A stretch of DNA of 47,052 nucleotides. It comes from Candidatus Amesbacteria bacterium. Its GTDB lineage: Bacteria > Patescibacteriota > Microgenomatia > CAZETR01 > Amesbacteraceae. Numbering within the stretch: the first letter of the stretch is position 1; every line of letters begins with the position of its first letter. A model generated the notes under the pieces. It saw nothing but the letters and a program-made list of their open reading frames with translations, ran no database searches and was not told the DNA's origin. Below, in pieces: positions 1 through 47,052 of the stretch. Location: contig DAHWUD010000005.1 in NCBI GenBank assembly GCA_027331445.1, positions 1 to 47,052 on the forward strand, in the 5' to 3' direction. The position numbers were made by a program, and so were the translations under genes.

Positions 1-97
1 AAGAATATACCTGATTTTGTGGAAATCTGATGGCATCGAAATGATTACTCATTCCGAAATGTATAGCGTCCTAGACAAACCCTGGTAGAATTTAGCT

Positions 98-595
98 ATG
101 GAAGGCCAGGAAGTAGTGCAGACAGCGACGGAGGTGTGGTCGGTGGCCTGCTGCCTGGCTCCGGCGGTGATAGGGCTGGCGGCACTTTATGTGGGACGAA
201 AAATAAAAGGGGCTGGTGAGAGGACGGATATTTCTTTGGGAGAATTTGATAATGAAGCGGATGCGGCCAGAGCGGCGGCCTTGGTGGGTAGAAGTGTAAA
301 ACGAAGCGGAAAAAAATGGGGAGCGGGGTTGGCAGCTCATGAACTGGCTCACGCCCATAAATTTCTGGAGCGCAATCCCGGGGAAAAGGGAAATATCGGA
401 GTAACTTTGGATGAGAAGGGAAATGTAGTGGGGGGATTTTTCAGGGCCAAATATAAGGATCCATATACAAAGTGGGCGGTAAACAGGGCTCCGGAAACGA
501 TGCATCCGGGGCTCGGGATGAGTGGCGTGGATAAAGCCCAAGCGGAACAAGCGAAAAAGGAAATTCGGCAGAGAGGGCGGGTGCGGCGGGATTGA
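98..595 (+). CDS. Small membrane protein with HELAH (HExxH) motif, putative zinc peptidase-like
   Basis: 165 aa ORF; N-terminal hydrophobic segment VWSVACCLAPAVIGLAALYVG; HELAHAH at 338-358; extended -10 TGGTAGAAT ends 6 nt before ATG. Confidence 0.7.
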   Translation: MEGQEVVQTATEVWSVACCLAPAVIGLAALYVGRKIKGAGERTDISLGEFDNEADAARAAALVGRSVKRSGKKWGAGLAAHELAHAHKFLERNPGEKGNIGVTLDEKGNVVGGFFRAKYKDPYTKWAVNRAPETMHPGLGMSGVDKAQAEQAKKEIRQRGRVRRD

Positions 596-617
596 TTTTG
601 AGGATTAGAATAAATGT

Positions 618-956
618 ATGTCCGGAAAGGAAAATAAAGAGGAATACATCCCGGATCAGTACGAAACTAAGCCCGGGGAAGTCGCGGATTTGGGGACGGT
701 GACGTTTGGGCAAATCGAAACCCTGACGGGTCCGGACGGGAAAAAGATCGGAACTATAAAAAAGACGCACAGAGCGAGGGTAGTGCGGGGGGCCAAAGGG
801 AATGTGACAGGGTTGCCGGCCGAAGGGGTACCAATACCCCTGAGAGATCTGAGGCCGGTTTTGGAGGAGACAGAATTCCACGAGCTGGAGAAGGCGAGGG
901 ATAGGCAGAAAGCGAGGAGGAAGAAAAGGCAAAATTTGGAAAATAAGCCTAACTAG
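618..956 (+). CDS. Hypothetical charged protein
   Basis: 112 aa ORF with -10-like TAGAAT (606-611) 6 nt before ATG; no family recognised. Confidence 0.6.
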   Translation: MSGKENKEEYIPDQYETKPGEVADLGTVTFGQIETLTGPDGKKIGTIKKTHRARVVRGAKGNVTGLPAEGVPIPLRDLRPVLEETEFHELEKARDRQKARRKKRQNLENKPN

Positions 957-971
957 TGGTACAATGCGCCG

Positions 972-1538
972 GTGAATAGAAGAGAGTTTTTTGCCCTTGT
1001 GGGCAGGACAACAGCCGCATTGCTGGTGGCTTCGTTTCCTGACGCAGCGGGTGCAGCCATAGCAGTTGGGCAAATGGGTGCAAATGCCACCACGGATCAA
1101 AAGGAGTCTGTGATAGAGGAAAAGCTGGCGGAAGACATGGCACAGGGCGACTTTACAAAAATATCGGCCGCGGCCTTTGTCCTGGTGGGGTTGAGTTATT
1201 TGCGGATCGGGCTTAGACACGACATGAACGTGGCTAGAGTTAGAATGGAGAGGGATAATGCTGAAAGTGATAGGAGATTGGCTGAAAGGCAGGCGGAAGT
1301 AGCTTTGATTAATCAGAAAAGGGCTGAGTTCGAAAATTTATCCCCGGAAGGCCAACGGCGTTTTCGTGAACAGCGAGCATATGGGCATGTGTCTACCTAT
1401 CTGGAAACACGCAGCGGAACTCCACCGTTGGAAGAGGAATATGAGGCAGCTATGGATTATCAGCAGCATTACCCTGGATTGCCTGCCCTTGATGGGGTGA
1501 AGTTGGCTGAAGCAATTAAAAAATCCGAACACCGTTAA
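972..1538 (+). CDS. Hypothetical protein with twin-arginine-like N-terminus
   Basis: GTG start; MNRREFFALVGRTTAALLVASFPDAAGA; TGGTACAAT ends 6 nt before GTG. Confidence 0.65.
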   Translation: MNRREFFALVGRTTAALLVASFPDAAGAAIAVGQMGANATTDQKESVIEEKLAEDMAQGDFTKISAAAFVLVGLSYLRIGLRHDMNVARVRMERDNAESDRRLAERQAEVALINQKRAEFENLSPEGQRRFREQRAYGHVSTYLETRSGTPPLEEEYEAAMDYQQHYPGLPALDGVKLAEAIKKSEHR

Positions 1539-1651
1539 GCAGTCCGGGCGGGGGGTAATTAATTGGGACCGGTGAAGGTATGGAATCCGGAGAGCAGCTA
1601 GTGACGGAAATGTGGCCGGTAATCTGTACCACGGGCCGGCCGGTAGCTAAG

Positions 1652-2233
1652 CTACAATTGGATTTCCTCCCAGGTTTTACCTTCGATGTGAAAGAGTTTG
1701 GAGTTTTGGGCCAAAACGTGGTCGACAAAGAGGATGCCGTTTAGATGATCGATTTCATGCTGGATGATGTGGGCAGTGAAGCCGGTAAAGGTTTCGGTTT
1801 TATCGATCAAAATCTCCTCCGGCTTGCCAGCCACCCCCTCTTTAACTAAAGAGGGGGAAGGGGGAGATTTAAGAGTTTGATATTTAATGGTGACACTCAT
1901 TGAGCGTTTGAGCGGGGAGTAAAAATGGGGTAGGGAGAGACAGCCTTCGTAGACACCGTTTTTGGCGGTAGGAGACTGGAGGCGCTGGGAAGCAGAGAGA
2001 ATATCGGGATTAATGAAAACCCGAACCGGGGCCTTAAAGGCCGGGCGGATGGCGAATAAGCGGAGAGAGACCCCGATTTGGGGAGCGGCCAGGCCGACAC
2101 CCTGAGGATCGGTGGCGTTTTTAAGCGCTTCCACCAGATCGTCAATAATCCGGAGCAGACGCTGGTCGACGGCGGTGACGGGTTTGGTCGGCCGGCGCAA
2201 TACCGGGTCGGGGGCGACAACAATGGGGGTCAT
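1652..2233 (-). CDS. def: Peptide deformylase
   Basis: Motifs GVGLAAPQ, EGCLSLP, QHEIDHLNG; carries an in-frame palindromic repeat. Confidence 0.95.
   Translation of the reverse strand: MTPIVVAPDPVLRRPTKPVTAVDQRLLRIIDDLVEALKNATDPQGVGLAAPQIGVSLRLFAIRPAFKAPVRVFINPDILSASQRLQSPTAKNGVYEGCLSLPHFYSPLKRSMSVTIKYQTLKSPPSPSLVKEGVAGKPEEILIDKTETFTGFTAHIIQHEIDHLNGILFVDHVLAQNSKLFHIEGKTWEEIQL
1810..1870. repeat. Palindromic repeat family A, copy 1 (inside def)
   Basis: Inner arms CCCCCTCTTT-AACT-AAAGAGGGGG (1834-1857), outer arms AAATCTCC/GGAGATTT. Confidence 0.85.
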
Positions 2234-4191
2234 GGAGCCATTTTACCAGAGGGAGAGGCCAGGAGTTGTAACTGGCCCAAGGCGTCGGCAAAATCGGGTT
2301 TGAGGGAGAGGGCGGCTTCCAGGAATTTTTTCTCGGCGGCGGTATTGCCTTCATATTTGGCGTTGATAGCCCGGATATAAGGAATGCGCGGGTCGGTAGG
2401 GGAAATGACCTGGGCGCGGGCGAGGACGGCGTCGGATTTGACGTAGTAGGCGGGATCCATGGAGCCTAAAACTATCAGAGTGCGGGCCCGGTTTTTGTAG
2501 TAATTGGGATGGAAGGGGCTTTGGTCAATGGCTTTTTGGGAGGCGACGTCGGCGACCTGGGCCAATTGGGCCGAGGCGGTGGCATCAGTCGAATGGGTAA
2601 GCAGGGCCATGAAGGCGGCAGAAAGAGACAGCTCAGAACTGATGGGGGGGTCCAGAGGGTTGAGCTGATAGGCCTGGGATAGCTGTTGGTAGGAATCTAA
2701 AACATATTGGGGAGACTGGGTTTGATTGAAGGCCTGGAAGGATTTGATGCCGGAGGCGTAGTAGGTATCCGCCAGCCAATAATCGAACAGGAAGTAGCAG
2801 ATAAGAAGGGCGGGGAGAAGCGGAATGAAGATGAGCCAGGGGCGGGGAGAAGCGGTGGGGGGCGGGAGAGGATGATCGAAGGCAGAAAGCAGGGCAAAAG
2901 CGGGAAAGAGGAAAAGAAAAATCTGCATGATGACGACGGAGAAGCCCCAAAAATTGGTGACGGAGATGCTGACCCAACCTGCGAGCAAAGCCAGCTCCAG
3001 GTGGGAATTTTTGGGTGAGGAGCCGGAGGGTGATTTAAGGGCGCGGATGAAAATGACGAGCATCCCGGCTAACAGAAGCAAATAAGAAAGCAAACCCAAA
3101 AGACCGGTGGTAGAAAGATAGTTGAGAAATTCGTTGTGGGCTTTGTTATAAAGCAATTCCCACTCTGAGGTATTATTGTGTGCAAGAGGACGGAATTGGT
3201 AGTATGACATGGCGAAAGTTTCCGGGCCTGATCCCAACAAAAAGTTCTTAACCGAGGAGTCCCAGATGTGGATGGCCCCGGTCCAGACGATTTCCCGGAT
3301 AATTCCGGATTCGGTACCGCCGGTTTCCAGGGCGGTGCTGCCGGCGGGGGCGGCGGCGGGGGCAGGGGTCGGGGAAAGTTTAAGGTGCGAGAAGACCAAG
3401 TCCCGGACGGGGTTGGAGACGAGGAAAGTAAAAATCAAGGTGAGGGCGGCGAAGACGGCCAGGGGCTTGACCGGCCGGGGGCGGGCGGTCGCCAGAAAAT
3501 AGCCCCAAAAAATGACCGAGCTGAGGCCGAAGGCCAAGTAAGCGGAACGGGACTTGGTGTAAAGCAGGACGATAAAAAAGAGAAGGGAAAGGCAGATTTG
3601 GAACCAGGACAGACGCTTGGCAAAGAGGGCTCGGCCCAGGGGGATAAAAATCAGGGCGACCAGGTAGGCGGCCAGCCAGTTGGGTTGGCCCAGGGTGGAA
3701 AAGACACGGACCTGGACGTCCTGGACCCACCAGGAAGCATCCACACCGAAGTGCTCGGCAAAGCCCCAGAGGGCGACGGCGACGGCGGAGACCAGACCCC
3801 AAAACAGAGTGGTGCGGACGGATTTTTGGTCCAGATTACTGACGGCGGCCCAGTAGAGAAGAGCATAGCTGACCAGGGAGAGCAGACCGCCGTTGAAGCG
3901 GGAATAATAGCCCATGAGGGAGGTGCGGGGATCGATGGAGAAAAAGAGACTCGTTAATTGGATGACTAAAAATATCAACAGGGGCCAATCCAGGAGGGTG
4001 CGGCGGAAGATGAGACGGCGCTCGGAGAGCATACGGGCGATCCAGGCGGTGACAATAAAGATGGTCAGCAGATAGGTGACGACCATTTTGTTGAATTCAA
4101 ACAGCTCAGAGGTGTTGGGGAGAAAGATCAGGGGAACGATAATGAAGAGCAGGGGAAAAAAGATACGGATGAGTTTAGCTGACAGAGACAT
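2230..4191 (-). CDS. O-antigen ligase-like polytopic membrane protein with C-terminal TPR-like region
   Basis: Many TM segments, Wzy/WaaL-like loop region, helical repeat-like C-terminus. Confidence 0.75.
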   Translation of the reverse strand: MSLSAKLIRIFFPLLFIIVPLIFLPNTSELFEFNKMVVTYLLTIFIVTAWIARMLSERRLIFRRTLLDWPLLIFLVIQLTSLFFSIDPRTSLMGYYSRFNGGLLSLVSYALLYWAAVSNLDQKSVRTTLFWGLVSAVAVALWGFAEHFGVDASWWVQDVQVRVFSTLGQPNWLAAYLVALIFIPLGRALFAKRLSWFQICLSLLFFIVLLYTKSRSAYLAFGLSSVIFWGYFLATARPRPVKPLAVFAALTLIFTFLVSNPVRDLVFSHLKLSPTPAPAAAPAGSTALETGGTESGIIREIVWTGAIHIWDSSVKNFLLGSGPETFAMSYYQFRPLAHNNTSEWELLYNKAHNEFLNYLSTTGLLGLLSYLLLLAGMLVIFIRALKSPSGSSPKNSHLELALLAGWVSISVTNFWGFSVVIMQIFLFLFPAFALLSAFDHPLPPPTASPRPWLIFIPLLPALLICYFLFDYWLADTYYASGIKSFQAFNQTQSPQYVLDSYQQLSQAYQLNPLDPPISSELSLSAAFMALLTHSTDATASAQLAQVADVASQKAIDQSPFHPNYYKNRARTLIVLGSMDPAYYVKSDAVLARAQVISPTDPRIPYIRAINAKYEGNTAAEKKFLEAALSLKPDFADALGQLQLLASPSGKMAP

Positions 4192-4213
4192 AAGGTTAGT
4201 TTAGCATAGGTGT

Positions 4214-4255
4214 TTGACTGAAGCCTGGCGTGCATGCTATAATGGCCTATAGCAT
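4214..4255 (+). promoter_or_regulatory. Promoter with overlapping operator-like palindrome
   Basis: TTGACT (4214-4219), 18 nt, TATAAT (4238-4243); perfect 8-bp inverted repeat ATGCTATA-ATGGCC-TATAGCAT (4234-4255). Confidence 0.7.
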
Positions 4256-4257
4256 TT

Positions 4258-6090
4258 ATGGAACAACAACAGAAAGGACCTGTCATTGATCGAAGGACGG
4301 CATTGAAAATTATGCTCAGTACTGCTGCTGCGCCATTTATTGCTGAGATAATATCGGCATGTAATGCTGTAGGTGGGAGTGCACCAGCGGCGGCTGAAGC
4401 TGCCAGAGACAGTTCAGTTGAAGCTACGCGTTCAATTCTGACCGACGTTCCACCACAAGCATTGGCTCATATCACAAGGACAATAAATGAGGGTGATGTT
4501 CCCGTTTACCATGGGTCTTCGGCTTTGGTACTTGTTAATAGGGATCTGTTAGAAAAGGCTGCTTTTACTCCAGAGGAAATTTCCTACCAGAATGCCCTGA
4601 AGATGAATTCTGTAGGGCTGGTGAGCTTTAAAAATTTGATGGAGTCGGAAACCGCTGAATTGGTGTTGACCGGAAGAAATACAACCGGTGTACCTAAAGG
4701 GTATAAGAATATGGGGAACATGAAAAACACTACTGAATTGTGGGTAGGGGCGCAGAGGACAGAACTTCAGGATGAGCCTATAGGTTTACCATACGCCACG
4801 GCTCAAATGTACGCGAGCAGAATGGTGAGTTCAAAAGGGTTTGATCCGGAGATTTCTCAGGAAGTGTTGTCGACTATGAAAACGGAAATCAATACACTAG
4901 AACCAGTTGTCGTAGCAGGCCAGGCTACTGGAGCTCAAGCAGCGGCATATAATAGATTGTCGGCCGATTATAATTTTTTGTTTAACAGACAGGTTTTGAT
5001 TGACCGAATAAACGCTGCTGAGGATCCCAATTTGGGAACGTTGATGACTAAAGCGATGAAGACACCAGTAATATTGGAGTCAAAATTGGCCCCGGATAGG
5101 CTCCAGTTTAATGGAAATAGTAATTTTGATACGACCGGGATGGTGGTAGACGGAGAGCTGCCGTTTACAGATGTGACCCGGGCATATTTTCCAGTGGGTG
5201 CCGATAAAGGGGTTATGGATTTGATTAAGTCCATGTATCCTAATATGGACGTAGTGATTGACCCTAAATTTAATGTGGCTTCGATGCCAAGTGCGATGTT
5301 CAGCGCAGCTTTCAAGGCATCGCAGGCCGTGGAAGCGGTTTCTGAATGGATGCCGATTGCAGGAGCAGTGACCTTAGTGTCGACGCCGGCTGGGGTGATT
5401 GCGAGTGACGTCTTGGGCATGGAACAGCGATATGTCGAAGATAAAAAGAAAGGCGTGACTGACATGGACCTCCCGACATTTTATGCATATGCGAGTAATT
5501 GGAAACGACAGTTGGAGCAAGCCGGAGATGACGGAATTGGGAATAGCATATTCCAGCCAGTTGTAGACTTGGCAAATACTTATGAGGGGGAAGTCGAACC
5601 GAACACGTGGAGATTTGATGTGGTGAGGCCCGGAGAAGCGGTAACCTTACCGGTGGTTATGCCAGATGGAATGCAGGTGAAGTCATTGATAAAAATTGAC
5701 AAGAAAAGCTTTCTTGGCAAGGTTCCGGAAATTGTTGCAGATTCTCAAGTGAATGGCGATCAGAAATTAAATGATGTGAGGTTTGCATGGAATGGCCAGA
5801 AGAACGAAGTAGAAGTGTCAATGCCGGATGGGTCACCGGCTGTAGTTGAAGATACACAATATGCTGGCCATGTGGTAGTGTTTGAAGCGTTGCAAACAGA
5901 TGACCAGAAATTGAACAAGTTGGGAGTTAAGATATGGCCCTTTTGTGAATATAGGTACTTGAAATTGGATGACGGTGCAGTAGTTATCGGAACGAAAGTT
6001 GAAGCTGTCGGTATGGCCGCAGATCAGCTGCCCGTCTCTTCCACACCGTCGAGAATTTTTGCTTGTGCGTTGTCGCGAGCAACTGTTTAA
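4258..6090 (+). CDS. Putative Tat-type lipoprotein of unknown function
   Basis: 610 aa; N-terminus DRRTALKIMLSTAAAPFIAEIISAC has twin-arginine motif plus lipobox-like ISAC. Confidence 0.7.
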   Translation: MEQQQKGPVIDRRTALKIMLSTAAAPFIAEIISACNAVGGSAPAAAEAARDSSVEATRSILTDVPPQALAHITRTINEGDVPVYHGSSALVLVNRDLLEKAAFTPEEISYQNALKMNSVGLVSFKNLMESETAELVLTGRNTTGVPKGYKNMGNMKNTTELWVGAQRTELQDEPIGLPYATAQMYASRMVSSKGFDPEISQEVLSTMKTEINTLEPVVVAGQATGAQAAAYNRLSADYNFLFNRQVLIDRINAAEDPNLGTLMTKAMKTPVILESKLAPDRLQFNGNSNFDTTGMVVDGELPFTDVTRAYFPVGADKGVMDLIKSMYPNMDVVIDPKFNVASMPSAMFSAAFKASQAVEAVSEWMPIAGAVTLVSTPAGVIASDVLGMEQRYVEDKKKGVTDMDLPTFYAYASNWKRQLEQAGDDGIGNSIFQPVVDLANTYEGEVEPNTWRFDVVRPGEAVTLPVVMPDGMQVKSLIKIDKKSFLGKVPEIVADSQVNGDQKLNDVRFAWNGQKNEVEVSMPDGSPAVVEDTQYAGHVVVFEALQTDDQKLNKLGVKIWPFCEYRYLKLDDGAVVIGTKVEAVGMAADQLPVSSTPSRIFACALSRATV

Positions 6091-6094
6091 CGAT

Positions 6095-6340
6095 ATGCAA
6101 AATAAAGAAGGTTGCCCAGGGTGTATTTTTATTAGAAATGGCCTTTGTGCTTCAAGAATTGAGCAGGCTAACGCAGGTATTAAACCTGATCAGATTAAGA
6201 TCCCTGATAAAGCCAGTACAACGGAAGGCGATGCAGCCGGTATATTGGACTTGTGTTCTGTAGCGGAAGATAAACAGGCCCAAAGCGGTTGCTCTGGATA
6301 TTTTGGCAGTGAGGCTTTTGAGATGGCGAATGCGGGATAA
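6095..6340 (+). CDS. Small Cys-containing hypothetical protein
   Basis: 81 aa ORF MQNKEGCPGCIFIRNGLCAS...; CxxC plus further Cys; just downstream of the preceding gene. Confidence 0.5.
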   Translation: MQNKEGCPGCIFIRNGLCASRIEQANAGIKPDQIKIPDKASTTEGDAAGILDLCSVAEDKQAQSGCSGYFGSEAFEMANAG

Positions 6341-6387
6341 AGATTGGGGGCTTGGCAGGAGCGGAAAAATAGGGGTATGATGGGGGA

Positions 6388-7290
6388 ATGAGTCTCAAGG
6401 TGACCAAAGCGGTGGTGCCGGTAGCCGGGTTTGGGACCAGGTTTTTGCCGCAGACAAAGGCGATGCCGAAGCAGATGCTGCCCCTGGTCGACAAGCCGGT
6501 GATTCAGTACATCGCGGAGGAGCTGGTGGGGTCGGGAATTGAGACAATTATTATGGTGACCAATTACCATGAACGGGCGATCGAGGATCACTTTGACCGG
6601 CCGCACCATGACTTGGTGGAGAACATCCTCATGGGCGGGGAGAAAAAGCGGCCGCTACTGGACGTACTAAATGAGATTTCGGACATGGCCAATTTTGTGT
6701 ATGTACGGCAAAAGGGGCCGTACGGTAACGGGACGCCGCTACTTAATGTGCAGCATCTGGTGGGCGACGAGCCGTTTATTTATACTTGGGGAGACGAGTT
6801 TATTGAGCCGACTAACGGCAGTCCGTCGATCTTTGAGCAGCTGATGACGACATATGAGGAGTTTGGGTGTTCTGTTTTAGGGTCGATCCGGGCTCGGACG
6901 GATGAGGATTACAAAAGGTTCGGGTTTGCGGCAGGGGAGGAGGTACGGCCGGGGGTGGTTGACATCAAGAATATTGTTGAGAAGCCGGGGAAGGATAAGG
7001 CACCGTCTGACCTCGCTAACCTGGCGGGGTATCTGTTTACGCCGGAAATTTTTACCTATATAGGTAAGGCGCTGAAAAACCTGAAAGAGGGTGAGGAGCT
7101 GTGGTACAACGATGCACTCAAGTTGATGCTCGCTGACGGGAGGCGGGTCCTGGCTAAGGAGATCATAGACGGGGTATACCGGGATGCAGGTACGAAGATC
7201 GAATATATGAAGACCGTCGTGGAGATGGGCATGAAGCATCCGGAGATCGGGGCTGAGTTTAAGAAGTGGCTGAAAAGTAGTATACTATAG
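6388..7290 (+). CDS. galU: UTP--glucose-1-phosphate uridylyltransferase
   Basis: VTKAVVPVAGFGTRFLPQTKAMPKQMLPLVDKPVIQYIAEE signature. Confidence 0.95.
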   Translation: MSLKVTKAVVPVAGFGTRFLPQTKAMPKQMLPLVDKPVIQYIAEELVGSGIETIIMVTNYHERAIEDHFDRPHHDLVENILMGGEKKRPLLDVLNEISDMANFVYVRQKGPYGNGTPLLNVQHLVGDEPFIYTWGDEFIEPTNGSPSIFEQLMTTYEEFGCSVLGSIRARTDEDYKRFGFAAGEEVRPGVVDIKNIVEKPGKDKAPSDLANLAGYLFTPEIFTYIGKALKNLKEGEELWYNDALKLMLADGRRVLAKEIIDGVYRDAGTKIEYMKTVVEMGMKHPEIGAEFKKWLKSSIL

Positions 7291-7293
7291 GGC

Positions 7294-7650
7294 ATGGCAG
7301 GTGTAAGGCGGGAGTTTATGATGGTAGCGCAGCCATTTGACGAGCAGGAATTGAAAAACATTGACCTGTATTTGGGGGCCGGACTGATGGGGATTGCGAT
7401 ATGCAGACACGGGATAGCGAGAAGCTGGAGCTATGCGGATTATATGACGAGGTGCGGCATGCCGACAGTTTTTTGGGAAGGGGGTTTTGAGAGTTTTGAA
7501 AAAATGAATCAATGGCAACGAAAAGATGTGCTGAATAAAATAAGGGAAATTCCGGTGAGGTATGCAGTGCTGCAGGCAAAGGAGGTCAGACGGTTTTTTG
7601 ACTATATAACTAAAATAGAAGCGACTATAGTGCGTGATGAAGATTGCTAA
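7294..7650 (+). CDS. Hypothetical protein
   Basis: 118 aa ORF with TATACT 7 nt before ATG. Confidence 0.55.
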   Translation: MAGVRREFMMVAQPFDEQELKNIDLYLGAGLMGIAICRHGIARSWSYADYMTRCGMPTVFWEGGFESFEKMNQWQRKDVLNKIREIPVRYAVLQAKEVRRFFDYITKIEATIVRDEDC

Positions 7651-7699
7651 ATTTGGGAAGAATGTGTGGTTTTGGTGACGATTAAATGATATATTGCGG

Positions 7700-8788
7700 G
7701 TGATTGTTATGTTTGATTATTTGTTTGGCCTATTGTCCTACGATGTAGGAATTGATTTGGGGACGGCGAATACGCTGGTGCATGTGAGGGGTAAGGGGAT
7801 TGTGATCCGGGAGCCGTCGGTGGTGGCCCGGCATAAAAAGACTAAGGAAATTCTGGCCATCGGGGAAGAGGCCAAGAAGATGCTGGGGCGGACGCCGGCG
7901 ACGATTGAAGCGATACGGCCTTTGAAAGATGGAGTGATCGCCGACTTTGACGCCACTGAGGCCATGCTGCGGCGGTATATTGTCCAGGTCCATGAATCGG
8001 GGAAGCTGATTCCGCGGATACCCAAACCCCGGGTGGTGGTGGGAATTCCTTCGGGGGTAACGGAGGTGGAAAGACGGGCAGTGCAGGAAGCGGCGCTGTC
8101 CGCGGGAGCCAGGCAGTGTTATCTGATCGAAGAGCCGATGGCGGCGGCGATCGGGGCCAATCTGCCGATTGATGACGCGGGAGGGGTGATGGTGGTGGAT
8201 ATCGGCGGAGGGACGAGTGAAATTGCTGTGATCTCGCTGGGCGGGATCGTACTCAACCGGTCGATTAGGATTGCCGGGGATGAAATGGACGAGGCGATAA
8301 TCCATTACCTGCGGCTCAAATACAATATCTTACTGGGGGAACGGACGGCGGAAGAAATAAAACTGGCCCTGGGGAATGCGCATCAGACGGCGTTTTCGGT
8401 GACGGAGGATGAACACAAGACGAGTAAGGGCAGAATAATGGTGATCCGGGGGAGAGATTTGGAATCGGGTTTGCCCAGAAGCCTGAAAATTACGTCTGAT
8501 GAAGTGCGGGAAGCCCTGATGCCGATATTAAAGCAGATTACGGCGGCGACGGCCGATTTAATTGAGGAAACACCGCCGGAACTGGTCGCTGACATTCTGG
8601 AGCGGGGGATTGTGATGGCCGGTGGGGGAAGTCTGATTGCCGGAATTGACAAACTGATGAGTGAAGACACGCAGATGCCGGTGTATATCACGGAGGACCC
8701 GATGACGGCGGTGGTGCGGGGCTGCGGACGGGTGCTCGATGACGCCGGGTTGCTGCAGAGAGTAAAAGTAGTGGGGGGACTGCGCTGA
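7700..8788 (+). CDS. mreB: Rod-shape determining protein MreB
   Basis: DYLFGLLSYDVGIDLGTANTLVHVRGKGIVIREPSVVA; actin-like motifs. Start may be GTG 7700 or ATG 7709. Confidence 0.95.
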   Translation: MIVMFDYLFGLLSYDVGIDLGTANTLVHVRGKGIVIREPSVVARHKKTKEILAIGEEAKKMLGRTPATIEAIRPLKDGVIADFDATEAMLRRYIVQVHESGKLIPRIPKPRVVVGIPSGVTEVERRAVQEAALSAGARQCYLIEEPMAAAIGANLPIDDAGGVMVVDIGGGTSEIAVISLGGIVLNRSIRIAGDEMDEAIIHYLRLKYNILLGERTAEEIKLALGNAHQTAFSVTEDEHKTSKGRIMVIRGRDLESGLPRSLKITSDEVREALMPILKQITAATADLIEETPPELVADILERGIVMAGGGSLIAGIDKLMSEDTQMPVYITEDPMTAVVRGCGRVLDDAGLLQRVKVVGGLR

Positions 8789-8789
8789 C

Positions 8790-8861
8790 GGGAAATTCGC
8801 AATTTTTCGTGCTCGAATTCTGTGTTTCATTGCTGCGCGCGTAAAATTTGACGAATTTCCC
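8790..8861. repeat. Long imperfect stem-loop between mreB and PBP2
   Basis: GGGAAATTCG (8790-8799) pairs with CGAATTTCCC (8852-8861); stem continues with CAATTTTTCGTGC against GCGCGTAAAATTTG. Confidence 0.75.
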
Positions 8862-8887
8862 TTTGCAACAATTAATATAATGTCTCT

Positions 8888-10585
8888 ATGCGAAAGAAAT
8901 TTAAGCCGGGGGTGACGTTCGGGGATTTTATTGTCCACGACAGCGCGGTTAAAAAAACAAGAGTGGACAGCAGCGTACCGGCGGATTACCGGCGAGGGTG
9001 GCTGGCGTGGATGATGGTGGTGGTTTTGTTTGCGATCCTGGGAGTGAGACTGGTCGGATTACAGTTGTTTTACGGCGGGCGGTACCGGACGCTGGCTGAC
9101 GAAAACCGGATTAAGACCATCAAGCTGCCGGCGCCGCGGGGGGAGATTACGGATCGGAACGGGCGGGTGCTGGCGGTCAGCCAAAAAACCAGTGCCGGAT
9201 GGGTGAGGCAATATCCGCTGGGAGCGAATGCGGCACAGGTAGTGGGCTATGTGTCGCAGGTGAACGCGGACGAGGTGGGGCTTTTAAAGGACGCGGGGGA
9301 GCAATACGACATCGGGGATATGATGGGCCGGACCGGGGTAGAACAAGTGTATGAGAAATCGCTGCGGGGGCAGGACGGAGGCCGGTTGGTGGAAGTGGAT
9401 CACGAGGGAAGGGAAGTGCGGGAACTGGGGAGGAGGAACCCGATCCCCGGACAGGGTCTCAAACTGTCAGTGGATGCCAATCTGCAGATGCGGGCTACCG
9501 AGGCCATGGCGGGGAAGAAAGGGGCGGTGATAGCCAGCAACCCGCAGACGGGCGAAGTGCTGGCGCTGGTGTCCAGCCCGAGCTTCGATCCCAATTTGAT
9601 TTCCACCGACTACGCCAAATATGCGGTCGATGCTAACCTGCCGATGTTTGACAGGGCCATCGGGGCGATCTACCCGCCGGGGTCGACATTTAAGATGACG
9701 GTGACGGCGGCGGCGATCACGGACAAAAAAGTGGATCCGAACTTCACCTTTTTGGACCAGGGGATTATCCGGGTGGGGAGTTTTTCGTATACCAACTGGC
9801 TGTACAGCCGGGGTGGGGGGACGGAGGGAACGATCGGGTTTGCCCGGGCGATTACCCGGTCCACGGACACGTTTTTTTATAAAATAGGGGAGCTGACCGG
9901 GCCGGACACGATAGCCAAGTGGGCCCGGGCGGTAGGAATGGGGGCCAAAACCGGGATTGACCTGCCGGGGGAAGTGGCCGGGCTGATTCCGACGCCAGAT
10001 TGGAAGCTGCGGGTCAAAGGGGAAGAGTGGTTTTTGGGAGATACATATCATATGGCCATCGGGCAGGGAGATGTACTGGTGACCCCGCTGCAGATTAATT
10101 TGATGACCAATGTAATGGCGACGGCCGGTAAAAAGTGCCGGCTGCACATGACGGCGGCGGGCAAAGTGAGCTGCAGCCAGGTACCGATTGACCCGGTGGC
10201 TGTGGGAATTATCCATCAGGGCATGGTGGGGGCCTGCAGCCCCGGAGGGACGGCTTTCCCAATTTTTGACTGGAACGAGGCGGCGGCTAAAGGGTTGGCA
10301 GCAGGGACGTTTGCCAAGTCCATGGACGGCCAGCCGCTGCCGCTCGTCGCTTGCAAGACGGGGACGGCCGAGTATGTAGCGGCGGACGGCAAAACGCATC
10401 TGCACGGGTGGCTGACAGCCTACGCGCCGGCGGACAACCCTACGATTTCGGTGACCGTGGTCATGGAAGGCGGAGGGGAAGGATCAAATGTGGCGGCGCC
10501 GGTGGTGAGGCAGGTGCTGGCCAAATACTTCAATGTAACGGATACATATCCGTATCAGAATATCCCGCAGCAGATAAGCGAGTAA
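8888..10585 (+). CDS. mrdA: Penicillin-binding protein 2-type transpeptidase
   Basis: PBP dimerisation region, YPPGSTFKMT (SxxK), KTGTAEY. Confidence 0.9.
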   Translation: MRKKFKPGVTFGDFIVHDSAVKKTRVDSSVPADYRRGWLAWMMVVVLFAILGVRLVGLQLFYGGRYRTLADENRIKTIKLPAPRGEITDRNGRVLAVSQKTSAGWVRQYPLGANAAQVVGYVSQVNADEVGLLKDAGEQYDIGDMMGRTGVEQVYEKSLRGQDGGRLVEVDHEGREVRELGRRNPIPGQGLKLSVDANLQMRATEAMAGKKGAVIASNPQTGEVLALVSSPSFDPNLISTDYAKYAVDANLPMFDRAIGAIYPPGSTFKMTVTAAAITDKKVDPNFTFLDQGIIRVGSFSYTNWLYSRGGGTEGTIGFARAITRSTDTFFYKIGELTGPDTIAKWARAVGMGAKTGIDLPGEVAGLIPTPDWKLRVKGEEWFLGDTYHMAIGQGDVLVTPLQINLMTNVMATAGKKCRLHMTAAGKVSCSQVPIDPVAVGIIHQGMVGACSPGGTAFPIFDWNEAAAKGLAAGTFAKSMDGQPLPLVACKTGTAEYVAADGKTHLHGWLTAYAPADNPTISVTVVMEGGGEGSNVAAPVVRQVLAKYFNVTDTYPYQNIPQQISE

Positions 10586-10615
10586 CAGAATATGCGGTTA
10601 GAGTATGATTTTGAT

Positions 10616-13600
10616 ATGGATTCTTCGGAAATATCAGGTGGGGAGGAAAGGGTAAAGGTTCTGTGGTATCCGGTTGCCGTGACTACAAAGGTAATGTCTG
10701 ATTTTGAAAGAAAGTATTTGAGGGGGGAGGAAAACGAGATAAGGAAATTTATCAGAAGGAATCTGCTGACTGTGGAGAATAAAGGCAGCCGGCTAACGGA
10801 GCAGGAGAAGAAGCTGATTCACACAGAAATGCGGGGGATAGGGTGGCTGTATTTGGATGAACAGATTGAGGGACAAGAGGCGGAAGGGGCAAACCCGTTG
10901 ACGGATATGGGAGTTGTTGTGTTAGCAGGAACCCGCAGCACCGATCTTGTATTCCTGTCTAAAAAGGAACGGAATAATTATTTTCTCTCAGGCTACCACC
11001 TCCACCCGATAATAACAGATGAACGGGCAGGTAATGACAGGGATAAAAGTTACCAAGTGAACTCATCGCGGGGAGGAGAAGTCGTGAGGACGATTGTGGG
11101 GCCGGAAGAGTACAGGACAGCGGCGGTAAAATTTTTCGGGGTGGCTGATTGGGCGGCAAGGAACGCGCGGGGAGTATTGCGGCGGGCAATGCAGAGTTTG
11201 GGTTCGGCAGATGAGTGGAGGGGGACGCAGGAGCTGGGGTTGCTGGAGATAATGGCTAATTTGGGGCTAGTCAACAAAAAAGGTTTTGAGGATATTCAGG
11301 ATTTTTTGGTAAGGGGAGCGGCTGGGATTGATGATGACCTGGATGTGTCAAATTACCGCGTGACGCAGCAGGATTGGTTTGTGGATCAACGGTGGGATGT
11401 ATGGCACGGAAGAAACGGCCGTGAACCGTTGCAATTTCCGAAGACGGTTGTGTTGGAAGCGGCAATGAAAAGGCGGGACCAGCTGTCGCGGAGACTGGAA
11501 CAAGCGAGATCTCCCAGAAGGTTGGTAACAGCGGCCGCTTTTAAAGAACCGGTGGATAACGCGGAAAAAATTGAGCGGGAGATAGAAGCGTTGGAAAAGT
11601 CTTCTTTGAATATGTTCAGTGCAGAATGGAAAAAGGTGTGGGAGGGAGAAACGCCGAGAACAGATGTGCCGGAAAAGCTTAGAAAAGCGGTACTTGGGAG
11701 AATGACGAAAGCGTTATTTGATTTTTTTTCCCACGAGTCCGGATTTCCCAGGAAGGCCATGAATTTTGAGGATCCGATCTATACGGCACGGCTGGATTTG
11801 GCAGTGGAGAAATTGGCAAACGATCGGAATTTCGTGTGGTGGGATCAGATGCAGTCCGAGCGGTATCTGCAATCTTTTGAAAGTGAGATTGGTGATAATC
11901 CCCAGTCGTTTTATTTTATGGCAAAGGCATTGACGGGTCGGTTGTTGAGAGATGCGCTGTCTTTTCGGGGAGGAGATAGGGAACTGATATTCGGCGGACG
12001 GTTGCTAACTGACCGGATGGGGGATGTGGAGGCTTTGCAGGGATTGGCTGCGGGGGCGACCAGGGTTTGGATACAGGATTTGGTGCCGGCGATGCCTGAA
12101 GTGATGCGAAAAGTCGCGGAGCAGAAAAAGGAATATTTGCCGCAGAAAGTCGGTCAGCCGACGACTCTGGAGAAAATCAAGGCCGCTGTCCGGAGCCTGG
12201 GAATTAAAAAGGAAGAGACCTTTTTACGGGTTTTGGGAAGCGAGATATCTAACCCGGCGCTGAAGACACTGGTTATAGCCGCTATGGTATCGGTTCCGAT
12301 CGGAGCGGTGGAAATCGGAGTTTTGAATACCGTGTTGGCGCAAAATATAGATATACAGGAGGTGGCCCGGCAGTTGGGTTGGGGTGGGCTGGGAAATCTG
12401 CCCGAATCGGGAAATAAACCTCCGGATCAGGAATATGGCCGGATTTTGTATGCCCCCAGCGGGGTGAGCATTAATGACCGACAGCAGGAATTTTTTATGG
12501 CAGACAATCTGAATCATTTGGGGATGAGCCTCGTGCCGGTGGTGAGTAGAAGAATTCAGGATTTAGAGTTGAAGGCGACGGAATATAAACCAGAGCAGCT
12601 AGTGATTGCATATGACAGAGCCCAGGTGGACGGAACGTTTTTGACGCCGTTGGGTTGGCATGTAAGTGAAGTCTATTCCAGGAGCGGAGAGCAGGCGGGA
12701 GTATATGGCATCGGGCAAATTTCCGTGTCTGGGGGAGACAAGCAAATAATTGCTGTGCTGGAACGGGATCGGGTGCCGGACTTGAAAAATACCCGACTTG
12801 GAATATTGCCTATTTCTACAGGTTCCTATGAGGCCGGTGGAGGGGGGAATAGCCAAACGGAAGAGCAGAAGCTGAGCGGCGACCCGAGGCTGAACACCAT
12901 TTATCAGCAGATGGATACAGGTTTGAAATCTGCCCCGGGCGATGTCCGGGCACAGACACGGGTAGTGAAGGAATTTTTAGCGGCCTATGGTGATTATGTA
13001 ACAAAATTTAGGTTTTACAGTCTGGATGCCAAGCCCGGCGGAATACCACAAGAAGAGTGGTTGGCGAATAATCCTCAGGCCGGGTATTTTTGTTCCATTG
13101 CCGCTGACGCTACGGATAATATGTTGAGGTCGGTGGGTGTGAAGTCATTCGGTCTGACAGGAATGCCCGTGGCAGATTTTAACGGTCAGTTGTGGGGGAG
13201 TTTCAGCCACGAAAAGAACCTGGTTCTTCTCCCAGATGGGGAGGTGGTGGTTTTTGACGGGACACCGCCGGGAAAGGACGGCCTGACGCCGACGGGGACG
13301 GGGGATTATTTGAAAACTCCCAGGCCGGGGTTTTGGGATTACCATAGAGGTGAGGTGCGGGAGATAGGGGAGGTGGTGGGGGGAGCGGTGGCGGCGATGG
13401 TTCTGTGGATGACAGCAAAGGAATTATATCCGGGGTCTAAGTCGGAGGAGTTGGTGGAAAAGATAAAAAAAGCGTTTGGCCCGCCCCAGAAAGACACTAC
13501 TGAAGATTTGCCGTTGGATATTGAAGATACGGGGAATATGCATTTCAACCCAGAAGAGATCGAGGTTTTGGCCGGGGTGGCATGGCACCTGGCCGGGCTA

Positions 13601-14104
13601 CCGGGTGATGCGGAGTTTGAAGAGACGGCGAAGGCAGATTTAAAAAGCCTGGTGCGGGTGGCGGCCGGCCCCAGAGGTGGTATGTCAGCAGCAGCAGCGA
13701 TGGCTCACGGGGAGGAAGTGGTCTCGGTCATCGAAGAAAAAAACATGCAGGAGGCTTACAAGCAAATGGCGGAGGAATTCGGATCCAGAATCGCCCATGC
13801 GAGTTTTCCGCCGGAGCTGAATGAAGAGATCAGAATGAATTCGGGGCCACGGTTATTCGCGGATTATTATCGATTGGCAAAACTGATGATAAAAGCGGAA
13901 GAACAGGCGAAGGTGCAAGAGATGGTTAGGGGTGTGATTGAAGCGGCGGGTGAACAGGTTGAGGTATCGCAGGCTGAAGATAAAAGGATGCTGTTGTTGC
14001 CGGTAGTGAGAGAGATGTACAATGGGTTGGCGGAAACGGAGAAGAAGAAGGCGGGTAGGTATCTGGTAATGCTATATAAGATATTTCACTTACAAAGTGG
14101 TTAA
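10616..14104 (+). CDS. Large protein with transglutaminase-like domain
   Basis: 1163 aa from ATG 10616 (TATGAT 6 nt upstream); hydrophobic segment TLVIAAMVSVPIGAVEIGVLNTVLA; YFCSIAADATDNMLRSVGVKS...SFSHEKNLVLLPDGEVVVFDGTPP resembles the Cys-His-Asp transglutaminase-like pattern. Confidence 0.75.
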   Translation: MDSSEISGGEERVKVLWYPVAVTTKVMSDFERKYLRGEENEIRKFIRRNLLTVENKGSRLTEQEKKLIHTEMRGIGWLYLDEQIEGQEAEGANPLTDMGVVVLAGTRSTDLVFLSKKERNNYFLSGYHLHPIITDERAGNDRDKSYQVNSSRGGEVVRTIVGPEEYRTAAVKFFGVADWAARNARGVLRRAMQSLGSADEWRGTQELGLLEIMANLGLVNKKGFEDIQDFLVRGAAGIDDDLDVSNYRVTQQDWFVDQRWDVWHGRNGREPLQFPKTVVLEAAMKRRDQLSRRLEQARSPRRLVTAAAFKEPVDNAEKIEREIEALEKSSLNMFSAEWKKVWEGETPRTDVPEKLRKAVLGRMTKALFDFFSHESGFPRKAMNFEDPIYTARLDLAVEKLANDRNFVWWDQMQSERYLQSFESEIGDNPQSFYFMAKALTGRLLRDALSFRGGDRELIFGGRLLTDRMGDVEALQGLAAGATRVWIQDLVPAMPEVMRKVAEQKKEYLPQKVGQPTTLEKIKAAVRSLGIKKEETFLRVLGSEISNPALKTLVIAAMVSVPIGAVEIGVLNTVLAQNIDIQEVARQLGWGGLGNLPESGNKPPDQEYGRILYAPSGVSINDRQQEFFMADNLNHLGMSLVPVVSRRIQDLELKATEYKPEQLVIAYDRAQVDGTFLTPLGWHVSEVYSRSGEQAGVYGIGQISVSGGDKQIIAVLERDRVPDLKNTRLGILPISTGSYEAGGGGNSQTEEQKLSGDPRLNTIYQQMDTGLKSAPGDVRAQTRVVKEFLAAYGDYVTKFRFYSLDAKPGGIPQEEWLANNPQAGYFCSIAADATDNMLRSVGVKSFGLTGMPVADFNGQLWGSFSHEKNLVLLPDGEVVVFDGTPPGKDGLTPTGTGDYLKTPRPGFWDYHRGEVREIGEVVGGAVAAMVLWMTAKELYPGSKSEELVEKIKKAFGPPQKDTTEDLPLDIEDTGNMHFNPEEIEVLAGVAWHLAGLPGDAEFEETAKADLKSLVRVAAGPRGGMSAAAAMAHGEEVVSVIEEKNMQEAYKQMAEEFGSRIAHASFPPELNEEIRMNSGPRLFADYYRLAKLMIKAEEQAKVQEMVRGVIEAAGEQVEVSQAEDKRMLLLPVVREMYNGLAETEKKKAGRYLVMLYKIFHLQSG

Positions 14105-14123
14105 ATGATACAATACTCAACTT

Positions 14124-16163
14124 ATGGATTTGATAGTTGTGGAATCACCGACCAAGGCCCGGACGTTGGGGCGGTTTTTGGGCCCCGAATTTGTGGTGGA
14201 GGCGACGTACGGGCACGTGCGGGATCTGCCGGAGAAGAAAATGGGAGTGGTGGTCAAGGCGACTGGGAGACGGACGGAATTTATCCCGGAGTATGTGGTA
14301 ACCAAAAAGCAGCAGGACCGGATGGATGAGATTGAGAAGTCGGTAGCCAAAGCCGGGACGGTGTATCTGGCCACAGATCCGGATCGGGAAGGGGAAGCAA
14401 TAGCCTTTCATGTAGCGGAGCTACTGAAAGACAAATATTCAAAGTTTAAAGATCAAGGTTCAATTAAAAGAATTGTGTTTCATGAGATTACCAAGACGGC
14501 GATTGACCACGCCCTGGAAAGTCCGAGGAAGATAGATATGCCGCTGGTAAATGCCCAGCAAGCACGGCGGATTTTGGACAGACTTGTAGGGTACAAATTG
14601 TCTCCGCTTTTGTGGAGAAAGGTCCGTAGGGGCTTGTCCGCCGGCCGGGTGCAAAGCGTGGCCGTGCGGTTGGTGGTGGAGAAGGAAAGGGAAATTGAAG
14701 CCTTTGTGCCGGTCGAGTATTGGGACGTCTTTTGTGAGGTGAGTAAGATTCAGGGTCCAAGATTCAGGGTACAATTGGGGGAAAAAAACGGGGGGAAAAT
14801 AAAGATAGGTAATGGTGAGGAAGCGGCGATGGTCAAGGCGGAACTGGAGCGGGCTGTGTATGCGGTGGAAAATGTAGAGAAAAAAGAGGCCAAAAGGACC
14901 CCGCCGGCGCCGTTTACAACTTCGACGCTGCAGCAGGCGGGAGCCAGCCGGTTCGGATGGAGCGCCAAAAAGACCATGCAGGTGGCGCAAAGCCTATATG
15001 AAAAAGGCTGGATCACTTATCACCGGACGGATTCGACTAATATGGCATCGGAAGCCGTGGAAGCGGCGGGCCGGTTTATCGCCGGGAAGTGGGGAGCCAG
15101 ATTCGCGCTGGAGAAGCCGCGGCTGTTTGCGACCAAAAACAAGGTCGCCCAGGAAGCGCATGAGGCCATCCGGCCGACAGAGGTGGAACGGGACCACCTG
15201 GCGGGTGAAGGCATAAACCGGGATGAAATAAAACTGTATGACCTGGTGTGGCGGCGGTTTGTAGCCAGTCAGATGGCGGAAGCGGAATTGCTGAGAGTCG
15301 GCGTGAGTGTGTCGGGGGACGCCGGAGAAAATAAATACGGACTGACGGCCAGAGGCCAGACGATAACTTTTGAGGGCTGGCTGAAACTGTATCCGTCGGA
15401 GAACGCCAAGGTCAAGGTGACCAATTATAATGATCAGAACGAGGAATGCGGCGGGGAGAAGGAAGAAAATCTGCCGGAGGTAAGTACCGGAGAGAAACTG
15501 GAGCTAGCTGAAGTGCTGGCGGAGCAGAAGTTTACCCAGCCGCCGGCCCGGTTCAGCGACGCGACTCTCGTCAAGACTCTGGAAGAAAAAGGCATCGGCC
15601 GACCCTCGACGTACGCTCCGATTCTGACGACCATCCAGGACCGGCAATACGTGGAAAAAGTGGACAAGCGATTCCGCCCCACGCCTTTGGGAGTGGCTGT
15701 GAACGACTTTTTGGTGGAGCATTTCCCGGGGGTGGTGGATTACCAATTTACGGCCAAGATGGAGGACGATCTGGACGCGATTGCCAATGGGGAAAAAGAT
15801 TGGGAGCCGGTTTTGGGTGAGTTTTACGGTCCGTTTGAAAAGATAGTGGAAACGGTTGCGGTCGGGGCCGCCCGGGTAAAGGTGGAAGTGGAAAAGACGG
15901 GGGACAAGTGCCCACTGTGCGGAGAGGGCGAGGTGGTGGTGAGGATCGGCAGATTCGGCAGGTTTCTGGCCTGCAGCCGGTATCCGGAGTGTAAATATAA
16001 AGCTAATTTTGTGAATAAGATCGGGGTGCCCTGCCCCAAATGCGGGGGGGATATTATTGTGCGGCGGACGCGGAACCGGAAAACTTTTTACGGGTGCAGC
16101 AATTATCCCAAGTGTGATTTTGCCAGCTGGACCAAGCCGGTGGCGGCGGATGTTAAAATATAA
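14124..16163 (+). CDS. topA: DNA topoisomerase I
   Basis: LIVVESPTKARTLGRFLG, DPDREGEAIAFH, two C-terminal zinc-ribbon repeats. Confidence 0.97.
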   Translation: MDLIVVESPTKARTLGRFLGPEFVVEATYGHVRDLPEKKMGVVVKATGRRTEFIPEYVVTKKQQDRMDEIEKSVAKAGTVYLATDPDREGEAIAFHVAELLKDKYSKFKDQGSIKRIVFHEITKTAIDHALESPRKIDMPLVNAQQARRILDRLVGYKLSPLLWRKVRRGLSAGRVQSVAVRLVVEKEREIEAFVPVEYWDVFCEVSKIQGPRFRVQLGEKNGGKIKIGNGEEAAMVKAELERAVYAVENVEKKEAKRTPPAPFTTSTLQQAGASRFGWSAKKTMQVAQSLYEKGWITYHRTDSTNMASEAVEAAGRFIAGKWGARFALEKPRLFATKNKVAQEAHEAIRPTEVERDHLAGEGINRDEIKLYDLVWRRFVASQMAEAELLRVGVSVSGDAGENKYGLTARGQTITFEGWLKLYPSENAKVKVTNYNDQNEECGGEKEENLPEVSTGEKLELAEVLAEQKFTQPPARFSDATLVKTLEEKGIGRPSTYAPILTTIQDRQYVEKVDKRFRPTPLGVAVNDFLVEHFPGVVDYQFTAKMEDDLDAIANGEKDWEPVLGEFYGPFEKIVETVAVGAARVKVEVEKTGDKCPLCGEGEVVVRIGRFGRFLACSRYPECKYKANFVNKIGVPCPKCGGDIIVRRTRNRKTFYGCSNYPKCDFASWTKPVAADVKI

Positions 16164-16165
16164 GT

Positions 16166-16264
16166 ATGGCGGAAGGACAACCCGGCGGAGAAATAGAGTG
16201 GAAGAAGTGGGCCAAATGGGGTCTGATTGCCGTGGGGGTGCTGGCGCTGTTGGCGATAGTATAG
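16166..16264 (+). CDS. Single-TM microprotein, 32 aa
   Basis: MAEGQPGGEIEWKKWAKWGLIAVGVLALLAIV; TGTTAAAAT ends 6 nt before ATG; absent from the ORF track because it is short. Confidence 0.55.
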   Translation: MAEGQPGGEIEWKKWAKWGLIAVGVLALLAIV

Positions 16265-16284
16265 TTTTGTGAGATAATTTAGGC

Positions 16285-16890
16285 ATGAACGGCAAAAAAG
16301 GCTTGTTTATCGTGATCTACGGGCCATCCGGAGTGGGGAAGAGCAAACAGATGGGGCTATTGGAAGAGCAGATGAAACAATTGGGCATCACTTACAAACG
16401 GCTGGAGTATCCCATTTATGAAGTCGGGGAAGCGGGCAAAAAGCTGAAACGGTTAATCTGGAAGCAGGATCCCCAGCCGTCCGAGGAGCAGATGCAGGAA
16501 CTGTTTGCAAAGAATAGGGAGGACTTTGAACCGACTTTGAAAAGCTGGCTGGAGTCGGGAGTGAACGTCCTGGCTGAAAATTATAAAGGGACGGGCATGG
16601 TGTGGGGTGTGACGCGGGGGGTGCCGCCGGAAAAAATGGAAGAGATAAACAGGGCATCTCTGGAACCGGATGTATCGATTGTGATTGACGGGCCGCGGCG
16701 GCAGGATCTGCGGCCGGGGGAAGGACATATCTATAATACCGACGAGGAGGAATGGTACCGGGCGCGGAAAGTCTATGTGCAGATGGCGGACAAATATGGG
16801 TGGGTGCGGGTGGGCGGGGACGCGCCGATTATTACCGTGGCGGGAAGAATCTGGACGGTGGTAAAACTGGCTTTGGCAAGGGGAAGATAA
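16285..16890 (+). CDS. Thymidylate kinase-like P-loop kinase (divergent)
   Basis: GPSGVGKSKQM Walker A; canonical DR motif position reads ENY; TTGGCG-17-GATAAT-6-ATG promoter. Confidence 0.75.
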   Translation: MNGKKGLFIVIYGPSGVGKSKQMGLLEEQMKQLGITYKRLEYPIYEVGEAGKKLKRLIWKQDPQPSEEQMQELFAKNREDFEPTLKSWLESGVNVLAENYKGTGMVWGVTRGVPPEKMEEINRASLEPDVSIVIDGPRRQDLRPGEGHIYNTDEEEWYRARKVYVQMADKYGWVRVGGDAPIITVAGRIWTVVKLALARGR

Positions 16891-16896
16891 AATTCC

Positions 16897-17538
16897 ATGG
16901 CTAAGAGGAAGGGTTGGTATATAGTCTTCGAGGGAATAGTGGGGAGCGGTAAAACCACGCAGAGTAAATTGCTGTATCAATGGCTGAAAGATAAATATCC
17001 CAAAAAGACGGTGATCTGGACCCGGGAACCTGGCGGGTCAGAAGTGGCTGAATCGATCAGAAAAGTTGTCCAGGGGACAGATTTTAAAGAGCTCATGGAC
17101 CCGGTGTGCGAGCAGTATTTATATGCGGCTTCGCGGGCGCAAACACTGCGGACGGTAGTGCGACCGGTATTAGAAAGCGGAGGAATTGTGGTGGCGGACA
17201 GGTCGGTTTTTACCAGTTTTACTAACCAGGGTTTCGGTCGGGGAATGGGACTGGCAAAAGTACTGGAAATCAACCGGGCGGCGGTGGAAGACTTGTGGCC
17301 GGACAAAGTGATTTACCTATCTGTGCCGGTGAAGACAGGTTTGTCCCGGACGAGAGATGGCGGGGGAGATAAATTTGAAAAGTACGGGGACGATTTTTAC
17401 CGGAAAGTGGTGCGGGGATATCGGTATGTGCGCAAGGCCTATAAACAAGTGGAAGAAGTCGACGGCAGGGGGGAGATAGGGGAGGTGCAGAGGAGGATCC
17501 GGCAGGTCTTGGGGCTTGAAAAGGGGTGGCGGTTCTGA
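16897..17538 (+). CDS. tmk: Thymidylate kinase
   Basis: VFEGIVGSGKTTQSKLL, TREPGGSE, ADRSVFTS. Confidence 0.9.
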   Translation: MAKRKGWYIVFEGIVGSGKTTQSKLLYQWLKDKYPKKTVIWTREPGGSEVAESIRKVVQGTDFKELMDPVCEQYLYAASRAQTLRTVVRPVLESGGIVVADRSVFTSFTNQGFGRGMGLAKVLEINRAAVEDLWPDKVIYLSVPVKTGLSRTRDGGGDKFEKYGDDFYRKVVRGYRYVRKAYKQVEEVDGRGEIGEVQRRIRQVLGLEKGWRF

Positions 17539-17551
17539 TAAAAGTTTGGGG

Positions 17552-18409
17552 ATGTCAGAAAATCCGGACAGGAACGAGTTTGACCTGGAGTACCAGCGGG
17601 TAGTGAAAGATATTCTGCAAAACGGGACGGAAGAAACAAACAAGCGGACGGGACACAAAACGCGGGTGCTGCCCGGGGCGTATTTTGAAGTCGATAACGG
17701 ATTTCCCCTGCTGTCGCTGCGGAAAATCCCCATCCGGATATTTGTGGCAGAAATGATTTGGTACGTGATGGGCTCACGGATGCCGGCGGAATTTTTGCAG
17801 CAATATACCAGGATCTGGGATGATTTTACGAATATTAACGGGGTGGTGACAACGTCTTATGGGTACCGGTGGCGGCGGCATTTCGGGCGGGACCAGCTGG
17901 GGGAGTTGGTGAAGCTATTAAAGACGGATCCGACGTCACGCCACGGCGTAGTGGTGACGTGGGATCCGGCCGACGACGGGCTGGCCAATTCGCTGACAGT
18001 GAGAAAAAAGATGAACATCCCGTGCCCGTTTACATTCGTGGTGAATATCACCAACAAGAAACTGAATATGTTTTCCGTGTCCCGTTCGACGGATATGATT
18101 CTGGGATGTCCGCACGATGTGGCGGGATTTGCCCTGCTGCAGCGGATACTGGCGGCGCATCTGGGATACGGAACGGGAAAATTTGTGTTTACCACGGCCA
18201 ACGCTCACATTTACGATATCCATTACGCGGCGGCGGAGGAGCTGGTAAGAAGAAAAAGCCGGCAGAAAGAGATTAAATTAAAAGGGGAAGCCAATTGGCT
18301 GGCGCGGGCGGAGCGGGGTGACGATAAATTGGTCGGAGAAATTGTGGGCAAACTGGAATCCCAATATACTCCCGGGGAGCCGATTAAAGGTCTGAAGATT
18401 GTGATATGA
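17552..18409 (+). CDS. thyA: Thymidylate synthase (ThyA type)
   Basis: ThyA-like N- and C-terminal motifs, catalytic PCPFTF region. Confidence 0.85.
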   Translation: MSENPDRNEFDLEYQRVVKDILQNGTEETNKRTGHKTRVLPGAYFEVDNGFPLLSLRKIPIRIFVAEMIWYVMGSRMPAEFLQQYTRIWDDFTNINGVVTTSYGYRWRRHFGRDQLGELVKLLKTDPTSRHGVVVTWDPADDGLANSLTVRKKMNIPCPFTFVVNITNKKLNMFSVSRSTDMILGCPHDVAGFALLQRILAAHLGYGTGKFVFTTANAHIYDIHYAAAEELVRRKSRQKEIKLKGEANWLARAERGDDKLVGEIVGKLESQYTPGEPIKGLKIVI

Positions 18410-18915
18410 AAGTAATTTTGTTCTGCACCACATCTGTCGACGGGAAAATAGCCACGGGGAGCGCGGACAGTACTGAATGGACGACCAAGGGAAACAAGAG
18501 AATCTTTGCCGAGGAGACCAAAAAGGCGGGGGTAATAATTATGGGGAATAATACTTTTAAGGCGATCGGGCGGCCGCTGCCGGATCGGCTGAACGTGGTG
18601 GTGACGGCGAGTACGGCCGGAAAGGAAAGCCAGCGGGGGGTGCTGGAATACATGGCGGCCCAGCCCCGGCGGATATGGGAGCAACTTAAAAAAAGGGGAT
18701 TCAAAACGGTATTTGTGATCGGAGGCGGCCGGGCGAACAGCTTATTCATGAAAGCGGGAGTGATAAATGAGATTTGGCTATTGTGGGAGCCGGTGGTGCT
18801 GGGAGAGGGGCTGGGACTTTTCGCGGAGGTCGGGAAGACAAAACTGAAGCTAATATCGGTACAGAGGGTACTGGACAATTTACTATTTGTGAAATATGGG
18901 GTAGAAACAGCATAA
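18406..18915 (+). CDS. Dihydrofolate reductase / RibD C-terminal-domain protein
   Basis: MKVILFCTTSVDGKIATGSADSTEW..., VIIMGNNTFKAIGRPLP, FVIGGGRANS; adjacent to thyA. Confidence 0.8.
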   Translation: MKVILFCTTSVDGKIATGSADSTEWTTKGNKRIFAEETKKAGVIIMGNNTFKAIGRPLPDRLNVVVTASTAGKESQRGVLEYMAAQPRRIWEQLKKRGFKTVFVIGGGRANSLFMKAGVINEIWLLWEPVVLGEGLGLFAEVGKTKLKLISVQRVLDNLLFVKYGVETA

Positions 18916-18919
18916 ATTT

Positions 18920-19549
18920 ATGGGTGTGTTAACCAAAAACCAAATATTGCAGTCCATCCAAGCGGGAGAGCTGGGGTTTGAGCCGGCGCTGGACAAATTT
19001 CAGCTGCAGGAACACAGCGTGGACCTAAGATTAGGGTTTACGTTTATGATCCCCAAGTCATGGGCCATGGCACCCCAAGGCCGGGTGGCCCTGAACGTGA
19101 ATTACGGAGAAAACAGAAAGAATTTTGACATCGTGGAGCTAGAAGCCGGCCAGTATTTTGAAATCCTGCCGGGAGAATTTGTGGCCGTGTCGACGTTGGA
19201 GAAAGTCAAAATCCCGGGGGGGATTATGGCCGTACTCTATCCCAGATCGTCCATAAACCGGCGGGGGTTGTCCGTCGACCTGTCTGGGGTAATCGATGCG
19301 GGTTACGAAGGCCGGCTACTGGTGCCGGTGAGAAACAATACGGTATCGCAGGTGATCAGGGTCTACCCTGGGGAAAGGTTTTGCCAATTAGTATTTGAGG
19401 AGCTCAATGATAAAGTGGCGAAGAAGCAGGGCCGGTACCACAACAAAGATGTGGTGGTGGGGGTGCTGAAGGAGAAAAGCAAGCGGGAGGAAAGCCTCGT
19501 CAGAAAAGGCAAGATCCAGGATCTCAAAAAGCTATTCCCGCTGGTCTGA
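18920..19549 (+). CDS. dcd: dCTP deaminase
   Basis: HSVDLRLG, YPRSSINRRGL, VIDAGYEGRL. Confidence 0.9.
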   Translation: MGVLTKNQILQSIQAGELGFEPALDKFQLQEHSVDLRLGFTFMIPKSWAMAPQGRVALNVNYGENRKNFDIVELEAGQYFEILPGEFVAVSTLEKVKIPGGIMAVLYPRSSINRRGLSVDLSGVIDAGYEGRLLVPVRNNTVSQVIRVYPGERFCQLVFEELNDKVAKKQGRYHNKDVVVGVLKEKSKREESLVRKGKIQDLKKLFPLV

Positions 19550-20056
19550 GAAGTGGGCAAATTGGCGGCCGACAATGTTTCGCGGGTGGTCTTTGTTAAA
19601 GAGAATTTCCGAATCGGTGAGTAAATAGACATGGGTGATGCCGGCGGAGGTGATAGCCTGCCAGCAGGGCTCGCAGCACCACCAGTGGCCCCAGAGATAG
19701 AGACTGGCGAAGGAGGTGTCCCGGCCGTGATCCCGGGCATCAGCAATAGCTTTGCGCTCGGAGTGATTTTTGGGATGGCAGCCTTCACAAAGTTCATAGC
19801 CTTGGCCGGTGGGGATTTTCAGCCGGACACGCTCGCACTCGTGAGTTTGGTGGTAGGCGGAGCCATTGCCGCCCCGGCCGATGATTTTCCCTGAAGGACT
19901 GGCCACGACGGATCCGGTGGGCATGACGGCGTCCAGAGAGAGGTCGCGGGCGGCCAGGAGAGCGGCGGTCATAAAAGGCTGGTCGATGTCGGTGTATTCA
20001 AAAACGTAGCCGGGGGGAGGGGCAAAGGGATAGGAAATTTCTTTTTTCGTTGACAT
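19532..20056 (-). CDS. dCMP/cytidine deaminase-like zinc enzyme
   Basis: HSERKAI and CEPCW zinc motifs; 3' end overlaps dcd by 18 nt (convergent). Confidence 0.8.
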   Translation of the reverse strand: MSTKKEISYPFAPPPGYVFEYTDIDQPFMTAALLAARDLSLDAVMPTGSVVASPSGKIIGRGGNGSAYHQTHECERVRLKIPTGQGYELCEGCHPKNHSERKAIADARDHGRDTSFASLYLWGHWWCCEPCWQAITSAGITHVYLLTDSEILFNKDHPRNIVGRQFAHFSDQRE

Positions 20057-20084
20057 CTGCTAATTCTAACATTAGGATGAGAAG
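20050..20084. promoter_or_regulatory. Overlapping divergent promoters for deaminase and glyA
   Basis: + strand TTGACA (20050-20055)-17-TAGGAT (20073-20078)-6-ATG glyA; - strand TGTTAGAAT (hexamer 20063-20068)-6-ATG deaminase. Confidence 0.75.
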
Positions 20085-21308
20085 ATGATTGACACCGAGG
20101 TCGCGGAATTAATCGGGCGGGAGGAAGAGAGACAAAAGGAGACGATTACCCTGATCCCGTCGGAAAACTATGCCAGCGCGGCGGTGCGGGAAGCGGTAGG
20201 GTCGGTGCTGTCTAACAAATACGCGGAAGGATATCCGGGCAGACGGTATTATCAGGGTAACGGAATAATTGATGAAATAGAGAATTTAGCTATAGAACGA
20301 ACAAAAAGGTTATTCGGTGTGCCGCATGCCAATGTGCAGCCTTATTCCGGGTCGCCGGCGAACGCGGCAGTGCTTCTGGCCCTCGTCGGTCCGGGGGAAA
20401 AAGTCATGGGGATGAAATTGGCGGCCGGCGGGCACCTGACACACGGACACAGCGTGTCTTTTTCGGGGAGATTTTTCCCGGCGGTGCAGTACGATGTGGA
20501 TGAGAACGGACTGGTGGATTACGGGGAAATGGAAAAGATGGCCCTAGTCGAGAAACCGAAGCTGTTGGTGGTGGGGGCGACGGCATATCCGCGGATTTTT
20601 GACTGGCAGCGGGTTGGGGAAATCGGAAACAAAACCGGGGCGTATATTCTAGCTGACATTTCCCATATCGCCGGGCTGGTGGCGGCGGGAGAACACCCGT
20701 CGCCGGTGCCGTTTGTGGATGTGGTTATGACCACCACGCATAAGACGCTGCGGGGACCGCGGGGAGCGGTACTATTAGTGACGGAAAAGGGGTTGGCCAA
20801 GGATGCCGACCTGGCTAAAAAGATTGATAAAGCGGTGTTTCCGGGGATGCAGGGCGGGCCGCACGAAAACGTGGTGGCCGGGATAGCCATGGCCATGGCG
20901 GAAGCAGCGACACCGGAGTTTCGGCAATACGCCAAACAAGTAGTGAAAAACGCCAGGGAATTGGCAGCAGGCCTGATGAAGTTGGGTTATAAGATAACTA
21001 CCGGAGGCACGGACAATCACCTGATGCTTATCGACCTGGTGGATAAAGGTCTGACCGGCAAAGAAGCGGCGGTGGCTTTGGAGGAGGCGGGGATAGTAAC
21101 CAACGCCAATGCGATTCCTCACGATCCCAATCCACCTCTCAAACCGTCTGGGCTGCGAGTGGGGACACCCGCGGTAACCACGCGGGGAATGAAAGAGCCA
21201 GAGATGAAGCTGATTGCCGAATTGATGGAGAGAGCTTTGCGGGGAGAAAAAGAGCAGGTGAGAGCGGAAGTGAAGAAACTGGGGATGAAGTTTCCGGTGC
21301 CCGGGTGA
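20085..21308 (+). CDS. glyA: Serine hydroxymethyltransferase
   Basis: TLIPSENYASAAVREAVGSVLSNKYAEGYPGRRYYQG; VVMTTTHKTLRGPRG. Confidence 0.97.
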   Translation: MIDTEVAELIGREEERQKETITLIPSENYASAAVREAVGSVLSNKYAEGYPGRRYYQGNGIIDEIENLAIERTKRLFGVPHANVQPYSGSPANAAVLLALVGPGEKVMGMKLAAGGHLTHGHSVSFSGRFFPAVQYDVDENGLVDYGEMEKMALVEKPKLLVVGATAYPRIFDWQRVGEIGNKTGAYILADISHIAGLVAAGEHPSPVPFVDVVMTTTHKTLRGPRGAVLLVTEKGLAKDADLAKKIDKAVFPGMQGGPHENVVAGIAMAMAEAATPEFRQYAKQVVKNARELAAGLMKLGYKITTGGTDNHLMLIDLVDKGLTGKEAAVALEEAGIVTNANAIPHDPNPPLKPSGLRVGTPAVTTRGMKEPEMKLIAELMERALRGEKEQVRAEVKKLGMKFPVPG

Positions 21309-21539
21309 TTATTCGGGAAGGAATTTGCATTTGTGCTTGCCGTTGATATAGCAGACGGTGGGGGTGGTTTTGACGCGGTGGATGGGAGACCTCTGAAAGC
21401 GGACCTCGCGGCTGGCGATGGCGTTAATTCCGCAGCTGGGACATTCGATCTGGAGAGATTCGCCGTCGGCAGGGAGGCTTTCCAGGTATGACCGGTTAAG
21501 CTGCAGACAGGTAGTGATGATGTTTTCGTAATTAGCCAT
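21309..21539 (-). CDS. Small Cys-containing hypothetical protein (zinc-ribbon-like)
   Basis: 76 aa MANYENIITTCLQLN...CPSCG...CYINGKHKC; TGCTAAAAT 7 nt before ATG. Confidence 0.6.
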   Translation of the reverse strand: MANYENIITTCLQLNRSYLESLPADGESLQIECPSCGINAIASREVRFQRSPIHRVKTTPTVCYINGKHKCKFLPE

Positions 21540-21578
21540 GAGGGTGATTTTAGCAGAATTGCGGCGTAGAATCGACAT

Positions 21579-22322
21579 ATGACGGTAATTTTTGACGGCC
21601 GGGCGATGGCCTGGGAGATAGAGGACAAAGTGAGGGGGAAGGCGGCCAAAATGGGGCGGAGGCCCCGGCTGGTGAGTTTTTTCGATCCGGCGGACGCGGG
21701 GAGTGTGGCTTACACGAAGATTAAGGGCAGAAAGGCGGAAGAGCTGGGGATGGGGTTTGAGAAAATTCAAAGTTCAAATTACACAAATTCACAAATCAAG
21801 GCCAAAATACGCAGCCTGAATGCAGACCCCGGGGTGGACGGGGTGATGATCCAGCTGCCGTTTCCCGACAGCGCGGAGCTGATTGGCGAGATCGCCCCGG
21901 AAAAAGACGTGGACGGACTGCGGGCGGATTCGCTGTTTATGCCGGCGACGGTGCGGGCAGTCATGGAAATATTAAAGCTGGCCGGCGGCGAGGACAAAAA
22001 AATTGTGATAGTGGGGAACAAGGGCGAGGTGGGCGGGAGGCTGCAGAAAATCCTTCATTGCCAAGGAATGGGGAAGGACGATTTTGACCCGGCAGCTCTG
22101 CTTGGGGCAGAGGTAATTATCTCGGCGACGGGACAGGCCGGTTTGATCACCCCGCAGATGGTGAGAGACGGGGTGGTGGCGATTGATGTGGGGTACCCCA
22201 GGGGAGATTTTGATCCCGCGGTAGCGAACATAGCGGCGTTTTTTACGCCGGTGCCGGGAGGAGTGGGACCAGTGACAGTGGCCATGTTGTTTGCGAATCT
22301 GGTAAGATTGACCGGTGAGTGA
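21579..22322 (+). CDS. folD: Bifunctional methylenetetrahydrofolate dehydrogenase/cyclohydrolase
   Basis: GVMIQLPFPDS, EKDVDGL, VAIDVGYPRGDFDP, VPGGVGPVTVAML. Confidence 0.93.
   Translation: MTVIFDGRAMAWEIEDKVRGKAAKMGRRPRLVSFFDPADAGSVAYTKIKGRKAEELGMGFEKIQSSNYTNSQIKAKIRSLNADPGVDGVMIQLPFPDSAELIGEIAPEKDVDGLRADSLFMPATVRAVMEILKLAGGEDKKIVIVGNKGEVGGRLQKILHCQGMGKDDFDPAALLGAEVIISATGQAGLITPQMVRDGVVAIDVGYPRGDFDPAVANIAAFFTPVPGGVGPVTVAMLFANLVRLTGE
21762..21800. repeat. Repeat family B (inside folD)
   Basis: aaaattcaaagttcaaattacacaaattcacaaatcaag. Confidence 0.7.
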
Positions 22323-23013
22323 CGCGGGCGGTGAAATCAGCCAGGCCGGAAAAGCCTATACGGGACCGGAAAGGAGAGTGTTTAATAGGGACACCGAACC
22401 GGTGTTGGATGCAGTATTGAACGGAGCAATAGCCAGAGTATCTAACCATACAGCAACTCCGGAGGAGGCAGTAAAGCAGATAAAAGACCAGATTCAGGAA
22501 ATGCTGATTTATGACGACCTGACCCGGGTGTACACCAGGAGACAAGCACTGATTTTATTGAATCTGCGGATGGAGGAAGCCAAAAGCAACCCCAACCGCG
22601 AGCTGGCATTTATTATGGTGGACGCAGATGATTTTAAGATTATTAACGATCAGGATCAAAGCCACCAGACGGGAGACCGGATGCTGATTAGTCTGGCGAA
22701 TTCTCTAAAACGCACAATGGGCGACCGGGGATTTGTGGGGAGATACGGAGGGGATGAATTTTTGGCTGTAGCCCAGGCCGATTCTGGGGAAGAATTGGTA
22801 AAACTGGGGCAGGAACTGGGTGGGGGAGTGCATGCAGATAAAGTGGGCATAACCGTAAGCGTGGGGTTGGCGATATATGATCCGGCCACGGATACGGAAA
22901 AAACGCTGGTTGATAAGGCAGATAAAGCGGCATACAAAGCTAAAGCCGAGGGCAAGGACGGGTTGGTGACGGAGGGGCGGGAGGGATTTGTAAAGTTCAG
23001 CCAGGTGCGGTAG
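22315..23013 (+). CDS. GGDEF-domain protein (putative diguanylate cyclase)
   Basis: DDLTRVYTRRQAL, FVGRYGGDEFLA. Confidence 0.9.
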   Translation: MSDAGGEISQAGKAYTGPERRVFNRDTEPVLDAVLNGAIARVSNHTATPEEAVKQIKDQIQEMLIYDDLTRVYTRRQALILLNLRMEEAKSNPNRELAFIMVDADDFKIINDQDQSHQTGDRMLISLANSLKRTMGDRGFVGRYGGDEFLAVAQADSGEELVKLGQELGGGVHADKVGITVSVGLAIYDPATDTEKTLVDKADKAAYKAKAEGKDGLVTEGREGFVKFSQVR

Positions 23014-23016
23014 AAT
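22988..23016 (+). promoter_or_regulatory. rpsB promoter
   Basis: TTGTAA (22988-22993)-17-TAGAAT (23011-23016), no start codon at the leaderless spacing. Confidence 0.6.
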
Positions 23017-23031
23017 AGCTGGATCTATTTC

Positions 23032-23075
23032 GCACTTCGCCCGATTCTCCTTATAAACATGGGCGGAGGAGGTGC
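23032..23075 (+). promoter_or_regulatory. Structured rpsB 5' leader hairpin
   Basis: GCACTTCGCCC (23032-23042) pairs with GGGC-[GGAG]-GAGGTGC (23061-23075). Confidence 0.55.
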
Positions 23076-23086
23076 AAGGAGAAGAT

Positions 23087-23884
23087 ATGAGAGATATAAC
23101 ATTACAGGAATTGTTGGAAGCCGGGTGCCACTTCGGGCACCAGGTGCGCAGGTGGAATCCGTCCATGAAGAAGTATATCTATGGGGAAAGAGACGGAATT
23201 CATATTCTGGACCTGGCGCAATCTAAGACGGGACTAGTGGAAGCGGGAGAGTATCTCAGAGATTTGGCGGCAGAAGGCCGGGTAATTTTGTTTGTGGGGA
23301 CGAAGAGGCAAGCGGCGGAAGTGGTGAAGGCGGAGGCTATCCGGGCGGGGATGCCGTACATGACCAAGCGCTGGGTCGGGGGACTGCTGACCAATTTTGA
23401 GCAGTTGTCCAGGCGCATCCGCAAGATGCAGGAAATGATGACGGCCAGAGGGGCCGGGGAATACAAGAAATACACCAAGCGGGAACAGCTGCTTTTGGAC
23501 CGGGAGATCGGCCAGCTGCAGAAGTTTTTCGCCGGAGTGGACGGGATGGAAAAGCTACCGGACGCTTTGTTTGTGGTGGACTCGCATAAAGAAGAAGTGG
23601 CGGTGCGGGAAGCCGTACGAATGAAAATACCGGTGGTGGCTATGGTGGACACGAACGGCGACGCCACGATGGTAGATAAACTGATTCCGGTCAATGACGA
23701 CGCGGAGAAATCCATTGAACTGATTGTCAAATATATCGGGGACGCGGTGGTTGAAGGCAAAACTTCAAATGACAAAATTCAAAATTCAACTCAAACTCAA
23801 AACTCAAATGACCAAAAGCCGGTTGTTAAAAAGAAAGCGGTGAAGAAGGTGAAAAAGGAGGAAGATGGCGCAGGTAAAAATTGA
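23087..23884 (+). CDS. rpsB: 30S ribosomal protein S2
   Basis: ITLQELLEAGCHFGHQVRRWNPSMKKYIYGERDGIHILDL; SD AAGGAG; C-terminal low-complexity tail from repeat family B. Confidence 0.96.
   Translation: MRDITLQELLEAGCHFGHQVRRWNPSMKKYIYGERDGIHILDLAQSKTGLVEAGEYLRDLAAEGRVILFVGTKRQAAEVVKAEAIRAGMPYMTKRWVGGLLTNFEQLSRRIRKMQEMMTARGAGEYKKYTKREQLLLDREIGQLQKFFAGVDGMEKLPDALFVVDSHKEEVAVREAVRMKIPVVAMVDTNGDATMVDKLIPVNDDAEKSIELIVKYIGDAVVEGKTSNDKIQNSTQTQNSNDQKPVVKKKAVKKVKKEEDGAGKN
23760..23815. repeat. A-rich TTCAAA repeat family B (rpsB 3' end)
   Basis: cttcaaatgacaaaattcaaaattcaactcaaactcaaaactcaaatgacc. Confidence 0.75.
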
Positions 23885-24320
23885 AGATATAAAGAAATTG
23901 CGGGAGATGACGGCGGCCGGAGTGGCGGACTGCCGGGAAGCGCTGGAGGAAACTAACGGAGATTTGAAGGCGGCGGCGGAAATATTGAGGAAGAAGGGAA
24001 TTGAGAAAGCGGCTAAAAAGGCGGAGCGGGAAGTCAAGGCGGGGAAGGTGTTTTCTTACGTGCATCACACGGGCCGGTTGGGAGTGCTGGTGAGCCTGGC
24101 GTGCGAGACGGATTTTGTGGCCAAAACTGACGATTTCGGCAAACTGGGCCGGGAACTGGCCCTGCAGGTGGCGGCAGCCCAGCCGGAGAATGTGGAGGCG
24201 TTGTTGAAACAGGAGTATATCCGGGACGCGAGCAAGACCGTCGCGGAGCTGGTCAAGGAAACGATCGGAAAATTGGGGGAGAATATCCAAGTAGTGGATT
24301 TCAAGATCGTGACGGTGTGA
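23865..24320 (+). CDS. tsf: Elongation factor Ts (short form)
   Basis: IKKLREMTAAGVADCREAL, ACETDFVAKT; 151 aa; SD AGGAGG. Confidence 0.93.
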   Translation: MAQVKIEDIKKLREMTAAGVADCREALEETNGDLKAAAEILRKKGIEKAAKKAEREVKAGKVFSYVHHTGRLGVLVSLACETDFVAKTDDFGKLGRELALQVAAAQPENVEALLKQEYIRDASKTVAELVKETIGKLGENIQVVDFKIVTV

Positions 24321-24332
24321 TATCATTGCAGT

Positions 24333-24887
24333 ATGGATTTGGGAGACGTGCCGGGCAGGATGGCAAAAGTACTGGAATTTGTAAAAACGGATGTGGGAAC
24401 GATCAGGACGGGGAAGGCGACGCCGGCTTTGGTAGAAAATATAGTTATCAACGCTTACGGCGGGACGGCCAAAATGCGGCTGGTGGAACTGGCGACGATT
24501 ATGGCGACGGACGCGGCGACGCTGGTGATCACCCCTTACGACCAGTCGGTCATCGGGGATATCAAAAGGGATATCATTGCGGCCAATACCGGGCTCACAC
24601 CGGTACTGGACAACACTCTCATCAGAATCGCGGTGTCGAGTTTGACCGGGGAGAGACGACAGGAATATATTAAGCTATTACACCGGAAGCTGGAGGACGG
24701 GCGGGTAAAATTGCGGCAGGTGCGGCACGACAAGATGAATGAGCTGAAGCGGATGTTTGAGGAAAAAACGCTCATCGAGGACGAAAAGACGCGCCTCGAG
24801 GAAGAGCTGCAGAAATTGACGGATAAAATGATGGCGGAAGTGGAGAAGATCGGGGAGGCAAAAGAGGTAGAATTGACTACGGTATGA
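24333..24887 (+). CDS. frr: Ribosome recycling factor
   Basis: VGTIRTGKATPALVENI, MRLVELATI, LTGERRQEYIKLL; TGATATCAT-6-ATG. Confidence 0.95.
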   Translation: MDLGDVPGRMAKVLEFVKTDVGTIRTGKATPALVENIVINAYGGTAKMRLVELATIMATDAATLVITPYDQSVIGDIKRDIIAANTGLTPVLDNTLIRIAVSSLTGERRQEYIKLLHRKLEDGRVKLRQVRHDKMNELKRMFEEKTLIEDEKTRLEEELQKLTDKMMAEVEKIGEAKEVELTTV

Positions 24888-26029
24888 GCACGCTTCTTAT
24901 TTTTCTGCTGTTGTTGTCGGTGCTGGTGCTGGTGCACGAGTGGGGGCATTTCATGGCGGCCAGGCTTTTGGGAATTAAAGTGGAGGAATTCGGTTTCGGA
25001 CTGCCGTTTACCCCGCCCGTATTTAAAATCAAAAACAAAAAAAGCGGGACGCAGTATGCGATTTATCCCTTGCTGTTCGGGGGGTTTGTGAGGCTGTACG
25101 GCGAGGAGAAGGACGTCAGTATTGACCGGGACAAGAGTTTTTGGGCCCGGGGAAAAAGGCAGCGGATCGGGGTGATCGTCGCCGGGGTGATCATGAATAT
25201 GGTGCTGGCGCTGGGACTGTTCGTGGTGTTATACGGGGTACTGGGGGTGCCGAAGTCCGTGCATAACGAAGTGACGCTGGTCGGAGTGAGCTCCGGGTCG
25301 CCGGCGGCTAAGGCGGGCCTACAGGTGGGGGACAGAATCGTAGCAGTGGAGGGCAAAGCGGTGGGCAGCCTGGATGAGTTTTCCCAGCTCATGAAATCGT
25401 GGGGCGGAATAGGCGTAAATATTACGTTTGAGCGGGGCCAGGGTACGGATTTGTTTGAAGGAATTGTGGATCAGGGAGGCGTAAAGAAGGTGGTCAACAT
25501 GGTACCACGGCTGAATCCGCCGGCGAGGGAAGGGGCCCTGGGGGTGATTATCGCCAGCTATCCCTACCTGGAGACGGATAAATGCTCGATGTGGAATGCG
25601 GCGTGCAGCTTGGCGGCGGTGAAGCAGGGATTTGCCAGTACCGGGCTGTGGATTGGGCGGGTGTTTGACGGATTGAGGTCGATTGCCAAGAGCCTGTTTG
25701 CTGGCCAGGTGCCGCAGGGGGTGTTGGGGCCGGTGGGAATTTACCAGCTGACGGGGATTATCGCGGCGGAGGGAGTCTGGCCGCTGGTGGAATTTACAGC
25801 TATCCTGTCAGTAAACCTGGCGGTGTTTAATATCCTCCCTATTCCGGCGTTGGACGGCGGGCGGCTGATATTTGTGGTTTGGGAGCTGGTGACGAGGAAG
25901 CGGATTAATCAGGAGCTGGAAGAAAAGGTGAATGCCTGGGGGATGGCGTTTCTTTTAGGGTTGATTGTCCTGATCTCGATACAGGATGTGCTGAAGCTGG
26001 ACTTTTTCGTGAAGTTATTTAAGCATTAG
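24884..26029 (+). CDS. rseP: RseP-like M50 site-2 protease with PDZ domain
   Basis: HEWGHFMAARLLGIKVEEFGFGLP, PALDGGRL; ATGA overlap with frr. Confidence 0.93.
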   Translation: MSTLLIFLLLLSVLVLVHEWGHFMAARLLGIKVEEFGFGLPFTPPVFKIKNKKSGTQYAIYPLLFGGFVRLYGEEKDVSIDRDKSFWARGKRQRIGVIVAGVIMNMVLALGLFVVLYGVLGVPKSVHNEVTLVGVSSGSPAAKAGLQVGDRIVAVEGKAVGSLDEFSQLMKSWGGIGVNITFERGQGTDLFEGIVDQGGVKKVVNMVPRLNPPAREGALGVIIASYPYLETDKCSMWNAACSLAAVKQGFASTGLWIGRVFDGLRSIAKSLFAGQVPQGVLGPVGIYQLTGIIAAEGVWPLVEFTAILSVNLAVFNILPIPALDGGRLIFVVWELVTRKRINQELEEKVNAWGMAFLLGLIVLISIQDVLKLDFFVKLFKH

Positions 26030-26043
26030 TCCGGTTACTGATC

Positions 26044-26316
26044 ATGACGATTGAGGCTAAAAGCGATTTTGCCCGGGGGTGGGAGGACAAAGTGGGATTT
26101 TTCCGAAGGAGGGAAAATTGTGAAGTACTGGGTCCAAACGAAGCCAGGTTTGTCAAAAATAAAATTGTGCGGGTAGTAGGACCGAACTTGGTGGAAGTGA
26201 TTACCTCCCGGAAAAGAGGGGAGCCGGTGTATAGGTATTATGAATACGAAGCAATCAACCGGTATTTCGGGAAGGAGGGGGCGGTGAGGTGGAGAGATGA
26301 GAGAGTCAGGAGATGA
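26044..26316 (+). CDS. Hypothetical protein
   Basis: 90 aa ORF, 3' end overlaps convergent queA. Confidence 0.5.
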   Translation: MTIEAKSDFARGWEDKVGFFRRRENCEVLGPNEARFVKNKIVRVVGPNLVEVITSRKRGEPVYRYYEYEAINRYFGKEGAVRWRDERVRR

Positions 26317-27286
26317 AGGTGGCGTCGCCGAAGGAGTAGAAGCGATAATTTTGGGCAATGGCTACAGAATAGGCGTTTTCGATGATGGGCCAGGAGGCAA
26401 AGGCGGAGACCAGCATGACCAGGCTGCTGCCGGGGAGGTGAAAGTTGGTAATTAAGCCATCGATGACCTTAAATTTGTATGGTGGTTTGATAAAAATATC
26501 GGTGTCTCCAGTTTGAGGAATTAAATTGGTAGTTTCCAGGACCCGGGTAGTGGTGGTGCCGACGGCGATGATCCGGCGGCCGGAAGATTTTGCGGATCTG
26601 AGGCGGGCGGCAACTGCGGGCGACAATTCGAAATATTCGTGATGGAGTTTGCCGGAGGCGATTTGCTCGGGAGTGGGAGATTGAAAGGTGCCCAAGCCGA
26701 CGTGGAGGGTGACGTATTCCAGCTGATAATTTTCAATTTCTAATTGTCCTAAAAGCCGGCGGGTGAAATGCAGGCCGGCGGTGGGGGCGGCGGCACTGCC
26801 CGGGGTTTTGGCATAGACGGTCTGGTACTGACGGCGGAGGGTGGCTTCCGGAACTTGGGAATGAATGTAAGGCGGGATGGGAGTGTGACCTACTTTGTGC
26901 AAAAGTTCAAGGTTCAATGGCCAAAGTTCAATTCGGGTCGGGGAGACGACTTTGGCGCTGACGTTTTTGGGAAAGATGATGATTTGGCCGGGGCGGAGGC
27001 CGGGGTGGGAGATAATTTCCCATTGATTGCGGCCCAGATTTCTTAGGAGTAAAACCTCGACTTTACCACCGGTCGATTTACGGCCGTAGAGACGGGCGGG
27101 AATGACTTGGGTGTGGTTGAAGACTAAAACGTCGGTGGGGCGGAGCAGCCGGGGCAGGTCGTAAAAATGATGATGACCCAGGGCGCCGGTGGTCCGGTCG
27201 ATAGTCAGAAGGCGGGAATGGTCACGGGGGGAGGCAGGGGTTTGGGCAATGAGCCGGGGAGGGAGGTCGAAGGAAAAGTCGGGCAT
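26306..27286 (-). CDS. queA: S-adenosylmethionine:tRNA ribosyltransferase-isomerase
   Basis: FSFDLPPRLIAQTPASPRDHSRLL, HFTRRLL, VTLHVGLGTFQ, NFHLPGSSLVMLVSAF. Confidence 0.95.
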   Translation of the reverse strand: MPDFSFDLPPRLIAQTPASPRDHSRLLTIDRTTGALGHHHFYDLPRLLRPTDVLVFNHTQVIPARLYGRKSTGGKVEVLLLRNLGRNQWEIISHPGLRPGQIIIFPKNVSAKVVSPTRIELWPLNLELLHKVGHTPIPPYIHSQVPEATLRRQYQTVYAKTPGSAAAPTAGLHFTRRLLGQLEIENYQLEYVTLHVGLGTFQSPTPEQIASGKLHHEYFELSPAVAARLRSAKSSGRRIIAVGTTTTRVLETTNLIPQTGDTDIFIKPPYKFKVIDGLITNFHLPGSSLVMLVSAFASWPIIENAYSVAIAQNYRFYSFGDATFIS

Positions 27287-27612
27287 CAGCGGCTATAAGG
27301 GGAAGGATGATCTTCGATAAAGGCTTGGGGATTTTTGAGAGCTTCCCGAATGAGGGGCAGGGCGATGTGGTCAAAATCGTTGATTTCGGCCTCAGTAATG
27401 CCCAACTGCCGCGTTAAAAAATCGTTGCGGCTGCGCAAAAGTTCGCTGGCCGGGCCGAAGTATTCACGGGAGGGGATTTTTTCGGCCGTGGACGGATTTA
27501 ATTTTACCGTGGCGGCCCTGGCCAGGGCAGCATGAATCTGGTTGCGGTGGTAAGGCCCGGCTTTTTCGTATAAATGAGGCAGGCCTTCTGGTGCAAGCGT
27601 GCGGTCAGTCAT
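27286..27612 (-). CDS. Hypothetical protein between tgt and queA
   Basis: 108 aa ORF abutting queA. Confidence 0.6.
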   Translation of the reverse strand: MTDRTLAPEGLPHLYEKAGPYHRNQIHAALARAATVKLNPSTAEKIPSREYFGPASELLRSRNDFLTRQLGITEAEINDFDHIALPLIREALKNPQAFIEDHPSPYSR

Positions 27613-27618
27613 AGCCGA

Positions 27619-29009
<1,391 letters not shown>

Positions 29010-29101
29010 CTACCGGATTATCCAATATTGACAGCATCTGCGCAAATGTGGTGTACTGGATACATGGTAGTTGTCTTGACTTTAGCTGAGGGGGTGAGAG
29101 C

Positions 29102-29332
29102 ATGACATCTTCAAGAGCGAAAGACCAGCCGGTTTATTTGGTGGTAGCTGCAGTTTTAATCTCCGGTGCCTTTTTAATGTTTTACTTTGCCCTTAACGGA
29201 GCAACTATGCCTCAGGTACAGGGAGCAGAAACCAGCCAGCCGGCGTCTGTGACGCAGGTAAAAAAGACAGTGGGGGCACCCGCTTATTTGTCACCGCAGC
29301 AGATGCAGGAAGACACTTCGGGCCAGTATTAA
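29102..29332 (+). CDS. Small single-TM membrane-anchored protein
   Basis: 76 aa; TM YLVVAAVLISGAFLMFYFAL; SD-like GAGGGGGTGAG. Confidence 0.6.
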   Translation: MTSSRAKDQPVYLVVAAVLISGAFLMFYFALNGATMPQVQGAETSQPASVTQVKKTVGAPAYLSPQQMQEDTSGQY

Positions 29333-29383
29333 GCCATTATTTTAGCTTGTCCTGCTATGGCGGGATGGGCTATAATAGCGCCC

Positions 29384-29740
29384 ATGGAAAGTATTCCTAC
29401 TGAAAATTGTGTTTTTTGTCAGGTGGTGGAAGGAAAACTGCCCAGCCAGAAAGTGTATGAGGATGAGGAAGTTCTGGCGTTTCGGGACATTCATCCTTCG
29501 GCGCCGGTGCATATTTTGGTCGTACCAAAGAAGCATGTGGCGGCTAATTTGGGCGATGTGACGGCTAAGCAGGCACAGATTTTGGCCAAGCTGCAGCTGG
29601 CGGCGGCTAAGGTGGCCCAAAAAGCAGGGATTTCCGAGTTTAGTTACCGGACAAATACCGGAAAATCAGCGGGTCAATCCGTGTGGCACCTACATTATCA
29701 TTATCATTTACAAGGTGGATGGAAAGGGGGAGAAGATTAA
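29384..29740 (+). CDS. HIT-family (HinT-like) protein
   Basis: CVFCQVVEGKLPS, HPSAPVHILVVPKKHV, SVWHLHYHYHLQGGW; TTGTCC-18-TATAAT-7-ATG. Confidence 0.9.
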   Translation: MESIPTENCVFCQVVEGKLPSQKVYEDEEVLAFRDIHPSAPVHILVVPKKHVAANLGDVTAKQAQILAKLQLAAAKVAQKAGISEFSYRTNTGKSAGQSVWHLHYHYHLQGGWKGGED

Positions 29741-29743
29741 TTC

Positions 29744-29932
29744 ATGCCGACTGTGGTTCGTAAAAAACCAGGCCAATCTGATGACAAACTGATCGCTGAT
29801 TTTAGAAAAAAAGTACTTGCGGACGAGATTCTAATTGAGCTTAAAGAGCGGGAGTTCTACCGGAAGCCGTCAGTTATCAAACAGGCCAAAATTAAGGAGA
29901 GGCGGAAGACGCACCGCCCCAGGAGTTATTGA
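29744..29932 (+). CDS. rpsU: 30S ribosomal protein S21
   Basis: 62 aa basic protein with KEREFYRKPS...KIKERRKTHR. Confidence 0.85.
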   Translation: MPTVVRKKPGQSDDKLIADFRKKVLADEILIELKEREFYRKPSVIKQAKIKERRKTHRPRSY

Positions 29933-30387
29933 TGCTGATTGACCAGATCAAGACGGATATGACCCGGGCCCTCAAGGCCGGGGAGAGTTTGCGGGTCTTA
30001 ACCCTGCGGATGCTTTTATCTGAGATTAATTATGAGCAAATCCGGGTGCAGCGGGAGATTACGGACGCGGATGTAGTGGGCGTGGTGGCCCGGGAGATCA
30101 AGAAGCGGCGGGAGGCGATCGAGTCTTACAAAGCGGCGGCAAGGACGGAACAAGCGGATTCGGAGCGGGTGGAGATGGAGATACTCCAGGAATACAGCCC
30201 CAAGATGATGAGTGAGGCCGAGGTGAAGACAGAAGTGCAGAAAGTGATTTCCGGATTAGGCGGGGAAGAAAAAAAGAATTTCGGGCAGGTGATGCGAGTG
30301 GTGGCGCCGGTATTTAAGGGGAGGGCAGAAGGGGCAGTGGTGGCGGCGGCGGTTAAAGAATTGGTTGGAGATCATAACGCCCCTTAA
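29932..30387 (+). CDS. GatB/YqeY-domain protein
   Basis: IKTDMTRALKAGESLRVLTLRMLLSEI; MSEAEV; VMRVVAPVFKGRAEG. Confidence 0.9.
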   Translation: MLIDQIKTDMTRALKAGESLRVLTLRMLLSEINYEQIRVQREITDADVVGVVAREIKKRREAIESYKAAARTEQADSERVEMEILQEYSPKMMSEAEVKTEVQKVISGLGGEEKKNFGQVMRVVAPVFKGRAEGAVVAAAVKELVGDHNAP

Positions 30388-30417
30388 TCGCCCTCTTAGC
30401 TTAAAAGAGGGAAATTT
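30380..30417. repeat. Palindromic repeat family A, degenerate copy upstream of ybeY
   Basis: CCCTCTT (30391-30397) / AAGAGGG (30405-30411). Confidence 0.65.
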
Positions 30418-30789
30418 ATGATCAGTGTACTAATAAGCTCTCAATCAATCTATAAGTTTGACAGGGAACGGATGCGGCGGGCAGTGGAAAGGACAGTAGC
30501 GGCGGCCGGGATCGGCGGTGAGGTGACGGTCAGCCTGGCGGTAGTGGGCAACCGAAAAATGCGGGAGCTGCACAAAAAATACATGGAGACGGACGAGACG
30601 ACGGACGTGCTGTCCTTCCCGCTGGAAGAAAGGCGGGACCCGGAAGGGGTGCTGTGGCTGGGGGACATCGTGGTGTGCTATCCGGTGGTAATGGTCCAGG
30701 CTGGTGAAAACAACCGGCTGGTAGATGAGGAAATGGAATTTTTGGTGGAGCACGGGACGAAGCATTTGTTGGGGATACATCACGAATGA
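30418..30789 (+). CDS. ybeY: Endoribonuclease YbeY (C-terminus ends at repeat)
   Basis: TDVLSFP, EHGTKHLLGIHHE: H3xH5xH zinc motif then immediate stop. Confidence 0.85.
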   Translation: MISVLISSQSIYKFDRERMRRAVERTVAAAGIGGEVTVSLAVVGNRKMRELHKKYMETDETTDVLSFPLEERRDPEGVLWLGDIVVCYPVVMVQAGENNRLVDEEMEFLVEHGTKHLLGIHHE

Positions 30790-30860
30790 AATCTCCCCCC
30801 GCCTGCAGGTAGGTAGGCCGCCCTTCTCTTTATCAAAGAGGGGGACTAAAGGGGAGATTT
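30789..30860. repeat. Palindromic repeat family A, copy 3 (abuts ybeY stop)
   Basis: AAATCTCC (30789-30796) ... CTCTTT-ATC-AAAGAG ... GGAGATTT (30853-30860). Confidence 0.8.
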
Positions 30861-30918
30861 TGAACACAATGTGTAAGCAGTTGATTCAAAATAACATTGG
30901 GGATATAAGTGACATGGC

Positions 30919-32496
30919 ATGACTTTGTATCTGAAATATCGGCCCCAAAAAATTGCGGATCTGGACTTGGCAGAAGTGCGGGGGATATTGGCGGCGATGC
31001 TGTCTAAAAAGGACCTGCCGCACGCCTTTTTGTTTACCGGACCATGGGGGACGGGCAAGACCAGTGCGGCCAGGATCATCGCCAAGGTGGTAAATTGCGA
31101 GCAGCGGAAGGACGGGGAACCCTGTAATAAGTGTGCGATGTGCCGGGAGATCACGGCCGGGTCGGCGACCGATGTAATTGAAATAGACGCAGCATCAAAC
31201 CGGGGAATTGAGGAAATCCGGGATTTGCGGGAGAAAGTGCGGCTGGCGCCGATGCGGGCCAAATACAAAGTGTACATTATTGATGAGGTGCATATGCTGA
31301 CCAACGAGGCAGCCAATGCTCTTTTAAAGACTTTGGAAGAGCCGCCGGAGCGGACATTGTTTATTCTGTGCACGACGGAGCCGGAAAAAATGCTGGAGAC
31401 GGTCAAGTCCCGGTGCGCGTGGGTAAAGTTTAAGAAGCCGACGGCGGCGGAGGCGGTAGCCAGTCTGGAGCACGTAGTGGATGGGGAGAAGGTGAAGTGG
31501 ACGTCGGCGGCACTGGCGTTGGTGGCCCGGGCGGCCAGGGGGAGTTTTAGGGACGGGACAAAGATCCTGGAGCAGGTGATCATGGCTAAAAATGAGGTGT
31601 CGGAGGAGACGGTACGGGAAGTGCTGGGGTGGCTTGCCAAGGCGGATCCGGAGGAGTTTTTAAGGTTGGTGCGCGCCGGACAGACGGGGCCGGCTTTGCA
31701 GTTTATTGCGGGGCTGGTGAAAGACGGGGTTAACCTGCGGTCATGGGTGGAGCGGGTGGTGGAAGAACTGCGGGAGGAACTGCTGGAAAAGATCAAGGTT
31801 CAAGGTTCAAGCTTCAATTTTGAAAGTATTCTGAAAGAAATAGCCGGGATGGATAAAGTTTACGGGCAGATGAAGTCGGCGGCGGTAGTGCAGCTGCCGC
31901 TGGAGATATTTGTCATAGAAAATTCATCCGCTTTGCCAGCAAAATCCCAAGTTCAAAAGACAAATCAAATTCCAAATTCAAACGACAGAAACTCCGATAA
32001 CGCCCCCTCTGATCCCCCTGTTACGGCGAAGACACGAGTCGAAAAGGAGGAAAAGGAAGTTGTCGGTGAAGTTGGTCAGAACCCCCCCTCTTTAATTGAA
32101 GAGGGGGAAAAAGAGGAAGTTCATAGTTTGGGCAGGGGAAAATTTAAGCTGCAGGATGTGGCGGAACGCTGGCCGGAGATTATGAAGCAGGTGCGACCGA
32201 AGAATCATTCGGTGGAGGCGCTTTTAAGGTCGACCAAACCCACGGACTTTGACGGGGAAAACCTGACGCTCGAGGTGTTTTATAAGTTCCATAAGGATAA
32301 GCTGGAGACGGAAAAATGCCGGATGATTGTGGAAGGGGCTGTCGCCGAAGTGTTCGGGGTGGGGCCGGTGAAACTGTTTTTGAAATTGGGGGATAAGAAA
32401 AGTAACAACGACAGCGCCCGGGATAGCCTATCCGGGGCGGTAGAAGAAGATATTGTTAAGGCTGCGGAGGCGATATTTAAAGTTGACGCGATGTAG
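30919..32496 (+). CDS. dnaX: DNA polymerase III subunit gamma/tau
   Basis: YRPQKIADL, GPWGTGKTSAARI, zinc Cys cluster, IIDEVHMLTNEAANALLKTLEEPP. Confidence 0.95.
   Translation: MTLYLKYRPQKIADLDLAEVRGILAAMLSKKDLPHAFLFTGPWGTGKTSAARIIAKVVNCEQRKDGEPCNKCAMCREITAGSATDVIEIDAASNRGIEEIRDLREKVRLAPMRAKYKVYIIDEVHMLTNEAANALLKTLEEPPERTLFILCTTEPEKMLETVKSRCAWVKFKKPTAAEAVASLEHVVDGEKVKWTSAALALVARAARGSFRDGTKILEQVIMAKNEVSEETVREVLGWLAKADPEEFLRLVRAGQTGPALQFIAGLVKDGVNLRSWVERVVEELREELLEKIKVQGSSFNFESILKEIAGMDKVYGQMKSAAVVQLPLEIFVIENSSALPAKSQVQKTNQIPNSNDRNSDNAPSDPPVTAKTRVEKEEKEVVGEVGQNPPSLIEEGEKEEVHSLGRGKFKLQDVAERWPEIMKQVRPKNHSVEALLRSTKPTDFDGENLTLEVFYKFHKDKLETEKCRMIVEGAVAEVFGVGPVKLFLKLGDKKSNNDSARDSLSGAVEEDIVKAAEAIFKVDAM
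31941..31988. repeat. Repeat family B (inside dnaX)
   Basis: aaaatcccaagttcaaaagacaaatcaaattccaaattcaaacgacag. Confidence 0.7.
32094..32117. repeat. Palindromic repeat family A, copy 4 (inside dnaX)
   Basis: CCCCCTCTT-TAATTG-AAGAGGGGG. Confidence 0.75.
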
Positions 32497-32515
32497 GTGT
32501 GCTATAATCCCAAAC

Positions 32516-32797
32516 ATGGGTATAGGTGACACCATAGGAAAACTGGGGGACATGAATAAACTGCGGCAGCAGGCGATGCAGATGCAGAAAAACCTGTCGG
32601 CGCAGCAGATTACGGTGGAAGAAAACGGAGTCAAGGTAGTGATTTCCGGTGACCAAAGGATTTTGGATCTGGAGATTCAGGGGATGTCAAACCAGGTATT
32701 AAACGACGTTCTGAACAAAGCGATTAAGAAGAGCCAGGAACTGGCGGCCAAGGAATTGATGAACGTTTCGGGGGGCATGGGCGGATTGATGGGGTAA
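32516..32797 (+). CDS. YbaB/EbfC-family nucleoid-associated protein
   Basis: LRQQAMQMQKNLSAQQITVEENGVKVVISGDQRILDLEI; starts 7 nt after TGCTATAAT; downstream of dnaX, upstream of recR. Confidence 0.92.
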   Translation: MGIGDTIGKLGDMNKLRQQAMQMQKNLSAQQITVEENGVKVVISGDQRILDLEIQGMSNQVLNDVLNKAIKKSQELAAKELMNVSGGMGGLMG

Positions 32798-32825
32798 AAG
32801 CCGGCTTTGGGGTAAAATAGGCGGT

Positions 32826-33443
32826 ATGCGGGTAGCAAGAGCGGTATCCAATCTGGTTGAGGCGTTTGAACGGCTGCCGGGAGTGGGGCCAAAATCGGCC
32901 CAGAGGCTGACTTATTACCTGCTGCATGTGCCCCAGGCCGAGCTGGATCGGCTGGCCCAGGCTGTTTCCAGCCTGAAAAAGGACACCAAGGAGTGCTCCG
33001 TTTGCCACAATATCGCCGAGACGGACCCGTGCGACATCTGTGCCGATTCGAGCCGAAACCGGAGCCTCATCTGCGTGGTGGAGCAGCCGCTGGACGTGCT
33101 GGCACTGGAGCGGGCCGTGCCTGCCGGCAGGCGGGGAGATGGGTACAAAGGGGTATACCACGTGCTGCACGGGGTGATCGATCCTTTACACAATATCGGG
33201 CCGGAGGAGATCAAGCTGGAGGAGCTGATGCAGAGGCTGAGGGCGGGCGGGGTAAAGGAAGTGATTTTGGCCCTGGATCCGAATATGGAAGGAGAAGCGA
33301 CTTGTTTATACATTAAGAGGCAGGTGCCGGCGGGGATACGGGTGACGCGGCTAGCGCACGGATTGCCGGTGGGGGCGGATATAGAGTACGCGGATGAAGT
33401 GACGCTGTCGAGGGCTCTGGAGGGGCGCCAGGACTATGATTAA
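32826..33443 (+). CDS. recR: Recombination protein RecR
   Basis: FERLPGVGPKSAQRL, C4 zinc finger, VVEQPLDVLALE Toprim. Confidence 0.95.
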   Translation: MRVARAVSNLVEAFERLPGVGPKSAQRLTYYLLHVPQAELDRLAQAVSSLKKDTKECSVCHNIAETDPCDICADSSRNRSLICVVEQPLDVLALERAVPAGRRGDGYKGVYHVLHGVIDPLHNIGPEEIKLEELMQRLRAGGVKEVILALDPNMEGEATCLYIKRQVPAGIRVTRLAHGLPVGADIEYADEVTLSRALEGRQDYD

Positions 33444-34443
33444 ACCTAAAGCGGTCAAACCCGGGGACGTGGTGGGGGTAATTGCCCCGTCGGATGCGGT
33501 GGAAAAGGAGGATGTGGAGAAAGGGCGGGCGGTGCTGGAATCGTGGGGGCTAAAGGTCAAGATCGGCAAGCACGTGTACGCCAAAGTGGGAGATTTTTCG
33601 GCGGGGACGGCGGCCGAGCGGATGGAAGATATCCTGACCATGATCAACGATCCGGACGTGCGAGTAATCTGGGCGGCCGGCGGAGGATACGCGGCGACGG
33701 AGATTTTGCCGGTATTTAACCGGGAGGTGCTGGTCAAACTGACCGAGCAGCCGCTTTTGTGGGTGGGCTACAGTGATGTCTGCCTGATTCTCAATGCCCT
33801 GACCAGCTTTAGGATGGTGTCGGTTATGGGGCCGAACCTGGCCGGGCTGACGGAGTGGGATAAAAAATCGACGGCGGAGATGAAAAAAATTCTGTTCGGG
33901 GAGGCGTGCGAGGGGATGGCGCTGGACGCGCGGTGGCGGACGGGATTGGCAGGGACAGCCGAGGGGCGGCTGGTGGCGTCGAATCTGGAAACGCTGATTC
34001 TGTCTTTCGGAACCCGGTTTGACCCCCTGATGTACGGGAGCGGGAATATAATTTTGGGGCTGGAGGAGCTGGATATCGATAAAAGCTCCCTGCAAAGACA
34101 ACTGGATACGGTCTTAAACCATAAGCGGGCCGGTAGGATTACGGGCATATTTGTTGGCCGATTGGTAAATATTGCGGAAAAATCTTACCCGGAATGGGGG
34201 AAGATAGTGACCTCCGAAGGACTGATTACGGACCGGGTCAAAAAATGGGGCGACGGAAAAATCCCGTTGGCATTTTGCAGTGATTTCGGGCATCCAGAAT
34301 GGAGCTACGGAATGTTTTCAAAATGGTTGCGGTATTTTGCCAACCGCAGGTTCCTGCCGGTGCCGGAGGGGATCTTGGCCCGGTTGACGGTGGAGGAAAA
34401 ATCGGTAAAACTGGAGTATCTGGAAAAAGTGACGGCGGAATAA
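33436..34443 (+). CDS. LD-carboxypeptidase (S66 family)
   Basis: KPKAVKPGDVVGVIAPS; WAAGGGYAATEIL; GYSDVCLI. Confidence 0.9.
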   Translation: MIKPKAVKPGDVVGVIAPSDAVEKEDVEKGRAVLESWGLKVKIGKHVYAKVGDFSAGTAAERMEDILTMINDPDVRVIWAAGGGYAATEILPVFNREVLVKLTEQPLLWVGYSDVCLILNALTSFRMVSVMGPNLAGLTEWDKKSTAEMKKILFGEACEGMALDARWRTGLAGTAEGRLVASNLETLILSFGTRFDPLMYGSGNIILGLEELDIDKSSLQRQLDTVLNHKRAGRITGIFVGRLVNIAEKSYPEWGKIVTSEGLITDRVKKWGDGKIPLAFCSDFGHPEWSYGMFSKWLRYFANRRFLPVPEGILARLTVEEKSVKLEYLEKVTAE

Positions 34444-34445
34444 AT

Positions 34446-34880
34446 ATGGCAGTATTTAATAACAGCCCGAGAGATGACTGGGAAACCGCTTTTGAGCAGG
34501 GAGCGGGGCAGGTGAAGAAGACGGTCAAGCAGGCGGCGGCGACGGTGGCGGCGGATATCAAAGAGCAGGTAACCGGAAGCGGGGGCAACCAAGCCAAGCC
34601 GGAGGCCGGGACGGCGGGCGGGGCGGTGGCGGAGGAAAAGCCGGAGGAGGAGCGGAAAAAACTGCTGGAACAGACACGGATCAATCTGGCCGAACTGGAA
34701 AAAAGGATAAAGGAGGTGAGGGAGAAGAGGCTGCAAAAGGAAAAACAACTGGCGGAGGCGGCGATACAAAAAAGCGAGCAGAAAAAAGCAGTGGAGGAAA
34801 AAAAGCAGCGGGAGAGTATCGAGATGGCGAACATAAAGAAAAAGGGCGCGACGGAGATATTGAAAGGGGTGAGCGGGTAG
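34446..34880 (+). CDS. Hypothetical coiled-coil protein
   Basis: 144 aa from ATG 34446; Lys/Glu-rich heptad-like C-terminal half. Confidence 0.65.
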   Translation: MAVFNNSPRDDWETAFEQGAGQVKKTVKQAAATVAADIKEQVTGSGGNQAKPEAGTAGGAVAEEKPEEERKKLLEQTRINLAELEKRIKEVREKRLQKEKQLAEAAIQKSEQKKAVEEKKQRESIEMANIKKKGATEILKGVSG

Positions 34881-34894
34881 CTTAGAATAAGTTT

Positions 34895-35068
34895 ATGGCG
34901 GGGAAGAATGAAAAACCTATAAAAGTGAAAGGGACGGCAGTACCCAAGTTTGACCGGGCCCACGTGGATTTTTTCCGGGGCAGCCGGGGAGGACAGATGT
35001 TTAGTAACCGGAAAGGGTTTGCCGGCCCGCAGAAGAGTTTTTTCGGGTTCCGGCGCGGGAGCAAGTGA
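34895..35068 (+). CDS. Small basic hypothetical protein (57 aa)
   Basis: MAGKNEKPIKVKGTAVPKFDRAHVDFFRGSRGGQMFSNRKGFAGPQKSFFGFRRGSK; TAGAAT-6-ATG; not in ORF track. Confidence 0.55.
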   Translation: MAGKNEKPIKVKGTAVPKFDRAHVDFFRGSRGGQMFSNRKGFAGPQKSFFGFRRGSK

Positions 35069-35069
35069 T

Positions 35070-36515
35070 ATGAGGATCTATAATTCCCTGACGCGGCAGA
35101 TTGAAGAATTTGTGCCGATCAAGCCGCCGGCTGTCGGGATGTATGCCTGCGGACCGACGGTCTACAGCTATGTGCACATCGGGAACTTCCGGACCTACAC
35201 GACGGCGGATGTGCTGGTGAGGCTGCTCAAGGCCAACGGCTATGAAGTGAGTTACGTGATGAACATTACCGATGTGGGGCACCTCACCGGGGATAATCTG
35301 GGGGATGCGGACACGGGGGAGGACCGGATGGAAAAGGCGGCCAGCAAAGCCGGGAAAACGGCCTGGGAAATAGCGGATTTTTATACGCGGCAGTTTTTGA
35401 TGGATTTTGACCGGCTGAACTTGCTGCGGCCGAGGGAATTCTGCCGGGCCACTGACCATATTCCGGAGCAGATTGCACTAATACAAAGACTCGAGGCCAA
35501 CGGATTTACTTACAAAACCAGCGACGGAATTTATTTTGACACGGCGAAATTCCCGCGATACGGGGAGATGTCGACGCTGACGCAGATCCAGGAAGGGGCC
35601 AGAGTGGAAGTCAACCGGGAAAAGCGCAACCCCAGGGATTTTGCCCTGTGGAAGTTTTCGCCCACGGATGCCAAAAGACAGATGGAATGGGACAGCCCGT
35701 GGGGAGTGGGATTTCCGGGGTGGCACATCGAATGTTCGGCCATGTCCATGAAGTACCTGGGGGAGAGTTTTGATATCCATGCCGGGGGGGAGGACCTGCG
35801 GTCGACGCACCATCCCAATGAAATTGCCCAGGCGGAGGCGGCGACGCGCAAACAGTTTGTAAAATATTGGGTGCATTCGGCGTTTTTGCTGGTGGACGGC
35901 GGCCGGATGAGCAAAAGCCTGGGAAACAACTACACGCTTTCGGACCTGGTGCAAAAAGGCTTTTCGCCGATGGCGCTGCGGTACCTGTATTTTATGGGGC
36001 ATTACCGCGGCCAGATAAATTTTACCTGGTCCGGCCTCGCTTCGGCCCAGACGGCGTACGACAAGCTGGTGGAGTTTGTGCGGCAGGCCAGAAGCAAAGG
36101 CGACAGCGCCCGGGTGGCGCTATCGGCGGAAAAGATGAAAAAGGCGGATGATTACCGGAAGCGGTTTGCGGCAGCCATGAATGAAGATCTGGGGACGCCG
36201 CAAGCCCTGGCAATAGTATGGGAGACGCTGAAAAGCAATATTCCGGATTATGACAAGCTGGATTTGCTTTTGGATTGGGACCAAATCCTGGGTTTGCGGT
36301 TATCGGAGGCGGGGGCGGGGATCACGGTGCCCGAGGAGGTGAGAAGCCTGGCCGGGGAACGGGAGAAGCTGCGGCTGGGGGGAAAATTCGTGGAGGCAGA
36401 CAGCGTGCGGATGCAGCTGGAAAAAATGGGTTGGGAAGTGCGGGATACGGTGGGAGGGCCACAATTAAAACCAAAGATTCAAGATTCAGGATTCAAGATT
36501 CAGGATTCAAAATGA
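35070..36515 (+). CDS. cysS: Cysteinyl-tRNA synthetase
   Basis: YACGPTVYSYVHIGNFRTY, GWHIECSAMS, KMSKS-like RMSKSLGN. Confidence 0.96.
   Translation: MRIYNSLTRQIEEFVPIKPPAVGMYACGPTVYSYVHIGNFRTYTTADVLVRLLKANGYEVSYVMNITDVGHLTGDNLGDADTGEDRMEKAASKAGKTAWEIADFYTRQFLMDFDRLNLLRPREFCRATDHIPEQIALIQRLEANGFTYKTSDGIYFDTAKFPRYGEMSTLTQIQEGARVEVNREKRNPRDFALWKFSPTDAKRQMEWDSPWGVGFPGWHIECSAMSMKYLGESFDIHAGGEDLRSTHHPNEIAQAEAATRKQFVKYWVHSAFLLVDGGRMSKSLGNNYTLSDLVQKGFSPMALRYLYFMGHYRGQINFTWSGLASAQTAYDKLVEFVRQARSKGDSARVALSAEKMKKADDYRKRFAAAMNEDLGTPQALAIVWETLKSNIPDYDKLDLLLDWDQILGLRLSEAGAGITVPEEVRSLAGEREKLRLGGKFVEADSVRMQLEKMGWEVRDTVGGPQLKPKIQDSGFKIQDSK
36472..36512. repeat. Repeat family B (cysS 3' end, tandem AAGATTCAGGATTC)
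   Basis: caaagattcaagattcaggattcaagattcaggattcaaaa. Confidence 0.75.
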
Positions 36516-37180
36516 ATGCGAAAAAAATTCTAGTGGGGGTTTTAATCGGGGTGGATGTGCTGGCGGTGAATGCCGGGATAGGATACCTTTTCTACCGGTC
36601 ACAAATTCAAAATTCCAATTTACAAATAACAAATCAAATAAGTTCGACGGGGGGCGGGACAGTAACAGATACTTGCGGGGCGGACTGCCAGGCCTATATC
36701 GACCAGCGAATTGCCAGTTTGTCGGCGGCCCGGACGGCCGGACAACCGGCGGGGCCGAGTGCCACGCCCAAAGTGGTGTATGTCACCCAGACGGCGCCCA
36801 GGACCAAAGTGCAAAGCACCACTTATGTGACGGTGCCGGGCAGCGGCAGCACCACCAATAATGACTGGACGGATTTGCCGGGGACGGAGTTTTATTTCGA
36901 CCCGGCGGATTACCCCGGACTGGTGAGCGTATATTTTGAAGCCAATATGAAGCTGTTCAACGGCAACGGGATGGCGTACGTGCGGCTGTATGATGGGACT
37001 AATGGGGTGGGAGTGCAGGGGAGCGATGTGCAGACGAACAGCCAAGCAGACAGCGTAGTCGCGTCCGGCCAGGTGAGTTTTTGGGCGGGAAAAAACCTGA
37101 TCCGGGTGCAGGCCAAATCACTGACAGCGGACACGGCGATCTTTTCCTCGGGCCGGTTACGGATTGTGACGGAGAATTGA
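36512..37180 (+). CDS. Membrane-anchored extracytoplasmic hypothetical protein
   Basis: N-terminal TM ILVGVLIGVDVLAVNAGIGYLFY; beta-rich C-terminus; ATGA overlap with cysS. Confidence 0.65.
   Translation: MNAKKILVGVLIGVDVLAVNAGIGYLFYRSQIQNSNLQITNQISSTGGGTVTDTCGADCQAYIDQRIASLSAARTAGQPAGPSATPKVVYVTQTAPRTKVQSTTYVTVPGSGSTTNNDWTDLPGTEFYFDPADYPGLVSVYFEANMKLFNGNGMAYVRLYDGTNGVGVQGSDVQTNSQADSVVASGQVSFWAGKNLIRVQAKSLTADTAIFSSGRLRIVTEN
36601..36640. repeat. Repeat family B (in the anchored protein after cysS)
   Basis: acaaattcaaaattccaatttacaaataacaaatcaaata. Confidence 0.7.
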
Positions 37181-37213
37181 CAACAGAGATGTGAGGGGTG
37201 TGATTTGGGAATT

Positions 37214-37462
37214 ATGGCAGGCATCGAGGCGGTGGAAAATTGTTTCCACCCGATCCAAACGGTGACGACGGAAGTGGATGGGGTGACGGTATTTGAGAGT
37301 TCGTGCATGGCCAGGGCCACGATGGGATGTAGTAAGTTTGTGAGCTGGGACGGGCAGACTCTGGGGGCGGATGTGGATTTGATGCTGAGAAACGGAAAAG
37401 TGAAATGCACCGCCAACTGCAGGCTGCGGAGGGATTTGAAAAGTGGTTTTTTTGGGCATTAA
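37214..37462 (+). CDS. Small hypothetical protein
   Basis: 82 aa ORF with four Cys. Confidence 0.45.
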   Translation: MAGIEAVENCFHPIQTVTTEVDGVTVFESSCMARATMGCSKFVSWDGQTLGADVDLMLRNGKVKCTANCRLRRDLKSGFFGH

Positions 37463-37488
37463 GGGGCTGACTCTGTTAAAATTGGGTG

Positions 37489-38178
37489 ATGATCACGGCG
37501 GTAATATTTGATCTGGATGGGACGATTACAGACAATGAGGGAGATTGGGAGGAAGTGTTTCGGCGGGTGTGGGAGGAGTATTCCGGAGCGCGGTGGATAG
37601 AGAAAAAGTGGCTGCATGTAGTGGGCATGGGGATGGTGCCCAACTGGCGGCGGCTGGTCAAAGACGAAGTCATAGTGCAGAAACTGGCGGCCAGGACTTT
37701 TGAACTGTATAAGGAAAAAGTGGCCGACCGGGGGGAAGTAAGAGTGAGAGAAGGTATGGTAGAAGCGGTAGAAAAGGCCCGGGAGCTGGGATGGCTGACC
37801 GCTTTGTGCACCGGAAGCAGCTGGAATACAGTGGAGGAAGAATTGGAGCAGCTGGGGTTGTACCTGGCCTTTGACATTACTACCACCGGTGAAGAAGTGC
37901 TGGCCCAAAAACCGGATCCGGAGATATACATCCTGACGGCCCAGAAATTGGGAGTGGACTTTAGAGAATGCCTGGTAGTCGAGGATTCGGTGTCCGGAGT
38001 AGAGGCGGGAGCCGCGGCGGGGATGGAGGTGGCGGGATTGGTAACGGAGTACTCGACGGCGACGGTGTTACGGGCGGCCGGGGCAAAATATAGTCTAAAA
38101 GACATGAAGGAACTTGCCGGTTTGATGGTAGAAATAAAGAGTAAAGAACAAGTTATTGATTCAGGGGAAGAGGTGTAG
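37489..38178 (+). CDS. HAD-superfamily hydrolase (beta-phosphoglucomutase-like)
   Basis: VIFDLDGTITDNE, QKPDPEIY, VVEDSVSGVEAG. Confidence 0.9.
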   Translation: MITAVIFDLDGTITDNEGDWEEVFRRVWEEYSGARWIEKKWLHVVGMGMVPNWRRLVKDEVIVQKLAARTFELYKEKVADRGEVRVREGMVEAVEKARELGWLTALCTGSSWNTVEEELEQLGLYLAFDITTTGEEVLAQKPDPEIYILTAQKLGVDFRECLVVEDSVSGVEAGAAAGMEVAGLVTEYSTATVLRAAGAKYSLKDMKELAGLMVEIKSKEQVIDSGEEV

Positions 38179-38179
38179 A

Positions 38180-39106
38180 ATGGCGGCACTGAGAGAGCGA
38201 AGAAAATACGAACTGGCGGTGGTAATTTTGACGTACAATGTGAAGGAGGCGCTGTTGGATTGCCTGGCGTCGGTAGTCCTGGAGGGAACGGCCAACCGGC
38301 AGCTAATAGTGGTGGACAACGCGTCCGCGGACGGGACGAAAGAAGCGGTGGAGAAGGAATTCCCGGAAGTGAAATATATTTATAGTCAGAAGAATCTGGG
38401 ATTTGCGGCGGGGAACGATCTGGCGATCCCCGAAGTGCAGGCCGACTACGTACTGTTTTTAAATCCGGACACGGTGGTGGTGGACAAAGCCATCGGGAAA
38501 AGCCTGGCGTTTATGAAAAGCCGGCCGGAGATAGGAGCTTTAACCTGCCGGGTGGAACTGCCGGACGGCAGCCTGGATTATTCCTGCCACCGGGGGCTGC
38601 CCACGCCGTGGAATGCCCTGTGCTATTTTTCGGGGCTGGCCAAACTGTTTCCCAAATGGGGGCTGGTGTCCGGGTACACGGCCACCCATCTGGATATCAG
38701 TGTGCCGCACGAAATGGAATGCGGAAATGGGACGTTTTTTCTGGTGCGGCGGACGGCGGGGGAAGCGGTGGGCTGGTGGGACAAAGATTATTTTTGGAAC
38801 GGGGAGGACGTGGATTTCTGTTACCGACTGCGGGAGGCGGGCTGGAAGATCTACTTTTATCCTCCGGCGCGAATAATCCATTACAAGGGCTCGTCTTCGG
38901 GGCTTCAAAAGACGGCCAGAAAACCGGTGCCGACACAGGTCAGGCTGCAGTCGGCCAGGGCCGGGATCGAAGCCATGCGGATTTTTTATGAGAAGCATTA
39001 CCTGAACAAATATCCGCAGGGGCTACGGAAACTGGTGGAGGCGGGAATTACACTTTTAGAGAAATACCGGCTGACTAAGATTAAGATGGAGATAACCCAT
39101 GATTGA
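38180..39106 (+). CDS. Family 2 glycosyltransferase
   Basis: AVVILTYNVKEALLDCLAS, VVDNASADGT, LFLNPDT. Confidence 0.92.
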   Translation: MAALRERRKYELAVVILTYNVKEALLDCLASVVLEGTANRQLIVVDNASADGTKEAVEKEFPEVKYIYSQKNLGFAAGNDLAIPEVQADYVLFLNPDTVVVDKAIGKSLAFMKSRPEIGALTCRVELPDGSLDYSCHRGLPTPWNALCYFSGLAKLFPKWGLVSGYTATHLDISVPHEMECGNGTFFLVRRTAGEAVGWWDKDYFWNGEDVDFCYRLREAGWKIYFYPPARIIHYKGSSSGLQKTARKPVPTQVRLQSARAGIEAMRIFYEKHYLNKYPQGLRKLVEAGITLLEKYRLTKIKMEITHD

Positions 39107-39977
39107 TTTGTCGGTCATCATTTTGTCATATAACACCCGGGAAGTGACGGATAGGTGTCTGACGCTGGCGGCGGCGGCGGCCAAGAAAGACACGGAAATT
39201 ATAGTCGTGGACAACGGGTCGACGGATGGGTCGGCGGAGATGATTGCCAAAAAGCACCCGGAGGTGAAGCTGATCAACACCGGGCAAAACCTGGGGTTTG
39301 CGGCGGGAAATAATCTGGCCCTGCGGCAGGCGACCGGCAAGTACTTGCTGCTATTGAATTCGGACGTGTTTGTGCGCAAGGAGACCTTTGTTAGGACGGT
39401 GAATTATTTTGAGCGGCATACGCAGGCGGATGTGGTGGGCTGCCGGCTGGAGCTGCCCAGTGGACGGCTGCAACCCTCGGCGGGACATTTGCCCACACCC
39501 AAAAACGTAGTGCTGTGGCTTTTAGGATTGGATAAACTGTTAGGAATTGACGGGGTGCACCCGAAAAACGCCGAGTTTTTTAAAAAAAGCCGGCGGGTGG
39601 AGTGGGTGATGGGGGCGTTTTTGGCCATGCGGCGGGATGTGTGGGAGAAAACCGGGGGCATGGACGAGCATTTCTTTATGTACATGGAAGAGGTGGAGTG
39701 GTGCTGGCGGATGAAGACCAAAGGTTTTTCGGTCTGGTACGTACCGGAGTGGACGGTGACGCATCTGTCTCAGGCCAGTAGCCGGGGGGACGTCAGAGGA
39801 CCGCTGGTTAAGGAAATGGTGGGACTATCGTATCTTATCCAGCGGCACGAGCCGAACGCCTGGTGGTGGTTGCGGCCGGTGTTGCAGGCGGGCAACCTGG
39901 CGCGGATGGTGGCGTGGGGATTGCTGTTGAGGCCGCGTAAGGCAGCGGCGTACAAAGAAGTGCTGACGAAGATATGA
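39099..39977 (+). CDS. Family 2 glycosyltransferase
   Basis: SVIILSYNTREVTDRCL, VVDNGSTDGS, LLLNSDV. Confidence 0.92.
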   Translation: MIDLSVIILSYNTREVTDRCLTLAAAAAKKDTEIIVVDNGSTDGSAEMIAKKHPEVKLINTGQNLGFAAGNNLALRQATGKYLLLLNSDVFVRKETFVRTVNYFERHTQADVVGCRLELPSGRLQPSAGHLPTPKNVVLWLLGLDKLLGIDGVHPKNAEFFKKSRRVEWVMGAFLAMRRDVWEKTGGMDEHFFMYMEEVEWCWRMKTKGFSVWYVPEWTVTHLSQASSRGDVRGPLVKEMVGLSYLIQRHEPNAWWWLRPVLQAGNLARMVAWGLLLRPRKAAAYKEVLTKI

Positions 39978-41746
39978 AGAAACTGGCGATTGTCACCGTG
40001 GATTATAACGGCCATGAAGACACGGCGGCACTATTGTCCGATCTGGCGAGGGTAGATTTGAAGGATTGGGACAGCCGGATAATTGTGGTAGACAACGGAT
40101 CCCGGCCGGGACTTTTGGCCCCGGCTAAAAAAGCTTATCCGGGGGTAGATGTGATCCAGACCGGCGAAAACAAGGGCTTTGCGGGCGGGTACAATTTCGG
40201 TCTCAAATACGCTTACGAGTGGGGAGCGGATTATCTGTGGATTATTAATAATGACACGCTGGTTAAAGACAAAGACGCGGCCAAAAAGCTGGTGCAGGTA
40301 CTTCTTAAAAATCCGCAGGCGGGGGTGGTCTCGCCCAAAATCCGGTTTGCTCCGGGGTATGAATTTTACAAAGACCGGTACAAAAAATCCGAAATCGGGA
40401 AGGTGATCTGGTATGCCGGGGGGGTGATGGACTGGGCCAACGTGCTGGTGCGGCATCGGGGGATAGACGAAGTGGACCGGGGACAGTATGACTCAGTTTC
40501 CGAGACGGAATTTGTGAGCGGGTGCAGCTTCATGAGCCGGCGGGAAGTCTTCGAGAAAGCCGGGTATTTTGACGAAGTGCTGTTTGCGTATTTCGAGGAT
40601 GTGGAGTGGATGCTGCGGGTGGCCCAGGCCGGGTTTTTGCGCATGTATGCCGGAAATACGGAGATTTACCATAAAGTATCGCGGACGGCCGGCATCGGTT
40701 CACCGCTCACGGATTATCTGCTGACGCGCAACCGGCTGGTCGTGGGTATGAGACTGGCGGCGGTCGGGTGGCGGACGAAGTTGGCTCTGGCCCGGGAAGC
40801 GGTGAAAATCCTGGTGACCGGGCGGGAAGCGCAGCGGCGGGGAGTTTGGGACGCCCTGGACGGAGCAGTCGGCCCGGGGCCGTATCTTAAAGCGCCGGAC
40901 TGGGAGCCGGAGTATGAGACGGAAGTCTCGGTGGTGACGATTAATTACAAAACGGCGCCGCTCACCGAGGGGCTGGTCAAAAGTATTCTGAAAAAAGGCT
41001 CGGGCTTCGAAAAACTGGCCGGGGAGATCGTGGTCGTGGATAATGCTTCCGGCGACGATATGGCCGAGCGGATAAAAAAATATCCCGGGGTGAAGTTTAT
41101 CGGCAATCGGGTGAATAACGGGTTTGCCGGGGGCAACAACCAGGCGATGCGTTTTGCTAAGGGCAAATATTTATTGATGCTCAACTCTGATATGGAGATC
41201 AAACCGGGAGCGATAAATGAAATGCTGCGGCAGGCAGAGGCAGTGAAGGGAAAGGCCGTCCTCGGGGCCAAACTGGTGTTCCCGGACGGGACGGTGCAGG
41301 ATTCGTGCTACAACCTGCCCACCGTCGGGCACGCGATGGAGGAGTATTTCCTGGGGAAAAAGGGCAGCTATTTTATGTATGCGCCGCCGGCCGGGGAGGC
41401 AGTGGCGGTGGAGGGAGTGGTGATGGCCTGCTTTATGATTCCCCGAGTCGTACTAAACCGGGTGGGGCCGATATCGGAAGAGACGTTTATGTACTTTGAG
41501 GACATCGAATATTGCCGAAGACTGCGGGAGGCGGGAATCCCGGTGCTGTATTGCCGCAACGCGGAAATCATCCACTATCACGGCATGAGTTCAAAACAAA
41601 TCGGAGTAGTGCGGGCTGTTGACTATCTGAAAAAGGGGTCGCTGTGGTATCACGGGCCGATAAATTATGCCCTCCTTTGGCTGGTTTTGTGGCTGGGACA
41701 GAAGTGGGGGAGAACGGCCACGCCTAAATCGAAGTGGGCGGGCTAG
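39974..41746 (+). CDS. Tandem two-domain family 2 glycosyltransferase
   Basis: Two GT-A domains: VDYNGHEDT...VVDNGS...INNDT and VTINYKTAPL...VVDNASGDD...MLNSDM. Confidence 0.9.
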   Translation: MKKLAIVTVDYNGHEDTAALLSDLARVDLKDWDSRIIVVDNGSRPGLLAPAKKAYPGVDVIQTGENKGFAGGYNFGLKYAYEWGADYLWIINNDTLVKDKDAAKKLVQVLLKNPQAGVVSPKIRFAPGYEFYKDRYKKSEIGKVIWYAGGVMDWANVLVRHRGIDEVDRGQYDSVSETEFVSGCSFMSRREVFEKAGYFDEVLFAYFEDVEWMLRVAQAGFLRMYAGNTEIYHKVSRTAGIGSPLTDYLLTRNRLVVGMRLAAVGWRTKLALAREAVKILVTGREAQRRGVWDALDGAVGPGPYLKAPDWEPEYETEVSVVTINYKTAPLTEGLVKSILKKGSGFEKLAGEIVVVDNASGDDMAERIKKYPGVKFIGNRVNNGFAGGNNQAMRFAKGKYLLMLNSDMEIKPGAINEMLRQAEAVKGKAVLGAKLVFPDGTVQDSCYNLPTVGHAMEEYFLGKKGSYFMYAPPAGEAVAVEGVVMACFMIPRVVLNRVGPISEETFMYFEDIEYCRRLREAGIPVLYCRNAEIIHYHGMSSKQIGVVRAVDYLKKGSLWYHGPINYALLWLVLWLGQKWGRTATPKSKWAG

Positions 41747-41754
41747 GGGGTTAG

Positions 41755-42765
41755 TTAGTGGTCCCAGCCTTGGGGATGGGCTTTGTACCAGGTGACGAGG
41801 GAGGTAATGGTCTGGTCGAGGGAACGCTGGGGGACCCAATCCAGGAGGCTTTTGGCTTTGTCAGTGGCTGCGATCATCTTGGCGTACTCGCCTTTGCGGG
41901 GCTCGGCTTTTTGCAGGTCAAACTGGTAGTGGGTGACATACTCGACTTTCTTGACGATTTCCAGGACGGAATTGCCGGTGCCGGTGCCCAAATTGATGAT
42001 GTCGCTTCTGCCGCCTTTCCCAAGATAATCCAGGGCTTTGAGATGGGCCAGGCCGAGGTCAACGACGTTGATGTAGTCCCGGATGGGGGATTTGTCGGGA
42101 GTGTCCACCTCGGGGTAAGTGAGGCGGAAGGGCTCGATGCCCAAAGCCCCTCTGACGGCGTTTTGGACAAGTAGAGAGGAGGGCTTTTTGGAGTCGCCGA
42201 TGGTGCCGTCGTCGCTGCAGCCGCAGACATTGAAGTAGCGGAGGATGACAAAAGAAAGGCCCTTGAGCTGGCCGTACCAGTGGATCATGGTTTCGATCAT
42301 TTTTTTGGATTCGCCGTAGGTATTGGCCGGCCGGGTGGGGTGAGCTTCGTCTACCGGGACGTACTCGGCTTCGCCGTAGACGGCGCAGGTACTGGAAAAG
42401 ACGATTTTGGTGATGCCGTTTTGGAGCAGGGTATCCAGCAGGTGGGCGGAACCCCAGACGTTGTTGGAAAAGTACTTTTCGGGGTGCTCCATGGACTCGT
42501 TGACGCTGCAGGAGGCGGCATAATGGAGGACGGCGGCAATGTCTTTTTCGGTGGAAAACAGGGGAGACAGGTCGTCACGCAGGTCGAGGGCGTAGATGCG
42601 GAGGCGGTTTTGGCCGAATTGCTGCTGCAGGTGCTCCAGGGGGGCGCGAAAGCCGGTTGTGAAGTTGTCCAGGACGACCACGTCAAAGCCTCCTTGCAGC
42701 AGCAGCTGGGTGGCAACGGAGCCGATATAGCCCCCGGCGCCGGTGACTAAAATTTTCTGGGCCAC
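41755..42765 (-). CDS. galE: UDP-glucose 4-epimerase
   Basis: ILVTGAGGYIGS, SSTCAVYGE, YGESKKMIE; GTG start 6 nt after TGCTAATAT (- strand). Confidence 0.94.
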   Translation of the reverse strand: MAQKILVTGAGGYIGSVATQLLLQGGFDVVVLDNFTTGFRAPLEHLQQQFGQNRLRIYALDLRDDLSPLFSTEKDIAAVLHYAASCSVNESMEHPEKYFSNNVWGSAHLLDTLLQNGITKIVFSSTCAVYGEAEYVPVDEAHPTRPANTYGESKKMIETMIHWYGQLKGLSFVILRYFNVCGCSDDGTIGDSKKPSSLLVQNAVRGALGIEPFRLTYPEVDTPDKSPIRDYINVVDLGLAHLKALDYLGKGGRSDIINLGTGTGNSVLEIVKKVEYVTHYQFDLQKAEPRKGEYAKMIAATDKAKSLLDWVPQRSLDQTITSLVTWYKAHPQGWDH

Positions 42766-42798
42766 GGGGAAATATTAGCATAAAATATAGGGGGCGTG

Positions 42799-42807
42799 TG
42801 GTATAAT
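42799..42807 (+). promoter_or_regulatory. Extended -10 promoter TGGTATAAT
   Basis: Perfect TGnTATAAT. Confidence 0.75.
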
Positions 42808-42814
42808 TCTAGCC

Positions 42815-42862
42815 GTGGAAATGAGGCTATCAATGTTTATTTGCGGGCTGAGCCCGGTTTAA
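42815..42862 (+). CDS. Candidate leader peptide MEMRLSMFICGLSPV
   Basis: GTG 7 nt after extended -10; 15 codons, TAA 4 nt before terminator hairpin. Confidence 0.45.
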   Translation: MEMRLSMFICGLSPV

Positions 42863-42866
42863 CCAG

Positions 42867-42892
42867 TCCCGCCCAGTGGCGGGATTTTTTTT
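42867..42892 (+). terminator. Intrinsic terminator (attenuator candidate)
   Basis: TCCCGCC-CAGT-GGCGGGA followed by 8 T. Confidence 0.85.
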
Positions 42893-42900
42893 GGCTGATT

Positions 42901-44781
42901 ATGGCTGGCAAAATTGAGGAACTCCGGGGAAAGGCAGTCGGAGCCGGGTTGGCCCTGATCGCCGTGGGCGGGATGGCGGCAGCCTGTGCCCCGGTGGGCG
43001 GGTTCTCCGGTAATGAGATCCAGGGCTCCCTAGTTGAGGTCACGTCGGGGGCGTCGGCGGCCAAGGAAACAAACGGGCAGAAGAAAGCGCTGGAAGAGCA
43101 GGCGTTGGCCGGCATTACGCAGTTGGCCAGAAGTCAGCTGAATATCGGTGAGTGTGACCCGGAGCTGTATACCGTGGTGGGAAATGACGGCAAGGCCAGG
43201 GCAGATTTGGTGTGTAATGATCAGCAGGGGTCTATTTTGGTGGCCCAGCTGATTGGGGGGAAGGAGACGGTGATCGGCCAACGGTTGTTTGCCAGTTCTG
43301 ACAAATCCAAAATATATTACAGGGGAGCTGACGGGAGCTTGCAGGAGGCGATGGAGGTCGCACCGGCCAGCGTGGTTTACGTGTTTTCTGACGGGGCCAG
43401 AGTGAAATTTGATCAGGAAGCAGCCGGTGGGCAAAACACCCGGAATGACCAGGTCCAGGTGGCGGTGGCGCAGCTGGAGGAAAATTTGACCGGGAATATT
43501 GTGGCCCAGGCCCAGGGGTTGGAAGCGACCAAGACGGCGACACCGGTACCGGCGACAGCTACGAAAGAGGTGCCAACGGTGACGAAGGCGCCAACGGTTA
43601 CCAGCACGCCTGAGGTGTGGGCGGCACCGGCGGAGTTGGATGCAAATGCATGGGAGCAGATGCAGAAGGATGGGTTTAGCGTGGTAAAGAGTAAAGACGG
43701 GGGGTGGGAGATGGACAAACTGGTGACTAAAAAACAGGATGCCCCGGAATGGACGGCGTCAGTGGGTAAACTGAGTGCGAAGGGGATCGAGATTACCGTC
43801 CCCGGAGAACAGGCCCCGGTGGAGTTGGAATATTCACAACTCAAGTTTGACGGAGAATATGTGTATACCCAGCAGACTCAAGTTGATCCGAAGTTCATTC
43901 ACTTGGACGTGGCGCAGAAGTTTGATGGAAGTAAGGATCTAATTTACAGCCCCTACACAGGCAAATGGTTTAGAAACGAATGGGTGACTACCCCCGACGG
44001 TCGTTTTATCTACAACGTGGCGGAGAATTTCGGAGGGTTGATGACAGCCAACTCAAAAAATCCGGCGGCGGAAGCGGATTTTTATGACAAACTGGTATCC
44101 GGTGTATATCACATAATGCAAATTGATCCCAGAAAGAACCTGCCGGCTGACCCATCAGCTTTTGTAAACAAATTTACGCAGGCTCTAACCAACGAGGGAA
44201 TGATCAGCGGGTTGACAATACCTGAGCGGTTCCCGGTACCCTTAAATAGTGCGGGTCAGCCGGTTAATGGAGCAAACCAATGGAGGAATGTAGATATGGC
44301 TGGAACCCCGGTTGAAATTCCTGCTGTAGCTCCGGGAATTATTATTGCCTTTTCTGATCAATCGGACCAGGAGGTGATGAATTACAGCCCGACGAACCCT
44401 GACTCGCCAGATTATAAATTTATTGATTTCCGGGGGGGATTGGGGCAGGTTCATTACGGAGTAGTGAAAGGGGAGGACGGAAAGAACCACTTGGAGATCA
44501 TTTTCAGAAAATCCTGGCCGATTGATGACGTGACTAACGGGGGGGTGGCATATAATGCCAGAGACAGCAAGTACTCACCAGAGCATAACTTTAAATCATG
44601 GGATGCGCTAATCCAGGATTGGGTGAATTTATCTGCTGTTGAATTGGACTCCTCAAATTATAAGTGGGAGTTTCTCGAGTTGTTTGATGTGATCTCGTTC
44701 GCGAAAGTTGAGGACTTTGGTGCTGTGCTGGCTCAATATCAGAACAGGGATCCTAAAGATGCGCCTTTCGTTTTGTATTAA
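42901..44781 (+). CDS. Putative surface lipoprotein with Thr/Pro-rich linker
   Basis: MAGKIEELRGKAVGAGLALIAVGGMAAACAPVGG; TATPVPATATKEVPTVTKAPTVTSTPE linker. Confidence 0.75.
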   Translation: MAGKIEELRGKAVGAGLALIAVGGMAAACAPVGGFSGNEIQGSLVEVTSGASAAKETNGQKKALEEQALAGITQLARSQLNIGECDPELYTVVGNDGKARADLVCNDQQGSILVAQLIGGKETVIGQRLFASSDKSKIYYRGADGSLQEAMEVAPASVVYVFSDGARVKFDQEAAGGQNTRNDQVQVAVAQLEENLTGNIVAQAQGLEATKTATPVPATATKEVPTVTKAPTVTSTPEVWAAPAELDANAWEQMQKDGFSVVKSKDGGWEMDKLVTKKQDAPEWTASVGKLSAKGIEITVPGEQAPVELEYSQLKFDGEYVYTQQTQVDPKFIHLDVAQKFDGSKDLIYSPYTGKWFRNEWVTTPDGRFIYNVAENFGGLMTANSKNPAAEADFYDKLVSGVYHIMQIDPRKNLPADPSAFVNKFTQALTNEGMISGLTIPERFPVPLNSAGQPVNGANQWRNVDMAGTPVEIPAVAPGIIIAFSDQSDQEVMNYSPTNPDSPDYKFIDFRGGLGQVHYGVVKGEDGKNHLEIIFRKSWPIDDVTNGGVAYNARDSKYSPEHNFKSWDALIQDWVNLSAVELDSSNYKWEFLELFDVISFAKVEDFGAVLAQYQNRDPKDAPFVLY

Positions 44782-44799
44782 CGGTTTTTTGGTGTAGGT

Positions 44800-44886
44800 A
44801 TGGAAAGGAAAGAAATTACCAGACGAGAATTTGTTAAAGCCTCCGTGTTAGCAGTGGCAGCGGGGGTAACTGGAACCGCTACTTGA
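44800..44886 (+). pseudogene. Orphan Tat signal peptide fragment
   Basis: MERKEITRREFVKASVLAVAAGVTGTAT* (28 aa) with canonical TRREFVK motif; downstream ATG overlaps stop in another frame. Confidence 0.5.
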
Positions 44887-44986
44887 TGGATACGGGTGAG
44901 GTACGTGTTGACTCCGATCTGTTAGTACAGTCGGAGACAATGAACATCATATTGAAAGAGTCTTGAGAGATAATTAATATTAGTGG

Positions 44987-45481
44987 ATGTCGAAGAGGGT
45001 GGTAATATTGATAACAGGAACAGCGCTGTTTTTGGTGGTGATAGTATTTGTGGTTTATCTGATGTTTTGGAAAGGATCAAAAGTAGCTTTCGTGAGTGCG
45101 AATAGGTCGTATCGATGGGATGTAAATTCAAATGTGATTAAGAGAAATGTTGAGACTAAACTGTTCCCTAATGGTGACAGTTTTCGGTGGATTTTGGTGG
45201 TAATTGGAAATGAATATATAGAGACGGGTCTCAAAACAGGTTTGAGAGAAGATGACCAGCCGTTTGCTAGTTATGAGTGGAAGGTCTATGGTCCAGTAGA
45301 TGTGTTGTATGTTTATATTAATCCGCCGGTTTGGAGTAAGCTGGATAAGGTGAGGGAGGATAATTTGCTGTCGGAATATATTCTGGGGGTATTGATCCCC
45401 GGGATGACAGGGTCGGCCTTTTCTATGCCTGATGCAGTTAACCTGTTGAAAAGTAACGGTTATTTGTTAAGAATTATATAA
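44987..45481 (+). CDS. Membrane-anchored hypothetical protein
   Basis: N-terminal TM VVILITGTALFLVVIVFVVYLMF; TAATAT-6-ATG. Confidence 0.65.
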   Translation: MSKRVVILITGTALFLVVIVFVVYLMFWKGSKVAFVSANRSYRWDVNSNVIKRNVETKLFPNGDSFRWILVVIGNEYIETGLKTGLREDDQPFASYEWKVYGPVDVLYVYINPPVWSKLDKVREDNLLSEYILGVLIPGMTGSAFSMPDAVNLLKSNGYLLRII

Positions 45482-47052
45482 ATGGCCAAGAAAGTGGTAT
45501 TGGGGTTAATGATGGTATTGGCGTTGTTTGCGGTGGGAACTAAAGCAGCTGAGGCGGGTTGCACCGGAACAATAAAGTGCGAGACTTATACGAATGGTGT
45601 TTGTGATTCATCGCAGTGGTACACCGTCGGATGTGCGTACTCAGGAGGGGTATGTGGTGGTAATGGGTGTGGGTCAGGCAATCCATGCGCGGATCAGCCG
45701 AATTGTACGGATACGGGGACGGGGCCGACGGCGACACCGGCGCCGGGATCAGGTGGGCCGGGGGCGACCTACCCCAATGGGCAATGGTGGGGTTGGACCG
45801 GGGTGCAGGGGCCTTCACAGTGTGCGGCCAGCGGGTTTGCGACTGATTGGGACAGCAAGGGCTGGGTGACCACGCGGGTGGTGGATTCGACCTCTCTTCC
45901 GGCAAGCGAGGTAACCTCGGTTGTGGCTAATATTGCTTACCCTTCGCAACTGGCTGGGCAGTGCTACACGACTCTGGGATACGACTGTGGGTATTGGATG
46001 AATCTTTGGGGGGTGATACCGGCCAACTCGGTCCGGACCGTCCAGCCGCAGGCGCGTGACCTGAATAACAATTTTCCCTATTGTTTGAACTATCCTAGTT
46101 GCATTAATCCGGCAAAACTGCTGTGCAGTCAGACGCCGGAGTGCGGGACGCCAACCGGGCTGACGTGCACATACGCCGGGACGGCGACAACTTATGGTAA
46201 TACTTGTACCGATGACCACGGGATTACACGGATGGATATGTATTATTCACCTACTTCCACTCAGAGCTGGACCAGGTTTGGAACCAATACCTGGAATACG
46301 ACCGGGCTGACCAGCGAGACCTACTCGGCCAGTGCGACTTTTTCCACAACAGGCAATTATTATGTGACTACCAATGCCTGGGATGATTCAGGTTTGATAT
46401 TTGGCGGGGGTGCTAGTGGCCTGGCCTGTTCGGGAAATCCGTTTGTGTCGACCTGGCCCACGTCCGGGTTTTGGAGCTGCAGTGCGACCAATGCCGACCA
46501 GAAGACGGTTACGGTGGTGAATGCGGCGATGGTAAGCAATCTTAGCCCCAACGGATCGGCGATCGCCTGTACCGGCGGAGTTTTGGGTACACAGGCAGTA
46601 ACTTTGAGCTGGTCGGCGGCATACGCCAGCACTTTTTATCTCTCCGTGACCGATCTGACGGCTGGGGGGACGAGCAATTACACAGTGTCCAAGACGAGTT
46701 ATACCTATACGGCGGTGGGAGGCCATTCATATAACTGGTCGGTAAAGGCGGTTGATCAGTGTGGGGTGGTGGATGCGCCGGTGACGGGGAGTTTTGCCGT
46801 CGGTCCGTGCGCCACCCCCACGCCCACACCGGCCCCGGTGTATATTGAGGGGCTTCTGGAGGACAATACCGGAACGCTCTTAACCACTCCAATGGCGGTC
46901 ACCATTAAAGGGACGAACACCGGGACTTCTCAGGTGCAAACTACTTCCAGCGGCATGTTTTATTTTTTAAACCTGCCCGCAGACACCTACAGTATCTCGG
47001 CACCGTTGTTTGGTTACAGCGTGGCAAACGGAGTCTGTCTGAACTGCCCCAC
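45482..47052 (+). CDS. Large secreted Cys-rich beta-domain protein, truncated by window end
   Basis: Open frame from ATG 45482 to the end without stop (absent from the ORF track); signal peptide MAKKVVLGLMMVLALFAVGTKAAEA; Ig/Fn3-like regions and a terminal carboxypeptidase-regulatory/Cna-B-like segment GLLEDNTGT...GMFYFLNLPADTYSIS. Confidence 0.75.
   Translation, partial: MAKKVVLGLMMVLALFAVGTKAAEAGCTGTIKCETYTNGVCDSSQWYTVGCAYSGGVCGGNGCGSGNPCADQPNCTDTGTGPTATPAPGSGGPGATYPNGQWWGWTGVQGPSQCAASGFATDWDSKGWVTTRVVDSTSLPASEVTSVVANIAYPSQLAGQCYTTLGYDCGYWMNLWGVIPANSVRTVQPQARDLNNNFPYCLNYPSCINPAKLLCSQTPECGTPTGLTCTYAGTATTYGNTCTDDHGITRMDMYYSPTSTQSWTRFGTNTWNTTGLTSETYSASATFSTTGNYYVTTNAWDDSGLIFGGGASGLACSGNPFVSTWPTSGFWSCSATNADQKTVTVVNAAMVSNLSPNGSAIACTGGVLGTQAVTLSWSAAYASTFYLSVTDLTAGGTSNYTVSKTSYTYTAVGGHSYNWSVKAVDQCGVVDAPVTGSFAVGPCATPTPTPAPVYIEGLLEDNTGTLLTTPMAVTIKGTNTGTSQVQTTSSGMFYFLNLPADTYSISAPLFGYSVANGVCLNCP

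What the first reader, a model, noticed from the sequence alone, without database searches (positions are those of the whole stretch)
10616..14104. 1163-aa unassigned protein with a transglutaminase-like catalytic triad
Candidate catalytic residues: Cys 13091-13093 (YFCSIAADATDNMLRSVGVKS), His 13208-13210 (SFSHEKNLVLLPDG), Asp 13256-13258 (VVFDGTPP), with 39 and 16 residue spacing as in transglutaminase-like/TgpA-type domains. The remainder, with one hydrophobic segment and a long N-terminal region, matches nothing I recognise. It lies directly after mreB-PBP2, suggesting an envelope role.
Basis: partly seen in the sequence, partly recalled or inferred. Interest (0 to 1): 0.65.

Follow-up and report, generated by a model that had tools for sequence, protein, structure and literature searches.

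The report
Rare membrane transglutaminase-like enzyme in Microgenomatia
An ultra-small uncultured bacterium carries a large two-pass membrane protein with a very divergent transglutaminase-like cysteine enzyme that probably faces the cell exterior; its three catalytic residues are unchanged in every complete relative found, although the protein matches no catalogued family.

Summary
The ORF is real (1170 aa from ATG 10592, or 1162 aa from ATG 10616) and Cys834, His873 and Asp889 lie exactly where stated. It matches no Pfam, NCBIfam or PDB sequence. Ten genomes, all in its own class (Microgenomatia), hold this family (relatives 20-30% identical). Across nine full-length catalytic modules only eight columns are invariant, and three of them are this Cys, His and Asp; Cys834 is the only cysteine in the protein. 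AlphaFold2 gives the transglutaminase secondary-structure order. Foldseek's best PDB match is the TgpA periplasmic domain (E 6e-6, probability 1.00), followed by other transglutaminase-superfamily enzymes. The family profile also picks out a classical PF01841 protein with Cys, His and Asp in register. So the transglutaminase-like call is supported. The PBP2 argument is not: PBP2-topA is conserved in family genomes with a variable 56-2611 bp interval, the gene sits there only in this genome, and relatives lie elsewhere. There are two membrane segments, not one; they put the enzyme outside the membrane. The N-terminal 555 aa are a new helical region found only in this family; two distant members carry a different N-terminus. 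Best reading: an accessory, membrane-tethered, extracytoplasmic Cys-His-Asp amidase or acyltransferase. Substrate unknown.

The parts
10592..14104 (+). Whole ORF, 1170 aa (alternative start ATG 10616, 1162 aa); two-pass membrane protein with an extracytoplasmic transglutaminase-like domain
   Evidence: no match in Pfam, NCBIfam or PDB sequences
10592..12256 (+). N-terminal region (aa 1-555), mostly alpha-helical, predicted cytoplasmic; a novel domain
   Evidence: conserved in 7 family members and never found without the transglutaminase module in 187 genomes
12263..12331 (+). Transmembrane segment 1 (aa 558-580)
   Evidence: Kyte-Doolittle 2.25; same place in homologues; basic flank on the N side in most
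12419..12826 (+). Strand-rich extracytoplasmic region (aa 610-745) before the catalytic core
   Evidence: DSSP of the AlphaFold2 model, mostly low confidence; conserved P686-x-GW
12851..13276 (+). Transglutaminase-like catalytic core (aa 754-895)
13091..13093 (+). Predicted nucleophile Cys834, the only Cys in the protein
13208..13210 (+). Predicted catalytic His873
13256..13258 (+). Predicted catalytic Asp889 in the invariant D-x-T-P motif
13361..13420 (+). Transmembrane segment 2 (aa 924-943)
   Evidence: Kyte-Doolittle 1.38; same place in homologues; basic flank on the C side in most
13421..14101 (+). C-terminal helical region (aa 944-1170), predicted cytoplasmic; similarity between L012 and L031/L032 extends past TM2 although their N-termini differ

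Best explanation
A membrane-tethered extracytoplasmic cysteine enzyme of the transglutaminase-like superfamily. The N-terminal ~555 aa (helical) lie in the cytoplasm, TM1 crosses the membrane, a strand-rich region plus a Cys834-His873-Asp889 core lies outside, TM2 returns, and a helical tail lies inside. Mechanism by superfamily analogy: the Cys834 thiolate, activated by His873 and Asp889, attacks a side-chain or peptide amide to give a thioester acyl-enzyme, which is resolved by water (peptidase, amidase or deamidase) or by an amine (crosslinking) on an envelope or surface protein or peptide; the cytoplasmic parts may sense a signal or anchor the enzyme. Supported by computation: fold class, triad conservation, two membrane segments. 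Inferred: orientation, reaction type, substrate, role of the cytoplasmic parts. The patchy presence (10 of 374 class genomes) indicates an accessory function.
For: Invariant C/H/D in all nine full-length modules. Single Cys. AlphaFold2 on residues 585-930 with 6 sequences: helix 250-262 starting at Cys, then strands 267-271, 274-277, 283-287, 291-295, 301-304 carrying or flanking His and Asp; block pLDDT about 70-93 over most of the core and 38-40 around 270-289. Foldseek PDB: TgpA 6g4h/6g49 E 6e-6 prob 1.00, then 3isr, Rad4, arylamine N-acetyltransferases, PNGase, PeiP; the full-length model also ranks TgpA first, PeiP next. Family HMM hits a PF01841 protein at 14 bits with C, H and D aligned, while non-family control ORFs score no better than 1.1 bits. 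hhalign puts the triads in register. Hydrophobic segments flank the module in all full-length members checked; the N-flank of TM1 and C-flank of TM2 are basic in most.
Against: No significant direct Pfam or PDB sequence match. Profile-profile match to classical transglutaminases is weak (E 0.054). The AlphaFold2 models are only moderate overall (pLDDT 56 and pTM 0.55; full length 52 and 0.31), the global TM-score to TgpA is low (0.3-0.4), and the loop before His is poorly predicted. No activity evidence of any kind. The L012 and L014 TM1 segments are weak.
Confidence: 0.82

Rival explanations
1. It is specifically a protein crosslinker (true transglutaminase), as reported for P. aeruginosa TgpA in vitro, joining Gln to Lys in surface proteins.
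For: TgpA is the nearest fold, and its periplasmic part has transglutaminase activity in vitro (PMC3507681).
Against: The superfamily holds proteases, amidases and acetyltransferases with the same triad (PMC10318531), and the other fold neighbours (PeiP, PNGase, N-acetyltransferases) are not crosslinkers. Sequence cannot separate them.
Confidence: 0.2
2. It is a cell-wall maturation factor working with MreB-PBP2.
For: Same strand, starting 6 nt (or 30 nt from ATG 10616) after the PBP2 stop codon, so co-transcription is likely here.
Against: PBP2 is found in 13 of 14 family genomes and topA in 13, on the same contig 56-2611 bp apart in ten others, with other genes or short spacers between them, while only 3 of 14 carry this family. 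In G002 and G009 the homologue lies near rplA/nusG; in G016 and G088 elsewhere.
Confidence: 0.06
3. It is an enzymatically dead scaffold with a transglutaminase fold.
For: Fast-evolving large protein with a patchy distribution.
Against: The triad residues are three of only eight invariant columns; dead members usually lose the Cys.
Confidence: 0.07
4. It is cargo of a mobile element or phage used in conflict or surface modification.
For: Patchy; the gene is 95% identical between two genera (G016, G055), with homology limited to the gene plus 84 nt upstream; a terminase-like gene and a serine recombinase are upstream in L014 and a recombinase C-terminal-like ORF downstream in L012.
Against: No relative in 50,697 phage records or in IMG/VR; no PADLOC match; other members sit among housekeeping genes. 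The L014 contig could be mis-binned or chimeric.
Confidence: 0.12

Closest known systems
TgpA (PA2873) of Pseudomonas aeruginosa, PDB 6g49/6g4h; DUF3488 + Transglut_core PF01841
   Same: Extracytoplasmic transglutaminase core held between membrane segments; Cys-His-Asp; nearest fold in the PDB
   Different: TgpA has six TM helices (five in DUF3488), is 668-688 aa long and is recognised by PF01841 (PMC3507681); here there is a 555-aa soluble N-terminus, two TMs, a ~225-aa helical tail, and no PF01841 match
Classical secreted PF01841 proteins of Microgenomatia (own copy G000:C59:1826-2146)
   Same: Same superfamily; triad in register
   Different: About 610 aa; in 34 of 40 related genomes; only weakly related in sequence; the present family is a separate, rare second transglutaminase
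Bacterial transglutaminase-like cysteine proteases, e.g. HvyA of Caulobacter
   Same: Envelope-side C-H-D enzyme; all three residues needed in HvyA (PMC4241560)
   Different: HvyA is a secreted periplasmic protein with a signal sequence and no TM pair; no sequence comparison gave a match here
Pseudomurein endoisopeptidase PeiP (8z4f)
   Same: Fold neighbour; acts on envelope isopeptide bonds
   Different: Weak match only; archaeal-virus lysin architecture (from general knowledge)
CPR-C4 / vasohibin-like proteases
   Same: Cysteine protease of the wider superfamily from the same phyla (PMC9108980)
   Different: Cys-His-Leu(carbonyl) triad; not among the 50 listed fold matches

Membership tests
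Transglutaminase-like superfamily (fold and mechanism) | Conserved Cys-His-Asp triad in that order, Asp in a D-x-T motif | tested here: met
   C834, H873, D889, T891, P892 invariant in 9 homologues
Transglutaminase-like superfamily (fold and mechanism) | Cys at the N-terminus of a helix followed by strands bearing His and Asp | tested here: met
   DSSP of the AlphaFold2 model and Foldseek top matches
Transglutaminase-like superfamily (fold and mechanism) | Triad side chains converge in space | not testable with these tools
   Model coordinates are not exposed; the loop before His has low pLDDT
Transglut_core PF01841 | Score above the curated cut-off | tested here: not met
   No PF01841 match at E<=1 for the window protein or for the proteins of five relatives
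TgpA (DUF3488 + PF01841) | N-terminal multi-TM DUF3488 domain | tested here: not met
   Soluble 555-aa N-terminus and one TM before the domain
TgpA (DUF3488 + PF01841) | Extracytoplasmic transglutaminase domain between TM segments | tested here: met
   TM1 and TM2 flank the module in full-length homologues; orientation inferred from flanking charges
Protein-glutamine gamma-glutamyltransferase activity | Gln-amine crosslinking in vitro | not testable with these tools
   Needs biochemistry

The most novel reading that the evidence does not exclude
A new class of transmembrane signalling or effector enzymes in Microgenomatia, in which interchangeable cytoplasmic N-terminal modules (the 555-aa helical domain here; a GHKL-ATPase-looking region in G649 and G666) control an outward-facing transglutaminase-like enzyme across the membrane, possibly spread by mobile elements and used on host or neighbour surfaces.
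Probability: 0.15. Interest if true: 0.65.

Novelty: new variant of a known kind. Interest (0 to 1): 0.36.

Why it matters
It adds an unannotated, highly divergent branch with its own architecture to a well-known enzyme superfamily, in bacteria whose cell-surface biology is almost unknown. The N-terminal region is a domain with no known relative. If the enzyme acts on the cell surface or on a host, it would be a rare biochemically testable handle on how these episymbiont-like cells modify envelopes.

Tried and rejected
Pfam, NCBIfam, PHROGs, PADLOC and PDB sequence searches gave nothing significant for the protein. A direct protein query of genome contigs and a profile scan of viral contigs found nothing; phages gave no match. 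Viral fold library: no match at E<=0.001. The N-terminal fold could not be assigned (full-length Foldseek returned only transglutaminase-superfamily enzymes and low-probability helical proteins). A GHKL ATPase assignment for the G649/G666 N-termini rests on motif resemblance by eye (E-x3-N-x2-D; LGKHGRGG) and was not confirmed by Pfam or PDB profile searches, so it is not claimed. Functional linkage to PBP2 was rejected after the synteny test. A one-line tblastn signal in G002's PBP2-topA interval (E 0.001, out of frame with PBP2) was treated as chance.

Full report
Observation. The window lies in a 0.93 Mb, 94% complete genome; named records matching relatives are Candidatus Amesbacteria, Woesebacteria and Patescibacteria MAGs, i.e. 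Microgenomatia (class name from general knowledge). Cys834, His873 and Asp889 are at the stated bases.

Is it more than chance? No library recognises the protein. Whole-genome searches found relatives: G002 and G009 (same family), G016, G055 and G088 (same class) with the single sequence, and G645, G649, G666 and G686 with a profile. In total 10 of 374 class genomes, the window's own included, have strong matches, and none outside the class among 380 phylum genomes apart from weak hits, one of them a classical transglutaminase. In the five-protein alignment (about 21% identity) C, H and D are invariant; in nine catalytic modules the invariant columns are Y, L, C834, H873, G883, D889, T891 and P892. 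The G055 copy is cut at its contig end just after the Cys and so cannot be checked for His and Asp. C834 is the only Cys in the protein, and C523 the only one in the G686 relative. Between the 95%-identical G016 and G055 genes dN/dS is 0.18.

Fold. The order is three helices, a helix starting at the Cys, then five strands carrying or flanking His and Asp. Foldseek against the PDB: TgpA periplasmic domain 6g4h/6g49 at E 6e-6, probability 1.00, then 3isr, Rad4, arylamine N-acetyltransferases, PNGase and PeiP, all of the transglutaminase superfamily (superfamily membership of these from general knowledge). The low-confidence full-length model again ranks TgpA first and PeiP next. Global TM-scores are low (0.3-0.4), so this supports fold class, not detail. 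By sequence, hhalign against 14 classical Microgenomatia PF01841 proteins is weak (E 0.054) but puts C, H and D in register. An HMM built only from the new family finds a PF01841 protein (L047; PF01841 E 4.6e-20) as its best outside hit at 14 bits, again in register, while non-family control ORFs reach 1.1 bits at best.

Architecture. Two hydrophobic segments (about 558-580 and 924-943) flank the module, and corresponding segments are present in full-length homologues; the N-side of TM1 and C-side of TM2 are basic in most. This predicts N-in, enzyme-out, C-in. The N-terminal 555 aa form a helical region that always accompanies the module (6 of 6 in 187 genomes, none standalone), plus G645, where the gene is split between two frames. 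G649 and G666 keep the enzyme, TM2 and C-terminal similarity but have an unrelated N-terminus resembling a GHKL ATPase by motif only (unconfirmed). G686 has yet another arrangement.

Neighbourhood. The gene starts 6 nt after the PBP2 stop codon (30 nt from the alternative ATG) and ends 19 nt before topA, so co-transcription here is likely. But PBP2-topA is the conserved pair across the family: ten other genomes have them on one contig 56-2611 bp apart, with short or unrelated genes between. Relatives of this gene lie near rplA/nusG (G002, G009) or elsewhere (G016, G088). Linkage to PBP2 is therefore lineage-specific and gives no functional hint. The genome also has a classical secreted PF01841 protein, as do 34 of 40 related genomes, so this is a second, rare transglutaminase. 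In G055 the gene follows a terminase-like gene and is 95% identical to the G016 gene, with homology starting 84 nt upstream of the start codon; horizontal transfer or mis-binning are both possible.

Mechanism. By superfamily analogy: a Cys thiolate activated by His and Asp, an acyl-enzyme thioester, then transfer to water or to an amine. TgpA has in vitro transglutaminase activity and is needed for viability (PMC3507681); HvyA needs C, H and D to restrict capsulation (PMC4241560); the wider superfamily includes proteases, amidases and acetyltransferases (PMC10318531). Hydrolysis seems to me somewhat more likely than crosslinking, but nothing here decides it. Shown by computation: fold class, conservation, membrane segments. 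Inferred: orientation, catalysis, substrate, regulation.

Verdict. A new, divergent, rare family in a known superfamily: moderate interest.

Noticed in passing
L031:7354-11511 (-), L032:6635-10786 (+): Same transglutaminase module and C-terminus fused to a different ~650-aa N-terminus with GHKL-ATPase-like motifs (PYE-x2-QN-x2-DY; ATLGKHGRGGTVAATAAL); each is followed by a ~160-170-aa ORF of similar sequence.
   Followed up: partly
L014:5460-7331 and L012:12198-12764: Terminase large subunit (PHROG 2, E 1e-13) directly upstream of the gene in L014, which also has a serine recombinase; a recombinase C-terminal-like ORF downstream in L012. The genes are 95% identical between genera.
   Followed up: partly
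L030:1056-4720: G645 homologue is split between two reading frames (703 + 459 aa ORFs): frameshifted pseudogene, sequencing error or recoding.
   Followed up: partly
window 10585-14124 and L074-L083: The PBP2-topA interval is a variable slot in this family (56 to 3541 bp) holding unrelated small genes, including similar ~160-aa surface-like proteins in G003, G010 and G011 and PaaX-like ORFs in G004, G006 and G011.
   Followed up: partly
window 4258-6090 and 42796-44781: Two further large ORFs (610 and 661 aa) with no Pfam match at E<=0.001.
   Followed up: no
L012:9657-9740 (aa about 583-610): TM1 of the G016/G055 proteins is preceded by a Tat-like RRAFLK motif at an internal position.
   Followed up: no
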